A DNA stretch of 62,206 nucleotides, taken from contig JAQYVT010000009.1 of assembly GCA_030145345.1 (NCBI GenBank), positions 1 through 62,206 of the forward strand, in the 5' to 3' direction. The number at the start of each line of letters is the position of its first letter. Positions within the stretch are counted from its first letter, which is position 1. Shown here piece by piece: positions 1 through 62,206 of this stretch. Source of the stretch: Desulfobacterales bacterium (GTDB lineage: Bacteria > Desulfobacterota > Desulfobacteria > Desulfobacterales > UBA11574). A program made the position numbers and the translations under genes. The notes beneath the pieces are model-generated. The model was not told where the DNA came from and searched no databases. It saw nothing but the letters and a program-made list of their open reading frames with translations.

Positions 1-155
1 CAGGTATTCGAAGGGATAGACACCACAGATCTTCTTATTTGTGAAGTTAGACCGTATATTTCTTCCTTTGGGAATTTTGCTGTTATTGTATATATCTCTA
101 AACAGAGTTCGTATGACTTTTGCCAGACTTTCAACTCTTTGTAATTCTTTAGCAT
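1..155 (-). CDS. S23-type four-helix-bundle protein, N-terminal part (cut by window edge)
   Basis: Read on the minus strand from the ATG at 155-153, the frame is open to the window edge (51 codons). It starts MLKNYKELKVWQKSYELC and contains KFPKEEIYGLTSQIRRS and VVSIPSN, the hallmark N-terminal half of the four-helix-bundle family first seen as the protein of 23S rRNA intervening sequences (S23). The family's usual continuation NIAEG is not seen; after SIPSN comes Thr, so the gene may diverge or break just beyond the edge. Function in the family is poorly defined; copies are often found alone in intergenic DNA. A decayed copy of the same gene and its upstream DNA lies inverted at 24576-24889. 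Confidence 0.7.
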   Translation of the reverse strand, partial: MLKNYKELKVWQKSYELCLEIYTITAKFPKEEIYGLTSQIRRSVVSIPSNT

Positions 156-269
156 TTTCACTCGAACCCTTGAATCCTTGAACCCTTGAATCCTCTGGGA
201 TCACACCTGTTCAATTGGAGATGACATACTTATTTTACCCAAATTAACTACAACTAATCGGGAGATGAT
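1..269 (-). repeat. Dispersed inverted repeat, copy 1 (S23 gene plus leader)
   Basis: The reverse complement of 1-269 matches 24576-24889 over nearly its whole length, including the S23 reading frame, a run of TTCAAGGG-like units, and the terminal stretch CTAATCGGGAGATGAT (254-269). Copy 2 carries a small insertion between the TTCAAGG run and the S23 ATG. The pair are about 24.5 kb apart and inverted, so recombination between them would flip the DNA between. The unit looks like a mobile or recently duplicated S23 cassette. Confidence 0.7.
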
Positions 270-304
270 TATGTTGTTTTTATTGCGTGACCCTTTTAGA
301 TGGT

Positions 305-333
305 TTGACATTAAATGGTCAATGTTTATTTTT
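305..333 (+). promoter_or_regulatory. Possible sigma-70 promoter of clpB
   Basis: A perfect -35 hexamer TTGACA (305-310) is followed 17 bp later by an AT-rich, poorly matching -10 region (328-333). It lies about 35 bp upstream of the clpB ATG. No heat-shock operator of the CIRCE type was seen. Confidence 0.3.
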
Positions 334-368
334 TTATCGATTGAAAATAACTTCCAGAGGAGGAAGCC

Positions 369-2957
369 ATGCGTTTTGACAAATTGACCATAAAATCACA
401 GGAACTCATTCAAAGCGCTCAATCGCTGGCGTCGGGGCATAACCACCAGCAGATCGAGCCGGAACACATGCTCTCGGCCATGCTGAATGAACCCCAGGGA
501 ATTGCCCGGTCCATGCTGAATAAACTCGGGGTTTCCGGGGATGATGTTTCCCGTGAGCTCGCCGTGGCCATCGACCGAATTCCCAAAGTCAGCGGCAGTG
601 CTGTGGGGGATGCTTACCTATCTCCCCGGACCAAAGGGATTCTTGATGCAGCATTTGCAGAAGCTGCCAAAATGAAAGACCAGTATGTGAGCATCGAACA
701 TATCTTTCTGGCCATATCTGAAGAAAAACAGGGAGAAGCCGCCGGAATTCTTAAAGAAAATGGCATTTCAAAAGAATCGATTTTAAAGGTTCTTCTGGAT
801 ATTCGCGGCAGCCAGCGCATAACGGATCCGAACCCTGAAGAAAAGTATCAGGCGCTGGACAGGTTCAGCCGTAATCTTACCGACCTTGCCCGTTTGGGTA
901 AACTCGACCCGATTATCGGCCGGGATGATGAGATCCGGCGAATTGTCCAGGTGCTCTCCAGGCGCACCAAAAACAACCCGGTTCTCATCGGCGAACCCGG
1001 TGTCGGAAAAACCGCTATTGTGGAGGGCTTGGCACAGCGTATCGTGGCGGGTGATGTTTCGGAAACCCTTAAAAACAGGCGTCTGGTTTCTCTGGATATG
1101 GGGGCACTCATTGCCGGCGCCAAGTACCGGGGCGAATTTGAAGATCGTCTGAAAGCCGTCCTCAAAGAGGTTGAAAAAGCAGAAGGAGAGGTCATCCTTT
1201 TCATCGATGAACTGCACACCCTTGTGGGGGCAGGGGCCAGCGAAGGGGCCATGGATGCGTCGAATATGCTGAAACCGGCCCTTGCAAGGGGCACCCTTCG
1301 GTGCGTGGGCGCCACCACATTGAACGAATACCGGAAATACATCGAAAAGGACGCAGCCCTGGAAAGACGTTTTCAGCCGGTGATGGTGCTCGAACCGACG
1401 GTGGAAGATACCATTTCGATTCTTCGGGGTCTCAAGGAGAAGTACGAAGTCCATCACGGTGTACGGATCAAGGATTCGGCCATCGTTGCTGCAGCCACCC
1501 TTTCCCACCGCTATATTTCCGATCGTTTTCTTCCGGATAAGGCCATCGACCTCATCGATGAATGTGCGTCAAAGCTCAGAATCGAAATCGACAGCATGCC
1601 GGTGGAGATCGATGAAGTCCAGCGGAAGATTACCCAGGCTGAAATCGAACGGGAAGCATTGAAAAAAGAATCTGATTCTGCATCCAAAGAGCGCCTTTCG
1701 AGGCTGGAGGCGGATATCGGCAACATGAACGATGAAATCCATGAAATGAAAGCCCACTGGCAGAATGAAAAAGATTTCATCCAGACCATAAGAACCATCA
1801 AGGAGGAGCAAGAGCAGCTCGGTATCGAAGAACAGCAGGCCGAGAGAGACGGAGATCTGGCAAAGGTTGCGGAGATCCGATACGGAAAAGCTGCAGAACT
1901 CAAGAACCGTTTGGCAGGGGCCAACGAGAAACTCGCCCAGTTGCAGAAAAATCGCAAAATGCTCAAAGAAGAGGTGGATGCCGAAGACATTGCAGACGTC
2001 GTATCCAAATGGACGGGTATTCCTGTGAGCAGAATGCTCGAAGGGGAAAGGGAAAAACTGGTCCATATGGAGGATCGTCTGGGACTTCGAGTGGTCGGTC
2101 AGAATGAGGCCATATCCGCGGTGTCCAATGCCGTTCGCCGGGCCCGTTCAGGATTGCAGGATCCAAACCGCCCCATCGGATCGTTTATATTCATGGGACC
2201 CACCGGTGTCGGCAAAACGGAACTGGCAAAGGCCCTGGCGGAATTTATTTTTGACAGTGACCAGGCCATGGTCCGGATCGACATGACGGAATATATGGAA
2301 AAGCACTCTGTTTCAAGGCTGATCGGCGCACCCCCCGGTTATGTGGGTTACGAAGAAGGGGGATACCTTACAGAGGCCGTACGGCGGCGGCCGTATTCTG
2401 TTGTTCTGTTTGACGAAATCGAAAAAGCACACCCTGAGGTGTTCAACGTACTGCTTCAAATCTTGGATGACGGGCGTATGACCGACGGTCATGGACGGAC
2501 GGTGGATTTTAAAAATACCATTATCATCATGACGTCGAACGTGGGCAGCCGGTGGATTCAGGAGCTCGGGGTCTCCAGTCGCAAAGAAATGGAAGATCGG
2601 GTTACCGAAGCCCTTCGGGAAAATTTTAAACCTGAATTTTTAAACCGGATCGATGAGACCATCATTTTTCACAATCTCAGCCAGGAACAGATTGGAAAAA
2701 TCGTGGATATCCAGATTCAAAAACTGGGGGCAAGGCTTGCTGAAATGGACATGGAACTCGTCCTCTCCGGGGATGTTCGGGCATTTCTCGCTGAAAAAGG
2801 ATTTGATCCCATATACGGTGCACGCCCGTTAAAGCGCGCCATCCAGAAATATATCGAAAATCCGCTGTCCATGGAAATCCTTCAGGGAAATATTTCCGAA
2901 GGCGCAAAATTCATCGCCGATGTCCAAGGGGAGAACGTGGTCTTCAAACCGCTCTGA
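369..2957 (+). CDS. clpB: ClpB disaggregase (Hsp100 AAA+ chaperone)
   Basis: Cytoplasmic hexameric ATPase that, with DnaK/DnaJ/GrpE, pulls polypeptides out of aggregates. At 862 aa it is the normal size for ClpB. The Clp N-domain occupies about residues 1-145. The first AAA+ module carries GEPGVGKT (about 207-214). A long coiled-coil middle domain, which separates ClpB from ClpA/ClpX, spans about 405-530. The second AAA+ module carries GPTGVGKT (about 610-617) and [11 protein letters not shown], and a D2-small domain follows to the C-terminus. The start is set by the strong ribosome site GAGGAGG ending 6 nt before the ATG. It stands alone; the next genes on either side face other ways. Confidence 0.97.
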
Positions 2958-2987
2958 TACGTTGTGGCGTGTTGAAACACGGGTTGA

Positions 2988-3048
2988 TTTGAGGTTTTTA
3001 TAACGCGCTAAGCTCGATGTGCTAACTCACGCCAGCGGCGGATAAAAT
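2988..3048. repeat. Remnant related to the 38828-38969 palindromic element
   Basis: The segment TTTGAGG...GCGCTAAGC...CTAACTCACGCCAG...GCGGATAAA resembles the left half of the complete element at 38828-38969 (TTTGAGCC...GTGCTAAGCGCGC...CACGCCAAAGGCGGATAAA). The right half is not recognisable here, so this is a solo end. Confidence 0.5.
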
Positions 3049-3085
3049 TACAACTTCGAATCAATTTTGACCCCCCGTCCACGTC

Positions 3086-3153
3086 AAATTTGTCAAAGAA
3101 TGGCACTATTTTGGCCAAATTTTGTCAATTTCTTTGGGTGTGAAATTTGTCAA
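3086..3153 (+). promoter_or_regulatory. Three direct repeats AAATT(T)TGTCAA, possible enhancer sites
   Basis: AAATTTGTCAA occurs at 3086-3096 and 3143-3153, and AAATTTTGTCAA at 3117-3128, all in the same orientation. They lie 58-125 bp upstream of the sigma-54-like element at 3211, the distance at which enhancer-binding activators usually bind. The activator is unknown. Confidence 0.45.
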
Positions 3154-3210
3154 CTGAATGTAACCAATTGAAATTTAACCAAACTCATTTTTTTAAAAAG
3201 AAGGTTAACC

Positions 3211-3226
3211 TTGCACGATTTTTGCA
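3211..3226 (+). promoter_or_regulatory. Sigma-54-like -24/-12 promoter
   Basis: TTGCACGATTTTTGCA matches the consensus TGGCACGnnnnTTGCA except that the first G of the -24 GG is T; the spacing to the -12 GC is exact. The predicted start is near 3237. No protein gene follows in this direction before a terminator at 3277-3313. Confidence 0.5.
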
Positions 3227-3236
3227 TTTACAAATA

Positions 3237-3313
3237 GCGGCACAAAGATAAATCATCACAATTCCTCCTTGGGTTGAAAGGGCAGAGTCCTCATGAGTCT
3301 GCCTTTTCTTTTT
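3237..3313 (+). ncRNA. Candidate sigma-54-driven small RNA, about 77 nt
   Basis: The expected transcript runs from about 3237 to the end of a terminator hairpin with U-tract at 3313. It contains no convincing reading frame. Its single-stranded middle carries ATTCCTCCTTGGG (about 3260-3273), which is complementary to a Shine-Dalgarno sequence, as in small RNAs that block ribosome sites. Enhancer-like repeats, promoter and terminator are lined up in one 230-bp gap. The call is an inference from this arrangement. Confidence 0.4.
3277..3313 (+). terminator. Rho-independent terminator
   Basis: Stem AAAGGGCAGA-TC/GA-TCTGCCTTTT (3277-3289 with 3295-3307, one G/G mismatch), loop CTCAT, followed by TTTTCTTTTT. 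It could end the candidate small RNA, and is also the first terminator 320 bp after clpB. Confidence 0.65.
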
Positions 3314-3341
3314 CCGAACCATCCGGGTCAACGAAAAAACA

Positions 3342-3375
3342 ACTTCACCCTAAACTTTCGCTCAATTAGGGGTTA
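3342..3375 (+). repeat. Right-end remnant of the 257-bp palindromic repeat
   Basis: CTTCACCCTAAACTTTCGCT followed by CAATTAGGGGTT equals the right end of the repeat family at 10862-11118, 13368-13626, 14942-15195 and 15903-16159, with the central part deleted. Confidence 0.6.
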
Positions 3376-3390
3376 AAGCCGGCCTTCTTC

Positions 3391-3428
3391 CAAAAAAAAA
3401 GCCCGGCTCATTGAGAACCGGGCGTTTT
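3391..3428 (-). terminator. Terminator of the F0 ATP synthase operon
   Basis: On the minus strand a GC-rich stem (GCCCGG...CCGGGC, 3401-3423) is followed by nine U residues (3392-3400). It lies 20-55 bp after the atpF stop, and closes the F0 operon with no F1 genes beyond it. Confidence 0.85.
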
Positions 3429-3447
3429 AAATGACGTTGAACTTATA

Positions 3448-4035
3448 TTATTCTGCTGCAGAACTGGTCAGGAACTCACGGGTGAATTTTTCATTGTCTT
3501 CGGGGGTCATCTCTTTGGGGAACCTTTCCAATGCCAAATCGACGGCTGTGTCAATCAGTTCCGCTCTGAACTCATTTTTAGCCTGTAGAAAATAGGATTC
3601 GATCCTTCGCTTTGAATCCACGATCATCGATTTGCTTTGGGCTTGAGCGGTTTGAATAATCTCGGCTTTCTTTTTCTCCCCCTGGCGAACGATTCGTTCT
3701 TTAAGTTCTTCAAAACGTTCTTCACTTTCATCGATGGTTTTGATGATCTCTTTGACTTGTGAAGCGACATCTTCTTTTTCATCTTCAAGCCGTTTGATTT
3801 CTTTGGCCAGCTTTTCTTTTTGGCCCCGAAGGAAGTTCATTATCGGAGTTTTACCGTATTTAATGATGAGAAAGACGATAATCCCGAAATTGATGTACCG
3901 CAGAATCAGATCATATATCGGCCGCCAGTTGCTCGATTTTTCAGCTGCAAATGCGTCATGGCCCAAAAAATGTAGGCTCAAGACGACTGCCATGAAACAA
4001 CAGAATGCCCTGACGATTTTACTCATACATTTCAT
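3448..4035 (-). CDS. atpF: F0F1 ATP synthase b subunit (with N-terminal signal-like segment)
   Basis: Peripheral-stalk subunit linking F0 to F1. The 195-aa protein begins with a hydrophobic signal-like stretch ending near AFAAEKSS. A membrane anchor follows (about 40-62, YINFGIIVFLIIKYGKTP), then a long charged coiled coil to the C-terminus. Extra N-terminal signal sequences are typical of b subunits in deltaproteobacteria. Its ATG overlaps the stop of the upstream b' gene (ATGA), so the two are translationally coupled; an alternative ATG lies three codons in. It is the last gene before the terminator at 3391. The F1 genes that normally follow are not in this window. Confidence 0.88.
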   Translation of the reverse strand: MKCMSKIVRAFCCFMAVVLSLHFLGHDAFAAEKSSNWRPIYDLILRYINFGIIVFLIIKYGKTPIMNFLRGQKEKLAKEIKRLEDEKEDVASQVKEIIKTIDESEERFEELKERIVRQGEKKKAEIIQTAQAQSKSMIVDSKRRIESYFLQAKNEFRAELIDTAVDLALERFPKEMTPEDNEKFTREFLTSSAAE

Positions 4036-4487
4036 GAAGCCAGTCTCCGTTCCAACAGCTTTTCCATGATATTTACGGCCAGCGTTTCAGATTCCTTTTG
4101 GAGATGTTTTCTTGCTTCGGAAATCTGTGCCTCAACTTCCGCTTCGGCCGTTTCTTTTAGGGTTTCAATTTGTTCTCTGGCAGAAGCAAAGATTTCAGCG
4201 GCCTGCATGCTTCCGGATTCTTCGATCTCCTGCTTTAACCCAAGGGCTTGAGTTCTCACCGTCGATTCCTTTACCTTCAGTTGGTTGGTCAGGGTTTCAA
4301 GCTCTTTTGCCGCATCCCGGGTATCCATTTTTATCGTGTCCATATAATTCGCCCGTTCACTTCTGACATTTTGTAACGGGCGAAACATGATGCGGTTGAT
4401 GATAAACAGAAAGATCAGAAAAGAGAGCAGTTGAACAAGTAACGTCTCATTGATACTGATTAGGGCAATGTTGCTAATAATTTGCAT
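4032..4487 (-). CDS. atpF': F0F1 ATP synthase second b-type (b') subunit
   Basis: A 151-aa protein with one N-terminal membrane helix (about 6-27, IALISINETLLVQLLSFLIF) and a continuous charged, Ala/Glu/Lys-rich coiled coil. This is the architecture of b' subunits that form a b/b' heterodimeric stator stalk. It lies between the c-subunit genes and atpF and overlaps atpF by 4 nt. It lacks the signal-like segment of its partner, so which gene is called b and which b' is by convention. Confidence 0.85.
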   Translation of the reverse strand: MQIISNIALISINETLLVQLLSFLIFLFIINRIMFRPLQNVRSERANYMDTIKMDTRDAAKELETLTNQLKVKESTVRTQALGLKQEIEESGSMQAAEIFASAREQIETLKETAEAEVEAQISEARKHLQKESETLAVNIMEKLLERRLAS

Positions 4488-4521
4488 AAGCTGTTTTCTT
4501 AAAAAATATAAATATTAGGAA

Positions 4522-4770
4522 TCAAACAACGAATAAAAGCAGTAGTGCAATAACCAGCGAATAAATTCCGGTGGATTCGGATACCGCCTGGCCCACCAGC
4601 ATGGTTCGGGTCAGCAGTCCCGCTTCTTTGGGATTTTTTCCGATTGCTTCACACGCCTTTGCTGCAGCCATTCCTTCGCCGACGCCCGGTCCGATGGCGC
4701 CAACCCCCATTGAAATTCCTGCACCGAGAAATGCGGCTGCTTTTACAATATCTGCACCTTCAATTGCCAT
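4522..4770 (-). CDS. atpE: F0F1 ATP synthase c subunit, standard one-hairpin form
   Basis: Rotor-ring subunit of 82 aa with two membrane helices and the polar loop GKNPKEAG. The outer-helix site reads GQAVSESTGIYSLV, with the ion-binding carboxylate Glu65 followed by Ser66 and Thr67, the pattern of sodium-binding c subunits. The inner-helix position that is Gln32 in Ilyobacter is Glu32 here (PGVGEGMAA), giving two carboxylates per site as described for Fusobacterium nucleatum. A strong ribosome site (AGGAGGG) precedes the ATG. It lies directly downstream of a four-hairpin c paralog, so two c forms are encoded side by side. Confidence 0.95.
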   Translation of the reverse strand: MAIEGADIVKAAAFLGAGISMGVGAIGPGVGEGMAAAKACEAIGKNPKEAGLLTRTMLVGQAVSESTGIYSLVIALLLLFVV

Positions 4771-4827
4771 TTTGTCCCTCCTAAACGCTTTTTTTGGATT
4801 TTATATTTAATTTGAGATCAATCACAA

Positions 4828-5799
4828 TTATACAACAAAGATCAAGACCAGGGCGACGACCAGCGAATAGATCCCTGTGGATTCTGCAACCGCCTGGCCT
4901 ACCAGCATCAGTCTTGTTAGATCTGCAATATGTTCTTGATTCCGCGCGATCCATGCCACGGCACTGCGGCCGGCAAAACCTTCTCCGATTGCAGGACCGA
5001 TGGCGCCGATGCCCATACACAGACCCGATGCAAGCAACGCCATGGGCGGTGCAAGCAGATCGGTTGTCGGGAATGACTTGAACATCAGAATAAAGCTGAC
5101 CAAAAGTGCATAGATGGCCGTTGTCTGGGTAACCGCCTGACCCAGCAGCATGACATTTGTCACCGGTGTAGCGGTTAAGGGCTGTCTGGCAACGCCATCA
5201 CAACTGGCTTCTGCCACAAGACCGCCACCCAGACCGGAGCCGATGGCGCCTAAACCCGACGAAATTCCGGCACCCAAAATAGCGGCCCAGGTGGGCGACA
5301 CCGGACGCACGGAAAAATCTGTAAATAACAGAATGAAGGATACCACCAGTGAAAAGATGGCCGGCGTCTGACATACCGCCGAACCGATGAGCATATTTGT
5401 CGTTAAACGCCCGGTGACTTCCGGCTGCCGGGCCATGCCTTTACAGGCTGCTCCTGCAGGAAACCCCGATCCCACACCGGATCCGATGGCTCCGAATCCC
5501 ATGCACAAGCCCGCCGCTATCAGTACATACGGCGTCAGCGTATGGGCCGGGAAATTGGTAAACAGCAACATCATTGCGATGACCAGGGCAAAAATTGAAG
5601 CAGACTCGGCAATGGCCTGCCCAACCAGCATGGATTTGAAAATATCGCCGGATAATTTGGGGTTGCGGCCGATGGCCTCGTTGGCACTTGCTGCTGTAAA
5701 TCCCTCACCAATAGCTGCTCCAATGGCGCCGAATCCCATGGCCATACCGCCTCCGGTGAAGGCAGCTACCTTAATCCAAGTTTGAATGTCGTATGCCAT
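4828..5799 (-). CDS. Four-hairpin (eight-helix) ATP synthase c subunit with two of four ion sites lost
   Basis: A 323-aa fusion of four c-type hairpins, about residues 1-82, 90-161, 169-241 and 249-323. Hairpin 1 has both carboxylates (Glu32, Glu65; GQAIAESAS). Hairpin 2 has Ser111 and Gln144 (GSAVCQTP). Hairpin 3 has Gly192 and Gln225 (GQAVTQTT). Hairpin 4 has Glu273 and Glu306 (GQAVAESTGIYS). Hairpins 2 and 3 therefore cannot bind an ion in the usual way. Multi-hairpin c subunits with lost sites are known from V/A-type rotors and from the hybrid ring of Acetobacterium woodii; an eight-helix form in an F-type operon is unusual. The ATG lies 3 nt after the atpB stop. It may co-assemble with the 82-aa c subunit; that is inference. 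Confidence 0.92.
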   Translation of the reverse strand: MAYDIQTWIKVAAFTGGGMAMGFGAIGAAIGEGFTAASANEAIGRNPKLSGDIFKSMLVGQAIAESASIFALVIAMMLLFTNFPAHTLTPYVLIAAGLCMGFGAIGSGVGSGFPAGAACKGMARQPEVTGRLTTNMLIGSAVCQTPAIFSLVVSFILLFTDFSVRPVSPTWAAILGAGISSGLGAIGSGLGGGLVAEASCDGVARQPLTATPVTNVMLLGQAVTQTTAIYALLVSFILMFKSFPTTDLLAPPMALLASGLCMGIGAIGPAIGEGFAGRSAVAWIARNQEHIADLTRLMLVGQAVAESTGIYSLVVALVLIFVV

Positions 5800-5802
5800 A
5801 AA

Positions 5803-6477
5803 TTAATTTACCTGAACCGCAATATATACCACCGTCAACATGGTAAATACAAACGCCTGAATCGTTCCGACGAACATCCCGAAAAAAGCATTCAAAAAAG
5901 GTGGCGTAATAATGCTGTAAGTCAGATAGGAAACCACCAGTATGATAATCGCGCCGCCCATAATGTTGCCAAAAAGACGAAAAGAAATGGAAATTACTTT
6001 GGCAAGCTCTCCGATGATATTCAACGGCGCCATGATGAACATCGGTTCGCAGTAATCTTTTAGATAAGTTTTTAACCCCTTTGCCTTAATCCCTGCATAA
6101 TGTGCAATAAAGAATCCCATGAGTCCAAGACTTAACGGCGTATTAAGGTCCTTGGTCGGTTCTTCAAGGTGGGGAATGATGCCCAGCCAGTTGGAAAGCA
6201 GCAGAAACATGAACAGGGCACATATCAGCGGTGCGTAAGTCTTGGAAAGCTCCTTTCCCAGCGCATCTTCGGTCAGGGCATACAGATGTTCAACAAAAAG
6301 TTCTCCGACGACCTGCAACGGCCCGGGAAGCCGACTCTTTTTTTTGGTTGCAAAAAATCCAAAGCAAAGGAGTGCAAAGAAGACGATCCAGGTCATCACA
6401 ATGACTTCAACGTTCAAGGTGATATCGTGCCCAAAAAACGGAATGATAAGTTGATGTATTTTACCGAGATCTTCCAT
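5803..6477 (-). CDS. atpB: F0F1 ATP synthase a subunit
   Basis: Stator membrane subunit that forms the ion half-channels against the c-ring. The 224-aa sequence has five to six membrane helices. The essential arginine lies in ISISFRLFGNIMGG, and the family signatures GIIPHLEEPTKDLNTPLSL and NIIGELAKVIS are present. It is short for an a subunit but complete at both ends. It sits between atpI and the four-hairpin c gene. The c subunits here look sodium-type, so the coupling ion of this a subunit deserves attention. Confidence 0.95.
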   Translation of the reverse strand: MEDLGKIHQLIIPFFGHDITLNVEVIVMTWIVFFALLCFGFFATKKKSRLPGPLQVVGELFVEHLYALTEDALGKELSKTYAPLICALFMFLLLSNWLGIIPHLEEPTKDLNTPLSLGLMGFFIAHYAGIKAKGLKTYLKDYCEPMFIMAPLNIIGELAKVISISFRLFGNIMGGAIIILVVSYLTYSIITPPFLNAFFGMFVGTIQAFVFTMLTVVYIAVQVN

Positions 6478-6484
6478 ATTACGC

Positions 6485-6871
6485 CTAGACCTGTTTTCTC
6501 CGAATAGAGGTTATTAATCTTAAAAGATGGTCCGCCAGAATAAACAGTTGGACCATAAAAATTCCGAAAACTACGGAAATGAGGTTGTATTGATCGAATT
6601 TAATGGCGATGATCAACGGCACCGCCAAAAGGATATATCTCGAAAATATGGAAATGAGGGAAAAAAAGAAGGTTTTATTTTTAGATTGGCCGATTCGAAA
6701 TGGAATCATTTCGCCCATTATAATGAAATTGACAATACTGAAAACCGTTCCGAGAATCAGACCTTTGCCCACAGGTTTCTGGCCGGCCAGAATAAAGAAA
6801 AAGCCAACAAAGATGGCTCCGATAATGGCCTTGGAACAATATTTTTTTTGTGTTTCCCTAAGCGAATCCAT
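6485..6871 (-). CDS. atpI: ATP synthase-associated membrane protein AtpI
   Basis: A 128-aa protein with four predicted membrane helices (AIIGAIFVGFFFILAG, GLILGTVFSIVNFIIMG, a third near FFFSLISIFSRYILL, and one near FGIFMVQLFILAD). AtpI proteins assist c-ring assembly, and the gene commonly precedes atpB, as here. Identification rests mainly on position and topology, because AtpI sequences are weakly conserved. It overlaps the upstream atpZ-like gene by 14 nt and lies 7 nt upstream of atpB. Confidence 0.75.
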   Translation of the reverse strand: MDSLRETQKKYCSKAIIGAIFVGFFFILAGQKPVGKGLILGTVFSIVNFIIMGEMIPFRIGQSKNKTFFFSLISIFSRYILLAVPLIIAIKFDQYNLISVVFGIFMVQLFILADHLLRLITSIRRKQV

Positions 6872-7121
6872 TGTCGGAATTATTATCTTTTTCCTTTATT
6901 TCAGTAACTTCTAAGATCTGGCGATAAACGACGATCCCTCCGCCGATAACCCCCAGAACCGTAAAAATGGCGACAAATATTCCTTTGGTCCCTAAAAATT
7001 TATCGAGGTAGCGGCCGATAAAAAAACAAAAAAAAATACAACCGACCATGGTCAGGCCGAGTTGTGTAATTATGGAAAGGTTTTCAATCCACGGCCGATT
7101 TTTCTTATAATTAAAAGGCAT
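6858..7121 (-). CDS. atpZ: AtpZ/AtpI-family small membrane protein
   Basis: First gene of the F0 operon. Two hydrophobic helices (ITQLGLTMVGCIFFCFFIG and IFVAIFTVLGVIGGGIVVY) separated by a charged turn RYLDKFLGTKG match the AtpZ-type proteins found upstream of atpI. They have been proposed to work with AtpI in Mg/Ca transport or ring assembly. I prefer the ATG at 7121 (87 aa); a longer frame from a TTG at 7196 follows no better ribosome site and adds an unlikely N-terminus. The upstream gap to 7360 holds the divergent promoters. Confidence 0.65.
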   Translation of the reverse strand: MPFNYKKNRPWIENLSIITQLGLTMVGCIFFCFFIGRYLDKFLGTKGIFVAIFTVLGVIGGGIVVYRQILEVTEIKEKDNNSDNGFA

Positions 7122-7297
7122 TTTTACAGCGCATCCTGTCCCATCATAACTGATTGATTTGTTAAATTTTTCCTCCGATGAACAGGTTGTGCTCAATTTA
7201 AACCGTTAGTCTGATAGCAGATAATATTCTATACTGTCAAGCACATATGTAAAATTTGTTGTGCACTTTTTCTATTTTCAAAAAGAAAAATGTATTA

Positions 7298-7326
7298 TTG
7301 CATAAACTTATTTTGTAATATATTCT
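7298..7326 (+). promoter_or_regulatory. Possible sigma-70 promoter of the DHH/MBL pair
   Basis: TTGCAT (7298-7303), a 17-bp spacer and TATTCT (7321-7326) lie 34 bp upstream of the start at 7360 in an AT-rich divergent gap. The match is moderate. Confidence 0.3.
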
Positions 7327-7359
7327 AACTGCTTCAGTATCCTATGGGGGAATCGACAT

Positions 7360-8349
7360 ATGGCAATATCGAATACACAGAAATTGCGCCGCTTTTATGA
7401 CCAGTTTGTGGGCGATGACAATGTTCTCATTGTTATCAATGCCGATCCGGATGCCATTGCCAGCGCAATGGCGGTTAAAAGACTGCTTTGGCGCAAAGTA
7501 TCCAGTGTCACCATCTCTAATTTCAACATCATTAAACGACCGGACAATATCGCCATGATCCGGCTCTTGGGCGTCGATATCGTCCCAATTAAAGATGTTG
7601 TCCGAGATCGCTTCTCCCGGTTTGTCGTTGTCGATTCTCAGCCGGACCATCATGAAACATTTAAGAATTTCCCGCCGGATGTAATTGTGGATCATCATCC
7701 GGATACGGGGGTCCAGGCGCCGTTTGTGGATATCCGATCTAAATACGGCGCTACGGCCAGTATAATGACCGAATATTTAAGGGCTGCGAAAATTAAGCCT
7801 TCCACCAAGCTTGCCACCGGTCTCTTTTATGCCATTAAGACGGATACCGACAATTTTGTACGCCAGACCTTAATTGAAGATGTCAGGGCATTTCAGTTTC
7901 TTTACCGTCATGCCAACCTCCACCTCGTCAACAAGATCGATCGATCGGAATTGAGGCCCGATTTTTTAAAATATTTCGAAATCGCCATTGCCAATCGGCG
8001 TGTTCGAAAAGGACGTATGTTTGCCCATCTCGGTGCGGTGGTAAATCCGGATGTCTGTGTCCTCGTTGCAGATTTTTTTATGAAAGTGAGTACGGTGAAC
8101 TGGAGCATTGTTTCGGGTGTATTTAATAAGAAACTGATCCTGATCTTGAGAAACGACGGGCTTCGCAAGGATGCGGGAAAGGTCGCCCACCAAAGTTTTG
8201 GTGCCGTCGGTTCCGCCGGCGGCCATAAAAGTATGGCGCGTGCTGAAATTCCCCTTGCCGAGCTCAAAGAGGTTGTGGACCCTGATGATAATAAAAAACT
8301 ATTAAGGTGGATGATCCATAAAATTGAAAAGAGAGCGGGGAAAAAATGA
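7360..8349 (+). CDS. DHH/DHHA1 phosphoesterase (NrnA-like)
   Basis: Mn-dependent phosphoesterase of the RecJ-like DHH superfamily. Enzymes of this type hydrolyse nanoRNA, pAp or cyclic dinucleotides in the cytoplasm. The 329-aa protein shows NADPDAIAS (Asp29, Asp31), VVVDSQ (Asp91), the signature VDHHPD (Asp110-His112) and IKTDTDNF, then a DHHA1 substrate domain ending in GSAGGHKSMARAEI. The exact substrate cannot be read from sequence. The ribosome site is GGGGGAA. Its stop overlaps the ATG of the following metallo-hydrolase, so the two are co-expressed. Confidence 0.85.
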   Translation: MAISNTQKLRRFYDQFVGDDNVLIVINADPDAIASAMAVKRLLWRKVSSVTISNFNIIKRPDNIAMIRLLGVDIVPIKDVVRDRFSRFVVVDSQPDHHETFKNFPPDVIVDHHPDTGVQAPFVDIRSKYGATASIMTEYLRAAKIKPSTKLATGLFYAIKTDTDNFVRQTLIEDVRAFQFLYRHANLHLVNKIDRSELRPDFLKYFEIAIANRRVRKGRMFAHLGAVVNPDVCVLVADFFMKVSTVNWSIVSGVFNKKLILILRNDGLRKDAGKVAHQSFGAVGSAGGHKSMARAEIPLAELKEVVDPDDNKKLLRWMIHKIEKRAGKK

Positions 8350-9131
8350 CCTGTGATCCGGTTGAAATGACGGTTACCATTCTCGGTTCAGGAACCTGTG
8401 TCCCTTCACTCCGGCGAAGTTCCTGCTCGATGCTGATGAAAATAAATGAAAATTTGCTGCTGTTCGACTCGGGAGCCGGCACCATGCGAAGGCTTCTCGA
8501 AGCCGGGTTTGATATTTTCGATGTCTCCTTTATTTTTTACAGCCATTTCCATCCGGATCATACCGGTGAACTGGTCCCGTTTCTGTTTTCCAACAAATAT
8601 CCGGACGGAAACCGTCGTAAAATTCCACTGACGTTGGTGGCGGGGAGGGGATTTGCAGAATTCTATGGCAACCTGAAAAATGTTTACGGTTCTTGGATGG
8701 AACTTGCTCCGGGCTTTATAAACATTGTTGAACTCGACAATACCGCCCGTGACATAGAAAGGTTCGGTGATTTTCAGGTGGAATCACTCCCCGTTGATCA
8801 CAACGAAGAAAGCATTGCATACAAAATAACCGGTTCCGGCGGAAAATCAGTGGTCTATTCCGGTGATACAGATTTTTCCGACAATTTGGTTACACTTTCC
8901 AAGGCCGCAGATCTTCTAATTTGTGAATCGGCACTCCCCGATGAATTGAAGGCCAAAGGGCACCTGACGCCGTCTCTGGCCGGTGAGATTGCAACCCGGG
9001 CGAATGTTCGCAATCTGCTTCTGACGCATTTTTATCCTGAATGCGACCGTGTGGACATAGAGAAACAATGTCGTAAAACCTATGACGGTCCGCTGCTTCT
9101 GGCAGAGGACCTGATGACTATAGAAATCTGA
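8346..9131 (+). CDS. Metallo-beta-lactamase-fold hydrolase (RNase Z-like subgroup)
   Basis: A 261-aa zinc-dependent hydrolase. It starts with the strand LGSGTCVPSLRRSS typical of the RNase Z/arylsulfatase-like branch. It carries the metal motif SHFHPDHTG (His67, His69, Asp71, His72), a second His in LPVDHNEES, VVYSGDTDFSD, and a final LLTHFYPE. The first residues overlap the end of the DHH gene by 4 nt. Both are phosphoesterase-type enzymes, so a shared role in nucleotide or RNA turnover is possible but not shown. It lacks the extra arm that binds tRNA in true RNase Z, so I leave the substrate open. Confidence 0.8.
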   Translation: MTCDPVEMTVTILGSGTCVPSLRRSSCSMLMKINENLLLFDSGAGTMRRLLEAGFDIFDVSFIFYSHFHPDHTGELVPFLFSNKYPDGNRRKIPLTLVAGRGFAEFYGNLKNVYGSWMELAPGFINIVELDNTARDIERFGDFQVESLPVDHNEESIAYKITGSGGKSVVYSGDTDFSDNLVTLSKAADLLICESALPDELKAKGHLTPSLAGEIATRANVRNLLLTHFYPECDRVDIEKQCRKTYDGPLLLAEDLMTIEI

Positions 9132-9275
9132 ATTTAACATGCCAAATTGAAATAAAAAGAAAATGCAAGGTGCAGGATCCAGGAACGGGATTCTTTTTAT
9201 CGGGCCATGGCGCTTTTCGCCAAATCCCGTACCTTTTTCCCGCTATCATGTATTCCGAAACCGGTATCCTGAATT

Positions 9276-9941
9276 ATGAAATATTATCCAATATCCCTCG
9301 ATATACAGAACCGAGATTGTCTGGTGGTCGGCGGTGGTTCTGTGGGCACCCGAAAGGTGATGATGCTGTTGGAATGTGGCGCGACGGTCTCTGTTGTCAG
9401 CATCGAAGCCACTGGAAAACTGCAGGAACTTTCAGGCAATGGCAAAATAAGACTTGAAAGACGACCCTTTAAGACTTCGGATCTTCATGGCAAGTTCCTT
9501 GTTATGGGTGCAACAGACAACTCGGAAATAAACCGGCAAATATACGCCGAGGCCCAGCATCTGGGTGTACTGTGCAATATTGCCGACCATCCTGAAGCGT
9601 GCGATTTCATCCTCCCGGCCATTGTTAACAGGGGAGATTTGACCATCGCCATATCGACTTCCGGGAAGAGCCCTGCCTTTGCAAAAAAACTGCGCAAAGA
9701 TCTTGAAAAAGAATTTGGAACCGAGTATGCCGATTTTCTCAAACTTATGGGTGAAATCCGTAAAAAACTCTTAAGTGAAGATCACGAACCCGAGGCCCAC
9801 AAGCATCTTTTCGAACAGCTGATCGAAAGAAAGCTCATTGAAATGATAAAAGATCGCAATATCATTGCGATGAATTCCCTACTTTTTGAAATTTTTGGTG
9901 AAGGGTATGCGTTCGAATCATTAATGGGGTTTCATCCATAA
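9276..9941 (+). CDS. Precorrin-2 dehydrogenase / sirohydrochlorin ferrochelatase (CysG N-terminal type)
   Basis: NAD-dependent oxidation of precorrin-2 to sirohydrochlorin, and possibly iron insertion, on the route to siroheme and, in sulfate reducers, to heme through the siroheme branch. The 221-aa protein begins with a Rossmann motif CLVVGGGSVGTRK. It has GATDNSEINRQIYAEA, the conserved NIADHPEACDFILPA and the active-site region AISTSGKSPAFAKKLR. It stands alone rather than fused to a methyltransferase. It is followed by a ccsA-like gene and hemA in the same direction, a usual tetrapyrrole cluster. Confidence 0.9.
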   Translation: MKYYPISLDIQNRDCLVVGGGSVGTRKVMMLLECGATVSVVSIEATGKLQELSGNGKIRLERRPFKTSDLHGKFLVMGATDNSEINRQIYAEAQHLGVLCNIADHPEACDFILPAIVNRGDLTIAISTSGKSPAFAKKLRKDLEKEFGTEYADFLKLMGEIRKKLLSEDHEPEAHKHLFEQLIERKLIEMIKDRNIIAMNSLLFEIFGEGYAFESLMGFHP

Positions 9942-10027
9942 ATGGCCAATTAATAATGTGAACTTTTTTTAAATTCCAGTCCTGCTGTTAACGGAACGTT
10001 GGGGTAAACTCGCAAAGGACGACATCC

Positions 10028-10849
10028 GTGGAAATTTTTATTTTTATTGTCATTATATTTTACCTGTTGAGCACCATAGGATATTTTGCGTATCTTTTCC
10101 TGCAGAAAAATGTCTTCCAGCAGACCGGTTTTTATTTGCTGGTTGCCGGTTTCTGCTGCCATACGGCGGGAATCGGTTACCGGCTTATTCAATCCGGACA
10201 TTTTCCGGTCAATAATCTCCACGAAGTTCTCTCTATAGCGGGCTGGACGGTTGCCGGTGTTTTTCTGGTCTTCCAATACAGGTTTCAGCTGAAGATTCTG
10301 GGGGTGTATGCCGCGCCTCTGGTGTCTTTTGTAATGGTCATTGCAGCCAAGTTTCCCAATGCCCCCGGCCAGATGAACAATATTCTAAACAACCTGTGGC
10401 TTGTGGTCCATGTGGTCGCCGTATTTATCGGAGAGGCCTCATTTGCACTGGCATGCGGTGTCGGGCTTTTATATCTTCTCCAGGAGCATGCGATAAAATC
10501 AAAAAAACATGGTTTCTTTTTCAGGCGTCTTCCATCTCTGGAACTGCTCGACACAACCGGATATGCATGCATCCTTACCGGTTTTGCCATGCTCACTTTT
10601 GGGTTAATTACCGGTTTTGTATATGCCAAAGCGGTCTGGGGCAGGTTCTGGAGCTGGGACCCCAAAGAAATCTGGTCCGGCATTACCTGGCTGTTGTATG
10701 CAGCCCTGCTCCATCAGCGTCTTACCGTTGGATGGCGGGGACGCCGAGCGGCCATTATGGCCATCATCGGTTTTGCGATTATTCTATTTACTTTCCTGGG
10801 CGTCAACTTTCTTTTGCAGGGGCATCACGGAGAATTTACCAAACTTTAA
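10028..10849 (+). CDS. ccsA: CcsA/HemX-family membrane protein, cytochrome c assembly type
   Basis: A 273-aa integral membrane protein with about eight helices and the tryptophan-rich motif WGRFWSWDPKEIWSGITW typical of heme-handling CcsA/CcmC/HemX proteins. Conserved histidines near LVVHVVAVFIGE and HQRLTVGW could be heme ligands. CcsA proteins export heme for c-type cytochrome maturation. HemX-type relatives next to hemA may instead control HemA levels, and that position is what is seen here. Starts with GTG at 10028 behind AAAGGA. A palindromic repeat separates it from hemA. Confidence 0.8.
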   Translation: MEIFIFIVIIFYLLSTIGYFAYLFLQKNVFQQTGFYLLVAGFCCHTAGIGYRLIQSGHFPVNNLHEVLSIAGWTVAGVFLVFQYRFQLKILGVYAAPLVSFVMVIAAKFPNAPGQMNNILNNLWLVVHVVAVFIGEASFALACGVGLLYLLQEHAIKSKKHGFFFRRLPSLELLDTTGYACILTGFAMLTFGLITGFVYAKAVWGRFWSWDPKEIWSGITWLLYAALLHQRLTVGWRGRRAAIMAIIGFAIILFTFLGVNFLLQGHHGEFTKL

Positions 10850-10861
10850 ACAGAATTATAA

Positions 10862-11118
10862 AACCCTAATTGATCGTAAACAAAATGAAAAACTGAAATA
10901 ATTATTTAAAATGATTGGTTTTTGGGTGTTTGTTCAAAATTCCATATATCTTCTATCAATGAAATATTTTTAAGAGCAAACTCTCCATTTTGTTTTCCCA
11001 TTGGGAAAGCCGAAGCCACCCCAGCTTCAGCGTTGCCAAGGGTTCGCGGTAGCATACTACAGCTTCACCCTTGGACGCCTTGAAGCTGGGGCATCCTCGA
11101 CTTTCGCTCAATTAGGGT
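10862..11118 (+). repeat. 257-bp palindromic intergenic repeat, copy A
   Basis: Bounded by the inverted ends ACCCTAATTGATCG (10863-10876) and CGCTCAATTAGGGT (11105-11118), 13 of 14 positions paired. Inside are two hairpins. One is closed by AACAAAATG/CATTTTGTT (10879-10887 with 10986-10994). The other is a long imperfect stem, CCCCAGCTTCA...GCCAAGGGT against ACCCTTGG...TGAAGCTGGGG (about 11008-11095). It fills the gap between ccsA and hemA in gene orientation. Confidence 0.85.
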
Positions 11119-11138
11119 AAGGGCGTACGTTAAGAAAT

Positions 11139-12407
11139 ATGTTAGATATCGTATTAATGGGATTGAATCATAAAACAGCGCCGGTGACGCTGAGGGAGTG
11201 CCTCGCCTTTTCAGAAGACGAGACTTCCGCTGCTCTGAAAGTTTTTCGGGAATCTCCGGCTATCAGCGAGGCAATGCTTATTTCAACCTGTAACCGTGTA
11301 GAAGTTCTCATGGCCACCCGTGATACATCCAATGCCGCGGATACCGTTAAAGTCTTTTTTTCCGAATTTAAGGACCTGCCGGTTTCCGAATTTGAAAAAT
11401 CCCTTTACATCCATGAGGGGGATGATGCGGTCCGGCATGTCTTCAGAGTTGCATCCAGTTTAGATTCTATGGTGGTGGGAGAGCCTCAGATTCTGGGCCA
11501 GATAAAAGCGGCGTATCAAATCGCCACCTTAAAGAAGACCTCCGGTGTTCTGTTGAACAAATTGCTCCATCGAACCTTTTTTGTGGCAAAACGCGTTCGG
11601 AATGAGACCGGAATTGGAGACCATGCGGTATCCATAAGTTATGCGGCCATTGAGCTGGGCCGTAAAATATTCGGCACTTTTGAAGGGAAAAAGGTGCTCC
11701 TGATCGGCGCCGGTGAAATGGCCGAACTGGCAGTGGAACACCTGATTCGAAACAGGGCCGGGGATATTCTGGTTGCCAACAGAACTTTCAAAAACGGAGT
11801 TGAGCTTGCCAAGAGATTCAACGGGCAGGCGATCCGGTTCGAGGAGATTACCGGCTTTTTAGAACACGCGGACATTATTATCAGCTCAACCGGCTCGCCC
11901 GATTACGTGGTTACACGGGGTCAGGTCAAAGGGATTATTCGCCGCCGCCGCAATCGCCCCCTTTTTTTTATCGATATCGCCGTCCCACGTGATATCGATC
12001 CGGAAATAAACCGGCTCACCAATTCCTATGTTTATGATATCGATGACTTAAAAGGAATCATCGATGAAAACATTGAAGATCGAAACCGGGAAGCGATCAA
12101 AGGAGAGAGAATCGTTGACGAGGCGGTGATCAGTTTCCGGCAGTGGTTCGAAAGCCTGGATGTGATACCGACCATTGTCGAATTGAGAAACAAAATGGAG
12201 GACATTGCAAAAGGAGAAATAAAAAAGACACTGCAGACACAAAAGCATTTCTCAGATGACGATCGCAAGGCCATCAGCAGAATGACGAACGCAATGATCA
12301 ATAAAATACTTCACGATCCCACGTTGCTGTTAAAAAGCAACGGGCACCATCAAAACAAATCCGTCTATCTCGACGTCACCCGAAAACTGTTTAAACTTGA
12401 TGAGTGA
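11139..12407 (+). CDS. hemA: Glutamyl-tRNA reductase
   Basis: First committed step of tetrapyrrole synthesis by the C5 route: NADPH-dependent reduction of glutamyl-tRNA(Glu) to glutamate-1-semialdehyde. The 422-aa protein has GLNHKTAPV, the catalytic cysteine in STCNRVEVL, GEPQILGQIK, the NADPH Rossmann motif LLIGAGEMAEL and the C-terminal dimerisation helices. It starts 20 nt after the end of repeat copy A, so the repeat forms most of its leader. It is followed 12 nt later by fabD, probably on the same transcript. Confidence 0.97.
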   Translation: MLDIVLMGLNHKTAPVTLRECLAFSEDETSAALKVFRESPAISEAMLISTCNRVEVLMATRDTSNAADTVKVFFSEFKDLPVSEFEKSLYIHEGDDAVRHVFRVASSLDSMVVGEPQILGQIKAAYQIATLKKTSGVLLNKLLHRTFFVAKRVRNETGIGDHAVSISYAAIELGRKIFGTFEGKKVLLIGAGEMAELAVEHLIRNRAGDILVANRTFKNGVELAKRFNGQAIRFEEITGFLEHADIIISSTGSPDYVVTRGQVKGIIRRRRNRPLFFIDIAVPRDIDPEINRLTNSYVYDIDDLKGIIDENIEDRNREAIKGERIVDEAVISFRQWFESLDVIPTIVELRNKMEDIAKGEIKKTLQTQKHFSDDDRKAISRMTNAMINKILHDPTLLLKSNGHHQNKSVYLDVTRKLFKLDE

Positions 12408-12419
12408 AAGGAGGGCGCT

Positions 12420-13358
12420 TTGAAAAAAACAGCATACCTTTTTCCAGGCCAGGGTTCACAGACTGTTGGAATGGGCCTCGATTTTTATCAGGAATTTGAT
12501 GTTGTTAAAGAACTTTTTGATATGATGGAGGAGATTTCCAGAATAAATATATCAAAACTCTGCTTTAAAGGCCCTCTTGAGGATCTTACCGAAACCGTAA
12601 ATCTCCAGCCCGCAATTACCGTGGTTAACCTGGCCTGTTTTACGGCCATGGAGAAAGCAGGGCTTGAGCCCGCCATCTCTGCAGGCCACAGTCTCGGTGA
12701 ATACAGCGCCCTGTGCGCATCGGGCATTGTTTCCCGGGAAGACACCTTTAGACTGGTTTTTAAAAGAGGTGAACTGATGCATCGGGAAGCCACCAGAAAC
12801 AAAGGCGCCATGCATGCAATTATCGGGCTTCCCATAAATACCGTAGAGGAACTCGTTGCAGAGGTTCGGAAGGACGGCGTTGTTGCCGTTGCGAATCACA
12901 ACGCTGAACTTCAGATCGTGATCACCGGCGCGCCTGAACCGGTGAACAGGGTTTCCGATCTGGCCGCCGCACAGGGCGCCAAGGCCATACCGTTGAAGGT
13001 GAGCGGTGCATGGCACAGTGAGTTGATACAGGGCGCCCAAGACGAATTCAGGGACGTTATCGAGTCTGTGCGGTTTAATACACCCGAAAAACCCATGGTG
13101 TTTAATGTCACCGCCGACGTTGAAAGTGATACTGAAGAAATTAAATCGATCATGGCCCGTCAGTTTTGCAGCCCGGTCAAGTGGTACGACTCTATGTGCA
13201 GACTCATGGCGGAAAACATTGAAAATTTTGTCGAGGTCGGTCCGGGGCGGGTTCTTGCCGGTTTATTAAAAAAGATCTTGCCCAAGGATTATCCGCGTAA
13301 AATCTATAATATAAACAGTATGAAGAGTCTGGACCGATTCTTGAATGAAACGACGTGA
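12420..13358 (+). CDS. fabD: Malonyl-CoA:ACP transacylase
   Basis: Transfers malonyl from CoA to acyl carrier protein for fatty acid synthesis. The 312-aa protein carries FPGQGSQ, the nucleophile Ser91 in GHSLGEYSA, the conserved Arg in KRGELMH and a catalytic-region His in SGAWHSEL. It starts with TTG behind AAAGGAGGG, giving MKKTAYLFPGQGSQ. No other fab gene is near; its place behind hemA is unusual for fabD, which normally sits in a fab cluster. Confidence 0.95.
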   Translation: MKKTAYLFPGQGSQTVGMGLDFYQEFDVVKELFDMMEEISRINISKLCFKGPLEDLTETVNLQPAITVVNLACFTAMEKAGLEPAISAGHSLGEYSALCASGIVSREDTFRLVFKRGELMHREATRNKGAMHAIIGLPINTVEELVAEVRKDGVVAVANHNAELQIVITGAPEPVNRVSDLAAAQGAKAIPLKVSGAWHSELIQGAQDEFRDVIESVRFNTPEKPMVFNVTADVESDTEEIKSIMARQFCSPVKWYDSMCRLMAENIENFVEVGPGRVLAGLLKKILPKDYPRKIYNINSMKSLDRFLNETT

Positions 13359-13367
13359 GTTGTTTTA

Positions 13368-13626
13368 AACCTTAATTGATCGTAAACGAAATGGATATCT
13401 GATTTGACTATTTAATTTAATTAACTTATATTTTTTGTTACAATTTTCATATATCTTCTATCGATGAGATATAATTTTAAGAACTATCTCTCCATTTTGT
13501 TTGCCCGTTGGGAAAGCCGATGCCACCCCATCTTCCGCGTTGCCAAGAGTTCGCGGCAGCAGACTGCAGCTTCACCCTTGGACGCCTTGAAGCTGGGGCA
13601 GCCTCGACTTTCGCTCGGTTAAGGTT
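13368..13626 (+). repeat. 257-bp palindromic intergenic repeat, copy B
   Basis: Starts AACCTTAATTGATCG and ends CGCTCGGTTAAGGTT. The terminal changes compensate (CCTTAA pairs with TTAAGG), which suggests that base pairing is kept. The inner stem around GCCTTGAAGCTGGGGCA is present. It fills the fabD-dksA gap in gene orientation. Confidence 0.85.
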
Positions 13627-13724
13627 AAAAAAACATCAATTTTCTTCTTTACATCGAAATTTCATTGGTGTATCGATAGAGTTTTATAAAAACAGGTTAT
13701 TAATGAGATTCCAAAGGTTCTACC

Positions 13725-14087
13725 ATGAAAAAGAAAGATATTGAATATTTTAAAGAATTCCTGAACAATCGGTTAGAAGAACTCTTAAGTCATGCAGACG
13801 ATACGGTTTCAGGCATGACACAGCCCAAAGAAAATTTTCCGGACCCCACAGACCGTGCTTCCCTCGAGTCGGAACGGAATTTTATGCTTCGCATAAGGGA
13901 CAGAGAGAACAAACTGATTAAAAAGATCAGAAATGCTTTAAATCGTATCGAAAAAGGTACGTTTGGCTTTTGCGAAGAGTGCGGTGAAAATATTTCCATC
14001 AAACGTCTTAAAGCCAGGCCGGTTACGACACAGTGTATCGATTGCAAAACCAAAGAAGAGGCTTCAGAAAAAGCCCTTGGATTATAA
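13725..14087 (+). CDS. dksA: DksA/TraR-family RNA polymerase-binding protein
   Basis: A 120-aa transcription factor that enters the secondary channel of RNA polymerase and works with (p)ppGpp. An N-terminal coiled coil carries the tip-like acidic motif DPTDRAS (about 40-46). A four-cysteine zinc finger is complete: Cys83, Cys86, Cys104, Cys107 (FCEECGE...TQCIDCK). At 120 aa it is a short DksA; a TraR-like or DksA2-like role cannot be excluded. It is followed 7 nt later by the PHP gene. Confidence 0.85.
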   Translation: MKKKDIEYFKEFLNNRLEELLSHADDTVSGMTQPKENFPDPTDRASLESERNFMLRIRDRENKLIKKIRNALNRIEKGTFGFCEECGENISIKRLKARPVTTQCIDCKTKEEASEKALGL

Positions 14088-14094
14088 TACGCAT

Positions 14095-14961
14095 GTGAGA
14101 ATCGATCTTCATATTCATTCAACCGCTTCCGATGGAACCCTGTCACCCCCGGAGCTGCTCCATATGGCTCAAAACCTGAATCTCGGGGCGATAGCGATTA
14201 CAGATCACGATACCATAGACGGTTCAAAAGAAGCCCTCGCGTATGGCATTCCCCCATCGATAAAATTTTTGACCGGTATTGAAATAAGTGCCACCCCACC
14301 GCCGTCGTTTTTCTGCCCGGGAAGCTTCCATATTTTAGGCTATGCTTTTGATATCGATGACCCTGTCCTTAACCGTTCCCTTTCCCTACTGAAAGCGTCC
14401 AGGAAGAAAAGAAACCCCCGGATTCTCGAGCTGCTTTCCAAAATGGGGATCGAACTTACCTTAAACGAGGTCCAAAATTTAACCGGAGACTGTCAGCTTG
14501 GAAGACCCCATATTGCACAACTTATGGTAAAAAAAGGCTTTGTTCCATCGATTGATGAAGCATTTGATAAATATTTGGGAAAAGGTAAACCGGCATATGT
14601 CGACAGATTCCGTTTTGATTGTGAGCGAACAATCCAGACCATACTGAATGCCGGAGGGATTCCTGTTCTGGCCCACCCCTTTCTTCTGAACATGAACGAT
14701 GAAAAGATCTTTGACGGTCTGATTGAAGTTTTAACGGAAATGGGGCTGAAAGGCATAGAAGTCTATTTTCCGGAACACACGGCGGATCTCATTGACTATT
14801 ATACCCGGATCGCAAATCGCTATAATTTGTTGATTACGGGGGGGACGGATTTTCACGGGGATGTAAAACCCGAGATAAAGATGGGATCCGGTAGAGGAAA
14901 TTTTTCGGTACCGTATGAATTATATGAGAAACTAATTTCAGCCCTAAACCCGCGCAAATAA
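14095..14961 (+). CDS. PHP-domain phosphoesterase (nucleoside bisphosphatase/RNase AM-like)
   Basis: Metal-dependent phosphoesterase of 288 aa. It starts VRIDLHIHSTASDGTLSP (His6, His8), followed by TDHDT, TGIEIS, LAHP and a final GTDFHG, the complete set of metal ligands of stand-alone PHP proteins. Relatives remove phosphate from 3',5'-bisphosphonucleotides or trim RNA 5' ends. I chose GTG at 14095, 7 nt after the DksA stop, because it begins directly at the first beta strand; an upstream in-frame ATG would overlap the zinc-finger gene by 125 nt. Its end overlaps the left end of repeat copy C. Confidence 0.82.
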   Translation: MRIDLHIHSTASDGTLSPPELLHMAQNLNLGAIAITDHDTIDGSKEALAYGIPPSIKFLTGIEISATPPPSFFCPGSFHILGYAFDIDDPVLNRSLSLLKASRKKRNPRILELLSKMGIELTLNEVQNLTGDCQLGRPHIAQLMVKKGFVPSIDEAFDKYLGKGKPAYVDRFRFDCERTIQTILNAGGIPVLAHPFLLNMNDEKIFDGLIEVLTEMGLKGIEVYFPEHTADLIDYYTRIANRYNLLITGGTDFHGDVKPEIKMGSGRGNFSVPYELYEKLISALNPRK

Positions 14962-15195
14962 AATTGAAAGGTTTTTAATGCATTAAAATCATTTGATACT
15001 TAATGCATTCCTTAATTTTTTATCTCATCACAGTCATTGAATTGTATTTTTTCAGAAAATCTCAATTTTGTTTGCCCCTTCGGAAAAGCCGATGACACGC
15101 CATCTCCTGGGTTGTCGGGGGTTCGAAGCAGCATACCACTTCACCCTTGACACCTTGAATCCGGCGCATCCTCGACTTTCCCTCTATTAGGGGTT
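14942..15195 (+). repeat. 257-bp palindromic intergenic repeat, copy C (diverged)
   Basis: The most diverged full-length copy. Its left end (CCCTAAACCCGCGCAAATAAAAT) lies inside the last codons of the PHP gene; the right end CTATTAGGGGTT lies 22 nt before the rnc ATG. The central stem is shortened but recognisable (CTTCACCCTTGACACCTTGAA). Confidence 0.75.
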
Positions 15196-15217
15196 AACCG
15201 TAGAGGCAGGACGCTAT

Positions 15218-15913
15218 ATGACACAGACAAATCTTTCTGAATTCCGACGTAAACTTATGTATGAATTTAAGAATGTCGATCTCCTTGTGGAGTCTCTAAG
15301 ACACAGCTCATTTGTCAATGAACACCCGGAAATGGATATTCAGGATAATGAACGTCTTGAGTTTCTGGGAGATGCTGTTTTAAATCTCGTTGTCGGGCAC
15401 ATCCTCATGCAGCGTTATCCGGACCTAAAAGAAGGGGATTTGTCTCGGATGCGCGCCAATCTGGTCAATGAATCCCAGCTTGCATCGATTGCCCGCAAAA
15501 TGGACCTTGGTTCTCATATACAACTGGGCAAGGGTGAAATCCAGTCACAAGGCTGGGAAAAAAAATCGATACTGGCAAACACCTATGAAGCTGTCATTGC
15601 TGCAGTCTATTTGGATGGTGGATTTGATGCTGTATTTAGAATCATAGACGTCGCCTTCTCATCTTTGATGGATTCCGTCGCTAAGCCGAGTGCCAATCAC
15701 GATTATAAAAGCCAGATTCAAGAACTTGTCCAATTGAAGTACCAAAAAATACCCCGTTACACCGTTGTCCATGAAAGCGGTCCGGATCATGACAAAACCT
15801 TTCATGTGCAACTGAACGCCGGAGAGATCCAGACAAAAGGCGTTGGAAAAAGCAAGAAGGAGGCTGAGCAGGATGCGGCCAGAAAAGGCCTTGAAATTTT
15901 GCACCCTAAATGA
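15218..15913 (+). CDS. rnc: Ribonuclease III
   Basis: Double-strand-specific endoribonuclease for rRNA and mRNA processing. The 231-aa protein has the signature NERLEFLGDAVL (about 44-55, with the catalytic Glu and Asp), the second acidic pair near ANTYEAVIAAVYLDGG, and a C-terminal dsRNA-binding domain from about residue 160 (KSQIQELVQLKY...GVGKSKKEAEQDAARKGLEIL). It starts at ATG behind GAGGCAGG. Palindromic repeat copies lie immediately upstream (C) and downstream (D); copy D provides its stop codon region. Confidence 0.97.
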   Translation: MTQTNLSEFRRKLMYEFKNVDLLVESLRHSSFVNEHPEMDIQDNERLEFLGDAVLNLVVGHILMQRYPDLKEGDLSRMRANLVNESQLASIARKMDLGSHIQLGKGEIQSQGWEKKSILANTYEAVIAAVYLDGGFDAVFRIIDVAFSSLMDSVAKPSANHDYKSQIQELVQLKYQKIPRYTVVHESGPDHDKTFHVQLNAGEIQTKGVGKSKKEAEQDAARKGLEILHPK

Positions 15914-16159
15914 TCGTAAACAAAATGGGAAAATATTTAATGTGTTTAATTTCCCAATCATTTTGGAAGTTCAAATGTATTTTTACAACGCTTATATAAA
16001 TGAGGGGTATTGTTTAGAAAAAATCCCGTTTTGTTTACCTGTTGGGAAAGTCGATGACACCCCACCTTCTTCGTTATCATGGGTTCGCAGTAGATGACTA
16101 CGGCTTCACCCTTGATGTCTCGAATCTGGGGCATCCTCGGCTTTCGCTCAATTAGGGTT
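15903..16159 (+). repeat. 257-bp palindromic intergenic repeat, copy D
   Basis: Begins ACCCTAAATGATCG at 15903, overlapping the last codons and stop of rnc, and ends CGCTCAATTAGGGTT at 16159, 8 nt before the radical SAM start. The inner AAACAAAATG/CGTTTTGTTTA pair and the long imperfect stem are kept. Confidence 0.85.
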
Positions 16160-16167
16160 TCAGTCTG

Positions 16168-17238
16168 ATGCTTGATCGAATCTCCAATCGTCGCCCTTTT
16201 ATCATTCCTATTTTCTTGCCCCATGCCGGGTGTCCCCATCAATGCGTCTTCTGCAACCAAACCGCCATTACCGGCGTAAAACAGAACATTGTTTCTTCTG
16301 AGACAGTGGACCTTCTCATCGATGAATTTCTCGAATATAAACGGCCGCATCGACGGTCGGCTCAAGTGGCGTTCTACGGCGGGAATTTCCTGGGGCTAAA
16401 GAAAGAAACCATCCGGCGCCTTCTTGGTCACACGATGAAATTCGTAAAAAACGGGCGCGTTGACAGCATTCGTTTTTCCACCCGACCGGATACCATTGAC
16501 CGAGAACATCTTGAAATTATATCAGACTATCCGGTTTCCACCGTTGAAATCGGTGTCCAGTCTATGGATGATCGGGTGCTGGCCATGGCAAAACGGGGGC
16601 ATACTGCCGAAGATACGGTAACGGCGGTGAGGCTGTTGAAGGAGCGAGGTTATACCGTCGGTCTGCAGACCATGGTGGGACTGCCGGGCGATGATGAAAC
16701 CGGATCCTTTTATACCGCCCAAAGGATTGCAGAACTCGTTCCTGATTTTGTCAGGATTTATCCCACGGTGGTTCTTGAAAACAGCCGCCTTGGACGTTGG
16801 TATTCCCAAGGAAAATATACCCCCTGGTCCCTTGAACGATGTGTCGCCCACGTAAAAGATCTTTACCTTTATTACAAAAATAAGGCGATTCCGGTCATTC
16901 GTATGGGCCTTCAGGCATCTGAGGATCTCGAAAAAGGGGCCACCCTATTGTCCGGGCCCTATCATCCGGCCTTCGGGCATATGGTCCACTCTGAAATCTT
17001 TATGGATATGGCCGCAGACGTTATGGAAAAACGAAGCGCCTTTGGGGATACAGTGACCATAAAAGTTCATCCACGGAGCATATCTAAAATGAGGGGTTTA
17101 AAAAACAAGAACGTCGACGCCCTTCAAAAACGATTTCACATTCAATCCCTCAAAATTGTCCCGGATGCCTCCCTTCCGGAAGATCAATTGGCAGTCTCAT
17201 CATTGTCCAACCCAACGGGTATTGACCTTAAGATATAA
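16168..17238 (+). CDS. Radical SAM protein, Elp3-like core without acetyltransferase
   Basis: A 356-aa enzyme with the [4Fe-4S]/SAM motif CPHQCVFC (Cys22, Cys26, Cys29) near the N-terminus, AFYGGNFLG, EIGVQSMDDRVL and GLQTMVGLPGDD, which place it with the Elp3/oxygen-independent coproporphyrinogen oxidase-like branch. The C-terminal acetyltransferase domain of Elp3 is absent. Orthologs are often next to rnc in deltaproteobacteria, suggesting an RNA-modification link, but the substrate is not known to me. ATG follows the end of repeat copy D by 8 nt, and AGGG of the repeat may act as its ribosome site. Confidence 0.8.
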   Translation: MLDRISNRRPFIIPIFLPHAGCPHQCVFCNQTAITGVKQNIVSSETVDLLIDEFLEYKRPHRRSAQVAFYGGNFLGLKKETIRRLLGHTMKFVKNGRVDSIRFSTRPDTIDREHLEIISDYPVSTVEIGVQSMDDRVLAMAKRGHTAEDTVTAVRLLKERGYTVGLQTMVGLPGDDETGSFYTAQRIAELVPDFVRIYPTVVLENSRLGRWYSQGKYTPWSLERCVAHVKDLYLYYKNKAIPVIRMGLQASEDLEKGATLLSGPYHPAFGHMVHSEIFMDMAADVMEKRSAFGDTVTIKVHPRSISKMRGLKNKNVDALQKRFHIQSLKIVPDASLPEDQLAVSSLSNPTGIDLKI

Positions 17239-17252
17239 TCATATGAATTTCC

Positions 17253-17296
17253 TGGAGTATTGGGGTATTGGAAATTGTTATGTCCCCATTACTCCA
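17253..17296. terminator. Strong hairpin in a convergent gap
   Basis: TGGAGTATTGGGG (17253-17265) pairs with CCCCATTACTCCA (17284-17296), 12 of 13 positions, with an 18-nt loop. It lies between the convergent radical SAM and DUF3786 genes. There is no U-tract, so it may be a weak bidirectional terminator or a small repeat. Confidence 0.4.
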
Positions 17297-17373
17297 CCAC
17301 GCCATCACGCCAAGCTTTCTGCAAAGGATAACGCCATTCGACGCAGGTCCCCGGAATGTCCGATTCATATCCA

Positions 17374-17985
17374 TTATTTCTCTTGGACGAGATGGAGGAT
17401 CTTTTTTGAGGTATATTCCCCCACGTCTGCAAGAGCATCTATGGGTAAAAACGAAAGGGCGTTGTTTGAAAAAAGACAGGTGGCGGAAGGGGGAAAATCG
17501 TCATCGGCTTCATAGAAGATATAGCATAGGGCTATTTTCGGTAGGGGATACACCACAAAGGAAAAATCTCCTTCCACACCCGCCGGCGCGTTGTTTCCGT
17601 TGAGTTTTTCCATAATCCGTCCACGGGATTTTTCGATGTCTTCAACATGGTGCACCAGGATTTGTTGGGTGTGGGTCACAAAAGCCCCGGCATAGGGCAT
17701 GCTGTTGGGTAACTCCTTGAAAGATTTTAGGGGCGTTGTCAAACAGGTTTCGGGTTTGGCATTGAGGGCATACAGGGAGATCAGAATTCCGACGACGCCG
17801 GTTTGCCGGACCTGGCCCAGAAAGATTCCCTCGGGACGTATCTCACAACTTTCCCCAAACGCTTCGAACAAAAAGTTTTTTCCATCCTGTTGGGCGGGTA
17901 AAGCCCGGGATAGATCATTGGAGAGATTTCCATAAAGTCTTTCAAGATTGTCCTGAACAATTTTTGCGTAATTATCGACCATCAT
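17374..17985 (-). CDS. DUF3786 domain protein
   Basis: Resembles the DUF3786 family, found mainly in anaerobes and often near corrinoid or CO-related genes. The protein has 203 aa from the chosen start, with a conserved core around FGESCEIRPEGIF, GVVGILISLYAL and SMPYAGAFVTHT. No catalytic motif is evident and no function is known. I chose the ATG at 17985 (MMVDNYAKI) because AAGG lies about 8 nt upstream; the longer frame would start inside a MITE-like element whose border is 15 nt upstream. Confidence 0.65.
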   Translation of the reverse strand: MMVDNYAKIVQDNLERLYGNLSNDLSRALPAQQDGKNFLFEAFGESCEIRPEGIFLGQVRQTGVVGILISLYALNAKPETCLTTPLKSFKELPNSMPYAGAFVTHTQQILVHHVEDIEKSRGRIMEKLNGNNAPAGVEGDFSFVVYPLPKIALCYIFYEADDDFPPSATCLFSNNALSFLPIDALADVGEYTSKKILHLVQEK

Positions 17986-18000
17986 TCCCATCCTTAATCG

Positions 18001-18230
18001 AGACTTTTGCAAAACGCCCCTTTTTGCCCAATTTCTGCGCCTGCCCCGTGAAATGCGCAGCCTATTTCTCTGGGGTCAGGCTCAAATTGTGCACGAAGTG
18101 AAGCTTTAGCTTTATCCTCGAAATGCTGAATGTATTCATGTGGTTAAAATTTTAGCTTTCCTTGAACCCCGGTTAAATAATAAAAACGGATTTAACTGGG
18201 CGGGCAAAAATGACCATTTTTCAAAGGTCT
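18001..18230. mobile_element. MITE-like element, 230 bp, with target-site duplication
   Basis: Ends are inverted: AGACTTTTGCAAAAC...TTTTTGCCC at the left and, read inward from the right, AGACCTTTGAAAAAT...TTTTTGCCC, about 22 of 30 positions alike. Flanking copies TTAATCG (17994-18000) and CTAATCG (18231-18237) look like a 6-7 bp target duplication. No transposase frame is inside. It sits directly upstream of the DUF3786 ribosome site. Confidence 0.65.
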
Positions 18231-18247
18231 CTAATCGTTGTTTATGG

Positions 18248-18279
18248 ACCGGCAACCGCCCGTTGAAGTTGTTGCCGGT
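18248..18279. promoter_or_regulatory. Inverted repeat, possible operator
   Basis: ACCGGCAAC (18248-18256) and GTTGCCGGT (18271-18279) form a perfect 9-bp inverted repeat with a 14-nt loop and no U-tract. It lies 225 bp upstream of the sigma-54 activator gene. Confidence 0.35.
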
Positions 18280-18503
18280 TAACTGTATCGGTCCCGACGA
18301 TGATTCCAAACCGTGGTGACTCCCAGAGGTGGTATTGTAGCAAAAGGTCTTAAAAAATCAATCCAATCTTGATTTTCTTATTTTTTTCAATTAATTATAT
18401 TTAATCGTATTTGAGATGGGTATTATTTTGAGCCAACCGGCCGTATCTTTCCTGCAAATTGCCCGATGGCGTCGAACTTTTTGCCGTATTCAAGGGAAAT
18501 GTT

Positions 18504-19880
18504 ATGAAACAACAGATTGAGAACTATACCCAAATCATTATAGACAGTATTGCCGACGGTGTTTTTACCGTCGATAAGGACTGGAAGATCACCTCTTACA
18601 ACCGCGCTGCAGAAAAGATTACCGGTATCGGAAAAAATGAAGCAATCGGTCGATATTGCTGGGAAGTATTCAAGGCGAGTATATGTGAGCAGCGATGCTC
18701 TTTGCGTCAGACCATCGAATCGGGCCGGCCCATCGTAAATCAACCCATTTTTATTGTTAATTCGAACGGGGAACGGATCCCCATAAGCATTTCCACCGCG
18801 GTGTTGAAAGATGCAAACGGAACGGTGGTTGGCGGCGTGGAAACCTTCCGGGATTTAAGTGACATAGAAGAGCTGCGCAAGGAACTCACCAGTCAGTATT
18901 CATTTCTGGATATCATCAGTAAAAACAAAGATATGCAGCGTCTATTCGGGATGATGGAGCTCATATCAGAAACTGATGCCACCATCCTCCTGGAAGGCGA
19001 AAGCGGTACCGGCAAGGAACTCTTTGCCAAGGCCATCCACTCCCTCAGTCCCCGTAAAAAAGGGCCGATGATCACCGTTAACTGCGGTGCTTTACCCGAC
19101 ACGCTTTTAGAATCCGAACTTTTCGGATATAAAGCGGGCGCCTTTACAGATGCGAAAAGGGATAAGCCCGGACGCGTGGCTTTGGCTGAAAATGGGACCC
19201 TCTTTCTGGACGAAATCGGAGACATATCGCAATTGCTCCAGGTACGGCTTCTGCGTGTACTCCAGGACAAAGTCTATGAACCCTTAGGTTCCACAAAATC
19301 CGAAAAAGCCAACGTCCGCATCGTATCGGCCACCAATAAAAACCTGGAGGATCTGGTTAAAAAAGGTCTGTTCCGGGATGATTTGTATTACCGGATTAAT
19401 GTCGTCAAACTCGTTCTTCCCCCTTTGAGAAAGCGCAAAGAAGACATTCCATTGCTGATCGATAGATTTCTCAATAAATATGATAAATTGTGCGGAAAAG
19501 AAATCCATGGCCTATCCCCCGAAGCCATGAGCATTCTTATGGCCCACAATTTTCCGGGGAATGTGCGTGAACTGGAAAATATCATCGAATATGCCACAGT
19601 GGTGTGCAAAAATAGCCTCATCAAAATCGAAAACCTTCCCGAGAATCTTCTTCAGAGTTTAGACCGCAGGAATAAAACCGCCCCCCCCAAGACCGGCGAA
19701 AAAGCGTTTTCGCTGGAAGCCGTGGAAAAAGATTTTATTCGTGAAACGTTAAGGAAAAATGACTGGAACCGAAAAGCAGCTGCAGCGCAAATGGGAGTCC
19801 ATCCGAGTACACTTTGGCGTAGAATAAAGCGTCTAAATCTTGAAATTCCAAAACAGAACGGCCGATCCAGAAAAAAATGA
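18504..19880 (+). CDS. PAS-domain sigma-54 activator controlling the CO dehydrogenase region
   Basis: Enhancer-binding transcription activator of 458 aa. A PAS domain (about 1-120) holds a cysteine cluster (Cys52, Cys61, Cys65; YCWEVFKASICEQRC), suggesting redox or metal sensing. The AAA+ domain has GESGTGKE (165-172), the sigma-54 contact loop GAFTDA (212-217, where GAFTGA is the rule), LFLDEIGD and RDDLYYRI. A Fis-type helix-turn-helix ends the protein (NRKAAAAQMGVHPSTLWRRIKR). ATG at 18504 follows AAGGGA; an in-frame start 15 codons earlier has no ribosome site. Its likely target is the sigma-54 promoter 150 bp downstream. Confidence 0.9.
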   Translation: MKQQIENYTQIIIDSIADGVFTVDKDWKITSYNRAAEKITGIGKNEAIGRYCWEVFKASICEQRCSLRQTIESGRPIVNQPIFIVNSNGERIPISISTAVLKDANGTVVGGVETFRDLSDIEELRKELTSQYSFLDIISKNKDMQRLFGMMELISETDATILLEGESGTGKELFAKAIHSLSPRKKGPMITVNCGALPDTLLESELFGYKAGAFTDAKRDKPGRVALAENGTLFLDEIGDISQLLQVRLLRVLQDKVYEPLGSTKSEKANVRIVSATNKNLEDLVKKGLFRDDLYYRINVVKLVLPPLRKRKEDIPLLIDRFLNKYDKLCGKEIHGLSPEAMSILMAHNFPGNVRELENIIEYATVVCKNSLIKIENLPENLLQSLDRRNKTAPPKTGEKAFSLEAVEKDFIRETLRKNDWNRKAAAAQMGVHPSTLWRRIKRLNLEIPKQNGRSRKK

Positions 19881-19898
19881 TGTACAATTGTTGCACAT

Positions 19899-19935
19899 TT
19901 GCGTTTGTGCATTGGTTTGCATTGCACAAACGCAA
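19899..19935 (+). promoter_or_regulatory. 13-bp perfect inverted repeat, likely enhancer site
   Basis: TTGCGTTTGTGCA (19899-19911) and TGCACAAACGCAA (19923-19935) are exact reverse complements with an 11-bp spacer, about 100 bp upstream of the sigma-54 promoter at 20033. Position and symmetry fit the binding site of the neighbouring activator. A stem-loop after the activator's stop is the alternative, but there is no U-tract. Confidence 0.65.
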
Positions 19936-20032
19936 CAATATCTTATGCCGACACCTTTCCAGGAACCATTCCTTCCAAAATATTCTACACTAATTCAATA
20001 GGTTATTGATATCTGAACATTTTATCACAATC

Positions 20033-20048
20033 TGGCACACAAAATGCT
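20033..20048 (+). promoter_or_regulatory. Sigma-54 promoter of the NifX-like/cooS operon
   Basis: TGGCACACAAAATGCT has the -24 GG and -12 GC at exact spacing and the full TGGCAC element. Predicted start near 20060, 80 nt upstream of the first gene. Confidence 0.85.
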
Positions 20049-20138
20049 GTCTAGGATAGGCGTGTGCTGGTTGTTGTTAAAAATTTTCCGGCGTTTCTCA
20101 ATTCTTACGAATCATTTCAAACAAAGGGAAACTCAAAA

Positions 20139-20567
20139 ATGAAAGTTGCTGTTAGTTCCAGCGGTCAGGATCTTTATTCGCCCATCGATCCGCGGTTTGG
20201 CAGATGTGCATATTTTCTGATGGTCGAGACGGACGATATGAGTTTTAAGGTCTTTGATAATCAAAGCGCTGCCTTGGGAGGCGGTGCCGGCATCCAATCC
20301 GCCCAGTTGGTTGTCTCCAAAGGCGCCAAGGCCGTTATTACGGGAAATTGTGGTCCCAATGCGGTTAAAGCGCTTTCTGCAGCGGGTACTGACGTCTATC
20401 TGGGAAACAGCGGAACCGTACAAGAAGCCGTGCAGAAGTTGAAAAACGGCGCGTTAACACCCGCAGCCAAAGCAGATGTGTCTGAACAGGTCGGATCGCC
20501 GAGGGAAAGCGTTGCGGGCCGCGGCATGGGAATGGGCCGTGGCCGGGGTAGAAGCGGTGGGAGGTAG
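20139..20567 (+). CDS. NifX/NafY-like cofactor-binding protein (dinitrogenase FeMo-cofactor domain)
   Basis: Member of the small single-domain family of NifX, NafY and MTH1175, which bind Fe-S or FeMo-type cofactors. The 142-aa protein shows MKVAVSSSGQDLYSPIDPRFGRC at its start, then QSAQLVVSKGAKAVITGNCGPNA, both family hallmarks. It ends in a Gly/Arg/Met-rich tail GMGMGRGRGRSGGR. ATG at 20139 follows AAAGGGA; the frame extends 25 codons further upstream, but that part would include the promoter's transcription start. No nif structural genes are nearby, so a role in metal-cluster handling for CO dehydrogenase is inferred from context. Confidence 0.8.
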   Translation: MKVAVSSSGQDLYSPIDPRFGRCAYFLMVETDDMSFKVFDNQSAALGGGAGIQSAQLVVSKGAKAVITGNCGPNAVKALSAAGTDVYLGNSGTVQEAVQKLKNGALTPAAKADVSEQVGSPRESVAGRGMGMGRGRGRSGGR

Positions 20568-20773
20568 CTATCTGTGGGGTACGGTAGGACCAGATTTTCT
20601 ATACCCGTTTTTTAAAAAGATGTATAAATCGTAACCAAGATTGTATTGCTCCTTGATATAATTACTTGAGAACAGAAAAAGTTGTTTAGATTTGTTGCAG
20701 ACCTTAAAATGGGCATATCGTGTCCTTTTGCGTTCATTGTCAATAAACATAAGCATCATAAAGGAGGTTAACC

Positions 20774-20947
20774 ATGGGAGTTGGATTATTATATAAAGGT
20801 AAGGCTTTATGCGATAAGTGCTATCATGAAGAGATCGATTTCGAGATCCATGCAGGCAGAGAGAGAGAAATTCCCTCCAAACAAAAGGCGTATAAAAAAG
20901 AGTGCGAAAAGTGTCACGTAGAACTTGAAGTTGAAGAAGAGTTCTAA
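20774..20947 (+). CDS. 57-aa protein with two CxxC pairs
   Basis: A small acidic protein with Cys13/Cys16 (LCDKCYHE) and Cys44/Cys47 (ECEKCHVE), a zinc-ribbon-like or small Fe-S layout, ending ELEVEEEF. A very strong ribosome site (AAGGAGG, 20761-20767) precedes the ATG. It lies between the two NifX-like genes in the sigma-54 operon, so it is likely expressed with cooS. I do not recognise a named family; a metallochaperone or rubredoxin-like role would be a guess. Confidence 0.65.
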   Translation: MGVGLLYKGKALCDKCYHEEIDFEIHAGREREIPSKQKAYKKECEKCHVELEVEEEF

Positions 20948-21215
20948 AAAAGCGCTTTTCCACCGTTTGTCCGCGCCGTTCAAGGCGGGAAAAAACGTTG
21001 GAGTGAAGATCAATCCATTTCGGGGAAGTGGAAAAGTATAAAGGAAGAATCTAACCCTGTCCGGCAAAGCGAATGTTGCCGATCACAGCAGTTTGAGCAG
21101 TCAAAGTGCGGGATTGAAAAGACAGAATCGTACTGCGGGTGGCAGAGCAGGATTTAGGTGTGGCAAGGGACATGGGTGAAGTGTGCGAGTGTGTCGCGGC
21201 AGGGGGGTATCTTTT

Positions 21216-21554
21216 ATGAGGATAGCAGTTCCAATATGGGAGGATAAAGTTTCACCGTTACTCGATACGGCATCTAAATTGCTGATCATTGAAAGCGAGA
21301 CTCAAAATGAAGTCTCTCGTTTTGAAGCCTTTCTGTTAGAAAAGGATATACCTCGACGGTGTCATTTTATCCAGGGGCTTAATATCAATGTTCTGATCTG
21401 CGGGGGGGTATCACGTCAATTTTCGGGGATGCTCACAGCGTCCGAAATTAAGGTCATATCGGGAATATCCGGACCGGCGGAAGATGTATTGGATGCTTAT
21501 CTGAAAGGAAAGCTTTTGGATTCAAAATTTTTCATGCCAGGAAGGAAAAATTGA
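21216..21554 (+). CDS. Second NifX-like cofactor-binding protein
   Basis: A 112-aa protein of the dinitrogenase FeMo-cofactor domain family: MRIAVPIWEDKVSPLLDTA at the start, an internal HFIQGLNINVLICGGVS and a C-terminal helix. It lacks the Gly/Arg tail of the first copy. The ATG at 21216 follows AGGGGGG, and cooS begins 75 nt after its stop. The pair of diverged NifX-like proteins upstream of cooS implies a shared role in cluster assembly or storage, which is inference. Confidence 0.75.
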   Translation: MRIAVPIWEDKVSPLLDTASKLLIIESETQNEVSRFEAFLLEKDIPRRCHFIQGLNINVLICGGVSRQFSGMLTASEIKVISGISGPAEDVLDAYLKGKLLDSKFFMPGRKN

Positions 21555-21629
21555 TCATCTTGGTCAAATCAACAACCATGGCGTTTTAAAAAGTGCTGAG
21601 AGGAACGGACCCAAAAAAAGGAGAGAGAG

Positions 21630-23672
21630 ATGACAGAAGAAAAAAAAGCAAAAGTCGCCAAACCGAAAAAAATAGCGGACCCCGGCACCGCTTCCATTGA
21701 TGCCGCAACTCAGGAGATGATCGTACGCGCACAAGAACTGGGTGTTGAAACGATTTTTGACAGAGCGGTAACCATGAAAGCTTGTAATATCGGTGTTCAG
21801 GGGACGTGCTGTAAAAACTGTTCCATGGGACCCTGCCGTCTTCCTCTGCCAAAGTCGGGCATTGAAGGTGAAGATACCAGAAAAGGTCTCTGCGGTGCCA
21901 CGGCAAATACCATTGCAGCACGTAATTTTATCCGGATGGTTGCAGGTGGTGCAGCAGCCCATTCAGATCACGGGCGCTGTGTGGCCGAAGTCTTTTTGTC
22001 TGCAGCCAGAAAGGAATCCGATGACTACAAGATAAAAGATGTTGACAAGCTCTTACAGATCGCTCCCCACTTGGGTGTTGAAACCATGGTTGAAGTTGAC
22101 GGCAAAAAGGTCGATCGGGACCTCGATGAAATCGCACTCGAGGTGGCTGAAACGGCGTTAAATGAATGGGGCAAACCCGTGGGTGAAGTTCTTTACATGA
22201 AGCGGGCACCTAAAGCCCTCTATGAGAAATGGAAGAAAAACGGTGTTCTTCCCAGAAATATCGACAGAGAAATTGTTGAAATCATGCACCGCACCCATAT
22301 GGGTGTTGACCAGGATTTCAGGAATCTGATCAAGCAGGGCACCCGGGCAGCTCTGGCCGATGGTTGGGGCGGCTCCATGTTGGCCACCGATCTCCAGGAC
22401 GTACTTTTCGGGACCCCCTATCCCCTCCAGTCTGAAGCCAATCTCGGTGTCATGAAGGAAGATCATGTGAATATTATTGTTCACGGCCATGAGCCGGTTC
22501 TGTCCGAGATCATCGTGGCTGTTGCCCAGTCCCGAGAAATGGTCGACTATGCCAAGTCCAAAGGGGCCAAAGGGATTCAGTTGGGCGGTATCTGCTGTAC
22601 GGCCAATGAAATATTGCAGCGCCATGGCGTACCCCCGGTGGGAACGTTTTTGCAGCAGGAGCTTGCCATCATTACCGGTGCCTGTGATGCCATGGTGGTG
22701 GACATCCAGTGTATCTTCCAGAATCTTGCCAACGTGGCCAAATGTTTCCACACCAAGCTGATCACCACTCACCCCATTGCCAAGATGGAGCAAGACAATG
22801 TCATTCACATTGAATTCGACGAGCATCATGCTCTGGAAGATTCCCGGCGGATCGTGAAGATGGCCATTGACAACTTTGAGAACCGGAGTACGGAAGTGAT
22901 GATCCCGAAACATAAAGGCGTTCAGGTTGCCGGATTCGGTGTTGAATCCATCGAATATCATCTGGGCGGAACCTTTCGCGGATCTTACTTTACCTTGAAT
23001 GACAATATCATCAACGGCCGTATCCGGGGTGTTGCCGGTGTGGTGGGCTGCAACAATGTCCGGACCAAGCACAATGACGGTCACATCACTGTTGTAAAGG
23101 AACTTATTAAAAACGATGTCATCGTCCTAACCACAGGGTGTAACGGTATCGCCTGTGCCATGGAAGGATTGCTCACACCGGAAACCGCACAGGTTTTCTG
23201 TGGCCCCGGACTGGCCGAGGTGTGTGAAACCGTGGGTATTCCTCCGGTGCTTCATCTGGGGTCCTGTGTTGACAACAGTCGGATTCTGCTGGCGGCAACG
23301 GAGGTTGTCCGAGCCGGCGGACTCGGAGAAGACATCTGTGACCTGCCGGCCGCCGGCAGCGCGCCCGAGTGGATGAGTGAAAAGGCCATTAGTATTGGCC
23401 ATTATTTTGTTTCATCGGGTGTGTATACCGTCTTTGGCGTTACCCTGCCCACCGCCGGCGCTCCGGTCTTTCATGACTATATTTGCAAGGATCTGGAAAA
23501 AATTTATGGCGGTATGTGGGATATTGAACCGGATCCGGTCAAACATGCCAAGAAGATGATCGCTCATATTGACAAGAAACGCAAAGAACTCGGCATCGAT
23601 AAAGCTCGGGATAGGGTTCTGATGGATATGGCCGATCGCCGGGAAATGGAGGCTGCCTATCAACAAGTTTGA
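21630..23672 (+). CDS. cooS: Ni-containing anaerobic CO dehydrogenase catalytic subunit
   Basis: Oxidises CO to CO2 at the Ni-4Fe-5S C-cluster, passing electrons through B and D clusters of a homodimer. The 680-aa protein is full length. Near the N-terminus the cysteines Cys52, Cys60, Cys61, Cys64 and Cys69 (CNIGVQGTCCKNCSMGPC) follow the D/B-cluster spacing of known CooS. Later motifs include VHGHEPVLSE, GGICCTANE, VGCNNVRTKHN, TTGCNGIACA and LHLGSCVDNSRI, which hold C-cluster ligands. No acetyl-CoA synthase, CooF ferredoxin or CooC nickel ATPase gene is adjacent, so its electron partner and maturation factor lie elsewhere. Ribosome site AGGAGAGAG. Likely sigma-54 controlled. Confidence 0.95.
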   Translation: MTEEKKAKVAKPKKIADPGTASIDAATQEMIVRAQELGVETIFDRAVTMKACNIGVQGTCCKNCSMGPCRLPLPKSGIEGEDTRKGLCGATANTIAARNFIRMVAGGAAAHSDHGRCVAEVFLSAARKESDDYKIKDVDKLLQIAPHLGVETMVEVDGKKVDRDLDEIALEVAETALNEWGKPVGEVLYMKRAPKALYEKWKKNGVLPRNIDREIVEIMHRTHMGVDQDFRNLIKQGTRAALADGWGGSMLATDLQDVLFGTPYPLQSEANLGVMKEDHVNIIVHGHEPVLSEIIVAVAQSREMVDYAKSKGAKGIQLGGICCTANEILQRHGVPPVGTFLQQELAIITGACDAMVVDIQCIFQNLANVAKCFHTKLITTHPIAKMEQDNVIHIEFDEHHALEDSRRIVKMAIDNFENRSTEVMIPKHKGVQVAGFGVESIEYHLGGTFRGSYFTLNDNIINGRIRGVAGVVGCNNVRTKHNDGHITVVKELIKNDVIVLTTGCNGIACAMEGLLTPETAQVFCGPGLAEVCETVGIPPVLHLGSCVDNSRILLAATEVVRAGGLGEDICDLPAAGSAPEWMSEKAISIGHYFVSSGVYTVFGVTLPTAGAPVFHDYICKDLEKIYGGMWDIEPDPVKHAKKMIAHIDKKRKELGIDKARDRVLMDMADRREMEAAYQQV

Positions 23673-23756
23673 TCTTTTAATTTAATGATGGCGCTTTGAC
23701 ATGGATAAACTTCAAAATAAGTCATACCCGAGGAGTTTCAAATCAAAACAAATTTA

Positions 23757-23781
23757 GAATTTTGGGTCAAACTCAAAATTC
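23757..23781. promoter_or_regulatory. Inverted repeat between cooS and the GNAT gene
   Basis: GAATTTTGGG and CTCAAAATTC pair at 9 of 10 positions around TCAAA. It lacks a U-tract, so an operator or weak terminator is equally possible. Confidence 0.3.
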
Positions 23782-23855
23782 GAAAAAATGAAAATTTAAG
23801 TTAGGGGAGAGAGGGGTATTAATTGAGTATAAATGGGCGAAAGGAGGTGATCTTT

Positions 23856-24458
23856 ATGTTGGCACATAACATATATCCAAAAATAGACCTTAGCACGTAT
23901 CGGAAAGAAGCAATTCTTAAAGATGGGACAAAAATTCTTTTACGCCCAATGGTAATGGAAGATCAAGAAGCGTTGTATGAATTTTTCAAAGCGGTTCCCG
24001 AAGAAGAGGCCCGGTATCTGCGGGATGATGTTAAAAGCAGACTCCTTATTGAATCATGGGCAAAAAATCTTGATTACAGCAGGACCCTACCCATTTTGGC
24101 GATAAAAGATGACATCATTATCGCCGATGCCACGATTAATCGCCGTCGGTCTGGCTGGAAATGGCACCTGGGTACCGTGCGGATTTTTGTTCACAAGGAC
24201 TACCGGAATCTTGGTCTTGGGAACCTTATGGTTGATGAGTTCGCGCGTATCGCCTACAAGCTTGGAATAGAAAAACTCATATTGGAGATTCCAGATACCA
24301 ACACGGCTGTAATTAATACGTTTACCAAGGCTGGATTTCATCGCGCCGCAGTGATCCCGAACATGGTCAAGGATAGACAAAACATGCCGGTCGATCTTGC
24401 AGTGCTGATGAAAGACATTAAACCTGCCCTCGACGAGAGTTATGATTATGATTTCTAG
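23856..24458 (+). CDS. GNAT-family N-acetyltransferase
   Basis: Acetyl-CoA-dependent acyltransferase of 200 aa. The acetyl-CoA site is visible as VRIFVHKDYRNLGLGNLMVDEF (Q/R-x-x-G-x-G/A type loop), followed by the beta-bulge LILEIPDTNTAVINTFTKAGF. Its N-terminal half carries a substrate lobe, VMEDQEALYEFFKAVPEEE. ATG at 23856 follows the strong AAGGAGG, so I prefer it over the upstream in-frame start. It is 183 bp after cooS and may belong to the same transcript. Substrate unknown; a protein-lysine acetylase is possible. Confidence 0.8.
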   Translation: MLAHNIYPKIDLSTYRKEAILKDGTKILLRPMVMEDQEALYEFFKAVPEEEARYLRDDVKSRLLIESWAKNLDYSRTLPILAIKDDIIIADATINRRRSGWKWHLGTVRIFVHKDYRNLGLGNLMVDEFARIAYKLGIEKLILEIPDTNTAVINTFTKAGFHRAAVIPNMVKDRQNMPVDLAVLMKDIKPALDESYDYDF

Positions 24459-24575
24459 CGCTGCCTTGGAACAGAGACTGAAGTTGCGAGTAGAAGACCC
24501 TCTACTCCCCTAACAACGTTTTTCTTTATTTAACAGATAATTTTTAACGCCCGTCGGCGTTCAATAAATTTTTGG

Positions 24576-24889
24576 ATCATCTCCCGATTAGTTGTAGTTA
24601 CTCGGGGTAAATAAGTGAATTATTTCCAATTGAGTCGGTGTGATTCCAGAGGGTTCAAGGGTTCAAGGATTTGATGAATCAAGGTGGCAAGGGGTCGAGT
24701 GACCCGCCACAAAACAGGCGGATAAAAATGCTAAAGAATTACAAATAGGTAAAAATCTGACAAAAGTCCTGCGAACTCTGTTTAGAGATTTATACAACAA
24801 CAAAATCCCCAAAGGAAGAAAGATACGGTCTAACTTCACAGATAAGAAGATTTGTTGTGTCTATTCCTATGATTACATTAGGATGCTTT
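24576..24889 (+). repeat. Dispersed inverted repeat, copy 2 (decayed S23 cassette)
   Basis: Begins ATCATCTCCCGATTAG, the exact reverse complement of 254-269, and continues through the TTCAAGGG run and the S23 frame. It has accumulated more changes than copy 1 and holds an extra ~22 bp (ACCCGCCACAAAACAGGCGG) before the S23 ATG. Confidence 0.7.
24728..24886 (+). pseudogene. Broken S23-type four-helix-bundle gene
   Basis: From the ATG at 24728 the frame reads MLKNYK-stop-VKI-stop-QKSCELCLEIY, then PKEERYGLTSQIRRFVVSIP, that is, the same protein as at 155-1 with two in-frame stops (TAG, TGA) and several substitutions but no frameshift. After VVSIP similarity to the family is lost. It is a relic of a duplicated S23 cassette. 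Confidence 0.7.
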
Positions 24890-25114
24890 ACATATCTTAG
24901 GGTTCTGTTTGCGAATTGGGTGCTCTAATAAAAGACAGCGCTGAAAAATCTTTAGAAAAAACCCTTGAATCCATGACCCCTTTTCTCCAACTTAATTGGA
25001 GAAAAACCAAATTTTTTAGGTGCGTTTAAAAGTTTAGTAGATATAATAAAAACGAGACGGTGAGGTCGGGACGGCCTGATATTCAGATAAATCCGTTGAA
25101 TAGGGAGGTCTGTT

Positions 25115-25681
25115 ATGATCAGAACCGCCACAGAACAAGATATAGACAGTGTCCTAAAAATAGAAAAACTTTCGTTTGGGATTCCATGGAGCTTAAACTC
25201 CTTTAGGAAAAAACTTGAGGAGATTTTTTTGGTTGAAGATGAAGTTGCCGGCTATTTAATTGCTGAGTACCGCCAATGTAACTGCTACATGGCAACGATC
25301 AAGAAACTTGCCGTCCATCCTGAACAAAGGCGAATTGGGATCGGCAAAGACCTGCTTGATATGGGATTGACAATCTTGATGGATCGAGGAGTTGAGCTTG
25401 TGATGCTGAACGTTGAATCTTCAAGAAGACCGGCAATTCTTTTGTATACAAAGTTTGGTTTTAGGATAACGTATTCTTCTTTTTGCCATGCGGCAACTTT
25501 ATTTGCAATGGACTCCAAAGCGCCCACTTTTTTCACAATGGAACTACAGATGAACAAAAAGAATACTTTTGCGCCCCATCTGCCCCTCAGTGAAGACCCA
25601 AAACATAACTTAAATGGCATATTACCTCCATTCGAAGCTGAGGGGCGAGATGGGGTTACATGGGATGAAATGCTATGGTGA
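25115..25681 (+). CDS. RimI-like GNAT N-acetyltransferase
   Basis: A 188-aa acetyltransferase whose first 140 residues follow RimI (ribosomal protein S18 N-terminal acetylase): MIRTATEQDIDSVLKIEK, SFGIPWSLNSF, KKLAVHPEQRRIGIGKDLL and LNVESSRRPAILLYTKFGF. The unusual C-terminal 45 residues (APHLPLSEDPKHNLNGILPP...) are not typical of RimI. Ribosome site GGGAGG. A small frame overlaps its stop (GTGA), suggesting translational coupling. Substrate not determined; it lies upstream of a sigma-54 activator but is separated by 257 bp. Confidence 0.78.
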   Translation: MIRTATEQDIDSVLKIEKLSFGIPWSLNSFRKKLEEIFLVEDEVAGYLIAEYRQCNCYMATIKKLAVHPEQRRIGIGKDLLDMGLTILMDRGVELVMLNVESSRRPAILLYTKFGFRITYSSFCHAATLFAMDSKAPTFFTMELQMNKKNTFAPHLPLSEDPKHNLNGILPPFEAEGRDGVTWDEMLW

Positions 25682-25821
25682 TACGTATTGTCAGAGGAAA
25701 GGGAGGTGCCAACAAAACCATAGCCGAAATTCATTGTAAGAACTTGAAAAAGACGGATTTGTTATTTGCGGAAGGGGAACTTGTATCATTATCTGCAAAT
25801 GGCATTTCTTTCTGTGCTTAA
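25678..25821 (+). CDS. Possible 47-aa protein coupled to the GNAT gene
   Basis: A GTG overlapping the GNAT stop (GTGA) opens a 47-codon frame: it starts MIRIVRGKGGANKTIAEIHC and ends with SLSANGISFCA. The overlap and the ordered composition suggest translation, but there is no family match that I recognise and no independent ribosome site. It could equally be chance. Confidence 0.35.
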   Translation: MIRIVRGKGGANKTIAEIHCKNLKKTDLLFAEGELVSLSANGISFCA

Positions 25822-25938
25822 TCGTATCATCGCTTTTCAATTCCAACACACAATTCTCGATCGTTTAGACCGATATCTTTCCACCCCTGTAATTGGTGAG
25901 ACTTGAAAAAGTTTATCTAAGAAGATCGGGAGCAGAAT

Positions 25939-28212
25939 ATGCCCAACTATGATGAACGATTCCTAACGAGGGTTTTTGACAGCGTTACGGACCCCTTTAC
26001 CATTTATGATCGCGACTTCCGAATTCTGAGGGTAAATAAGGCCTTGGCATCCCTCTTTAAACTCTCAAGACATGAGATTGTCGGCAAGTATTGCTATGGG
26101 GTTTTATACAACCGAACGGCAATTTGTCCGGAATGCCATGTGGAGGAGACTTTCCTCACCGGTGAACCGCAGATACGGGAAAAACAGATTCCCAAACCGG
26201 ACGGTGGTCAAGGCATTTTCGAAATCCACTCCTACCCAATAATAGATGACAACGGCAGAACCATCCAGACCGTCGAGTATATCAGAGATATTACCGAACG
26301 AAAAAGCCTTGAAAGCCAACTGCTGGCATCTAAAGTATTCAATGAAAAGGTCCTCAACAGCATTACAGACAACCTTATTGTCCTTGATCCCAAAACTCGC
26401 CGCATTATCCAGGCCAACGAATCGTTTTGCTCCCGGGTCGGGTTGACACTTTCTGATATAACTGAAAAAAAATGTTATGAAATTATGCGCAAAAGCGCAT
26501 CGCCTTGTGAGGCAAATGGTATCCAGTGTCCGGTACAGGACACGATTCGCTCGAAGCGTTCGTCCGTTTATGACAGAGTATATCCGGATTCCAGCGGACA
26601 GGACAAGGTGCTGCAGATTGCTACCTATCCGATTTTCGACGATCCGGGTGAGATCGTTTCGGTGATCCGCTTGGAACGAGATGTCACCGAAAAACGCAAA
26701 ATAGAGGATGCCTTGGCATTCCGATCCAAGGAACTGCAAAGGGCACAGCATCAGCTGGAGAAATTATTTGAAATTTCACGGCAGGTAAACGCCAAGAACT
26801 CTTTATGGGAGATCGTCGATTATGTCCATGAAATCGCCGGGGAAATCTTTACAAATTCCGACCCCATCCTTTTTCTTTTGGATGCCGGAGGCCAGAACTT
26901 TCTAAATTTGGAAGGCTGCAATGCTTCTGTGACGGAGCTTTTGGTGCAGACCCAGCAGGAACTCGAGAACGCCGGATTTATTCCGGATTTTGTCCGATAT
27001 CTGCAAAGTATCAGAGGAAGTCGAATCATCGGTTCAGAATACAGCAATGACCTCCCTGTTTTTTTTAATTTTATTCCAAGAAGTTATTCTAGCTGGTTCG
27101 GTCTGCCCATTTCTACACCCCAACATTGCATCGGTTACTTCGTGCTGGCCTCACCCGACCCTCAAGAGTATTCCCGGGAAGATACGAACTTTTTTCTGAC
27201 CTTATTCAATCAGATCGCCGGACATATTCGTCATTTGGTGATCCATGAAACCGAAATCAATTACCTCCGCCTCAGAGTCGCCCAGCGAACATCCCATGGC
27301 AAAATCGTCGGCCAGAGCGACGAAATGCAGAAGATATATGAATTGATCGATTTGGTCGCCGGTTCGGACGTTATGGTTTTAATAACCGGTGAAAACGGCA
27401 CCGGTAAAGAATTGGTGGCCCAGGCAATCCACCGGCAGAGTCATCGGAGAAAAGGACCTTTGGTGGTTGCCAATTGTTCGGCGTATTCCCCGGCACTGCT
27501 GGAGAGCGAGCTTTTTGGCCACGAAAAAGGCGCCTTCACCGGCGCCATAAAGATGAAAAAGGGTCGCATCGAGCGCGCTCAAGGCGGAATACTTTTCCTC
27601 GATGAAATCGGCGACATTGCGCCGGCCACTCAGGTCCTGCTCCTCAGATTTCTGCAGGATCATTGTTTTGAAAGGGTCGGCGGAGAGGAAACCCTGGAGG
27701 CGGACGTACGGGTACTGGCGGCCACCAATCGGGACCTGTTCAAGGAGGTTGAAGCGGGTCGATTCAGAGACGATCTTTATTATCGCTTGAATGTCATTAC
27801 CCTCCAACTCCCGCCGCTGAGAAAGCGCAAAGAAGACATCCCTCCGCTTTGCAACCATTTTTTGGAAGCGTGCAAGATCAAAGAAGGGAAAAACATCCAT
27901 GCTTTTTCCCCCAGTGCCATGCAAACCCTGATGGATTACGACTGGCCCGGCAACGTCCGTCAGTTGGAAAACGCCGTCAGCCATGCGACCATACTTACCC
28001 AGGGACAGGAAATCGAGCGGCGCCACCTGCCCCAATTTCTCAAGCAATCCGTTCCCGAACCTTCCACCAACTCCCTTGCTGAAAATGAACGGCGTTTAAT
28101 TCTTGGGGTACTTCAGGAGTCCAAGTGGAACAAACACCAGGCCGCCCGGCGTCTCGAAATAAGCCGGAGTACGCTGTACAGCAAAATTCGCCGCTACCGT
28201 ATTGATAAATAA
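25939..28212 (+). CDS. PAS-PAS-GAF-like sigma-54 activator of the CoA-transferase operon
   Basis: Enhancer-binding activator of 757 aa. PAS 1 (about 8-120) has YCYGVLYNRTAICPEC (Cys52, Cys63, Cys66) and PAS 2 (about 135-250) has KCYEIMRKSASPCEANGIQCP, so both carry the same cysteine pattern. A GAF-like region follows (about 270-440). The AAA+ domain has GENGTGKE (484-491) and a normal sigma-54 loop GAFTGA (531-536). The Fis-type helix-turn-helix is at the C-terminus (NKHQAARRLEISRSTLYSKIRRY). With no receiver domain, the signal is probably sensed directly. Direct repeats and a sigma-54 promoter lie just downstream. Confidence 0.92.
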   Translation: MPNYDERFLTRVFDSVTDPFTIYDRDFRILRVNKALASLFKLSRHEIVGKYCYGVLYNRTAICPECHVEETFLTGEPQIREKQIPKPDGGQGIFEIHSYPIIDDNGRTIQTVEYIRDITERKSLESQLLASKVFNEKVLNSITDNLIVLDPKTRRIIQANESFCSRVGLTLSDITEKKCYEIMRKSASPCEANGIQCPVQDTIRSKRSSVYDRVYPDSSGQDKVLQIATYPIFDDPGEIVSVIRLERDVTEKRKIEDALAFRSKELQRAQHQLEKLFEISRQVNAKNSLWEIVDYVHEIAGEIFTNSDPILFLLDAGGQNFLNLEGCNASVTELLVQTQQELENAGFIPDFVRYLQSIRGSRIIGSEYSNDLPVFFNFIPRSYSSWFGLPISTPQHCIGYFVLASPDPQEYSREDTNFFLTLFNQIAGHIRHLVIHETEINYLRLRVAQRTSHGKIVGQSDEMQKIYELIDLVAGSDVMVLITGENGTGKELVAQAIHRQSHRRKGPLVVANCSAYSPALLESELFGHEKGAFTGAIKMKKGRIERAQGGILFLDEIGDIAPATQVLLLRFLQDHCFERVGGEETLEADVRVLAATNRDLFKEVEAGRFRDDLYYRLNVITLQLPPLRKRKEDIPPLCNHFLEACKIKEGKNIHAFSPSAMQTLMDYDWPGNVRQLENAVSHATILTQGQEIERRHLPQFLKQSVPEPSTNSLAENERRLILGVLQESKWNKHQAARRLEISRSTLYSKIRRYRIDK

Positions 28213-28241
28213 GGCGATTCTGTTACAGATGTGAACAGTCC

Positions 28242-28325
28242 GGGTCCGTTTCTGTACACACCCGAAATCCTCACCGGGGTTTATTGTATTGATTATTTCG
28301 TGAAAATCGGGTCCGATTCCGTACA
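28242..28325 (+). promoter_or_regulatory. Pair of 17-bp direct repeats, likely activator sites
   Basis: GGGTCCGTTTCTGTACA (28242-28258) and GGGTCCGATTCCGTACA (28309-28325) differ at two positions and start 67 bp apart, 132-215 bp upstream of the -24 element. This is a fitting place for the activator encoded immediately upstream. Confidence 0.6.
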
Positions 28326-28456
28326 GTTGTCCGGATTTCATGTGAGACGGCGCGGGATAAATTCTCTGTTCCTTCATTTTTTTAAAGCTGATAACTTTCT
28401 GAAAATCAAATAAAATAAGCCGCTGTTCTTAAAAGCCATGTGATTTTTTTCAATTC

Positions 28457-28472
28457 TGGCAAGGTTTTTGTA
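28457..28472 (+). promoter_or_regulatory. Sigma-54 promoter of the CoA-transferase operon
   Basis: TGGCAAGGTTTTTGTA has the -24 GG at exact spacing to a -12 GT (GC in the consensus). The expected start near 28484 leaves a leader of about 490 nt before the first gene. The leader holds a 22-codon frame (28769-28837) preceded by GAAGAGG, and several GGAGG sequences, but no riboswitch class I recognise. Confidence 0.65.
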
Positions 28473-28972
28473 ATAGTTTTATCCAATCCAAAAAGCGTTG
28501 TGGTTCTCTCCCGTTGATCATTGCCCGATCAACCATACAAACCACTCAATTTCTTAGGCCTAAACACTTCATGAGTTCGGACAAAACCACGTCGTCCGTC
28601 TCGTGAAGGTATAATTATTTTTCACAATTGTTTTTTCGCTATTAATGAAAACGTAACGCTTTTCCAACAGGCTTTACAGGATACAGTGTTGTTGCTCGCC
28701 GAAACAGTTTTTCTGACTCAGGAATGTCTGTCATTCCGGCCATTTCTGTTAACCGGGGAAGAGGCGGCATGAAGGGCTTTCTTTGCTCAATTCCGGCAAC
28801 AATCGCTAACCCCACTAAAAAGGAGGTGAGACAATAGAGAAGAGACCGTCTCCTACCAGCGAACGCCTTTCTTAGAAACAGGTTAATACTTGAGGGTAGA
28901 TCGTTGCGTTCGTTAGGAAAGGAGGAAATTGGATATAGCCCAAAGCAAAACCAATTGATGGGAGGTCAAAAT

Positions 28973-30460
28973 ATGGCAGAAATAAGAGATGTGGAAATAA
29001 ACAGCAGGGAGGATACCCTTCCGCTGATGAGCCCTGAGGTAAGGCCTTGGCCTGTGACGCCGCCGCCGCCGCGGGAAGAAGTATCCAAGGTGTATGCCAA
29101 GCGAAATGCGGCCAAGTTCGGCGAGTGGTGCGAGGACAATCTCAGGTTCGAGTACAGCTTCGGCAAGCCCGAGGCCCTTCAGGGTCTCAAGGTGCTAAAT
29201 ATGGGGTTGTACAGGATGGGCAACAAGTTTTGCTCATCGTTGTTGGCCGAAGCCGGGGCCGAGGTTCTTAACATTGAACCGCCTGAAGGAGATCCTTTAA
29301 GAAAACTTACGCCCTTTGGCAGAGAAGAGTTGATGCTCGAGGACAGAGAGACCGGCGAAAAGTGCGGCATGGATTTTATCCATGAGATGAGAAATAAATT
29401 CTCCATTACCCTGAATATCGAAACCGATGAAGGCAAGGAGATATACAAAAAGCTGGCAGCTCATGCCGACGTGTTGATCGAGGAGTATCCGCCGGGCTAT
29501 ATGGACGAGCTGGGTCTGGGATACCGGCAACTGGCCGAGATCAATCCCAAACTGGTTTACTGCTGGATCGGTGTGCGCGGATCGTGGGGCCCGTATAAAG
29601 ACAAAGTCTCCAAGTTCGGCCAGTGGACCCTCGAGCCTTTTGGCGGTTGTGCCAATTCCTTTGTGCACAACACCGGTTTCCCCCAGGACCAGCTTCCCAG
29701 AGGCAAGGGGGGCGATCCCACCCGTTCCGGTGTCTGGTTTGCCGACTATGTGGCCGGCGAGCAGGGGGCGTGCAGCATCATGGCGGCTATTTACTGGCGC
29801 AACAAATTCAGCGGCGAGGGGCAGTTTATCGAGGTCACCGGTTCCGAGACGCAGATGGACATTCTGGATTTTGATATCGGCTGGTACGGCTTCAACAAGA
29901 GTATCAAGGCCCGAACCGGCGGCTGGGACCCCAATTTGAACCAGTACGAATGGAACCCCTGTAAGGACGGCTACATGATGATCGGCGGTCAGACCGACCG
30001 GCTCTGGTATCGTATCGGCCAGTGCATTGAGCGGGATGATATTCAGTTCGGCCGGTTGATCCACGAAGATCCTTTTCTTAAAGAAATGGGTGCCCGGAAT
30101 GCGCTTCAGGCCCTGATCAAGACTTACACCGTGACCACCCGCTGGCTGCGCGATATGAACCGAATTGAAGCCGAGCAGAAGTTGCTGGAGTATGAAATTG
30201 CGGCCGGACCGGTTTTGTTTATCGATGAGGTCAGTGAGTTCCCTCACTTCAAGTACCGTCCCTGGGTGTGTACCATCGACAGCGATCAGTACGGGACCGT
30301 GCTGTATTCGACGTCCCCGAATTCCTTCCAGTATAGGACGCCGCACCGGGTCAAGTGGATCGGAAGACCCTTAGGAAAGGACAACTTTCTCAAGTACCTG
30401 AATTGGCTCGGTATGGGCCAAAATGTAGTCAGAGAACTCAAGAGCAAGGGGGTGATATAA
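28973..30460 (+). CDS. Class III (CaiB/BaiF) CoA-transferase, subunit 1
   Basis: Acyl-CoA:carboxylate CoA-transferase family, which works through an aspartyl anhydride/thioester. The 495-aa protein is about 90 residues longer than typical members, mostly at the N-terminus. The core begins [34 protein letters not shown]. The probable catalytic Asp is Asp258 in [12 protein letters not shown], with the usual [18 protein letters not shown] behind it. ATG at 28973 is set by GGAGG 8 nt upstream. It overlaps the next CoA-transferase by 1 nt (TAATG), so the two probably form a heteromer as in BbsEF. Substrates unknown. Confidence 0.85.
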
Positions 30461-31875
30461 TGGCAAAAGATATGAGAGAGACAAGGATAGAGGATCTGCC
30501 AGGCCCCAAGAGCAAGGAAGAGCTCGAAGAAATGAAAATGCCTTACGAGGAATACTGCCGAGCGACCTTTGATCCGGGCAACGAACATGAAAAACCCGAG
30601 CCTTTGAGAGGCGTCCGGTGGATGAGCACCACCATGTACATTTTCACGCCCCATTCCGTGTCCAACCTGGCGGAGTTGGGGGCCGAGGTGGTCAAGGTCG
30701 AGATGCCGAGGATGGGTGATCCCATGCGGCATACATCTCCGTTCAACGAGGCCTATCTGTATCCGCTGCACGACACCCGGCCCATGACCGGTACCGGCCT
30801 GGGGTTTCTGAATGCGAACCCCAACGAATACTATATCACCATGGATTATCACCTGGATGAAATGAAAGAGGCCTTTTACCGGATGGTAAAGATGTTCGAC
30901 GGGCTTACCGAGTGCTATCGTCCCGGAACCTTTGACAAGTGGAAACAGAGCTATCTGTACCTTCAGGAGTTGAACCCCAGGTTCATTTACGTATGGGGCG
31001 GCGGTTTCGGGTACGGGCCCAAGGTCTTCGGCGGGTCCTACGACATTCTGGGACAGGCCCACGCCGGCCTGGCTTCCGTCACCGGTATGCATGACTTTAT
31101 GGGCGGTCACTGCGCCAAGCACTCCAACTGGTGCATCGACTGGTACTCCGGCACCCAGATCTCCTTCGGGATTCTGGCGGCCATCCACTGGCGCGAAACC
31201 ACCGGTCTTGGGACCATGATCGAATTTTCCCAGGTGCAGGCAGCCACCCGATGTCTGGGTTATGCCGCACCCATGTACGGCCGGTTCGGCATTGTGCGCC
31301 AGCGCTGGGGCAACTGGGATACCCAGCTCTGTGCCCACGGCATCATTCTGTGCGGCAAGTCCGACTTTCCGGATGTTTCCAATCCGCAGGACAAGCATGA
31401 TGCCCGCTATGTCATGGTTTCCGCCTTCCAGGATGAGGACTTTAAGGAACTGTGTGCCATCACCGGAATGAAAGATCTTTACGGCAAATACAAGGTCCAT
31501 AAGGACCGGGTCGATGGTGAGTCTCAGGTGGAGATTTACGCGGCCCTGGAAAAATGGGCCGAGGACAAATCCCGGTCGGAAGTGGTAAAGGTCTTGCAGG
31601 ACGCCGGTCTGCTGGCCGAACCGGTAATGAATGACCGGGAGGTCTACGAATCCGAGCACTTCAGACAAAGGGGCACCATCCGGTATCTTGATGATCCCAT
31701 TTTCGGTGACGTGCTGACCCAGTCAGGATACAGCTCGGGATTGATGGCAAAAACACCCAGGAGACAGAATTGGATCTGGCGGCCGGTGGGTGCCGATAAT
31801 GTAAAAATCTACCATGAGCTGCTCGGTTATCCGACTTCCACCGTTCAGGAGTGGTACGATAAGAGCTGGATATAA
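30460..31875 (+). CDS. Class III (CaiB/BaiF) CoA-transferase, subunit 2
   Basis: A 471-aa partner of the preceding gene. The core starts [35 protein letters not shown], the usual N-terminal Rossmann segment. The likely catalytic Asp is Asp227 in [14 protein letters not shown], followed by [17 protein letters not shown]. The C-terminal part [21 protein letters not shown] is characteristic of the family. ATG at 30460 follows AAGGGGGTG and overlaps the upstream stop. Both subunits keep the active-site Asp, so neither looks degenerate. Confidence 0.85.
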
Positions 31876-31890
31876 AAAAAGGAGAGCGCC

Positions 31891-32373
31891 GTGTGTGATA
31901 TTATCTGGTGTAAGAAAGAAATCGATGGGAAAAAGTGTAACACTGTGAATTACCTTGATCCTTACTGTTTCTGGAACTGGGAGGGCAAGGTAAACTGCGC
32001 TGAATGCAAAACAGTGTATTACATCCACATGATTCAGGGCTTCATGTACAGGGGTCCTGAGGAGGTTGACGAAAAACCGGACACCAGTCCGCTGTATGCG
32101 GATAAACCTTTAGAGGGTTACACGAACTATTTGCCGGGCATTGAAGGCCGGACCCGACCGTATGAGTGTCTGCCCAGGGATATCTATCTGGGCGTGGCGG
32201 ATATGGTCAAGTTCAGCGCCAGGGGCAGGCCGGTCAGGGGCTGGCGTCCGCAGCCGCCGTCCGCCGGCATTGCCGGAAGCTTTGGCTTTGAATGGGATAT
32301 TCAGAAACTGACTCCTGAAGTATGGGAGGAGTATCAGCAGAAAATTGCGAAAGGCGAAGTAGGCGAGTGGTAA
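31891..32373 (+). CDS. Cysteine-rich small protein of unknown function (CoA-transferase operon)
   Basis: A 160-aa protein starting with GTG behind AGGAGA. The N-terminal 40 residues contain six cysteines (Cys2, 7, 16, 26, 36, 39; the last pair NCAECK), which suggests zinc or an Fe-S cluster. The rest is Pro/Gly/Tyr-rich (RGPEEVDEKPDTSPLYADKP) with little secondary-structure pattern and ends KIAKGEVGEW. Sixteen nt after the CoA-transferase and 19 nt before the next gene, so it is co-transcribed. I do not recognise a family. Confidence 0.75.
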   Translation: MCDIIWCKKEIDGKKCNTVNYLDPYCFWNWEGKVNCAECKTVYYIHMIQGFMYRGPEEVDEKPDTSPLYADKPLEGYTNYLPGIEGRTRPYECLPRDIYLGVADMVKFSARGRPVRGWRPQPPSAGIAGSFGFEWDIQKLTPEVWEEYQQKIAKGEVGEW

Positions 32374-32392
32374 AAAAAGAAAGGAGAGTCCT

Positions 32393-32623
32393 ATGGCAGA
32401 GTTAACACCTGAAGAATTTCTGGACACTGTTCTGGTGCCGGAAAAACAAAGTGATCATATATGCTGGCAGTGCAGGGGCTTGAAGCCGGTTCTCAAAGGC
32501 TCCAGTTTTCCGCCTGCGGATATCATCGGCTGGTGCACGAAGATCCACTGGCCCGACTACTGGTGCGTCGCAGATTTCAACGTGATTAAGAAGTGCTACG
32601 CCTTTGATGCAAGGAAGAAGTAG
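32393..32623 (+). CDS. 76-aa cysteine/tryptophan-rich protein (CoA-transferase operon)
   Basis: A small protein with Cys24, Cys27, Cys48, Cys58 and Cys68 (HICWQCRG, IGWCTK, YWCVA, KKCYA) and four tryptophans. Length and cysteine spacing recall the small [4Fe-4S] subunits that accompany some glycyl-radical enzymes, but no glycyl-radical enzyme is in the window, so this is only a resemblance. Strong ribosome site AAAGGAGAG. It is followed 1 nt later by the next gene. Confidence 0.7.
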   Translation: MAELTPEEFLDTVLVPEKQSDHICWQCRGLKPVLKGSSFPPADIIGWCTKIHWPDYWCVADFNVIKKCYAFDARKK

Positions 32624-32624
32624 C

Positions 32625-32915
32625 ATGGAAGAAAACGTTATCAAGGAACTCAACAGTCTCAAAGGGATGATGCTCAACTGGAAAAAAAGTTTTTTAGGTT
32701 GGGCATCCCCTGAGGGGAATAACGATTATGTGCATCAAGATTTTTCTGAAGATATCCAGAAGATCGTTTATCCCTATGTCAGAAGATTGTATGAGACGAA
32801 ACACCTCAGCGATTCTGAAGCCAAAGAGTTCATGAATTATTGCTACAGACAGGTGGATGATCTTCGCGACCAGTTGAAGGATGTGGAGACCAATCAAAGC
32901 AAAAAGGAGGTATAA
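32625..32915 (+). CDS. 96-aa helical protein (CoA-transferase operon)
   Basis: Starts at ATG 32625, one nt after the upstream stop, and ends 1 nt before the next ATG. Charged, predicted mostly helical (NVIKELNSLKGMMLNW, DIQKIVYPYVRRLYETK, DSEAKEFMNYCYRQVDDL), with one cysteine and no signal peptide. Tight packing between two other small genes supports it as real. No family recognised; an assembly or bridging subunit is a guess. Confidence 0.65.
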   Translation: MEENVIKELNSLKGMMLNWKKSFLGWASPEGNNDYVHQDFSEDIQKIVYPYVRRLYETKHLSDSEAKEFMNYCYRQVDDLRDQLKDVETNQSKKEV

Positions 32916-32916
32916 C

Positions 32917-33339
32917 ATGCCTGAAAAATGTCGTGTGGGTGTCTGCGGATACGACCCCATGCTCGTGAAAGGATACTTGGCGGCAAATATCAGAGCCTTG
33001 TGGTGGCATATATCCGACGAGCTGTATGAAGAATTTAACATGAAACCGGGAATCAAGGTTTCCGGCACTTTGTTAAAGGTCTATGACGGGAAAGATGGAA
33101 AAGAATCCGCAGGCCCCAATGAACCTTTTGAGTGGGAAACATCCAAGGAGTCGGGCCTTGTTGTGGTGCTGCCGTCGGATGTCATCGCCAAATACAAGCT
33201 CACCGAGACGACCTTCATTGAGCTGCTCGTTGATAAGATTGACGGAAAAGACGTCTACCCCGGCGAAGAGAAGATGAGCGAAAAATTCTGGCCCGAGGAG
33301 ATGATGAAACTGGACTTTGTTCTTGAATATATAGAGTAA
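32917..33339 (+). CDS. 140-aa protein of unknown function (last gene of CoA-transferase operon)
   Basis: A soluble alpha/beta protein starting MPEKCRVGVCGYDPMLVKGY at the ATG behind the strong AAAGGAGG. Cys5 and Cys10 are the only cysteines. The middle part (GIKVSGTLLKVYDGKDGKE...SGLVVVLPSDVIAKYKLTETTFIELLVDKI) has the rhythm of a small beta-barrel, perhaps SpoVT/AbrB- or OB-like, but I cannot assign a family. A terminator-like hairpin lies about 210 bp downstream. Confidence 0.7.
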   Translation: MPEKCRVGVCGYDPMLVKGYLAANIRALWWHISDELYEEFNMKPGIKVSGTLLKVYDGKDGKESAGPNEPFEWETSKESGLVVVLPSDVIAKYKLTETTFIELLVDKIDGKDVYPGEEKMSEKFWPEEMMKLDFVLEYIE

Positions 33340-33551
33340 ATCATAACCGTTGAACATTGATCGTGTGTGAGGGGTGACGGAAGAATATTTTATCAACCCC
33401 CTTTAAGGAGTGCGTTTTCACCGTCTCGCAGACAAACTCTAAAAGAGTGTATCAAGATATATTTCGCGCCCCTCATCCAATTCTAATTTTTATTTTTGGA
33501 GGTTGAACATAAAATTGCCGGTAGGGGCATTCAGCCGCTCCTATTGGCTCC

Positions 33552-33588
33552 GGAACAGCGGGAAAGGCGTGTTTTTTCCCGCTGTTTC
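33552..33588 (+). terminator. Hairpin likely ending the CoA-transferase operon
   Basis: GGAACAGCGGGAAA (33552-33565) pairs with TTTCCCGCTGTTTC (33575-33588), 13 Watson-Crick pairs plus one G-U. The stem is strong but only a short U-run follows. Confidence 0.5.
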
Positions 33589-33725
33589 ATACCAAATGTC
33601 AGGGATTTTTTTATAAGCACCTTCTGGGCTTGAGGTATTCATCCGGTTTGCCCTGAACTTAGATCGGCCCAATGGTCGCATCTATGAATTAGGCTCAGTA
33701 AAAAAATATTAAAAGCTTCAAGACA

Positions 33726-34133
33726 GTGAATGGTTACACAAAACAAATTCCTATCCTCGTACTGATCGCAAATAAGAGAATCCGAAGTTATGTTATAGGC
33801 TTATGCAAGAGAAACAACCTTCATCCTCTAATAGGTGCCGATCTCGAAGAACTTGTAAAAAGAATTAAAAAGATGCGCAGCGCCATCGTTATTATGGACT
33901 ACGAGGTTGTAAACTCCTATGGCACGAGGATCTACTCAAGAATTAATGTTGCTTGCCCCGGCTGTAAAGCCATCCTGCTTTGCGACCAAGACCATCGAGG
34001 ACTAATCAAACAGGCCGTGGAACTCGGGGTCTACGCCTGTATTCTGGCACCTTACGAGGAATGGGAAGTGTTGACCATGATCCGGAACCTCATAGCCAAA
34101 AATAAATTGCAGGACCATAAAGAAACCCTATGA
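33726..34133 (+). CDS. Receiver-like (CheY-fold) protein with incomplete active site
   Basis: A 135-aa protein with the five-strand rhythm of a response-regulator receiver domain: PILVLIANKRI, AIVIMDYEVV (Asp at the phospho-acceptor place), CKAILLCDQD, ACILAPYEEW. The acidic pair after strand 1 is missing and the conserved Lys before Pro in strand 5 is Ala (LAPYE where LKP is usual), so it is probably a pseudo-receiver that does not use phosphorylation normally. It starts at a GTG with a weak ribosome site. It lies upstream of a histidine kinase gene, 540 bp away. Confidence 0.55.
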   Translation: MNGYTKQIPILVLIANKRIRSYVIGLCKRNNLHPLIGADLEELVKRIKKMRSAIVIMDYEVVNSYGTRIYSRINVACPGCKAILLCDQDHRGLIKQAVELGVYACILAPYEEWEVLTMIRNLIAKNKLQDHKETL

Positions 34134-34673
34134 AGATCAAGAGGTATCATTAAAATTCAGCGACAAAAAATACGATGTTTCCGAGTTAGAAACCCCACCA
34201 ATATGATATTTACATTCCTGTCTTACCTGTGATAGACTTTTATATTCTCTTAAACTAACCTCCTTGTGATCTACATCTTCGACGCTGTTGGCAAGGAGGT
34301 GCAGCCACTTCCGAACGACAAAGCCTATTAGAATCTAACTGTCAAAGTTATTGATTTAAAATGATTAATTAGCCAACAGTAATAATTTCTGCAGCTTGCA
34401 ACAGGCTAAACCCTTATGCCCCTCTTCCTGTAGAGAGGGCTGGAAAGAGGAGAAAAATAAAAATCAGCTTTGTTATCACGCAGAACACTTCAAGGACATT
34501 TATTTTTGAAAAATGATGCTACCCAGACATGCTCAAAGGATTTTTTATCCTGAGAAAGCGCATATTGTATCCTAAACTGATCGGTTCCAGGTTCAGGGTT
34601 CAAAGTTCAAGGGTTACAACCAATTGATCAGGAATCAAAATAATCGATTCGAAAAAATTCTCCGGTAAAACCG
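34134..34673. other. Gap of 540 bp without a recognised gene
   Basis: AT-rich DNA with no convincing frame on either strand. It holds TTCAGGGTTCAAAGTTCAAGGG (34591-34612), similar to the TTCAAGGG runs at 165-195 and 24653-24670. TTGGCAAGGAGGTGCA near 34288 resembles a sigma-54 site but its spacing is one base short. Confidence 0.6.
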
Positions 34674-36191
34674 ATGATTCTGACAAACAAGATGACCTAT
34701 ACCATTAATTTGGCCATCGTAGGCGGCGGCAGGGCGTGTAAATTTTTCCTGGATCTTCTCCACAGTGAATCCTTCACCTACCTAAAGATCAATATCATCG
34801 GTGTCTGCGATATAAATCTAGAGGCTGAAGGCCTTGTTCTGGCCAAAGAGCTTGGAATATATACAACGAATAACTTTCAGGACCTTTTTAAGATAAAGGA
34901 TCTCGACAGCATCATTGAACTGACCGGCAAAAAAGATGTCCTGCTCGAGATCATCCGTCTCAGACCCAAGGGGGTCGGTGTTCTGGAACACAACATCGGC
35001 CGGTTAATGCGGCGACTTTTCGAAGTCGATCAGCGCCTTAGATTTACCGAAGAGCAGTTGGTCTTTGAAAAAAACTTTTCCGACTTTCTCGTCCAGCAGA
35101 GCAACGCTGCAATTGTGATTTTAAATAAAAATTTTGAAATCGTTGAAACCAATGATCCATACTTGAAAGCGGTTAATAAATCGAGAGAAGACGTCATGGG
35201 AGCAAACTGTTATGAGATTTCCCATGGCTACAGTGTTCCATGTTCGAGTTCGCGCCCTGACATGAAATGCCCATTGGTAGAGACCCTGAGAACCGGTAAA
35301 TCCGCTCATGTTATTCACGAACATCCCGAGCCGGGAGGTCATTTCAAATTTTGCAATTTGGTCACTTACCCTTTAAGGGATGAAAACGGCGAAATTTATC
35401 GAGTCATCGAAGTTTGGAGAGACCTCACAGAGCAATTGTCATACCGCTGGGAAAAACGGGTCAATGAATTAAAGTCCGATCTTCAAAAAATGATTCAAGA
35501 GGATCGGATGATCTCTCTGGGAAAGTTGGTAGCCAGCTGTGCCCATGAAATCAACAACCCTATTCAAGGGCTATTGACGTTCAGCGTTTTAATGCAGGAT
35601 ATGCTTGCCGAAGGTGAGCCGAGTTCTGAAGACCTGGAGCAGTTTAAAGATCATCTTGCTCTTATGTCCAAAGAATTGGAACGTTGTGGGAACATTGTTT
35701 CCGGCCTGCTTTCATTTTCCCGAGAATCCCCCAGGGAATACAAGGGAATAGATCTTAACCAAGTCCTTTTGGCTGCCATTCTCTTGACGCGCCATAAGAT
35801 GAAACTTAGGAATGTCGATCTGGTGATCCGCCTGTATCCTGATTTGTTAATGATCATGGGAAACGACCGTGAGCTGCAACAATGCTTTCTCAATCTGATT
35901 TTCAACGCCATTGAAGCGATGCGCGGCGGGGGCCGATTGAAGTTAATTTCCAAACTGGCACGTGACGAAAAAAATGTCTGCATAGAGATCCATGACACCG
36001 GATATGGAATCCCCGAGGAAAATCTTGACCATATTTTTGATCCTTTTTTCACCACAAAGGAAGAAGGAGAGGGGACAGGAATGGGATTGTCCATCGTTTA
36101 CGGTGTGGTAAAAAATCATAGAGGAGACATTAAAATTGACAGCACAGTGGGAAAAGGGAGTTCATTTATTTTGAATTTTCCAGCCCTATAG
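34674..36191 (+). CDS. Histidine kinase with N-terminal Rossmann-like segment and PAS domain
   Basis: A 505-aa sensor kinase. The first ~115 residues read INLAIVGGGRACKFFLDLL...KINIIGVCDIN...LDSIIELTGKKDVLLEIIRLRP, the glycine motif and beta-alpha-beta rhythm of NAD-binding oxidoreductase domains. A PAS domain follows (about 130-245) with NCYEISHGYSVPCSSSRPDM and KCP cysteines. The HisKA box is SCAHEINNPIQG (His291), and the ATPase motifs are NLIFNAIEAM, DTGYGIPEE and GTGMGLSIVYG. There is no membrane segment, so it is cytoplasmic. The NtrC-type regulator 178 bp downstream is the likely partner. Confidence 0.85.
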   Translation: MILTNKMTYTINLAIVGGGRACKFFLDLLHSESFTYLKINIIGVCDINLEAEGLVLAKELGIYTTNNFQDLFKIKDLDSIIELTGKKDVLLEIIRLRPKGVGVLEHNIGRLMRRLFEVDQRLRFTEEQLVFEKNFSDFLVQQSNAAIVILNKNFEIVETNDPYLKAVNKSREDVMGANCYEISHGYSVPCSSSRPDMKCPLVETLRTGKSAHVIHEHPEPGGHFKFCNLVTYPLRDENGEIYRVIEVWRDLTEQLSYRWEKRVNELKSDLQKMIQEDRMISLGKLVASCAHEINNPIQGLLTFSVLMQDMLAEGEPSSEDLEQFKDHLALMSKELERCGNIVSGLLSFSRESPREYKGIDLNQVLLAAILLTRHKMKLRNVDLVIRLYPDLLMIMGNDRELQQCFLNLIFNAIEAMRGGGRLKLISKLARDEKNVCIEIHDTGYGIPEENLDHIFDPFFTTKEEGEGTGMGLSIVYGVVKNHRGDIKIDSTVGKGSSFILNFPAL

Positions 36192-36369
36192 CTTATTTTT
36201 TGAAGCTAAATTCTGCAAGTTTCGAGTTTGCCGGATATCAAAGGGGGCCAGCGTATAACCAAATTGTAATACAGCCGGTTTGGCAATATCGGCACTCCAA
36301 AAGATAAACCGTTCTCGATTTAGAGAATAGTTTATACCGGTTTTAGGTTTTATGTGATGGAGGAATACG

Positions 36370-37725
36370 ATGGATAAAAAAATGAGTATTATGGTCGTGG
36401 ATGACGAGGAAATTGTCCGCAAGTCTCTTTTTCACTGGTTTAAAAAATACGGTCATGTGGTGGAGACCGCTTCATCGGGCTTCGAAGCTTTGGAAAAACT
36501 GGTAAAATATCCTTTTCAGTTGCTTTTTGTTGACATTAAAATGCCCGAGATGAATGGAATAGAACTTCTGGAAAAAGTTAAGACAGAATACCCGGATACC
36601 ATGGTTGTTATTATCACTGCATATGGATCCATTGAGTCGGCTGTCAAGGCCATGCGGATCGGTGCCAGCGACTATCTGCTTAAGCCTTTCAAACCGGATC
36701 ATCTCTCCCTTGTAATGGAGCGAATATCCGTTCAAAAGAGGCTCGTATCCGAATACAACTATATTAAAGGACGTTTAGAGAAAATCACCCGTTTTGATAA
36801 CATCATCGGACAAGCACCTGTAATGGAGGCAGTTTTCGATCTAATTCCAGAGGTTGCACAGAGCGATTCTTCTATTTTGCTGGTCGGGGAAACCGGTACC
36901 GGCAAAGAATTGGTGGCAAAAGCGATCCATGCCGAAAGTCGCCGATCCCATCTGCCTTTTATCGCCATCAACTGCGGTGCGATCCCGGAATCTCTTTTAG
37001 AGAGCGAACTTTTTGGACATCAAAAAGGCGTGTTCACCGGTGCGACCCGTGCTCGAAAGGGTTTTTTGGAAGTTGTTTCCGGAGGGACCCTCTTTCTTGA
37101 TGAAGTCGGGGAGATCAGTTCCAAAATGCAGGTCGATCTTTTGCGGGTTCTGGAGGAAAGAAAAATAACGAGTATTGGAAGCAGGGAACCTGTTGAAGTT
37201 GATTTTCGGCTCATCTCAGCCACACGGCGGGATCTTAAGAAAGAAGTGGCCGAAGGTGCTTTCAGAGAAGATTTTTTTTACCGTATCAATGTTATTATGA
37301 TAGAAATTCCGCCATTAAGAAAAAGAAAAGAAGACATTCCTTTATTGGTTGAGCACTTTCTTAAAAAGTACAGCCAGGAAACAACCAAAAAAGTCGATCA
37401 TATCACCCATGATACCATTGTGCTGTTAAAACGGTATGACTGGCCGGGAAATGTAAGAGAACTTGAGAATGCCATTGAACGGGCTGTTGTTCTTTCCAAA
37501 GCCCGAACACTCAGAATTGAAGATTTTTCCTTCCTTAGATCCTCCACGATACCGATTTCAAAGCCTCTATCCCTACGTGAGACGGAAAAGAATCATATTC
37601 AACAGATATTGGAAGAGTACAGTTGGAATGTGACCCAGTCCGCAAAAATTCTGGAAATCAACCGGGTCACTCTGCATAAAATGATTAAACGGTACAATCT
37701 TAAAAGACCGGAAAATTCTTCATGA
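36370..37725 (+). CDS. NtrC-family sigma-54 response regulator
   Basis: A 451-aa two-component regulator. The receiver has Asp11/Asp12, phospho-acceptor Asp55 (LLFVDIKMPEMNG), Thr83 and Lys105 (YLLKPF). The AAA+ domain has GETGTGKE (173-180). The sigma-54 loop reads GVFTGA (220-225) instead of GAFTGA. LFLDEVGE and REDFFYRI follow, and a Fis helix-turn-helix ends the protein (NVTQSAKILEINRVTLHKMIKRY). ATG follows GGAGGAA. Partner of the kinase at 34674; the nearest sigma-54 promoter in the same direction is at 38754. Confidence 0.93.
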   Translation: MDKKMSIMVVDDEEIVRKSLFHWFKKYGHVVETASSGFEALEKLVKYPFQLLFVDIKMPEMNGIELLEKVKTEYPDTMVVIITAYGSIESAVKAMRIGASDYLLKPFKPDHLSLVMERISVQKRLVSEYNYIKGRLEKITRFDNIIGQAPVMEAVFDLIPEVAQSDSSILLVGETGTGKELVAKAIHAESRRSHLPFIAINCGAIPESLLESELFGHQKGVFTGATRARKGFLEVVSGGTLFLDEVGEISSKMQVDLLRVLEERKITSIGSREPVEVDFRLISATRRDLKKEVAEGAFREDFFYRINVIMIEIPPLRKRKEDIPLLVEHFLKKYSQETTKKVDHITHDTIVLLKRYDWPGNVRELENAIERAVVLSKARTLRIEDFSFLRSSTIPISKPLSLRETEKNHIQQILEEYSWNVTQSAKILEINRVTLHKMIKRYNLKRPENSS

Positions 37726-37758
37726 AATTCAGGCTAAGTTCGGGGAATATTTTATTTC

Positions 37759-38307
37759 ATGAGCACAGACAAAAGACGCATCGGCATAGTACCTTTTGGA
37801 GAAGTCCCTGAAATTGCCTTAAAGGTCATCGCGGGGCATATCTCAGCCTGTTTTCACCTTCCCTCACAAATTTTGCCTTCGCTTGAAAATCCTGAATATG
37901 CCGTGGACAGAGGACGGTGCCAGTATGATGCGGGTATCATCCTCGAGACATTGGAGTCCATGTCCTTTAAAGATTGTGAAAAGGTCGTCGGTGTTTTGGA
38001 TCTGGACCTCTTTATTCCCATTTTCACCCACACCTTTGGTGAAGCAAAAATAGGCGGCCAATTTGCCCTGGTCTCTCTGTTCAGGCTGGCGAAGAATCCG
38101 GACGGATCCTCCCCCCCATCATCTCTTGTCTATGAAAGGGCGGTGAAGGTAGCCCTTCATGAACTGGGGCATCTTTTTGAACTCCTCCATTGCGAGGATA
38201 AAAGATGTCTAATGCATTTTTCAGGAAGTATCGAGGAACTCGACGAGACACCGCTCTATCTTTGCAGGTACTGCTCAATCTATCTTCAGGACGAGCTTCT
38301 TCGTTAG
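37759..38307 (+). CDS. Archaemetzincin-like zinc protease
   Basis: A 182-aa predicted metalloprotease. The zinc site reads HELGHLFELLHCEDKRCLM...CRYC, which follows the archaemetzincin signature HExxHxxGxxHCx4CxM...CxxC closely. The glycine of the metzincin motif is Glu here. The Met of the Met-turn is present, and the cysteines would bind a second structural zinc. It begins 33 nt after the response regulator stop and may be co-transcribed. Substrate unknown in bacteria; a few archaeal and human relatives are aminopeptidases. Confidence 0.8.
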   Translation: MSTDKRRIGIVPFGEVPEIALKVIAGHISACFHLPSQILPSLENPEYAVDRGRCQYDAGIILETLESMSFKDCEKVVGVLDLDLFIPIFTHTFGEAKIGGQFALVSLFRLAKNPDGSSPPSSLVYERAVKVALHELGHLFELLHCEDKRCLMHFSGSIEELDETPLYLCRYCSIYLQDELLR

Positions 38308-38340
38308 CCAGGGATTTTCATTCTTGTTATTCTTGACAAA

Positions 38341-38519
38341 CTCGTAAAAGTCTTTTGTGAGCGATATCTGATCATTTGGGGATCCAGTGTTTCAAGGGGT
38401 GATGCGTTAAAAATTTCAAGCTGTTTGAGGCGCTTGCGACGCGTTCTTGAAATTTAGCAGCACCGCTTGAAACGCCCCCAAATGGTCACTGAGCGAGCAA
38501 AACGGACTTTTTACGAGAC
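38341..38519. mobile_element. MITE-like palindrome, about 180 bp
   Basis: Ends CTCGTAAAAGTC (38341-38352) and GACTTTTTACGAG (38505-38517) are inverted. The interior is also palindromic: CATTTGGGG...GTTTCAAG...AAATTTCAAG against CTTGAAATTT...CTTGAAACGCCCCCAAATGG, so the whole element can fold into one long hairpin. No frame inside. It lies 34 bp after the archaemetzincin stop. Confidence 0.65.
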
Positions 38520-38753
38520 CATCAATCTTAAAAATGACTACAATAGTGTAGCCGTAAGCAACAGCTTTTTATCTATTTGATTTTAATGTTTTTTTATATG
38601 AAAGACCGATTAAATCCTTCCTGAAATGTAGCCAAAGTTTTCACTTATCCCTTTAATCCATAAAACATATTCTCGGTCGGCTCCTTTCGTAGCTCTTAAA
38701 AAAATCAAATAATTTCAATAAGAAAACCGTTCTGAAGATGTTTTGTCTATTCC

Positions 38754-38769
38754 TGGCACATTCGTTGCA
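38754..38769 (+). promoter_or_regulatory. Sigma-54 promoter upstream of the GcvH-like genes
   Basis: TGGCACATTCGTTGCA matches the consensus TGGCACnnnnnTTGCA completely. Start expected near 38780, 335 bp upstream of the first GcvH-like gene. Confidence 0.85.
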
Positions 38770-38827
38770 AATACATTACATCATAAAATGGAAATATGTA
38801 CGGTAGCATAACCCCCCCATTCATTGG

Positions 38828-38969
38828 TTTGAGCCTTTTTTAAAGTGCTAAGCGCGCTAGGCTAAATCACGCCAAAGGCGGATAAATTTATAGAACCTGG
38901 GCTATCAACCTCAAACAGCACAAAATTTTCACGCCCCTTTGCTAAGCGCTTTTCTGGAAAAGACTCAAA
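38828..38969. mobile_element. MITE-like palindrome, 142 bp, inside a sigma-54 leader
   Basis: TTTGAGCCTTTTTTAAAGTG followed by CTAAGC at the left, and GCTAAGCGCTTTTCTGGAAA followed by AGACTCAAA at the right, are imperfect inverted ends. A left-half relative is at 2988-3048. No frame inside. It lies between the sigma-54 promoter at 38754 and the GcvH-like genes, so it would be transcribed as part of the leader. Confidence 0.6.
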
Positions 38970-38993
38970 AGTTAATCACCGTGAGGTTTTTAA

Positions 38994-39071
38994 ATGGCTT
39001 TTAGTAAGGATCCTGCAATAAAAAGAGCCGTCGAACCGTCCTACAGAGACCGGCAGTCAATCATGCTGTAA
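38994..39071 (+). CDS. Possible 25-aa leader peptide
   Basis: ATG behind GTGAGG, 25 codons (starts MAFSKDPAIKRAVEPSYRD), stop at 39069, 44 nt before the GcvH-like gene's ATG. Placement in the leader of a sigma-54 transcript suggests either a leader peptide or chance. Confidence 0.3.
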   Translation: MAFSKDPAIKRAVEPSYRDRQSIML

Positions 39072-39114
39072 ATCCATGGTGAGTATAATCTCAGCATGAA
39101 GGGAGGCTCAGATT

Positions 39115-40209
39115 ATGAAAAGCAAAACATCTAAATCGAAAAAGAAAAAAGACGATGGCAAAGAGAAAGGAGTTGATACAAAAAAGCTCATTGGCATCGA
39201 TCAGCCCTTTGATTACGAGGAAGTGGCTTCGATAACCGCTCCCGAATATGTTCGAAATCTGCACCGTGATGGTGGCGCTGTCCTCCCTTATGAGACGCTG
39301 AAGAAAAATGCTGCCGGTTTTTATTTGCTTGAAGAGAGGTGCATATGGATGAAGGCCGGGATCATCAATTTCCGGCTCTGCGATGGTGACAATGATTGCT
39401 ACAATTGTTCCTTCGACCAAGCCATGAGAAGTGCCATGGAGGAAAAAGCGCCTCCGAAAGGAAATGAAAGACAAGCGGACTGGGTGAATCAACTGAAAGA
39501 GAGATATCAGATTGCCGCCACGCCATGTATCCATTTTAAATCAGGGCGCATAGAATCCCCTAAAGAATGTACCAACAATTACGAGTGTTATCAGTGTCGT
39601 GTTCATCGGATGCTGTACGCCAAAAAGCAGGCGAAAGCCGTTGAGGGGCCAACGTACACGAACGTCTCGGGATATCGGGTTGCGGATGATTATTATTACC
39701 ACATCGGCCATTCCTGGGTCCACCTGGAGCATGATGGATGGAGCAGGATCGGAATCGACGACTTCATTTCCAAGATTTCCGGGCCGCTGGATACGATAAA
39801 TCTACCTCCCGTCGGCGCCTTTTTAAAGCAGGGCGAAATAGGGTGGGTGTTGACCCGTAATGGTAACAAGGCTTCCATGCAATCCCCCGTGTCCGGAACC
39901 GTCTTTGCTGTAAATGAAAGAATAAAAAGAGAGCCCGAGATTGCACATAATGACCCGTATGGAGAGGGCTGGTTATGCCTTTTAGATCCTGCCAACCTGA
40001 GGTTTGATTTAAAAGGGCTTTATTTTGGGAAAGAGTCCTTTCAGTGGATAGATCAGGAAAACCAGCGTCTGCTGAAAATACTGGGATCCAAATATGAACG
40101 ACTGGCGGCCACGGGCGGTGGGATGATCGACGACATATTTGGGCAAATTCCAGAGATTTCCTGGGATCGGCTGGTAAGGACTTTTTTTCGTACATCAGAA
40201 AAGGGCTAA
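39115..40209 (+). CDS. GcvH-like lipoyl-domain protein with cysteine-rich insert
   Basis: A 364-aa protein. After a Lys-rich start come two cysteine clusters (about 76-110 and 135-165, each C-x(12)-C-x(5)-C-x(2)-C-like: CDGDNDCYNC and CTNNYECYQC). The C-terminal ~180 residues follow the glycine cleavage H protein: GHSWVHLEHDGWSRIGIDDF, INLPPVGAFLKQGE and KASMQSPVSGTVFAVNE. The Lys in NGNKASMQSP is at the lipoylation place. No other glycine cleavage gene is near, so a role as a swinging-arm carrier in another system is likely. Ribosome site GGGAGG. Confidence 0.75.
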   Translation: MKSKTSKSKKKKDDGKEKGVDTKKLIGIDQPFDYEEVASITAPEYVRNLHRDGGAVLPYETLKKNAAGFYLLEERCIWMKAGIINFRLCDGDNDCYNCSFDQAMRSAMEEKAPPKGNERQADWVNQLKERYQIAATPCIHFKSGRIESPKECTNNYECYQCRVHRMLYAKKQAKAVEGPTYTNVSGYRVADDYYYHIGHSWVHLEHDGWSRIGIDDFISKISGPLDTINLPPVGAFLKQGEIGWVLTRNGNKASMQSPVSGTVFAVNERIKREPEIAHNDPYGEGWLCLLDPANLRFDLKGLYFGKESFQWIDQENQRLLKILGSKYERLAATGGGMIDDIFGQIPEISWDRLVRTFFRTSEKG

Positions 40210-40450
40210 ATCATTCTCGTTATGGATAACGATCAATTATCTTGGCACAATTATGTCTAAATATAATAAAAAAAGACGGCAGGTCGTTTCATACCCTTAG
40301 AATAAAAGATACGATCCACCCTGCGCCTTATGGTTGCTAACCAATTGAAATTAAATTTATTATTTCCAGAAACGGCAATATCGACTCGTACAGTAATCGG
40401 GTCCGGATGCAGAGGGTGGACATAAACAGGCCGTGAAAGGAGCGCCTACC

Positions 40451-41239
40451 ATGAAACACAATGTATATGAATTTAAAAAGAAAAAAACAGACAAAGAAGC
40501 AGAGGGGTTGCGTTCGAAAAGACGCATTGGCATCGATCAGCCCTTTGATAATGATGCGGTGGTTTCGATAACCGGTCCCGAATATACCCGTTACCTAAAC
40601 CGAGACGGAATAGCTGTTCTCCCTTATGAAGGGCTGAAGAAAAATGTCGCTGATTTTCTTTTGAAAGCCGTTGAACAGCCTAATTACACAACGGTTTCGG
40701 GGTTTCAGGTTGTGGACAATTATTATCACCACGTCGGCCATTCCTGGGTTCATCTATTGAATGACGGATGGGTCAGGATCGGAATCGATGATTTCGTTTC
40801 CAAGGTTTTCGGGCCGGCGGATACGATACATCTTCCTTCAGCCGGAGACTTTTTGATGCAGGGCGAAGTTGCATGGGTACTGACCCGAAATGATCAAAAG
40901 GCTCCCATGCAATCGCCGGTGTCCGGAATCGTGTTTGCCGTAAACGATAAGATAAAAGAGCAGCCTGAGGTTACACACGATGATCCGTACGGAGAGGGTT
41001 GGTTATTTCTTTTAAATCCTGTCAGCCTGGAGATCAATAAAAAGGAACTTAAATTGGAAAAAGAGTGCTTCCAATGGATCGAAAAGGAAAATCAGAATCT
41101 TTTAGAGTTGTTGGGGAACACGTACGAAAGACTGGCAGCCACCGGCGGTGGGCTGATCGACGATATCTTCGGGAATTTTCCTGAGATTGGCTGGGACCGG
41201 TTGGTGAGGACCTTTCTTCGAACAGCAGAACAGAGATAG
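40451..41239 (+). CDS. GcvH-like lipoyl-domain protein, paralog without cysteine insert
   Basis: A 262-aa paralog of the preceding protein. The N-terminus (RRIGIDQPFD, SITGPEYTRYLNRDG, VLPYEGLKKN) and the H-protein domain (GHSWVHLLNDGWVRIGIDDF, QKAPMQSPVSGIVFAVND) are closely similar, but the ~100-residue cysteine-rich part is absent. The Lys in NDQKAPMQSP could be lipoylated. ATG at 40451 lies behind AAAGGAG. Tandem duplication followed by loss or gain of the insert is the simplest history. Both proteins end with the shared ERLAATGGG-IDDIFG-PEI-WDRLVRTF. Confidence 0.75.
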   Translation: MKHNVYEFKKKKTDKEAEGLRSKRRIGIDQPFDNDAVVSITGPEYTRYLNRDGIAVLPYEGLKKNVADFLLKAVEQPNYTTVSGFQVVDNYYHHVGHSWVHLLNDGWVRIGIDDFVSKVFGPADTIHLPSAGDFLMQGEVAWVLTRNDQKAPMQSPVSGIVFAVNDKIKEQPEVTHDDPYGEGWLFLLNPVSLEINKKELKLEKECFQWIEKENQNLLELLGNTYERLAATGGGLIDDIFGNFPEIGWDRLVRTFLRTAEQR

Positions 41240-41461
41240 CCCGAACTAAAGATTCAGAAATTATTTCGCCGGTGTTTCCATTAAGTTGATGCGTTTATTG
41301 AGCCAAAGCTTTACGGCTATCATCAAGTATTACAAAGGGGGGCTTTCGTATTTGAGACCTCCTTTGCCGTTTTAGTAACACTGTGTTATAAAAAAGATAT
41401 TTTATTTGATGAACATGACTTCAAGATTTCTGTGGCGCAACCATTACTCAATGATGCATTT

Positions 41462-41479
41462 GCACCAAAATTTTGGTGC
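41462..41479. promoter_or_regulatory. 18-bp perfect palindrome upstream of a kinase gene
   Basis: GCACCAAAATTTTGGTGC is exactly symmetric and lies 24 bp before the ATG at 41503. No U-tract follows. It looks like a dimeric repressor operator. Confidence 0.5.
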
Positions 41480-41502
41480 GTAACTTGAGTTTCTAATATA
41501 TT

Positions 41503-42804
41503 ATGAATCGGGATATCACCCAAAAAAAAGAGGTCCGGCGGCAGCAAGTCGAACAGTTTCGAATATGGCTTGCCACCTTAAATGCCATTTCCAAAACCGT
41601 CAGCAACAGTTTGAATCTTGATAAGATTCTAAGCATCACAATGGATAAAATTCTCGAGACCCTTGAGGTTGGCAGTGTCAGGATTTATCTGTTGGACGAT
41701 GGGAGAAAGGCTCTTCGTCTGGTGGCGCACAAAGGGCTTTCAACTGATTTTATAAACAATCCCCTTATTGGATCTCGCAAACCCGGCGACGGGCTTCTGG
41801 GTCAGACCCTCCTTGATGGTGAGACAAAGGTGGTGGACAATACGCTGCAATCCGGTAGCCCCTATGTCGATCTGCTTATCGAAGAAGGCCTCGCATCCGT
41901 TGTTTATATACCACTGATCACCAAAGGAGCATCCATAGGCGTGATGTGCGTGTCCGGCCTTACTCCATATAAATACTCAACTGAAGTTGTTGAATTTTTG
42001 ACCGCCATCGGCAACCATATCGGTGTAGCCGTGGATAATGCAAATCTGTATAAAAATACCAAAAAGGCCTATCAGGATCTAAGAGAGGCTCAAGAACAGG
42101 TTGTTCAGGCGGAAAAACTGGCTTCTCTAGGCAAGTTAGCTGCGACCATTGCCCATGAGATAAACAATCCCCTATCCGGAATTTTAAATTATATACGGTT
42201 GATGATAAAACTATTTTCACAGAATCGTTTTTCTCATGAAAAACTTGAGAATATTTCCCGGTATTTGAAAACCATGGAATCTGAGACGGCCCGGTGCGGA
42301 GAAATCGTTAAAGACCTTCTGGCATTTGCCCGTCGGACTAAAATTAACATTGAGAGCAACCGTATTGAAGACATTATTGATAAAACCCTGAATCTAATTT
42401 CCCATGATCTGGAGATAAAAGAGATTCAGCTTCAAAAAACAATTGAGCCGAATCTGCCAAAAGTTAAATGCGATTTTAAACAGATCCAGCAGGTTCTTTT
42501 AAACCTCATGTACAATGCTTCAGAGGCAATGCCGAATGGGGGGGCTCTGACCGTAACAGCCCATAGCGCTGCCGGAGCTGAAGCGTTTTTAGAAGTGGTA
42601 ATTTCTGATACAGGTTGCGGCATTGCACAACAAGATATGGAAAAAATTTTTGAGCCTTTTTTTACGACCAAAGAAGAGGGAAAGGGCGTGGGTCTTGGCC
42701 TTTCAGTGGTGTATGGTATCATCGCCAAACACAATGGTACCATCACAGTCGAAAGTAAGCTCGGTAAGGGAAGCACTTTTAATGTTCGGTTGCCGTGTAT
42801 TTGA
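41503..42804 (+). CDS. GAF-domain histidine kinase
   Basis: A 433-aa cytoplasmic sensor kinase. A GAF domain covers about 30-185 (LDKILSITMDKILETLEVGSVRIYLLD...GVMCVSG), followed by a short coiled coil, the HisKA box IAHEINNPLSG (His218), and an HATPase with NLMYNASEAM, DTGCGIAQQ and GVGLGLSVVYG. No transmembrane helix is visible. No response regulator is adjacent on the right; the nearest is at 36370. An 18-bp palindrome lies just upstream of its start. Confidence 0.88.
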   Translation: MNRDITQKKEVRRQQVEQFRIWLATLNAISKTVSNSLNLDKILSITMDKILETLEVGSVRIYLLDDGRKALRLVAHKGLSTDFINNPLIGSRKPGDGLLGQTLLDGETKVVDNTLQSGSPYVDLLIEEGLASVVYIPLITKGASIGVMCVSGLTPYKYSTEVVEFLTAIGNHIGVAVDNANLYKNTKKAYQDLREAQEQVVQAEKLASLGKLAATIAHEINNPLSGILNYIRLMIKLFSQNRFSHEKLENISRYLKTMESETARCGEIVKDLLAFARRTKINIESNRIEDIIDKTLNLISHDLEIKEIQLQKTIEPNLPKVKCDFKQIQQVLLNLMYNASEAMPNGGALTVTAHSAAGAEAFLEVVISDTGCGIAQQDMEKIFEPFFTTKEEGKGVGLGLSVVYGIIAKHNGTITVESKLGKGSTFNVRLPCI

Positions 42805-42990
42805 TTACAGGAAAGGGAGATCCAAAGCGTTAAGGGTGAAGTCCTACTGCCGTTGGCTGAACGGCAAGCCCCTGGTAATCCATCCGCGGCGGAAAAGTGG
42901 CGCTCCAGCCCTTGTATTCGCTCATTTGGGGTAAAATGGTACCCGGGCAAATGTATTTAGGGCATCAGGGCTTCGGCAGAAGAGAAAACG

Positions 42991-43018
42991 TAAAGCGGCC
43001 GAAAAGGCCGTATCTTTA
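42991..43018. terminator. Weak bidirectional terminator in a convergent gap
   Basis: AAAG-CGGCC-GAAAA-GGCCG-TATCTTT between the converging kinase and TRAP genes. A short stem with A- and T-rich flanks on both sides. Confidence 0.4.
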
Positions 43019-43049
43019 TGTTGAAGGCGGTGTGTCGTTCCGATACGCG

Positions 43050-44366
43050 TCACATCATAGATGGTAAATATAAAACCACCTTGGGGAAAAGGATCAGGAT
43101 GAGTATCACGAGCATTTGCAAAAATATAAAGGGCACGCACCCTCGATATATGTCTCCAATGGTTACTTCGGGCGGGCTGATACCTTTTAAGAAAAACGCA
43201 GAAAAAGCCATGGGCGGTGTCATATTTGCAATCTGCAGGGTGGCGCAGAACAAAATGCCGAAATACAGAGGATCAATTCCGAGCTTTTCAATAATGGGTG
43301 TAAGAATGGGGACGATGATGAACAGCAAGCCGATCCAGTCGACCAGGCATCCCAACACAAACACAATAAACATCATGATGAACAGCGAGCCGGTTGTTCC
43401 CAACGGAAGCGAGAGAATAAGGTTTCCGACCAGCTCAGCAGCCCCTGTGGACAGCACCAACACCATGAAAAATTTGCCGCCAAGAACGATGAACATCACC
43501 ATGGTGGTGGTCTTTAAAGTAAAAAGGACGGACTCTTGGACGGCTTTCCAGGTGAGCTTTCCGGCAAAAGCGGCAATCAGGGCGGCACCCACCGAACCCA
43601 GAGCCGCGGCTTCGGAAGGTGCCACAATTCCGAAAAAGATTGATCCCAGCACCACCAGGATAAGGGCAAGTGGAGGGATAAGAGATTTTATTGTCATAAA
43701 AAAAAGTTCTCGCCCGCTGACCTCGCTCCGGGCTTCCTTTGAAAGGGCGGGTCCCAGTGCCGGCTTAAAAGAACACCGGACAACGATGTAGACCACGTAA
43801 AACAAGGAAAAAAGGAGTCCGGGAATAATGCCGCCGGCAAAGAGGTCCGAGATTGAAACCCCCCCCACACTGCCGTACAAAATCAGCATGATGCTGGGAG
43901 GGATAATGACGCCCAGGCCGCCACCGACGCAGATACTGCCCGCTGCCATCTCTTTACTGTAACCTCGAGACAGCATGGCGGGCATGGCGAGCAGTCCGAT
44001 GGTGACGACGCCGGCAGCCACGATTCCTGTACAAGCTCCGAACAGGGTTGCCATCAAGACCGTGGCGATGGCCAGACCGCCGTTGAGCGGGCCGAAAAGA
44101 TAATAAAAACTCTTATACAGGTTGTCTGCCATCCCTGATCGCTCCAGGAGCGCCCCCATCAAAATGAACAATGGCACTGCCGTAAAGGAATAATCGGTCA
44201 TGATCCCGAAGGTGAGCATGGTAAACTGGCCCAGAAAATCTTCGCCGAAAATAAACAATCCGAACCACAGCGGTATACCCCCCAATGCAAATGCCACCGG
44301 TATCCCGGCAAGGATGGCCAATACGACAAGCAATAATATTATCAGGGGGATATATTCGCCAATCAT
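43050..44366 (-). CDS. dctM: TRAP transporter large permease (DctM type)
   Basis: Sodium- or proton-driven uptake channel of a tripartite ATP-independent periplasmic transporter. The 438-aa protein has about twelve hydrophobic helices and the DctM signatures GIPVAFALGG, GACTGIVAAGVVTIGLLAMPAM and GGGLGVIIPPSIMLILYG. It overlaps the small permease by 4 nt (ATGA). This is the first of two TRAP systems in the window. The substrate is not readable from the permease. Confidence 0.92.
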   Translation of the reverse strand: MIGEYIPLIILLLVVLAILAGIPVAFALGGIPLWFGLFIFGEDFLGQFTMLTFGIMTDYSFTAVPLFILMGALLERSGMADNLYKSFYYLFGPLNGGLAIATVLMATLFGACTGIVAAGVVTIGLLAMPAMLSRGYSKEMAAGSICVGGGLGVIIPPSIMLILYGSVGGVSISDLFAGGIIPGLLFSLFYVVYIVVRCSFKPALGPALSKEARSEVSGRELFFMTIKSLIPPLALILVVLGSIFFGIVAPSEAAALGSVGAALIAAFAGKLTWKAVQESVLFTLKTTTMVMFIVLGGKFFMVLVLSTGAAELVGNLILSLPLGTTGSLFIMMFIVFVLGCLVDWIGLLFIIVPILTPIIEKLGIDPLYFGILFCATLQIANMTPPMAFSAFFLKGISPPEVTIGDIYRGCVPFIFLQMLVILILILFPKVVLYLPSMM

Positions 44367-44863
44367 GATCGGCCTCCTTTAAGGAGGCCTTTGATTTCAC
44401 GGATAAGTTCTACGATTCCCTGCAGAAACAAAAGAACAAAAGCGATCGGAATAAGCGTTTTGAGTGGGTAAATCGGGGGATGCAAAGGCGTCCATCTGCT
44501 GACTTCCCTTGCGCTCCAGGATTCCAGGGCATATTCTGCTCCGTTTTTAATGAGGAGATAGCAGATGGGAAACAGAAGAAATAGATATAAGAAGATATTG
44601 ATGGCATGTTGCACCCGCGGCGAAAAGCGATTATACAGCACATCGACCCTGACGTGACCTCCGACTTTCAAAGCCCAGGCACCGCCGATTAGAAAGGGAA
44701 TGGAATCAAGATGCAGCGCCGCATCAAAAGCCCAGCTTGTGGGGCTTCCGAACAGATACCGCATGATCACATCAAACAAGATTACCAGAGTGAGAGGTAT
44801 GTACAAGTAACTCACCCAGCGCGCGCTGGTTTCGCTGACAGCATCCACCAACTTACTGAACAT
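44363..44863 (-). CDS. dctQ: TRAP transporter small permease (DctQ type)
   Basis: A 166-aa protein with four membrane helices (LYIPLTLVILFDVIMRY, LDSIPFLIGGAWALKVGGHVRVDVLY, NIFLYLFLLFPICYLLI, LIPIAFVLLFLQGIVELI), the DctQ layout. It sits between the binding protein and DctM genes. Ribosome site AAAAGGAG. Confidence 0.88.
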   Translation of the reverse strand: MFSKLVDAVSETSARWVSYLYIPLTLVILFDVIMRYLFGSPTSWAFDAALHLDSIPFLIGGAWALKVGGHVRVDVLYNRFSPRVQHAINIFLYLFLLFPICYLLIKNGAEYALESWSAREVSRWTPLHPPIYPLKTLIPIAFVLLFLQGIVELIREIKGLLKGGRS

Positions 44864-44980
44864 GGCTGTGCTCCTTTTGCCTTACAAAGACAGTTGATTA
44901 AGGCGCATGGGCCGGTCTGCAGATTCTGCGAACCGGTCCATACACCTTTGCGAACAGTTTAGTTTGGCTTACCTATGGTT

Positions 44981-46090
44981 TTATTGCTTATTGTAAGGCG
45001 TTCCTTGGCCGAATAGGCCGTCGGTCTTGTCGAGATGGTCGACATATTTGGCATAGGCTCCGTAATCCTCTCCAAATTTGTTCCAGGAGTCCAAAAGCCT
45101 TGCCATTTCAGGGTCTTTAGCTGCTTTTTCCCGGTAAAATTGATCGCTGAGCTGGTTAAATTCCACCATCACCTGTTCGGGCAGCATTTTCAACTCACAG
45201 CCGTTTTTTTCTACGGCTCTTTTCATGGCCATGATATCGGCGACGCGATTCCAGGTCAGGCTTCGATAAACATTATCTTTGATGGCCATTTCAATGTTCT
45301 GCTGGATCTTTTTGGGGAACTGATTCCATACATCCGGGTTGATTCCGAATATCAAGATGGTATGCGCTGTCTTGCCCGGATTGAAGTACAAATATTTTGC
45401 CACTTTAAAAAAGCCGGTTTTTTCTCCGATGGTTATATTGGAGGCTTCAAACGCATCGATAACACCCCGCTGCATGGCCGGCAGAATCTCGCTGCCGGGC
45501 AGAACGACCATGGCTCCGCCGATATATTTCATGACATCGGCCCTGGTTCCAGCGGCCCTCATCTTCAAACCTCTCACATCGTCCAGGGTTTTGATTTCTT
45601 TGTTGGAGTAGATCCATAATTCGGTGGTTTGGACGGCATAGGGAAACGCCTTGATCTTGTAATGCTTCATGAAAAGATCCTGAAGGATCTCAAGCCCGCC
45701 GCCGTAATACAGCCAGGCTATTTTCTCGGTTGCGCTCTGACTGGCGGGACTGTCGCAATACAGGGACAAGGCGTAGCTTTTGGGCAGGGCATAACACGGG
45801 CAACCACTGGCGAAATCGATGGCATGCCGACCGACGGCGTCATATTCCTCCATGGGCGGGCAGAGTTCTCCGGCAGAGTGGAGCTGCAGCTTCACTTTTC
45901 CGCCGGTATATATATCAACCAGTTCGGTCATTTTTTTTCCTGCATCAAAGAACTCGAAACCCTTTCCCCAAGCGCTCTGGCCTCTCAACCTCCAGGTTTT
46001 TTCGGCGGCAAAGGTCTGAGGGGCCAGGCACCAAACCATTGCCATAGCAACTGCCAGAAAAAGGAAAAATATAAATTTAGTTGGCTTCAT
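44981..46090 (-). CDS. dctP: TRAP transporter substrate-binding protein (DctP type)
   Basis: Periplasmic solute receptor of 369 aa. A signal peptide (MKPTKFIFFLFLAVAMAMVW... ending near TFAAEK) is followed by the DctP fold: WRLRGQSAWGKGFEFFDAG, GGKVKLQLHSAGEL, and the carboxylate-binding region LKMRAAGTRADVMKYIGG...GVIDAFEASN with the conserved Arg. The ATG at 46090 follows GGAGGATC; the longer frame is not needed. Members with this profile often bind organic acids. Confidence 0.9.
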   Translation of the reverse strand: MKPTKFIFFLFLAVAMAMVWCLAPQTFAAEKTWRLRGQSAWGKGFEFFDAGKKMTELVDIYTGGKVKLQLHSAGELCPPMEEYDAVGRHAIDFASGCPCYALPKSYALSLYCDSPASQSATEKIAWLYYGGGLEILQDLFMKHYKIKAFPYAVQTTELWIYSNKEIKTLDDVRGLKMRAAGTRADVMKYIGGAMVVLPGSEILPAMQRGVIDAFEASNITIGEKTGFFKVAKYLYFNPGKTAHTILIFGINPDVWNQFPKKIQQNIEMAIKDNVYRSLTWNRVADIMAMKRAVEKNGCELKMLPEQVMVEFNQLSDQFYREKAAKDPEMARLLDSWNKFGEDYGAYAKYVDHLDKTDGLFGQGTPYNKQ

Positions 46091-46633
46091 TGTAAGATCC
46101 TCCTTTTTTGAAGTGGTTGTGAATGGCATAACGAATATCGCTCAAGTGGTTCATCGGACCATATCCTCAAACAGAGTCAGTAGACCAGGCCTGACGTTTG
46201 TGACAACGCTGCCCCTTGTCTTTATAAATTTTGGCAAAGACGCCTGAAATGGTCCGCGTTGATTGTAAGCAATAGGGGCGCTGTCTGCCGATATCGGCCT
46301 TTTTTTGATGATACTACAATCGACACCGGCAGGAAATGGACAAACGCCACTATGAATTGTATATTTAGGAAGCCTCTTCCATGGGCTGTGGCCGGTCTGC
46401 GGCCGATTACCCCCGCGGAACAATGAAGAACAAGACAGCCCGATGCCCATGCCCGAAAAGGGCTCCCCGTGCCTACCTGCCCGAAACATAACGCGGTTTG
46501 GATAAAATGAACCGGCTTTGGAGCGAAAAGCCGACAGTTGGGCTAAAAAAAGACGGCGCATGACCTATAAATATGGGTCGTTTGGCTGCCGGAGGACCAC
46601 CTTATTTTTTTACCTGAAAAACCCGGGCGATGA
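46091..46633. other. Gap of 543 bp without a recognised gene
   Basis: No convincing frame; the longest open stretch on the minus strand (46151-46561) has odd composition and no family motif. It probably holds the promoter of the TRAP genes, but no clear -10/-35 or -24/-12 match was found. Confidence 0.55.
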
Positions 46634-48391
46634 TCATGCTTTATCGTTACCGATCATTTGAGCGATCCTCTGTGCCAGGCGGGCCACCTCAGCCGCCTTT
46701 TGCCTGGCCCCCGGAATGCCGGCAGTTATATACGCCGCTTTTTCAGCAATATCGCCAAGGTCTTCGGCGCTTCCCATTCCTCGAACCATCGCCACTGCTG
46801 TCGGCACCGTAATGTTTAATATGATGTTTCCACCGAGCAACAGTTCGCGCAGGGGCCGCGATCCGAGAAAGAGCTGATTGCGGAGCTCGGGGTCGTCTTT
46901 CTCGGCCACCTCCGTGCATATCTCCGAAATAACACGTTCGAGCACAACGGTTTTACCGTCGATACTGACTTCCATGTCGGCTTCGCCGTCAATGCCCCAC
47001 CACTTGCTCAAATTTCCCTTTGTGTTGCGGGAATAGGCCCTGAGCATGCGGATAGAGATCTGTTTCCCCGTCGCTTGGGACATGAGTTGGGAGGTGCGTC
47101 TTTCAACCACCGCCTGCCGTTCACGGTCCAGTGCTTCCACCACCGATGCCAATGATCCGCCTTCCGAGAGTTCTTGGCTGGCTTTCTTGGCCTTGTCATA
47201 CAAGGCCTTAGTCCGAATCGGTTCGGTGGCCGCGATCAGAAGTTTCGTTACCGGCCCGCGCCGGATCTGCTCGGCCTTGCGGGCTACGAGGTTAACAGCT
47301 ACCATGGTCGTTTCCGGGTCCATGGAATGCTCGCCCCGTCTCGAAAAAATATCTACGGCCTTGTCGAAATCGAACTTGCACCATGACAGTATCTTCAAGC
47401 CCAGCATGGCATCCTCGCTATGGTGAGCGTTGGAACGGCTGGCCTGGGTCAGCATGAAGGGTCCTTTCTTGAATATGCTCAAGACATCCTGCAAAGCCAC
47501 CATTCCAATGAGAGAGACACCACCGACATCTTTCAGAATAAGCCCAATGTCTCCCACCAGTTTTCCAGTGTCATATTCTTCTTCGGTTCCGTATACTTGC
47601 ACATATCTCGGCAGGCCGGCGGCTTCAGCGGCGGCTTTTCCCACCGGATGGGCCGTCCCGCGGTGGAAGTCGCCATCCTCGTTGGGCACCCAGGCATCCG
47701 GATGGATGATCTCCAGTGCCGCAGCAGAGCCAAGCAGCGCGGCGGATAAGGGGTCCGGATCCATACCGGCGCCTGACATTGCATCCAACATCGCAGTCGT
47801 ACCTATTTTCGCGGCGTTTTTCGCCAACTCGGGAATAATGATTTCTTCACCCAACGCACCGTGCCCAAAGACCGGTCCAAGCCCCCGTGGCAGCCGCTTC
47901 CCTTGAATTTTCGTCAGTTTTCCTTCTGCCATGGCCTGATAAATCGCCTGGACCGCGGCAAATCCCGAAACTTTGTTGCCTCTCTTGATACTGGGAAGCG
48001 CGGCAACACCGCACCGGTCAACCCCTGCGAGAATACGCGCCATGCCGCCTAGCTTGCGGCTACCGGCGGGCACCCCCGCCTGTGCATTGGCGCCGGCCAT
48101 GTATAACACCACCGCACTGAGCATTGCCGCATTGGCCGGATCCGCCCCTGCCTCGCGCCCTGCGGCTATCGCGCGAGACAATACCTGGTCGACCGGAAGG
48201 TCTATAGTGTCTGAGAATTTTACGGAAATATCAGCACCCCTTTGCAATTCTTCGGCGACGACGTTGGCAATGCAGCATGCCGCCATGTTCAGCGAACCAT
48301 GCCCTTTGGTGCAGGCTTCAATCCGATCCAACGTCATGAGGTTCAAGTCCGATGACGCCGCCATCATTGCGGCAACGATTTCTTTATTCAT
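46634..48391 (-). CDS. 585-aa protein of unknown function, Ala/Gly-rich
   Basis: A large soluble protein, rich in Ala and Gly, with no signal peptide. Conserved-looking stretches are MLSAVVLYMAGANAQAGVPAGSRK (split here across 92-115), ILAGVDRCGVAALPSIKRGNK, GPVFGHGALGEE and AMSGAGMDPDPLSAALLGSAAALE; most of it is predicted helical. I do not recognise a family. It lies between a LarC-like gene and a TRAP transporter on the same strand. Ribosome site AGGAGAGG. A catalytic role on the transported compound, perhaps with a nickel cofactor, is speculation from context. Confidence 0.75.
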   Translation of the reverse strand: MNKEIVAAMMAASSDLNLMTLDRIEACTKGHGSLNMAACCIANVVAEELQRGADISVKFSDTIDLPVDQVLSRAIAAGREAGADPANAAMLSAVVLYMAGANAQAGVPAGSRKLGGMARILAGVDRCGVAALPSIKRGNKVSGFAAVQAIYQAMAEGKLTKIQGKRLPRGLGPVFGHGALGEEIIIPELAKNAAKIGTTAMLDAMSGAGMDPDPLSAALLGSAAALEIIHPDAWVPNEDGDFHRGTAHPVGKAAAEAAGLPRYVQVYGTEEEYDTGKLVGDIGLILKDVGGVSLIGMVALQDVLSIFKKGPFMLTQASRSNAHHSEDAMLGLKILSWCKFDFDKAVDIFSRRGEHSMDPETTMVAVNLVARKAEQIRRGPVTKLLIAATEPIRTKALYDKAKKASQELSEGGSLASVVEALDRERQAVVERRTSQLMSQATGKQISIRMLRAYSRNTKGNLSKWWGIDGEADMEVSIDGKTVVLERVISEICTEVAEKDDPELRNQLFLGSRPLRELLLGGNIILNITVPTAVAMVRGMGSAEDLGDIAEKAAYITAGIPGARQKAAEVARLAQRIAQMIGNDKA

Positions 48392-48631
48392 AGTAATACC
48401 TCTCCTAACGGTTTCGTGTTTGTGCTCTGGGTTGAATTTTATCGAACGTTCATCTAAAGATTAAAGCCCCTGGCCCTTCGATCGACAAGCGGCATCGGTG
48501 CCCAACGCAAAAGGCCAAAAAGGCACCCGGTTTCAACCGGCCGTTTCTCGGTGTTCGCATCACAACACCCACTGTGGATCCAAAGCATCAAATCTGCACG
48601 GCCGAGACGAGGGCTCAGATTAAATTAAACC

Positions 48632-49138
48632 TTACAAATGCAGATAAAGCGTATCCCCGGGCTCCTCAGCAGCCATTGCTTCTATTCGTCTCCGTATGTC
48701 CCAGGGAAAAACCTTGCAGTTCATCTCATCCGTAATTCTCTGATGTAAAGCGAACAGATCGTCACTCTCTGCAAAATAGGGGCCTCGCTTGTCTCGCTGG
48801 TCGTGCTTGAGTCGTATCGTTCCGGTCAATTGCTTAGCTTGCGTGACAACCACAACGTTTACGTATCTTAGTGCCGTACTCCGGTGCACATGTCGTGTCT
48901 CAATTCGATGGTATCCGTGGGTGGTGAAGCTGTTCAGCAGATAATTCCCGATGTCTTCCTCGGCTTCGGGTTCAATGTCCAGCAGCAGCAGATAACCCAT
49001 GCGCCCCTTTTTCGTGAACGTCGGAATGAGATTACGGTTGCGGATTCCGGGATAGTCAAGGGCCTCAAGGGCCCAGCCCAAGTCTTCGCCGGACAGGTGA
49101 TCCAGTTGAACCATAAGAATTGTTCCGTCTTTTTCCAA
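48632..49138 (-). CDS. LarC C-terminal-domain protein (nickel-pincer cofactor chelatase-like)
   Basis: LarC inserts nickel into the pyridinium bis-thiocarboxylate pincer cofactor used by LarA-type racemases. The 168-aa protein resembles only the C-terminal part of LarC: LDHLSGEDLGWALEALDYPGIRN, IPTFTKKGRMGYLLLLDIEPEAEE and a following ferredoxin-like fold with HRIETRHVHRS. The His-rich N-terminal LarC1 part is missing, and no LarA, LarB or LarE gene is near. It starts with TTG behind GAGAGG. It is the first gene of a minus-strand run with the 585-aa protein. Confidence 0.6.
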   Translation of the reverse strand: MEKDGTILMVQLDHLSGEDLGWALEALDYPGIRNRNLIPTFTKKGRMGYLLLLDIEPEAEEDIGNYLLNSFTTHGYHRIETRHVHRSTALRYVNVVVVTQAKQLTGTIRLKHDQRDKRGPYFAESDDLFALHQRITDEMNCKVFPWDIRRRIEAMAAEEPGDTLYLHL

Positions 49139-49375
49139 ATTTTTCCTCTCTTACGCTTTTTTCCGTTTTTTGTGACTGAAAACCCTTTGATACAATCTCT
49201 GCATTCCTATACCGAAAACGGTAGGAATGCCTCTCAGCAAGGTCTTAAACCTGGAAATTTCGCCCGCCGGCGCTTCATTTGCAAGTTGAGTGAAGCGAAA
49301 CCCTGCCCATAGGCCAAGTCTATAGATTAACGCCTATCATTGTCATCTGGAAAATAAAATGTCCAGAACATTCTT

Positions 49376-50272
49376 TTACTTGTAAATCTTGGATATCGAA
49401 TAGCGAAACACAGACGGGGACATCGAAGTAACATTTTGAAAATAATCGTTAAAATCAGAATTGCTTTTAAAGCCAAGGCGATGGCATATTTTATTGATAC
49501 TCAAGTTTGAATGCCACAAATAGCGTTTGGCTTCCAGGATGATACGTTCCTGGATGATTTCTTTTGGGGATAACCCGGAAACCGTTTTACATACCTGGGT
49601 GAGTCGCTGGGTTTCGATATTCAGGGTCCTGGCATAGTCTTGCACTTTAAGGTGTTTTCGGTAATTGATTTTGACGAAAGCAACAAAATTGCAGAATATC
49701 TGCATTCCGGTCAGCCGGGCACTGGAAGTTTCTCCAATATCAGGCCCCAGTCTTTCGGATTTCACCACGAAAGCCTTGAGAAGCAATGTCATCATCTCTT
49801 CGAAATGGCAACTTAAAGGGTTGGACGCTTCCGCAATTATCAGGCGCATGAGGTTTTCGAAACGGGGAACTTGCGCCCGGGGAATCACGCGGCGGGGAGA
49901 GGCCATGGGGTTGAACGCCGGGTATTGCAGAAAGGAAACCAGGATTTCAGGGTGCCTTCGAATAAAATAATCATTGAATCTCAGCCGGTGGCCCCGGATA
50001 TCGACACGGCCTTGGAATGCATGAATCTGGTTTTTGGCGATAAAGAAAAGCGTATGAGGCTCGAATTTGTAGGGGGCAAAATCGACAAAATGGACGCCGC
50101 TGCAATTCGTGAACCATAAGATCTCATGGTATTCATGACAGTGGGATCGAATCGTCAATGGTCCACGCGCTTTGAAAACCGTTTCGACGGTCGAGTAATT
50201 GAAGCCGGCGGGACCTGTTACCCTATCATTGAAATCGATTTTTTTTATGCTATTTCCTGTTTTCGCCACCAC
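49376..50272 (-). CDS. AraC-family transcription regulator 1
   Basis: A 298-aa regulator. The N-terminal cupin-like sensing part carries SHCHEYHEILWFTNCSGVHFVDFAPYKFEPHTLFFIAKNQIHAF. The C-terminal ~100 residues have two helix-turn-helix motifs (VQDYARTLNIETQRLTQVCK and SINKICHRLGFKSNSDFNDYFQNVTSMSP, the second split by position). It starts GTG behind GAGGGG. It is a close paralog of the next gene upstream. It likely controls the flanking transporter genes. Confidence 0.88.
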   Translation of the reverse strand: MVAKTGNSIKKIDFNDRVTGPAGFNYSTVETVFKARGPLTIRSHCHEYHEILWFTNCSGVHFVDFAPYKFEPHTLFFIAKNQIHAFQGRVDIRGHRLRFNDYFIRRHPEILVSFLQYPAFNPMASPRRVIPRAQVPRFENLMRLIIAEASNPLSCHFEEMMTLLLKAFVVKSERLGPDIGETSSARLTGMQIFCNFVAFVKINYRKHLKVQDYARTLNIETQRLTQVCKTVSGLSPKEIIQERIILEAKRYLWHSNLSINKICHRLGFKSNSDFNDYFQNVTSMSPSVFRYSISKIYK

Positions 50273-50576
50273 CCAATTTGCCCCTCATTGAGCGAAACGT
50301 TCCATATCCGCTGTCTGTTGCCCGCAATCCGTCGTTGATCTATAAAAAATACAAACCCTAACGCATAAAGCCATAAAATTATCCCAATGCCAACAGCCGG
50401 GGGATTGGGCTCTCTGTGGAAGTTCAATCGGAAAAGGGGTATGCAAAGCACTATAATTTGATCAGAGGTTAACCCTCTCGTTATGCTACGCTAACCCCAA
50501 CCAAAGCTTAAATATTCGCACGATCAACACACAAATAACATTATCGTCCGGAAATATAAATGTACGGAACGCGCTT

Positions 50577-51479
50577 TTACTTGTAAATCTCGGATATCGA
50601 ATGGCGGAACGCCAATGGAGACAAGGAGGTAATCTTATGAAAATATTTGCTGAAATGTGCCGGATCTTCAAAGCCGATAAGGTAACATATCTCCTTGACA
50701 CTTAACCCTGAATGGTACAGATAGCGTTTGGCTTCTAAAACAACGCGATTCTGAATGATTTTCTTTGCAGACGATCCTGCAACCAACTTGCAGACTTCGG
50801 TGAGTCGTTTGGTGCCGATATTCAAAAAATTTGCATAGTCTTGCACCTTAAGGTGTTTTCGGTAATTGACTTCCACGTGTTTAACAAAATTGTAAAAGAT
50901 CTCGAAATTGGCCCGATTCGCAACCGAATTTTCTACAGAATGCGGCTCCAGTCTCTCGGATTTGAGTAGAAAAGACTTGAGAAGTGATGCCGCCATTTCT
51001 TCGAAATGGTAATTTAGTGGATCAGACGCTTCCTCAATGATCAGGCGCATAAGGGTCTCGAAACAGGGGACTTGCGCCCCAGGAATCACGCGGCGGGGAG
51101 AAGATCTGGGGCTGAACACCGGATATTCCAAAAAACCGACAGGACTTTCCGGGCGTCTCCGGATAAAGTGCTCATCGAACCTCAGTAGGTGTCCCTGCAT
51201 ATCGGTACGGTCCTCGAAAGCATGAACCTGGTTTTTGGCAATAAAGAAAAGTGTATGGGGTTGGAATTTATAGGCGGCAAAATCGACGAAATGGACGCCG
51301 CTGCAGTTCGTGAACCATAAGATCTCATAGTATTCGTGACGGTGTGGTTCAACCATCAGAAGTCCGCGTTCTTCGAACACGCTCTCTAATGTCGAATAAT
51401 CGAACCCCATGGGACTTATTCCCACGGCATCAAGGTCGAATCTGTTTATAATAGCTTTCTCATCCATTACGACCGTCAT
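50577..51479 (-). CDS. AraC-family transcription regulator 2
   Basis: A 300-aa paralog of the preceding regulator, alike throughout: HEYYEILWFTNCSGVHFVDF, PHTLFFIAKNQVHAF, RRVIPGAQVPCFE, HLKVQDYANFLNIGTKRLTEV. The start at ATG 51479 gives the same length as its paralog; a TTG further out (51551) would add 24 unmatched residues. Tandem duplication between two transporter clusters suggests one regulator per cluster. Confidence 0.88.
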   Translation of the reverse strand: MTVVMDEKAIINRFDLDAVGISPMGFDYSTLESVFEERGLLMVEPHRHEYYEILWFTNCSGVHFVDFAAYKFQPHTLFFIAKNQVHAFEDRTDMQGHLLRFDEHFIRRRPESPVGFLEYPVFSPRSSPRRVIPGAQVPCFETLMRLIIEEASDPLNYHFEEMAASLLKSFLLKSERLEPHSVENSVANRANFEIFYNFVKHVEVNYRKHLKVQDYANFLNIGTKRLTEVCKLVAGSSAKKIIQNRVVLEAKRYLYHSGLSVKEICYLIGFEDPAHFSKYFHKITSLSPLAFRHSISEIYK

Positions 51480-51713
51480 AAGCGATTTAACCCTACCCAA
51501 AAGGGATTTGTAATTCTTTCCTTCAGGATATAGCGCAAGTTGTGTGCCCAATCAAAATTAATTTTAAAGCGTAGAATTTAACATTCATAAATATCAACCG
51601 TTTTTTAGCAAAACAAAAATTACTGATGCTAAGATTTTTTAAAAAATTACATCCATTATTTTGCAAGTTTGCCTGAAGACCCCGTTTCGCCCTTGTCGGG
51701 AGTAGGGTGCGTT

Positions 51714-52961
51714 TTATTTTTCCATGGCCGACGCAAGAACACAGTGCAACAGGACATTGGTACCGGCCTCACAGTCTTCCCATTTGGTGTTTTCCGATTC
51801 AACATGGCTTTGCCCCCCGATACTGGGTGCAAAAATCATTGCGGTAGGCGCGATATCGGACAGATACGCCGCGTCATGACCGGCACCGCTGACCATCTCG
51901 AGCGCGGGATACCCCAGTTTCCGGGATACATCGATAATTTTATCGCACAAGCTTTTACTAAAAGCGGACCGGCTTAAATTCATACTCTCTTTTATCTCCA
52001 AAGCGCATTTTCGCTTTTCGGCAATTTCTTTAAATTCAGCCTTTAACTTTTCCCATGCCCGCTCAACGAGATCCTCTTCCCAACAGCGAAGGTCGACACT
52101 AAAATGAACGTTATCCGGAATAACATTAACGGCGTTGGGGAGATTATGAATTTCTCCTACGGTCCCAACCATTCCCCGGCCCATTCTGGATGGAAGTTCG
52201 TTTACGTTAAGAATCATCTCTGCGGCGGCGCACAGCGCATCGCTTCTGGCCTGCATAGGCGTCGTTCCGGCATGGTTGGCTAGACCTTTTAGAAAAACAT
52301 TTTTCCAGAGAACACCGACAATGCCCCGAGGCACCCCGATCACTTTTCCGCTATTTTCGAGAACCGGGCCCTGTTCAATGTGATATTCGAAATAGGCATG
52401 TAACGGAAATCTTTTGGCCGCAACCGCCCCATTATAGCCGATCCTTTTGAGTTCGTCGAAAAATCTTTTCCCCCGGCTATCCGTTTGATTATAGATCGTT
52501 TTTTTATCCAGCCTGCCCGCCCAGACGCCTGAGCCGGCCATCGCCGGATGAAAGCGGCACCCTTCTTCGTTGGTCCAGTTGACAATGATAATGGGTCTCT
52601 CGGTGACCACATTTTTTTCAGTAAGGGTTCGCAACACTTCGAGTGTGCCCAAAACACCCAATGCGCCGTCAAACCGCCCTCCTTTGGGCGCCGAATCCAG
52701 ATGGGAACCACTCAGAACCGGCGGCAATGTGTTATTCTTACCGGATCTTTTTCCGAATATATTGCCCATGTCGTCAACGGTAACTTCCAGATGGATGTCT
52801 TCAAGCCAGGCGACGAATATATCTCTGGCCGCTTTATCCTCGTCCGATAAGGCCAAACGATGAACACCGCCGGCCGGAGTCGCACCGATGGTTGCCATTT
52901 TCTCCCATGCATTTCGAAGACGATCGGCATTCACCTTGAGGTCCGATATATGTTTCATCAT
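51714..52961 (-). CDS. M20-family amidase/carbamoylase (hydantoinase/AllC type)
   Basis: Zinc-dependent hydrolase of 415 aa in the group of N-carbamoyl-L-amino-acid hydrolase, beta-ureidopropionase and allantoate amidohydrolase. Zinc-site motifs are VLSGSHLDSAPKGGRFDGALGVL, NWTNEEGCRF and EYHIEQGPVLE. The substrate-binding GRMGRGMVGTVGEIH, NVIPDNVHFSVDLR and GAGHDAAYLS are also in place. It is the last gene of the operon, downstream of the TRAP permease. N-carbamoyl amino acids such as N-carbamoyl-beta-alanine are likely substrates given the aminotransferase upstream, but this is inference. Confidence 0.85.
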   Translation of the reverse strand: MMKHISDLKVNADRLRNAWEKMATIGATPAGGVHRLALSDEDKAARDIFVAWLEDIHLEVTVDDMGNIFGKRSGKNNTLPPVLSGSHLDSAPKGGRFDGALGVLGTLEVLRTLTEKNVVTERPIIIVNWTNEEGCRFHPAMAGSGVWAGRLDKKTIYNQTDSRGKRFFDELKRIGYNGAVAAKRFPLHAYFEYHIEQGPVLENSGKVIGVPRGIVGVLWKNVFLKGLANHAGTTPMQARSDALCAAAEMILNVNELPSRMGRGMVGTVGEIHNLPNAVNVIPDNVHFSVDLRCWEEDLVERAWEKLKAEFKEIAEKRKCALEIKESMNLSRSAFSKSLCDKIIDVSRKLGYPALEMVSGAGHDAAYLSDIAPTAMIFAPSIGGQSHVESENTKWEDCEAGTNVLLHCVLASAMEK

Positions 52962-52995
52962 ACTCTAATCCGCTGTCATAGTTTCGCTATTGTGT

Positions 52996-54264
52996 TCATA
53001 GAAGTAGTTTGGGCAAATAAAGGATTATAGCGGGAAAGGCCGCGAACAAAACAACCCAAAATAATATAACGATGATAAACGGTATCACCGAAAGCGCGAT
53101 TTCTTCGAACTTCACTTCGGTCAATTTCATCGCCACAAAAAGATTCACACCAAAAGGCGGTGTCAGGAATCCGGCCTCGCAACAAATTACAAACAGGATG
53201 CCGAGCTGAAAGGGATGTATACCCAACTTGGTTGTAACCGGCAGAAAAATCGGTGTCAGCACGACAACCATAGCAATGGTATCGGCTACAAATCCGGCGG
53301 CAAAGAGAAATAACGCAATCAGAAGAAGGATCACAAACGGGTTTGAAGAAAAACCGGTCAGAAAATCGCCGACCGTCTGGGGCACCCGATACAGGGTAAT
53401 CAGTCGCGAAAAAGTCATGGATACACCGACCAAAACCGTAACCGTTCCGGCCATGGCCGAAGTACGGATCAATGCATCGATCAGCATCCTTACCGTGAGT
53501 CTGCGTGTAACAAAAAATCCGACAAAAATAGCATAAAGCGCCCCGATTTCAGCTGCTTCGGTCGGCGTAAAAACACCTCCGTAAATGCCCCCAAGAATGA
53601 TGACCGGCGTCATCAGCGCCCATTTTGCACGCCAGATGGCAATCATCAATTCCTTGGGAGAAAATTTTTCCCCGGTCCTTTGAAAGCCTTTCTTCTTGGC
53701 GATAAGTGAAGCCGTGATGATAAATGAAAACGTGAGAATAAACCCCGGGATGAATCCCGCCATGAAGAGTCCCGCAATCGACGTATTGGCGATTACTCCG
53801 TAAATAATCAACGGGTTGCTTGGCGGGATAAGGATTCCGAGGGTTCCGCCGGTGGCGGCGACACCCGAAGAAAAACCTCTGGAATAGCCCATCCCGATCA
53901 TAGCGGGGATCATCAAACTCCCGATAGCTGCCGTTGTTGCAGGCCCGGAGCCACTGAGTGAAGAAAATATCATGCAGGCCAATATGGTCACAATCGCCAA
54001 TCCCCCGGTAATGTTTCCGACCATTTTGTGGGCGACATCAATGATACCCTCTGTGATTCCCGCCGGCTCCATCAGATAACCTGCAAGGACAAATCCTACA
54101 ATTGCGATCAAAGGGAACTGGTCCATACCGGTAAAAAGGTTTTGCGGGATAAAGGCCATCGGCAGAGGGCCTCCAGCCATGGAAATTATTGTGGCCCACC
54201 CAATGGTAGCCAAGACCGGCATACCGATTAGCATGCAGATGACAAACGTCAGTATGAGTGCCAC
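52996..54264 (-). CDS. dctM: TRAP transporter large permease 2 (DctM type)
   Basis: A 422-aa membrane protein with about twelve helices and DctM signatures: GMPVLATIGWATIISMAGG, SGSGPATTAAIGSLMIPAMIGMGY, GGTLGILIPPSNPLIIYG and FTPTEAAEIGALYA. It starts with GTG behind GAGGAA, 4 nt after the small permease. It belongs to the second TRAP system, which lies inside the catabolic operon. Confidence 0.92.
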   Translation of the reverse strand: MALILTFVICMLIGMPVLATIGWATIISMAGGPLPMAFIPQNLFTGMDQFPLIAIVGFVLAGYLMEPAGITEGIIDVAHKMVGNITGGLAIVTILACMIFSSLSGSGPATTAAIGSLMIPAMIGMGYSRGFSSGVAATGGTLGILIPPSNPLIIYGVIANTSIAGLFMAGFIPGFILTFSFIITASLIAKKKGFQRTGEKFSPKELMIAIWRAKWALMTPVIILGGIYGGVFTPTEAAEIGALYAIFVGFFVTRRLTVRMLIDALIRTSAMAGTVTVLVGVSMTFSRLITLYRVPQTVGDFLTGFSSNPFVILLLIALFLFAAGFVADTIAMVVVLTPIFLPVTTKLGIHPFQLGILFVICCEAGFLTPPFGVNLFVAMKLTEVKFEEIALSVIPFIIVILFWVVLFAAFPAIILYLPKLLL

Positions 54265-54268
54265 TGAA

Positions 54269-54766
54269 TTATTCCTCGTCTAAAAATAAAGGTTTCGAAG
54301 CCTTTAAACGTCGATATGCGAATTGGATAATGCGAAAGCTCGTCAGCAAGCAAGAAAACGGAATGATCAAGTAAATGTAAGCCATATTCCATTGAAGCGA
54401 TGCTGAGAGATGTCTGTACTCAAACATGGTTTTCATCATCGGTATGCTCAAAACAAATACGCAGATAAAAAAAAGGAGCCACCCCGCCTCTGAAATGTAA
54501 GTGATATATTTTCTCACCGCCGGGGGTATAAATCTCATAAAGACCACAATGCGAATATGTTCTCCGCGCTTTACGCCCAGGCTGACGCCGAGATAAACCA
54601 GCCAGATAAACAAAAACCGGCATCCCTCTTCATGCCAGGATACCGATTTTGAAAACACAAACCTGTCAAAGACCTGAACTCCAAGCAGCAGAACCAGGGC
54701 GCTTAGAAACAGGGAGCAGAAAAACTCTTCAAACCAATCATCGATTATTTTTAACATCCGGATCAT
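54269..54766 (-). CDS. dctQ: TRAP transporter small permease 2 (DctQ type)
   Basis: A 165-aa four-helix membrane protein with the DctQ motif WHEEGCRFLFIWLVYLGVSLGVKRGEHIRI. It lies 96 nt downstream of the binding-protein gene and 4 nt upstream of DctM. Confidence 0.88.
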   Translation of the reverse strand: MIRMLKIIDDWFEEFFCSLFLSALVLLLGVQVFDRFVFSKSVSWHEEGCRFLFIWLVYLGVSLGVKRGEHIRIVVFMRFIPPAVRKYITYISEAGWLLFFICVFVLSIPMMKTMFEYRHLSASLQWNMAYIYLIIPFSCLLTSFRIIQFAYRRLKASKPLFLDEE

Positions 54767-54862
54767 GTTGTGAACTCACCTTTCTCGGACTTCGCAAAGA
54801 GCCAACGCAGAATACAAAATACTTTCGCAAAAACATCGCTTTTCCGGCGTGCTTTGAGATTG

Positions 54863-55888
54863 TTACGGATTAACGGTCTTCATCTTTTCTACCAGGTCGA
54901 CGATCTCTTTCCCCTTTTTTTCATCGCCGCCGCCGATTATTTTGTATGCCTCGGGCCAGCTCGCTCGGGCCCTTTTGACCCATTTTGGTTTGTCCTGGGG
55001 CGGACCGAAAACTTCTATGCCGTGTGATTTTAGGAAGTTGATATCCTCTTGGTACATCTTATCCGACAGCCCGCGCTCATAGTACATGGCTTCCTTGCCG
55101 GCCCTGACAACCGCTTCCTGAAAATCCGGAGGCAGACCCTGTAAAAATTTTTCGGAAATAACAATGCACCCGCTGTGAATAATGTATCCGATCATGGTCG
55201 CATACTTTTGGGCTTCATAAAATTTTTTCGAAACCACAATGTTGTAGCTCGCCTCCTGCCCGTCGATAACCCCCTGCTGCAGCGCATTGAATGTTTCGGC
55301 AAACGCCATGGCAACCGGCTCCACACCGAAACTTTTGAATGCGGAAACCATGATTCTATTACGCGGCACGCGGATCCGCAGCCCCTTCAAATCGTCGAGG
55401 GTCTTGACCGGATGTTTGGAATTGGTCAGATGTCTGAAATTAATTTCCAGGATGCTCAACAGTCGAATGCCGGCTTCCTTGACGGACCACTTATTGTTTT
55501 TTTCCCACATGGCATCGGTCACTTTCCTGAACTGCTCGACGCTGTCAAACATATACGGCAGGGTGTAGTAGCCCAGCGACGGCGCAAAGACATTATAATT
55601 GTTGACCGCCGCCAGTGATGCGTGAACCGTTCCCATCTGCATGGAGCGGATCGTCTCTTGTTCATCCCCGAGTTGGCCGCCCGGATAAATATCGACCTTT
55701 ACCTGGCCGCCGGTGTATTTTTCGGTGAGGTCCTTAAACCGTTTGCACGACAGGTAAGCATAATTATCCGTTGCAGGAAAACCGACCCCCAATATGATGG
55801 TATAGGTCTTGGCCGCTGCCGTTGAACCGAAAACAGCGGTCAGCCCAAATACCGTCGCCAATGTAAAAACCCAGAATCGCTTTTTCAT
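54863..55888 (-). CDS. dctP: TRAP transporter substrate-binding protein 2 (DctP type)
   Basis: A 341-aa periplasmic receptor. Signal peptide MKKRFWVFTLATVFGLTAVF... cut near TAAAKTY, then FKDLTEKYTGGQVKVDIYPGGQLGDEQE and LKGLRIRVPRNRIMVSAFKSFG, the DctP core with its conserved Arg, and LQQGVIDGQEA. ATG at 55888 follows GGAGGTGCC. It is 52 nt after the amidohydrolase gene, so transporter and hydrolase share a transcript. Confidence 0.9.
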   Translation of the reverse strand: MKKRFWVFTLATVFGLTAVFGSTAAAKTYTIILGVGFPATDNYAYLSCKRFKDLTEKYTGGQVKVDIYPGGQLGDEQETIRSMQMGTVHASLAAVNNYNVFAPSLGYYTLPYMFDSVEQFRKVTDAMWEKNNKWSVKEAGIRLLSILEINFRHLTNSKHPVKTLDDLKGLRIRVPRNRIMVSAFKSFGVEPVAMAFAETFNALQQGVIDGQEASYNIVVSKKFYEAQKYATMIGYIIHSGCIVISEKFLQGLPPDFQEAVVRAGKEAMYYERGLSDKMYQEDINFLKSHGIEVFGPPQDKPKWVKRARASWPEAYKIIGGGDEKKGKEIVDLVEKMKTVNP

Positions 55889-55940
55889 GGTGGCACCTCC
55901 TTTTCCATGCGGGGAATCCCCGGCATTGAAGTATGAATGG

Positions 55941-57560
55941 TTATCCCCCGTCTTTTTCATAAACACGTCTGCCGCCCAGGTATGTCGCCATCACCTGTAT
56001 ATCCTTGATGCTTTCATGGGGCACGCTCAGGGGATTGTTCGACAGCACGGCAAAGTCCGCCAGTTTGCCGGGCCCAATAATACCTTTATTCTGCTCTTCA
56101 AAGCTGCAGCGGGCTGCATTTACCGTATAGGCTTTGAGTCCTTCGGCCGGCGCAACCCGTTCCTCGGGACCCAGCACTTTGCCGTTTCTGGTCATGCGGT
56201 TTGCCGCACAGTGGATGCTGAACAGCGGGTTCACAGGGGTTACCGGCAGGTCGGAATGAAGGCAGAACGGCAAACCATGCTTTCGGGCCGTATTCAGCGG
56301 ATCGATTCGTTTTGCCCGTTCGGCTCCAAGGAAAATGGATTCATGGCGGTCTCCCCAGTAATAGACATGGTTCACAAAAAAATTGGGAATAATTCCCAGT
56401 TGGGCCATCCGCAGGATCTGCGGTTCGGTTGCCAGCTGGCTGTGGATGATCATGTGGCGATTGGCTCTGACCGAATGATGCGCCTGGGCCGCTTCAAAGG
56501 CCTGAAGTACAGATTCAATGGCTCGATCGCCATTGGCATGGATCGCAATTTGAAGACCGTCTTCGTTGTATTCTTTGACGCGCCGGTTCAATTCTTCCTG
56601 GGCAATGAGCAACTCGCCGGAGATATCCGGGCGGTCTCGGTACGGTTCATTCAGTGCCGCGGTAAACGCCTGGATAGATCCGTCTTGAAAGAGTTTAAGG
56701 GAACCGACTTTCAGCAAATCAGACCCGAACCCCCTGCCGATACCCAGCTTGAGCAGTTTACGATAAATTTCTTCGATCAGGGTCAAGTAGACCCTGATGT
56801 TCAGTTCGCCCTCGTTGTGCATGCGCCAGTAGGTCTCCAGAACCTGCGGGCCGTGCCTGAAATATCCGATGGCCCCATCGTGGGTACTGGTTATACCGAA
56901 CCGGTGATAATACCCGGTTGCCGTTTTAAAAGCGTCTCGAAGCTCGGATACCGTATACGGAGGAATATGGGACATGACCAAAGCCAGAGCGCCTTCTTCC
57001 TTCAGAAGCCCGGTCGGAACTCCGTTATGGTCTTTGTCGATTTCTCCCCCCTCCGGCTGCGGGGTGTGAGCGTCGATACCGGAAACGGCCATGGCTTTTG
57101 AGTTGACATAAGCCAGATGGCCCGATGTATGGGAAACAAAAACCGGGTGGTCCGGAGCGGCTTCATCCAGGTCTTGAACCGTCAGGTGTCGCTTTTCGGC
57201 GATAAGGGTGTCGTCATATCCCCACCCCTTGATCCATTTGTCCGGCTCTGCCCTATCGGCCATCTCTGCGATGCGGCGCTTGATATCATCAATATTCTGG
57301 TTCGGCGGCGTCTTGCAGTCGGCCTGCAAAAGGGTCATGGCATAGAGCGAAAGGTGGCTGTGGGTTTCGATAAAACCCGGAACCACCGTCCGGCCCTCAA
57401 GATCCACCGCTTTGGTATGGGTGCCGGCCAGCTGCCGGATCTGGTCATCGGACCCTACGGCCCGGAACCGATCGCCGACGACCGCAAAGGCTGAGGCATC
57501 CGGTTTTTCAGGACTCATGGTCACGATTCGACCGTTGAAAAAAATAAAATCTGCAGGCAT
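55941..57560 (-). CDS. Amidohydrolase family 3 (YtcJ-like)
   Basis: A 539-aa metal-dependent hydrolase of the urease superfamily. It has the N-terminal beta-sandwich strand ADFIFFNGRIVTMSPEK, VVPGFIETHSHLS (metal-binding His pair), IHANGDRAIESVLQAFE, HSQLA and a final HSDLPVTPVNPLFSIH, then the closing strand GKLADFAVLSNNPL. YtcJ-type enzymes cleave cyclic or N-acyl amide bonds; the exact substrate is unknown. Ribosome site AAAAGGAGAG. It sits between the aminotransferase and the transporter genes. Confidence 0.85.
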   Translation of the reverse strand: MPADFIFFNGRIVTMSPEKPDASAFAVVGDRFRAVGSDDQIRQLAGTHTKAVDLEGRTVVPGFIETHSHLSLYAMTLLQADCKTPPNQNIDDIKRRIAEMADRAEPDKWIKGWGYDDTLIAEKRHLTVQDLDEAAPDHPVFVSHTSGHLAYVNSKAMAVSGIDAHTPQPEGGEIDKDHNGVPTGLLKEEGALALVMSHIPPYTVSELRDAFKTATGYYHRFGITSTHDGAIGYFRHGPQVLETYWRMHNEGELNIRVYLTLIEEIYRKLLKLGIGRGFGSDLLKVGSLKLFQDGSIQAFTAALNEPYRDRPDISGELLIAQEELNRRVKEYNEDGLQIAIHANGDRAIESVLQAFEAAQAHHSVRANRHMIIHSQLATEPQILRMAQLGIIPNFFVNHVYYWGDRHESIFLGAERAKRIDPLNTARKHGLPFCLHSDLPVTPVNPLFSIHCAANRMTRNGKVLGPEERVAPAEGLKAYTVNAARCSFEEQNKGIIGPGKLADFAVLSNNPLSVPHESIKDIQVMATYLGGRRVYEKDGG

Positions 57561-57631
57561 ATGAATCTCTCCTTTTGGGGCATCCTTATTCCGTCTTTGC
57601 AGACAGCCCCGAAAATTTAAACCCGATACAA

Positions 57632-59002
57632 TCAGTTGTCTACATACGCATCGGCGACCGTTAGCGCCTTGTCCATGATGGCAATGCCTTCATCGATTTC
57701 ATCTTTTTTAATTATCAGCGGCGGGGCCATTGCAATCACGTTCCCCGGGTTGGCGACGATCGCCATCATTCCCAGCTCGGCAAGCTTTTTGGCGACCTCG
57801 AGTTTGGGGTTCATACCCGGTCGAATTCGGGCTGCCACCGGTATAATCGGCTCGCGAGTTTTTCTGTTTTTGACCAGATCCAGACCTACGAACAGTCCCA
57901 GACCGCGAACATCGCCGACACAAGGATGCTTCTCCTTGAGTTCCAATGCCTTCTCCAGGAGGTAGGCGCCCATCTTGGCAGATTTTTCGATAAGGTTGTC
58001 TTCCTGGTAAATCGGAATTACGGCAAGCGCCGCTGCACAGGCAAGTGCATGTCCCGCATAGGTCGCTCCATGGGCAAAAAAATGTTCTTTGAAATGGTCG
58101 CCGATATGCTTTCGGACAATGGTGACCCCCAAAGGCACGTATCCGCAGGAAAGTCCTTTGGCCATGGTAAGTATGTCGGGCACAACATTCCAGTGATCCA
58201 ATGCAAACCATTTGCCGGTCCGCCCGAATCCGCTCATCACCTCATCGGCAATCATCAGGACTCCCCACTTGTCGCAAACTTTCCTGAGTTCCGGAAAATA
58301 TTCGGGCGGCGGTACAATAATGCCGTTGGCTCCGGTGACCGGCTCGAAAATGATCCCGGCCACCTTTTCATCTCCCCCCTCAAGCTCAATCACCTCATCG
58401 ATATACGTTACACAGCGAAGTTCGCATTGGGGATAGGTCTGTCCAAACATGCAGCGATAGCAATACGGCTGGGGCACAGTGATGAAATCGGTTCCCCCGA
58501 GCACCTGGGCCCAACCCCGGGCATCTCCGGCGGACAGCGTCATGGAGGTTGCCGTCCCGCCATGGTAGCTCCGATATCGAGCGAGAATTTTCCGACGGCC
58601 GGTAAACTGATGACAAATTTTTATTGCCGCTTCATTGGCCTCGGTTCCGCCCAGAGAAATAAATGAACGCGAAAGATCTCCCGGGGTGATCTCCGCAAGC
58701 ATTCTAGCCAGTAGCGCTCTCGGTGTTGTCGAGAATGTCGGTGCGAAGGATGTCAGCGTCTTGGCCTGCTCGCAGATCGCGGCCACCACCCGTTCCTCCT
58801 GGTGACCGATGCTGTGGCTGACAAAACAGGAACTGAAATCGAGCCGCTCTCTGCCGTCCTCCGTGGTAAATCGGATGCCTTTGGCCGATGTCACTCGCAA
58901 CGGCGACTGGGAAGGTTGAAAACACCATGAATGAAAAATATTTTCAACTTCATACCGGTCCAGATCATCTTTTGAATGCGGCATTGACTTAAGATCAATC
59001 AT
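57632..59002 (-). CDS. Class III aminotransferase
   Basis: PLP-dependent omega-aminotransferase of 456 aa. The fold-type I motifs are SLGGTEANEAAIKICHQF, YRSYHGGTATSMTLSAGD, LMIADEVMSGFGRTGKWFA, and the PLP lysine in ILTMAKGLSCGYVPLG, followed by HGATYAGHALACAAALA. Relatives use beta-alanine, taurine, 4-aminobutyrate or diamines with pyruvate or 2-oxoglutarate. The hydrolases in the same operon suggest that it deaminates the amine they release. A cysteine-rich segment PYCYRCMFGQTYPQCELRC is unusual. Ribosome site AAAGGAGG. Confidence 0.9.
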   Translation of the reverse strand: MIDLKSMPHSKDDLDRYEVENIFHSWCFQPSQSPLRVTSAKGIRFTTEDGRERLDFSSCFVSHSIGHQEERVVAAICEQAKTLTSFAPTFSTTPRALLARMLAEITPGDLSRSFISLGGTEANEAAIKICHQFTGRRKILARYRSYHGGTATSMTLSAGDARGWAQVLGGTDFITVPQPYCYRCMFGQTYPQCELRCVTYIDEVIELEGGDEKVAGIIFEPVTGANGIIVPPPEYFPELRKVCDKWGVLMIADEVMSGFGRTGKWFALDHWNVVPDILTMAKGLSCGYVPLGVTIVRKHIGDHFKEHFFAHGATYAGHALACAAALAVIPIYQEDNLIEKSAKMGAYLLEKALELKEKHPCVGDVRGLGLFVGLDLVKNRKTREPIIPVAARIRPGMNPKLEVAKKLAELGMMAIVANPGNVIAMAPPLIIKKDEIDEGIAIMDKALTVADAYVDN

Positions 59003-59089
59003 TGAAAAACCTCCTTTAACGAATAAACTTTATTCCGGTTTATGATAAACTCCGGCAAACCATGCCGAATAAATCCGCCCGACTCTGTA

Positions 59090-60775
59090 TCAGGCAACCT
59101 TATTGACTCTTTTGAAGGCCTGATACATCCAGTACCCTCCAGAAATATTTTTTGCCTTGTAGCCGTGATGTTGCAGTATTCGGGTCGCATAATAGGATCG
59201 TTCGCCCTCGATACAATAGACCCATATTTCCCGTTCTTTTGGGAGTTCCGGAAATCGTTCTCGAAGCAGTTTGTTTAGAAAAATGTTCACCGCTCCATTT
59301 ACGTGACCCTGGGCAAATGCGTCCGGATGACGCACATCCAGGATAACGGCATCGGATTTTTCCAGGTTCTCCCAATGAACCACTGAGAAATATCCCTTAA
59401 ACACGTTACCGGCGGCCATACCCGCCAGGTTGATCGGATCCTTGGGGGTGCTGTACTGAGGAGAGTAACACAGTTCTGCTTCTTCTAAATCGAATATCGT
59501 CCCGTTTTTCTGAATGAGCGTTGAAATCACATCGATTCGTTTTTCGACCCCGCTTTGGCCAACCGCCTGGGCACCGAGAATTCGCCCGTCTTGGGTCGAA
59601 AAAACAAGCTTGATATGAATCGGGGCCGTTTCAGGGTAGTAAAGGGGGTGTGACGGCGGGTGGAGATAAATTTTTTCGTAATCTGAAAATTCGTTTTCAG
59701 GGCCCAATTTGCGGATAAATTTTTCGGTTGCTCCGGTCATTGCAACCGTAAGCCCCAGCACGCCACAGACCGCCGTCGCCTGCGCGCCCCTGAACTCCGG
59801 GGACGACGGGCCACGGCCCAAAATGGCCTCGGCCGCAATGCGGCCCTGTTTATTGGCCAAACCGGCCAGGGGAACCAAACGCTGAACCCCGAAAATGAAG
59901 TCTTTTACCTGGACCGCATCTCCCACGGCCCAGATATGCACATCGCTGGTCCGCATATGATCATCAACGAGAATTCCACCCAACTCACCGATGTCAAGCC
60001 CTGCTTTTTGAGCCAGCGCGACCTCCGGCCGCACGCCCATGGATAGGACAACCAAATCTGCGGACACCGATGTACCGGATTTTGTATTTACGGATATCTT
60101 GTCTTTCGGCAACGGTTCAAAACCACATACCCGGCTTCCAAGATAAAGTGTGATGCCTTGCGCTTCGAGATGTTCCTGAACAAATGCGGCCATTTCAGGA
60201 TCGAGTACCGGCATCAGGTGTTCTTCCATCTCGATAATGGTGACCTGAGCGCCAAGTTTTTTGAGATTTTCGGCCATCTCCAGCCCGATATATCCGCCGC
60301 CCACAATGGCAACGTTTTCGAGAAATCTTTTTTTAACCCACTCGATAATCCTGCGCATATCCGGGATATCCCGGAGGGTAAAAATACCGGGAAGGTTTAT
60401 TCCCTTGAGATTCGGCAGTATCGGTTTGGAACCGGTTGAGAGAACAAGAGCCTCATATGGCTGTCGGTAGGTCTGGCCGGTACTTGTATTTTCGACCTCA
60501 ATTTCCCTGCGGCCGCGATCAATGGACCGAACAAGGCTATTGACGCGAACGTCGATATTAAATAGGTCCTTGAATAATTCCGGCGTGGCCAAAATGAGGT
60601 CATCCTCATGGCCGACCACTTCGCCGATGCGATAGGGAAGACCACAGTTCGCAAATGAAATATAGGGCCCGCGATCGAATACGATAATCTCGGTATCTTC
60701 AGACAATCTTCTCGCCCGGGTTGCGCAGGCCGCACCTCCGGCAACACCTCCGACGATTACCAGCCGTTTTTTCAT
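59090..60775 (-). CDS. CoA-disulfide reductase with C-terminal rhodanese domain
   Basis: FAD- and NAD(P)H-dependent pyridine-nucleotide disulfide oxidoreductase of 561 aa. The N-terminal FAD motif is VIVGGVAGGAACATRAR. The single catalytic cysteine is Cys44 (SFANCGLPYRIGE), as in CoA-disulfide reductases and Npsr-type polysulfide reductases. A second nucleotide site VAIVGGGYIGLEMAENL and a dimerisation domain follow. A rhodanese domain ends the protein, with Cys521 in VYCIEGERSY. The fusion is known for CoA persulfide/polysulfide reductases of sulfur metabolism. It lies 66 nt after the selenoprotein gene. Confidence 0.9.
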   Translation of the reverse strand: MKKRLVIVGGVAGGAACATRARRLSEDTEIIVFDRGPYISFANCGLPYRIGEVVGHEDDLILATPELFKDLFNIDVRVNSLVRSIDRGRREIEVENTSTGQTYRQPYEALVLSTGSKPILPNLKGINLPGIFTLRDIPDMRRIIEWVKKRFLENVAIVGGGYIGLEMAENLKKLGAQVTIIEMEEHLMPVLDPEMAAFVQEHLEAQGITLYLGSRVCGFEPLPKDKISVNTKSGTSVSADLVVLSMGVRPEVALAQKAGLDIGELGGILVDDHMRTSDVHIWAVGDAVQVKDFIFGVQRLVPLAGLANKQGRIAAEAILGRGPSSPEFRGAQATAVCGVLGLTVAMTGATEKFIRKLGPENEFSDYEKIYLHPPSHPLYYPETAPIHIKLVFSTQDGRILGAQAVGQSGVEKRIDVISTLIQKNGTIFDLEEAELCYSPQYSTPKDPINLAGMAAGNVFKGYFSVVHWENLEKSDAVILDVRHPDAFAQGHVNGAVNIFLNKLLRERFPELPKEREIWVYCIEGERSYYATRILQHHGYKAKNISGGYWMYQAFKRVNKVA

Positions 60776-60841
60776 CCTTCTCTCTTAAAATTTAAAATAT
60801 CCATAAGTTTAAAATCTCTGTCCGCAAGATGAACTGCAGAC

Positions 60842-62065
60842 CTAAATCTGCAGACACTCAAGAACCAGTTCCCATAAATATTTGACGTCAAGATCCTCCA
60901 TACCGTAGGTTTTTTTAATATCATTAACCTGGCCGTGACAGGCATGACAGAGCGTCACAAACATTTGTGCACCGGCGGCCCGGATCTGTTCCATCTTTTT
61001 CCTGCCGTAGAAGGTTCGTTCCCGATCATACGGGGTCGTAAGGGTTCCGCCGCCGCCGCCGCAGCAGGTCTGATACTTTTTGTTGGGATAAAGTTCCACC
61101 CAGTTTTCCAGACACCGGTCCATGATCCAGCGGGGTTCGTCATAAAAGCCGCGCCCGAATTCCATTTCGGATTTTCGGCCAAAGTTGCACGGATCATGAT
61201 AGGTTGCCAGCCCTTGGAACCTCGATTTTTCGGGTTTGATTCTTTCTTCCTTGATGTATTTCACCAGAAGTTCGGGGACGCTAATGGTGCCGAATGTCCT
61301 TAAAGATTCAGGGTACCATTTTCTAAGACCAGACCTGGTCATGAGATAAGCATGACCTCATTCCGGCCAAAGCAGATTTTTTATCTTCAAATTTTTCATA
61401 TGATCCACGATGCGCCCGACCAGAATCTTTGCGGCCGGGTCATCCCCGTTAAAGTACCCCCAGTTGGACCCTTCCGGGTTTTCCGATGTGATGGTCCAGT
61501 CCTCGTTCGCAAGATATAAAACTTTCCACAAATGCTTCATATCTTGAGGAAATCTTAAAACCAGTTTGTTATGTACCGTTAACAGAAGGTTTGCCCCTTC
61601 TTTATCGATCGGCACGGTAAACCCTTCAAATCCCGGTTCCGCGGCAATCTCATCGGCGATGGCCTGCATGCGGGAAACGAATTCCTGACTGGACAGTGCA
61701 TTGACGTTGCCGGTTTTAAGGGCTCTGACCAGTCCGGTGTGAAGATCTCCGGGGATCTTTTCCCGATCCCAGAGGGTCCTTATGCTTCTGACAATATCTG
61801 AGATATTGATCTGCATGGGACAATAAACGACGCACTTGCTGCACATGGTGCACAACCACAGCCAGCGGGCTTCGACCAGTTCTTCGATTCGGCCGAGTTC
61901 AACCATGCGTAGGACCTTGCGCGGGTCGAACCCGTCGATGCCGGATGCCGGGCACAAACTGGAACAAAGTCCGCAGGCAAGACAGTCATCCGGTGAATGT
62001 GGCCAGGCTGCAAACCGCAACCGGTCCGACCGCCCCGGGTCTATGATTTTGGATGATTTGTTCAT
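60842..62065 (-). CDS. DsrK/HdrD-like iron-sulfur protein with in-frame UGA, probable selenoprotein
   Basis: Two frames, 62065-61358 and 61342-60842, are in the same register and separated only by a TGA (61360-61358). Read through as selenocysteine, they give one 407-aa protein. The N-terminus has two [4Fe-4S] motifs (CLACGLCSSLCP and CTMCSKCVVYCP). The C-terminus has a cysteine-rich CCG domain (YHDPCNFGR, TCCGGGGG, LCHACH). The TGA falls in WPE-U-GHAY, exactly where DsrK/HdrD proteins have Cys in ECGHA, a residue that helps bind the catalytic cluster. A SECIS-like hairpin follows. These proteins reduce disulfides or pass electrons between thiols and quinol/ferredoxin. Ribosome site AAAGG. 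Confidence 0.85.
61320..61360 (-). promoter_or_regulatory. Bacterial SECIS-like element after the UGA
   Basis: On the mRNA, 17 nt after the UGA, GACC-AGGUCU-GGUC (61340-61327) folds into a stem with the loop AGGUCU, the same apical loop sequence as in the Escherichia coli fdhF SECIS, where it also follows the UGA by about 17 nt. An alternative stem GGUCAUG/CAUGACC lies closer to the UGA. The rest of the lower stem is weak. Confidence 0.65.
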
Positions 62066-62074
62066 AAGGTACCT

Positions 62075-62206
62075 TTAAAAATCGGACTTGAGCCTGCTCG
62101 GCCCAAGCGCATAAAGGGTTTTTTCGAAGCCGGTTGAAAAATCGGCAAATTCTTTTCCCATATTCGAAGCAATCGTATCGATCTTAAGCCGTTCTTTTTC
62201 AAAACC
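62075..62206 (-). CDS. C-terminal end of an unknown protein (cut by window edge)
   Basis: On the minus strand the frame is open from the edge to TAA at 62075, giving 43 residues that end with YALGPSRLKSDF. It ends 9 nt before the selenoprotein ATG, so the two are one transcript. Too little remains to name it; given the neighbour, another subunit of a heterodisulfide reductase-like complex is possible. Confidence 0.55.
   Translation of the reverse strand, partial: GFEKERLKIDTIASNMGKEFADFSTGFEKTLYALGPSRLKSDF

Follow-up and report, generated by a model that had tools for sequence, protein, structure and literature searches.

Introduction

Near one end of a Desulfobacterales contig, the reading frame of an iron–sulfur oxidoreductase gene is interrupted by a UGA codon. 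Does this codon terminate translation or is it read as selenocysteine (Sec), and what would Sec do at that place in the protein? The window analyzed is the entire contig of 62 206 bases. An earlier note on this DNA proposed a new selenoprotein candidate of a DsrK/HdrD-like kind, with Sec at the site of a noncubane cluster. Selenoproteins with the motif UGH have been published as the Fe–S oxidoreductase-like or GlpC family (PTHR43551; PMC13188914; PMC1794560; PMC1914089), and a UGH/GlpC gene was described in a glpC–hdrA–frhD–frhG–frhA operon (Zhang & Gladyshev, 2006; PMC1794560). A Sec-containing HdrD4 of Desulfobacterium autotrophicum HRM2 was reported in 2009 (PMC2702500). Cluster ligands are available for EtfD of Mycobacterium smegmatis (9ojn), in which the linear D1 cluster has four ligands, among them Cys581, and the noncubane D2 cluster is completed by His583 (PMC13083937). 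In this study, the decoding of the UGA, the identity of the protein and the surroundings of the Sec site were analyzed computationally.

The gene and its read-through product

Two open reading frames share one register on the minus strand, at 61358–62065 (235 amino acids) and 60842–61342 (166 amino acids from the first Met). The TGA at 61357–61355 is the only interruption of the frame from 62065 to 60842. Read-through translation joins both pieces at PE-U-GHAY, which bears out the proposal that the adjacent frames are in register, and gives a 407-residue product with U at position 236 in the context ...NLLWPE-U-GHAYLM.... Open-reading-frame calling with table 11 indeed yields two pieces, as had been predicted of standard annotation. 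Along the protein, two 4Fe–4S motifs are followed by a Cys-free region, the PE-U-GHAY motif and a complete CCG motif. The features are as follows.

60842–60844, minus strand: stop codon (TAG) of the Sec gene
60845–62065, minus strand: complete coding sequence of a Sec-containing HdrD-like (HdrCB-fusion) Fe–S oxidoreductase, 407 amino acids
60935–61189, minus strand: canonical noncubane CCG motif, all Cys (C293, C334–C335, C373, C376)
61324–61337, minus strand: apical SECIS stem-loop GACCA-GGUC-UGGUC, 5 bp with a 4 nt loop, with synonymous covariation
61355–61357, minus strand: in-frame TGA read as Sec, residue 236, motif PE-U-GHAY
61817–61984, minus strand: two ferredoxin-type 4Fe–4S motifs in the HdrC-like part (C28, C31, C34, C38 and C72, C75, C78, C82)
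62078–62206, minus strand: 3' end of the upstream gene, which runs off the contig and encodes the C-terminal part of an HdrA(C-half)–FlpD/MvhD fusion

The UGA column and the Sec machinery

Among 80 independently fetched named loci, the UGA column holds TGA in 75, Cys in three (TGC, TGC and TGT), Ser in one (TCG) and Leu in one (TTA). Overall, UGA was found at the same column in 128 distinct homologous sequences. Homologues of at least 41% identity (whole-genome searches, 146 relatives) nearly all contain exactly one internal stop, always TGA and in the same column. The Cys-bearing relatives read PECGHAY or TECGHA at this position, in agreement with the earlier statement that the UGA replaces the Cys of an ECGHA motif, and the Cys ligands downstream of the UGA are invariant across the alignments. 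The Ser and Leu orthologues are loci L154 and L173, all other loci having Sec or Cys; the change to Leu in L173 looks recent or erroneous because the 5 bp SECIS stem is still kept. Given the three Cys, one Ser and one Leu among the 80 loci, Sec is perhaps not strictly essential; assembly errors are possible.

The source genome encodes selA (530 bits), selB (384 bits, exceeding the cut-off), tRNA-Sec (selC; 75.4 bits, cut-off 47) and selD, whose own gene has an in-frame TGA. The first three are the genes for which a search had been suggested, absence of selB or selC being the outcome that would have spoken against Sec. Two further UGA-containing relatives of the window gene are encoded in this genome, a 60% identical copy and a 34% identical one, both on contig C37.

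The SECIS hairpin

The apical stem-loop begins 20 nt after the first base of the UGA. The sequence AGGUCU, which consists of the loop and the closing pair, starts 25 nt past the T of the codon and is closed by GACC/GGUC. This is the layout of bacterial selenoprotein genes, with a SECIS hairpin just 3' of the UGA and a G in the apical loop. The earlier note had placed such a hairpin at the right distance, and it is real in that the stem is kept by synonymous covariation.

Covariation was analyzed in 128 distinct 63 nt stretches (35 after redundancy removal), in which the hairpin is kept in two registers, with a loop of 4 or 5. Synonymous codons co-vary so that the apical stem is preserved, as AGG-TCT-GGT, CGG-TCG-GGT or CGG-TCC-GGG. 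Arg AGG is accompanied by Ser TCT in 22 of 25 cases and CGG by TCT in one of 39 (Fisher p = 6e-13, uncorrected for relatedness). Synonymous codons were then shuffled within column and amino acid, a permutation that preserves every protein and every column. The mean apical stem of the 128 sequences is 4.73 bp, compared with 2.39 ± 0.14 bp after permutation; the corresponding values for the 35 non-redundant sequences are 4.43 and 2.46 bp, with none of 5000 permutations as good as the observation. No other anchor in the 63 nt stretch rises above 2.4 bp. Paired synonymous changes of this kind point with unusual clarity to a SECIS element under selection. A Leu-type clade (L134, L141, L177 and others; 21 of the 128 sequences) has the loop AGGCUU, in which the usual GU lacks its U.

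When the 56–60 nt from the UGA are folded in isolation, a 7 bp GGUCAUG/CAUGACC hairpin wins, and the SECIS stem is not the minimum-energy structure (z = −0.15 versus shuffles). With the first ∼11 nt omitted, which would lie under a ribosome at the UGA, the SECIS stem dominates (P = 0.94–0.997). The fold of the UGA-proximal 56 nt alone thus gives no support to the SECIS element, and the question is settled by omission of the ribosome-covered bases together with the covariation. The competing hairpin is created at 61334–61354 (minus strand), where the window has ATG and nearly all relatives have GCG, GCA or TCG. An Rfam scan of 60000–62206 gave no match to a bacterial SECIS model, only two sub-threshold chance matches.

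Identity of the protein and its family

In structural comparison, the AlphaFold model of the read-through protein (pLDDT 89) gives Z = 27.3 with EtfD (over 372 residues) and Z = 20–21 with HdrB. The protein is a soluble fusion of the HdrC and HdrB types and hence HdrD-like, a part of the earlier description that holds; the DsrK part does not. DsrK, TmcB and HmcF resemble it in their HdrD-like order of domains and in having an ECGHA-type motif, and are its best NCBIfam matches, at 123–159 bits. However, all of these scores are far under the cut-offs, and membership was rejected for DsrK (123 bits against 400 for NF045796), TmcB (149 against 735) and HmcF (159 against 750). The E. coli-type GlpC was likewise rejected, at 30 bits against a TIGR03379 cut-off of 279.9, and the published label 'GlpC' is loose on account of this score. 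A separate DsrK without a UGA is encoded elsewhere in the source genome (733 bits). Another DsrK-like match in the same genome (L180; G000:C22:142029–143276) has one TAG inside the aligned range, perhaps before the true start. A literature search pairing selenocysteine with DsrK found no paper.

The in-frame UGA lies in the U-G-H of an HdrD/GlpC-type protein that is homologous to a hydrogenase-operon member, L155 of Desulfogranum marinum (46% identity over about 386 residues). The window gene is a member of the UGH selenoprotein family, known since about 2006, and does not found a new one. The proposal of a new selenoprotein candidate is thus upheld by the Sec genes, the SECIS covariation and the UGA column as far as 'selenoprotein' is concerned, and falls on 'new', the family having already been published. 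The PEUGHAY motif, the bacterial SECIS, 44–48% identity and occurrence in Deltaproteobacteria are shared with the operon form. In L155, HdrA, FlpD and both hydrogenase subunits, small then large, are encoded after the UGH protein, and four of these five genes contain UGAs. The window gene, in contrast to the glpC–hdrA–frhD–frhG–frhA form, lies in a separate supported clade, with a split HdrA and an HdrA/FlpD fusion and no hydrogenase genes; the hydrogenase operon is a reported context of the family and not part of its definition. HdrD4, compared by its description, is also a soluble HdrC+HdrB-type fusion reported with Sec (PMC2702500); among named loci the nearest is L132 (Desulforapulum autotrophicum), at 52% identity and in a sister clade. 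A second UGH subfamily with NTE-U-GHV, about 37% identical (L058:7323–8504, L091, L092 and L094), has both Sec and Cys members, and the UGH gene of L058 adjoins hdrA, flpD, metV-like and metF-like genes.

Genomic context

Because the window is a whole contig, the operon is truncated just upstream of the Sec gene. What remains of the upstream fusion, its last 43 residues, ends 12 nt before the Sec gene and is 62.5% identical to the tail in L053. In the tree, the window gene falls in a 26-row clade (support 100/99) inside a 38-row clade apart from the hydrogenase-operon form. The upstream genes of the window clade are the HdrA N-half (the FAD/Fe–S half) and then the HdrA C-half fused to FlpD, this fusion gene being present upstream in most members. 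A literature search for the split-HdrA arrangement with a UGH selenoprotein found no description, which does not prove absence. A single-protein query against genome contigs gave no match, the corresponding alignment query found homologous loci, and no homologue was found in viral contigs. The window copy has a branch of 0.51, the longest of its subclade, versus 0.06 for the C37 copy.

About 60 nt downstream of the Sec gene, 59090–60775 (minus strand) encodes a flavoprotein that resembles CoA-disulfide reductase and has a rhodanese domain at its C-terminus. Its family has Sec (UGxP) members elsewhere, and this copy has Cys (NCGLP). In L114, a gene 32% identical to this flavoprotein sits downstream of the UGH gene.

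The selenocysteine site

The protein resembles EtfD and HdrB/HdrC in its fold, two 4Fe–4S motifs, one noncubane CCG motif and a conserved His, and differs from EtfD in having no membrane part and none of the D1 ligands except Sec at the Cys581 position. The site was aligned to EtfD by HMMER profile alignment and in three MAFFT modes. All four alignments place U236 on Cys581, His238 on His583 and Ala239 on Cys584, and C293, C334, C335, C373 and C376 on the D2 cysteines C637, C672, C673, C709 and C712. The MAFFT alignments place W190/T191 on C538/T539. The other D1 ligands lack a Cys counterpart, C538 being opposite Trp, C584 opposite Ala and C503 opposite a gap. Contrary to the earlier claim, Sec takes none of the five Cys positions of the noncubane cluster, all five Cys of that CCG motif being ordinary and present. 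The more general phrase 'cluster-ligand position' is correct by ancestry, through Cys581 of the D1 cluster, and incorrect for the noncubane CCG motif. In the alignments, Sec pairs with a ligand from the degenerate CCG half; the remaining D1 ligands are lost, and the His completing the noncubane cluster has been kept.

Discussion

UGA is a stop in table 11, and the long branch and competing hairpin of the window copy would suit an ordinary stop, a sequencing error or a pseudogene with a product of 235 amino acids. This is highly improbable. A chance UGA is excluded because 128 homologues share the column and the stem covaries synonymously; invariant downstream Cys ligands and the full Sec machinery also argue against it. 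At the level of sequence, these results show UGA236 to be decoded as Sec by way of a bacterial SECIS that covaries, the genome having the full Sec machinery. The same branch length, together with the GCG-to-ATG change behind the competing hairpin, could instead mean that the family is functional and the window copy decaying, with the 60% identical C37 copy doing the work, but all ligands, the His and the 5 bp SECIS stem are intact and decay is considered improbable. A role in a membrane complex of sulfate respiration, as its DsrK, TmcB or HmcF subunit, is scarcely credible for this protein. Although these families give the top matches, the shortfall from cut-offs of 400–750 bits, the separate DsrK of the genome and neighbours of the HdrA/FlpD kind, with no Dsr, Tmc or Hmc genes, stand against it.

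A more serious alternative concerns the state of Sec236, which might directly ligate Fe, in the noncubane cluster or in a reduced cluster in the D1 site, leaving no free redox-active selenol. In favor of this, it aligns with Cys581, which does ligate the linear D1 cluster. However, C503, C538 and C584 have no Cys counterpart here, the noncubane cluster is already supplied with five Cys and a His, and Ser and Leu variants occur at the Sec column; direct ligation is thus possible and rather unlikely. The likeliest state of Sec236 would be a selenol next to the single noncubane cluster. As an overall explanation, a UGH (HdrD-type) selenoprotein of the known family, acting as an HdrBC-like subunit with a selenol beside one noncubane cluster, is considered probable, with room for doubt.

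In this explanation, the protein would be the HdrBC-like, thiol/disulfide-handling subunit of a soluble HdrA–FlpD complex and would take electrons from FlpD/HdrA. Sec236 would stand where the lost first CCG cluster (D1 in EtfD) had a ligand, and His238, like His583 of EtfD, would cap the noncubane cluster that is left. With both residues so placed, the selenol would face one noncubane cluster, compared with the two facing clusters of HdrB, and together they may cleave a disulfide between Se and Fe. A bolder version can be put forward only tentatively: in the window clade a single Sec might replace the entire D1 Fe–S cluster, the selenol, at one of the D1 ligand positions and by the His-capped noncubane cluster, carrying out the second half of disulfide cleavage in an electron-bifurcating HdrA–FlpD complex.

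The Hdr-type proteins of an entire clade in Desulfobacterales are each split into two pieces by standard gene calling. The present analysis adds to the published work on these proteins the clade with its operon, the covariation of the SECIS and a model of the site. The uncharacterised UGH family thereby gains a testable site model, in which Sec would take a ligand position left by a lost cluster, next to a noncubane cluster that has been kept.
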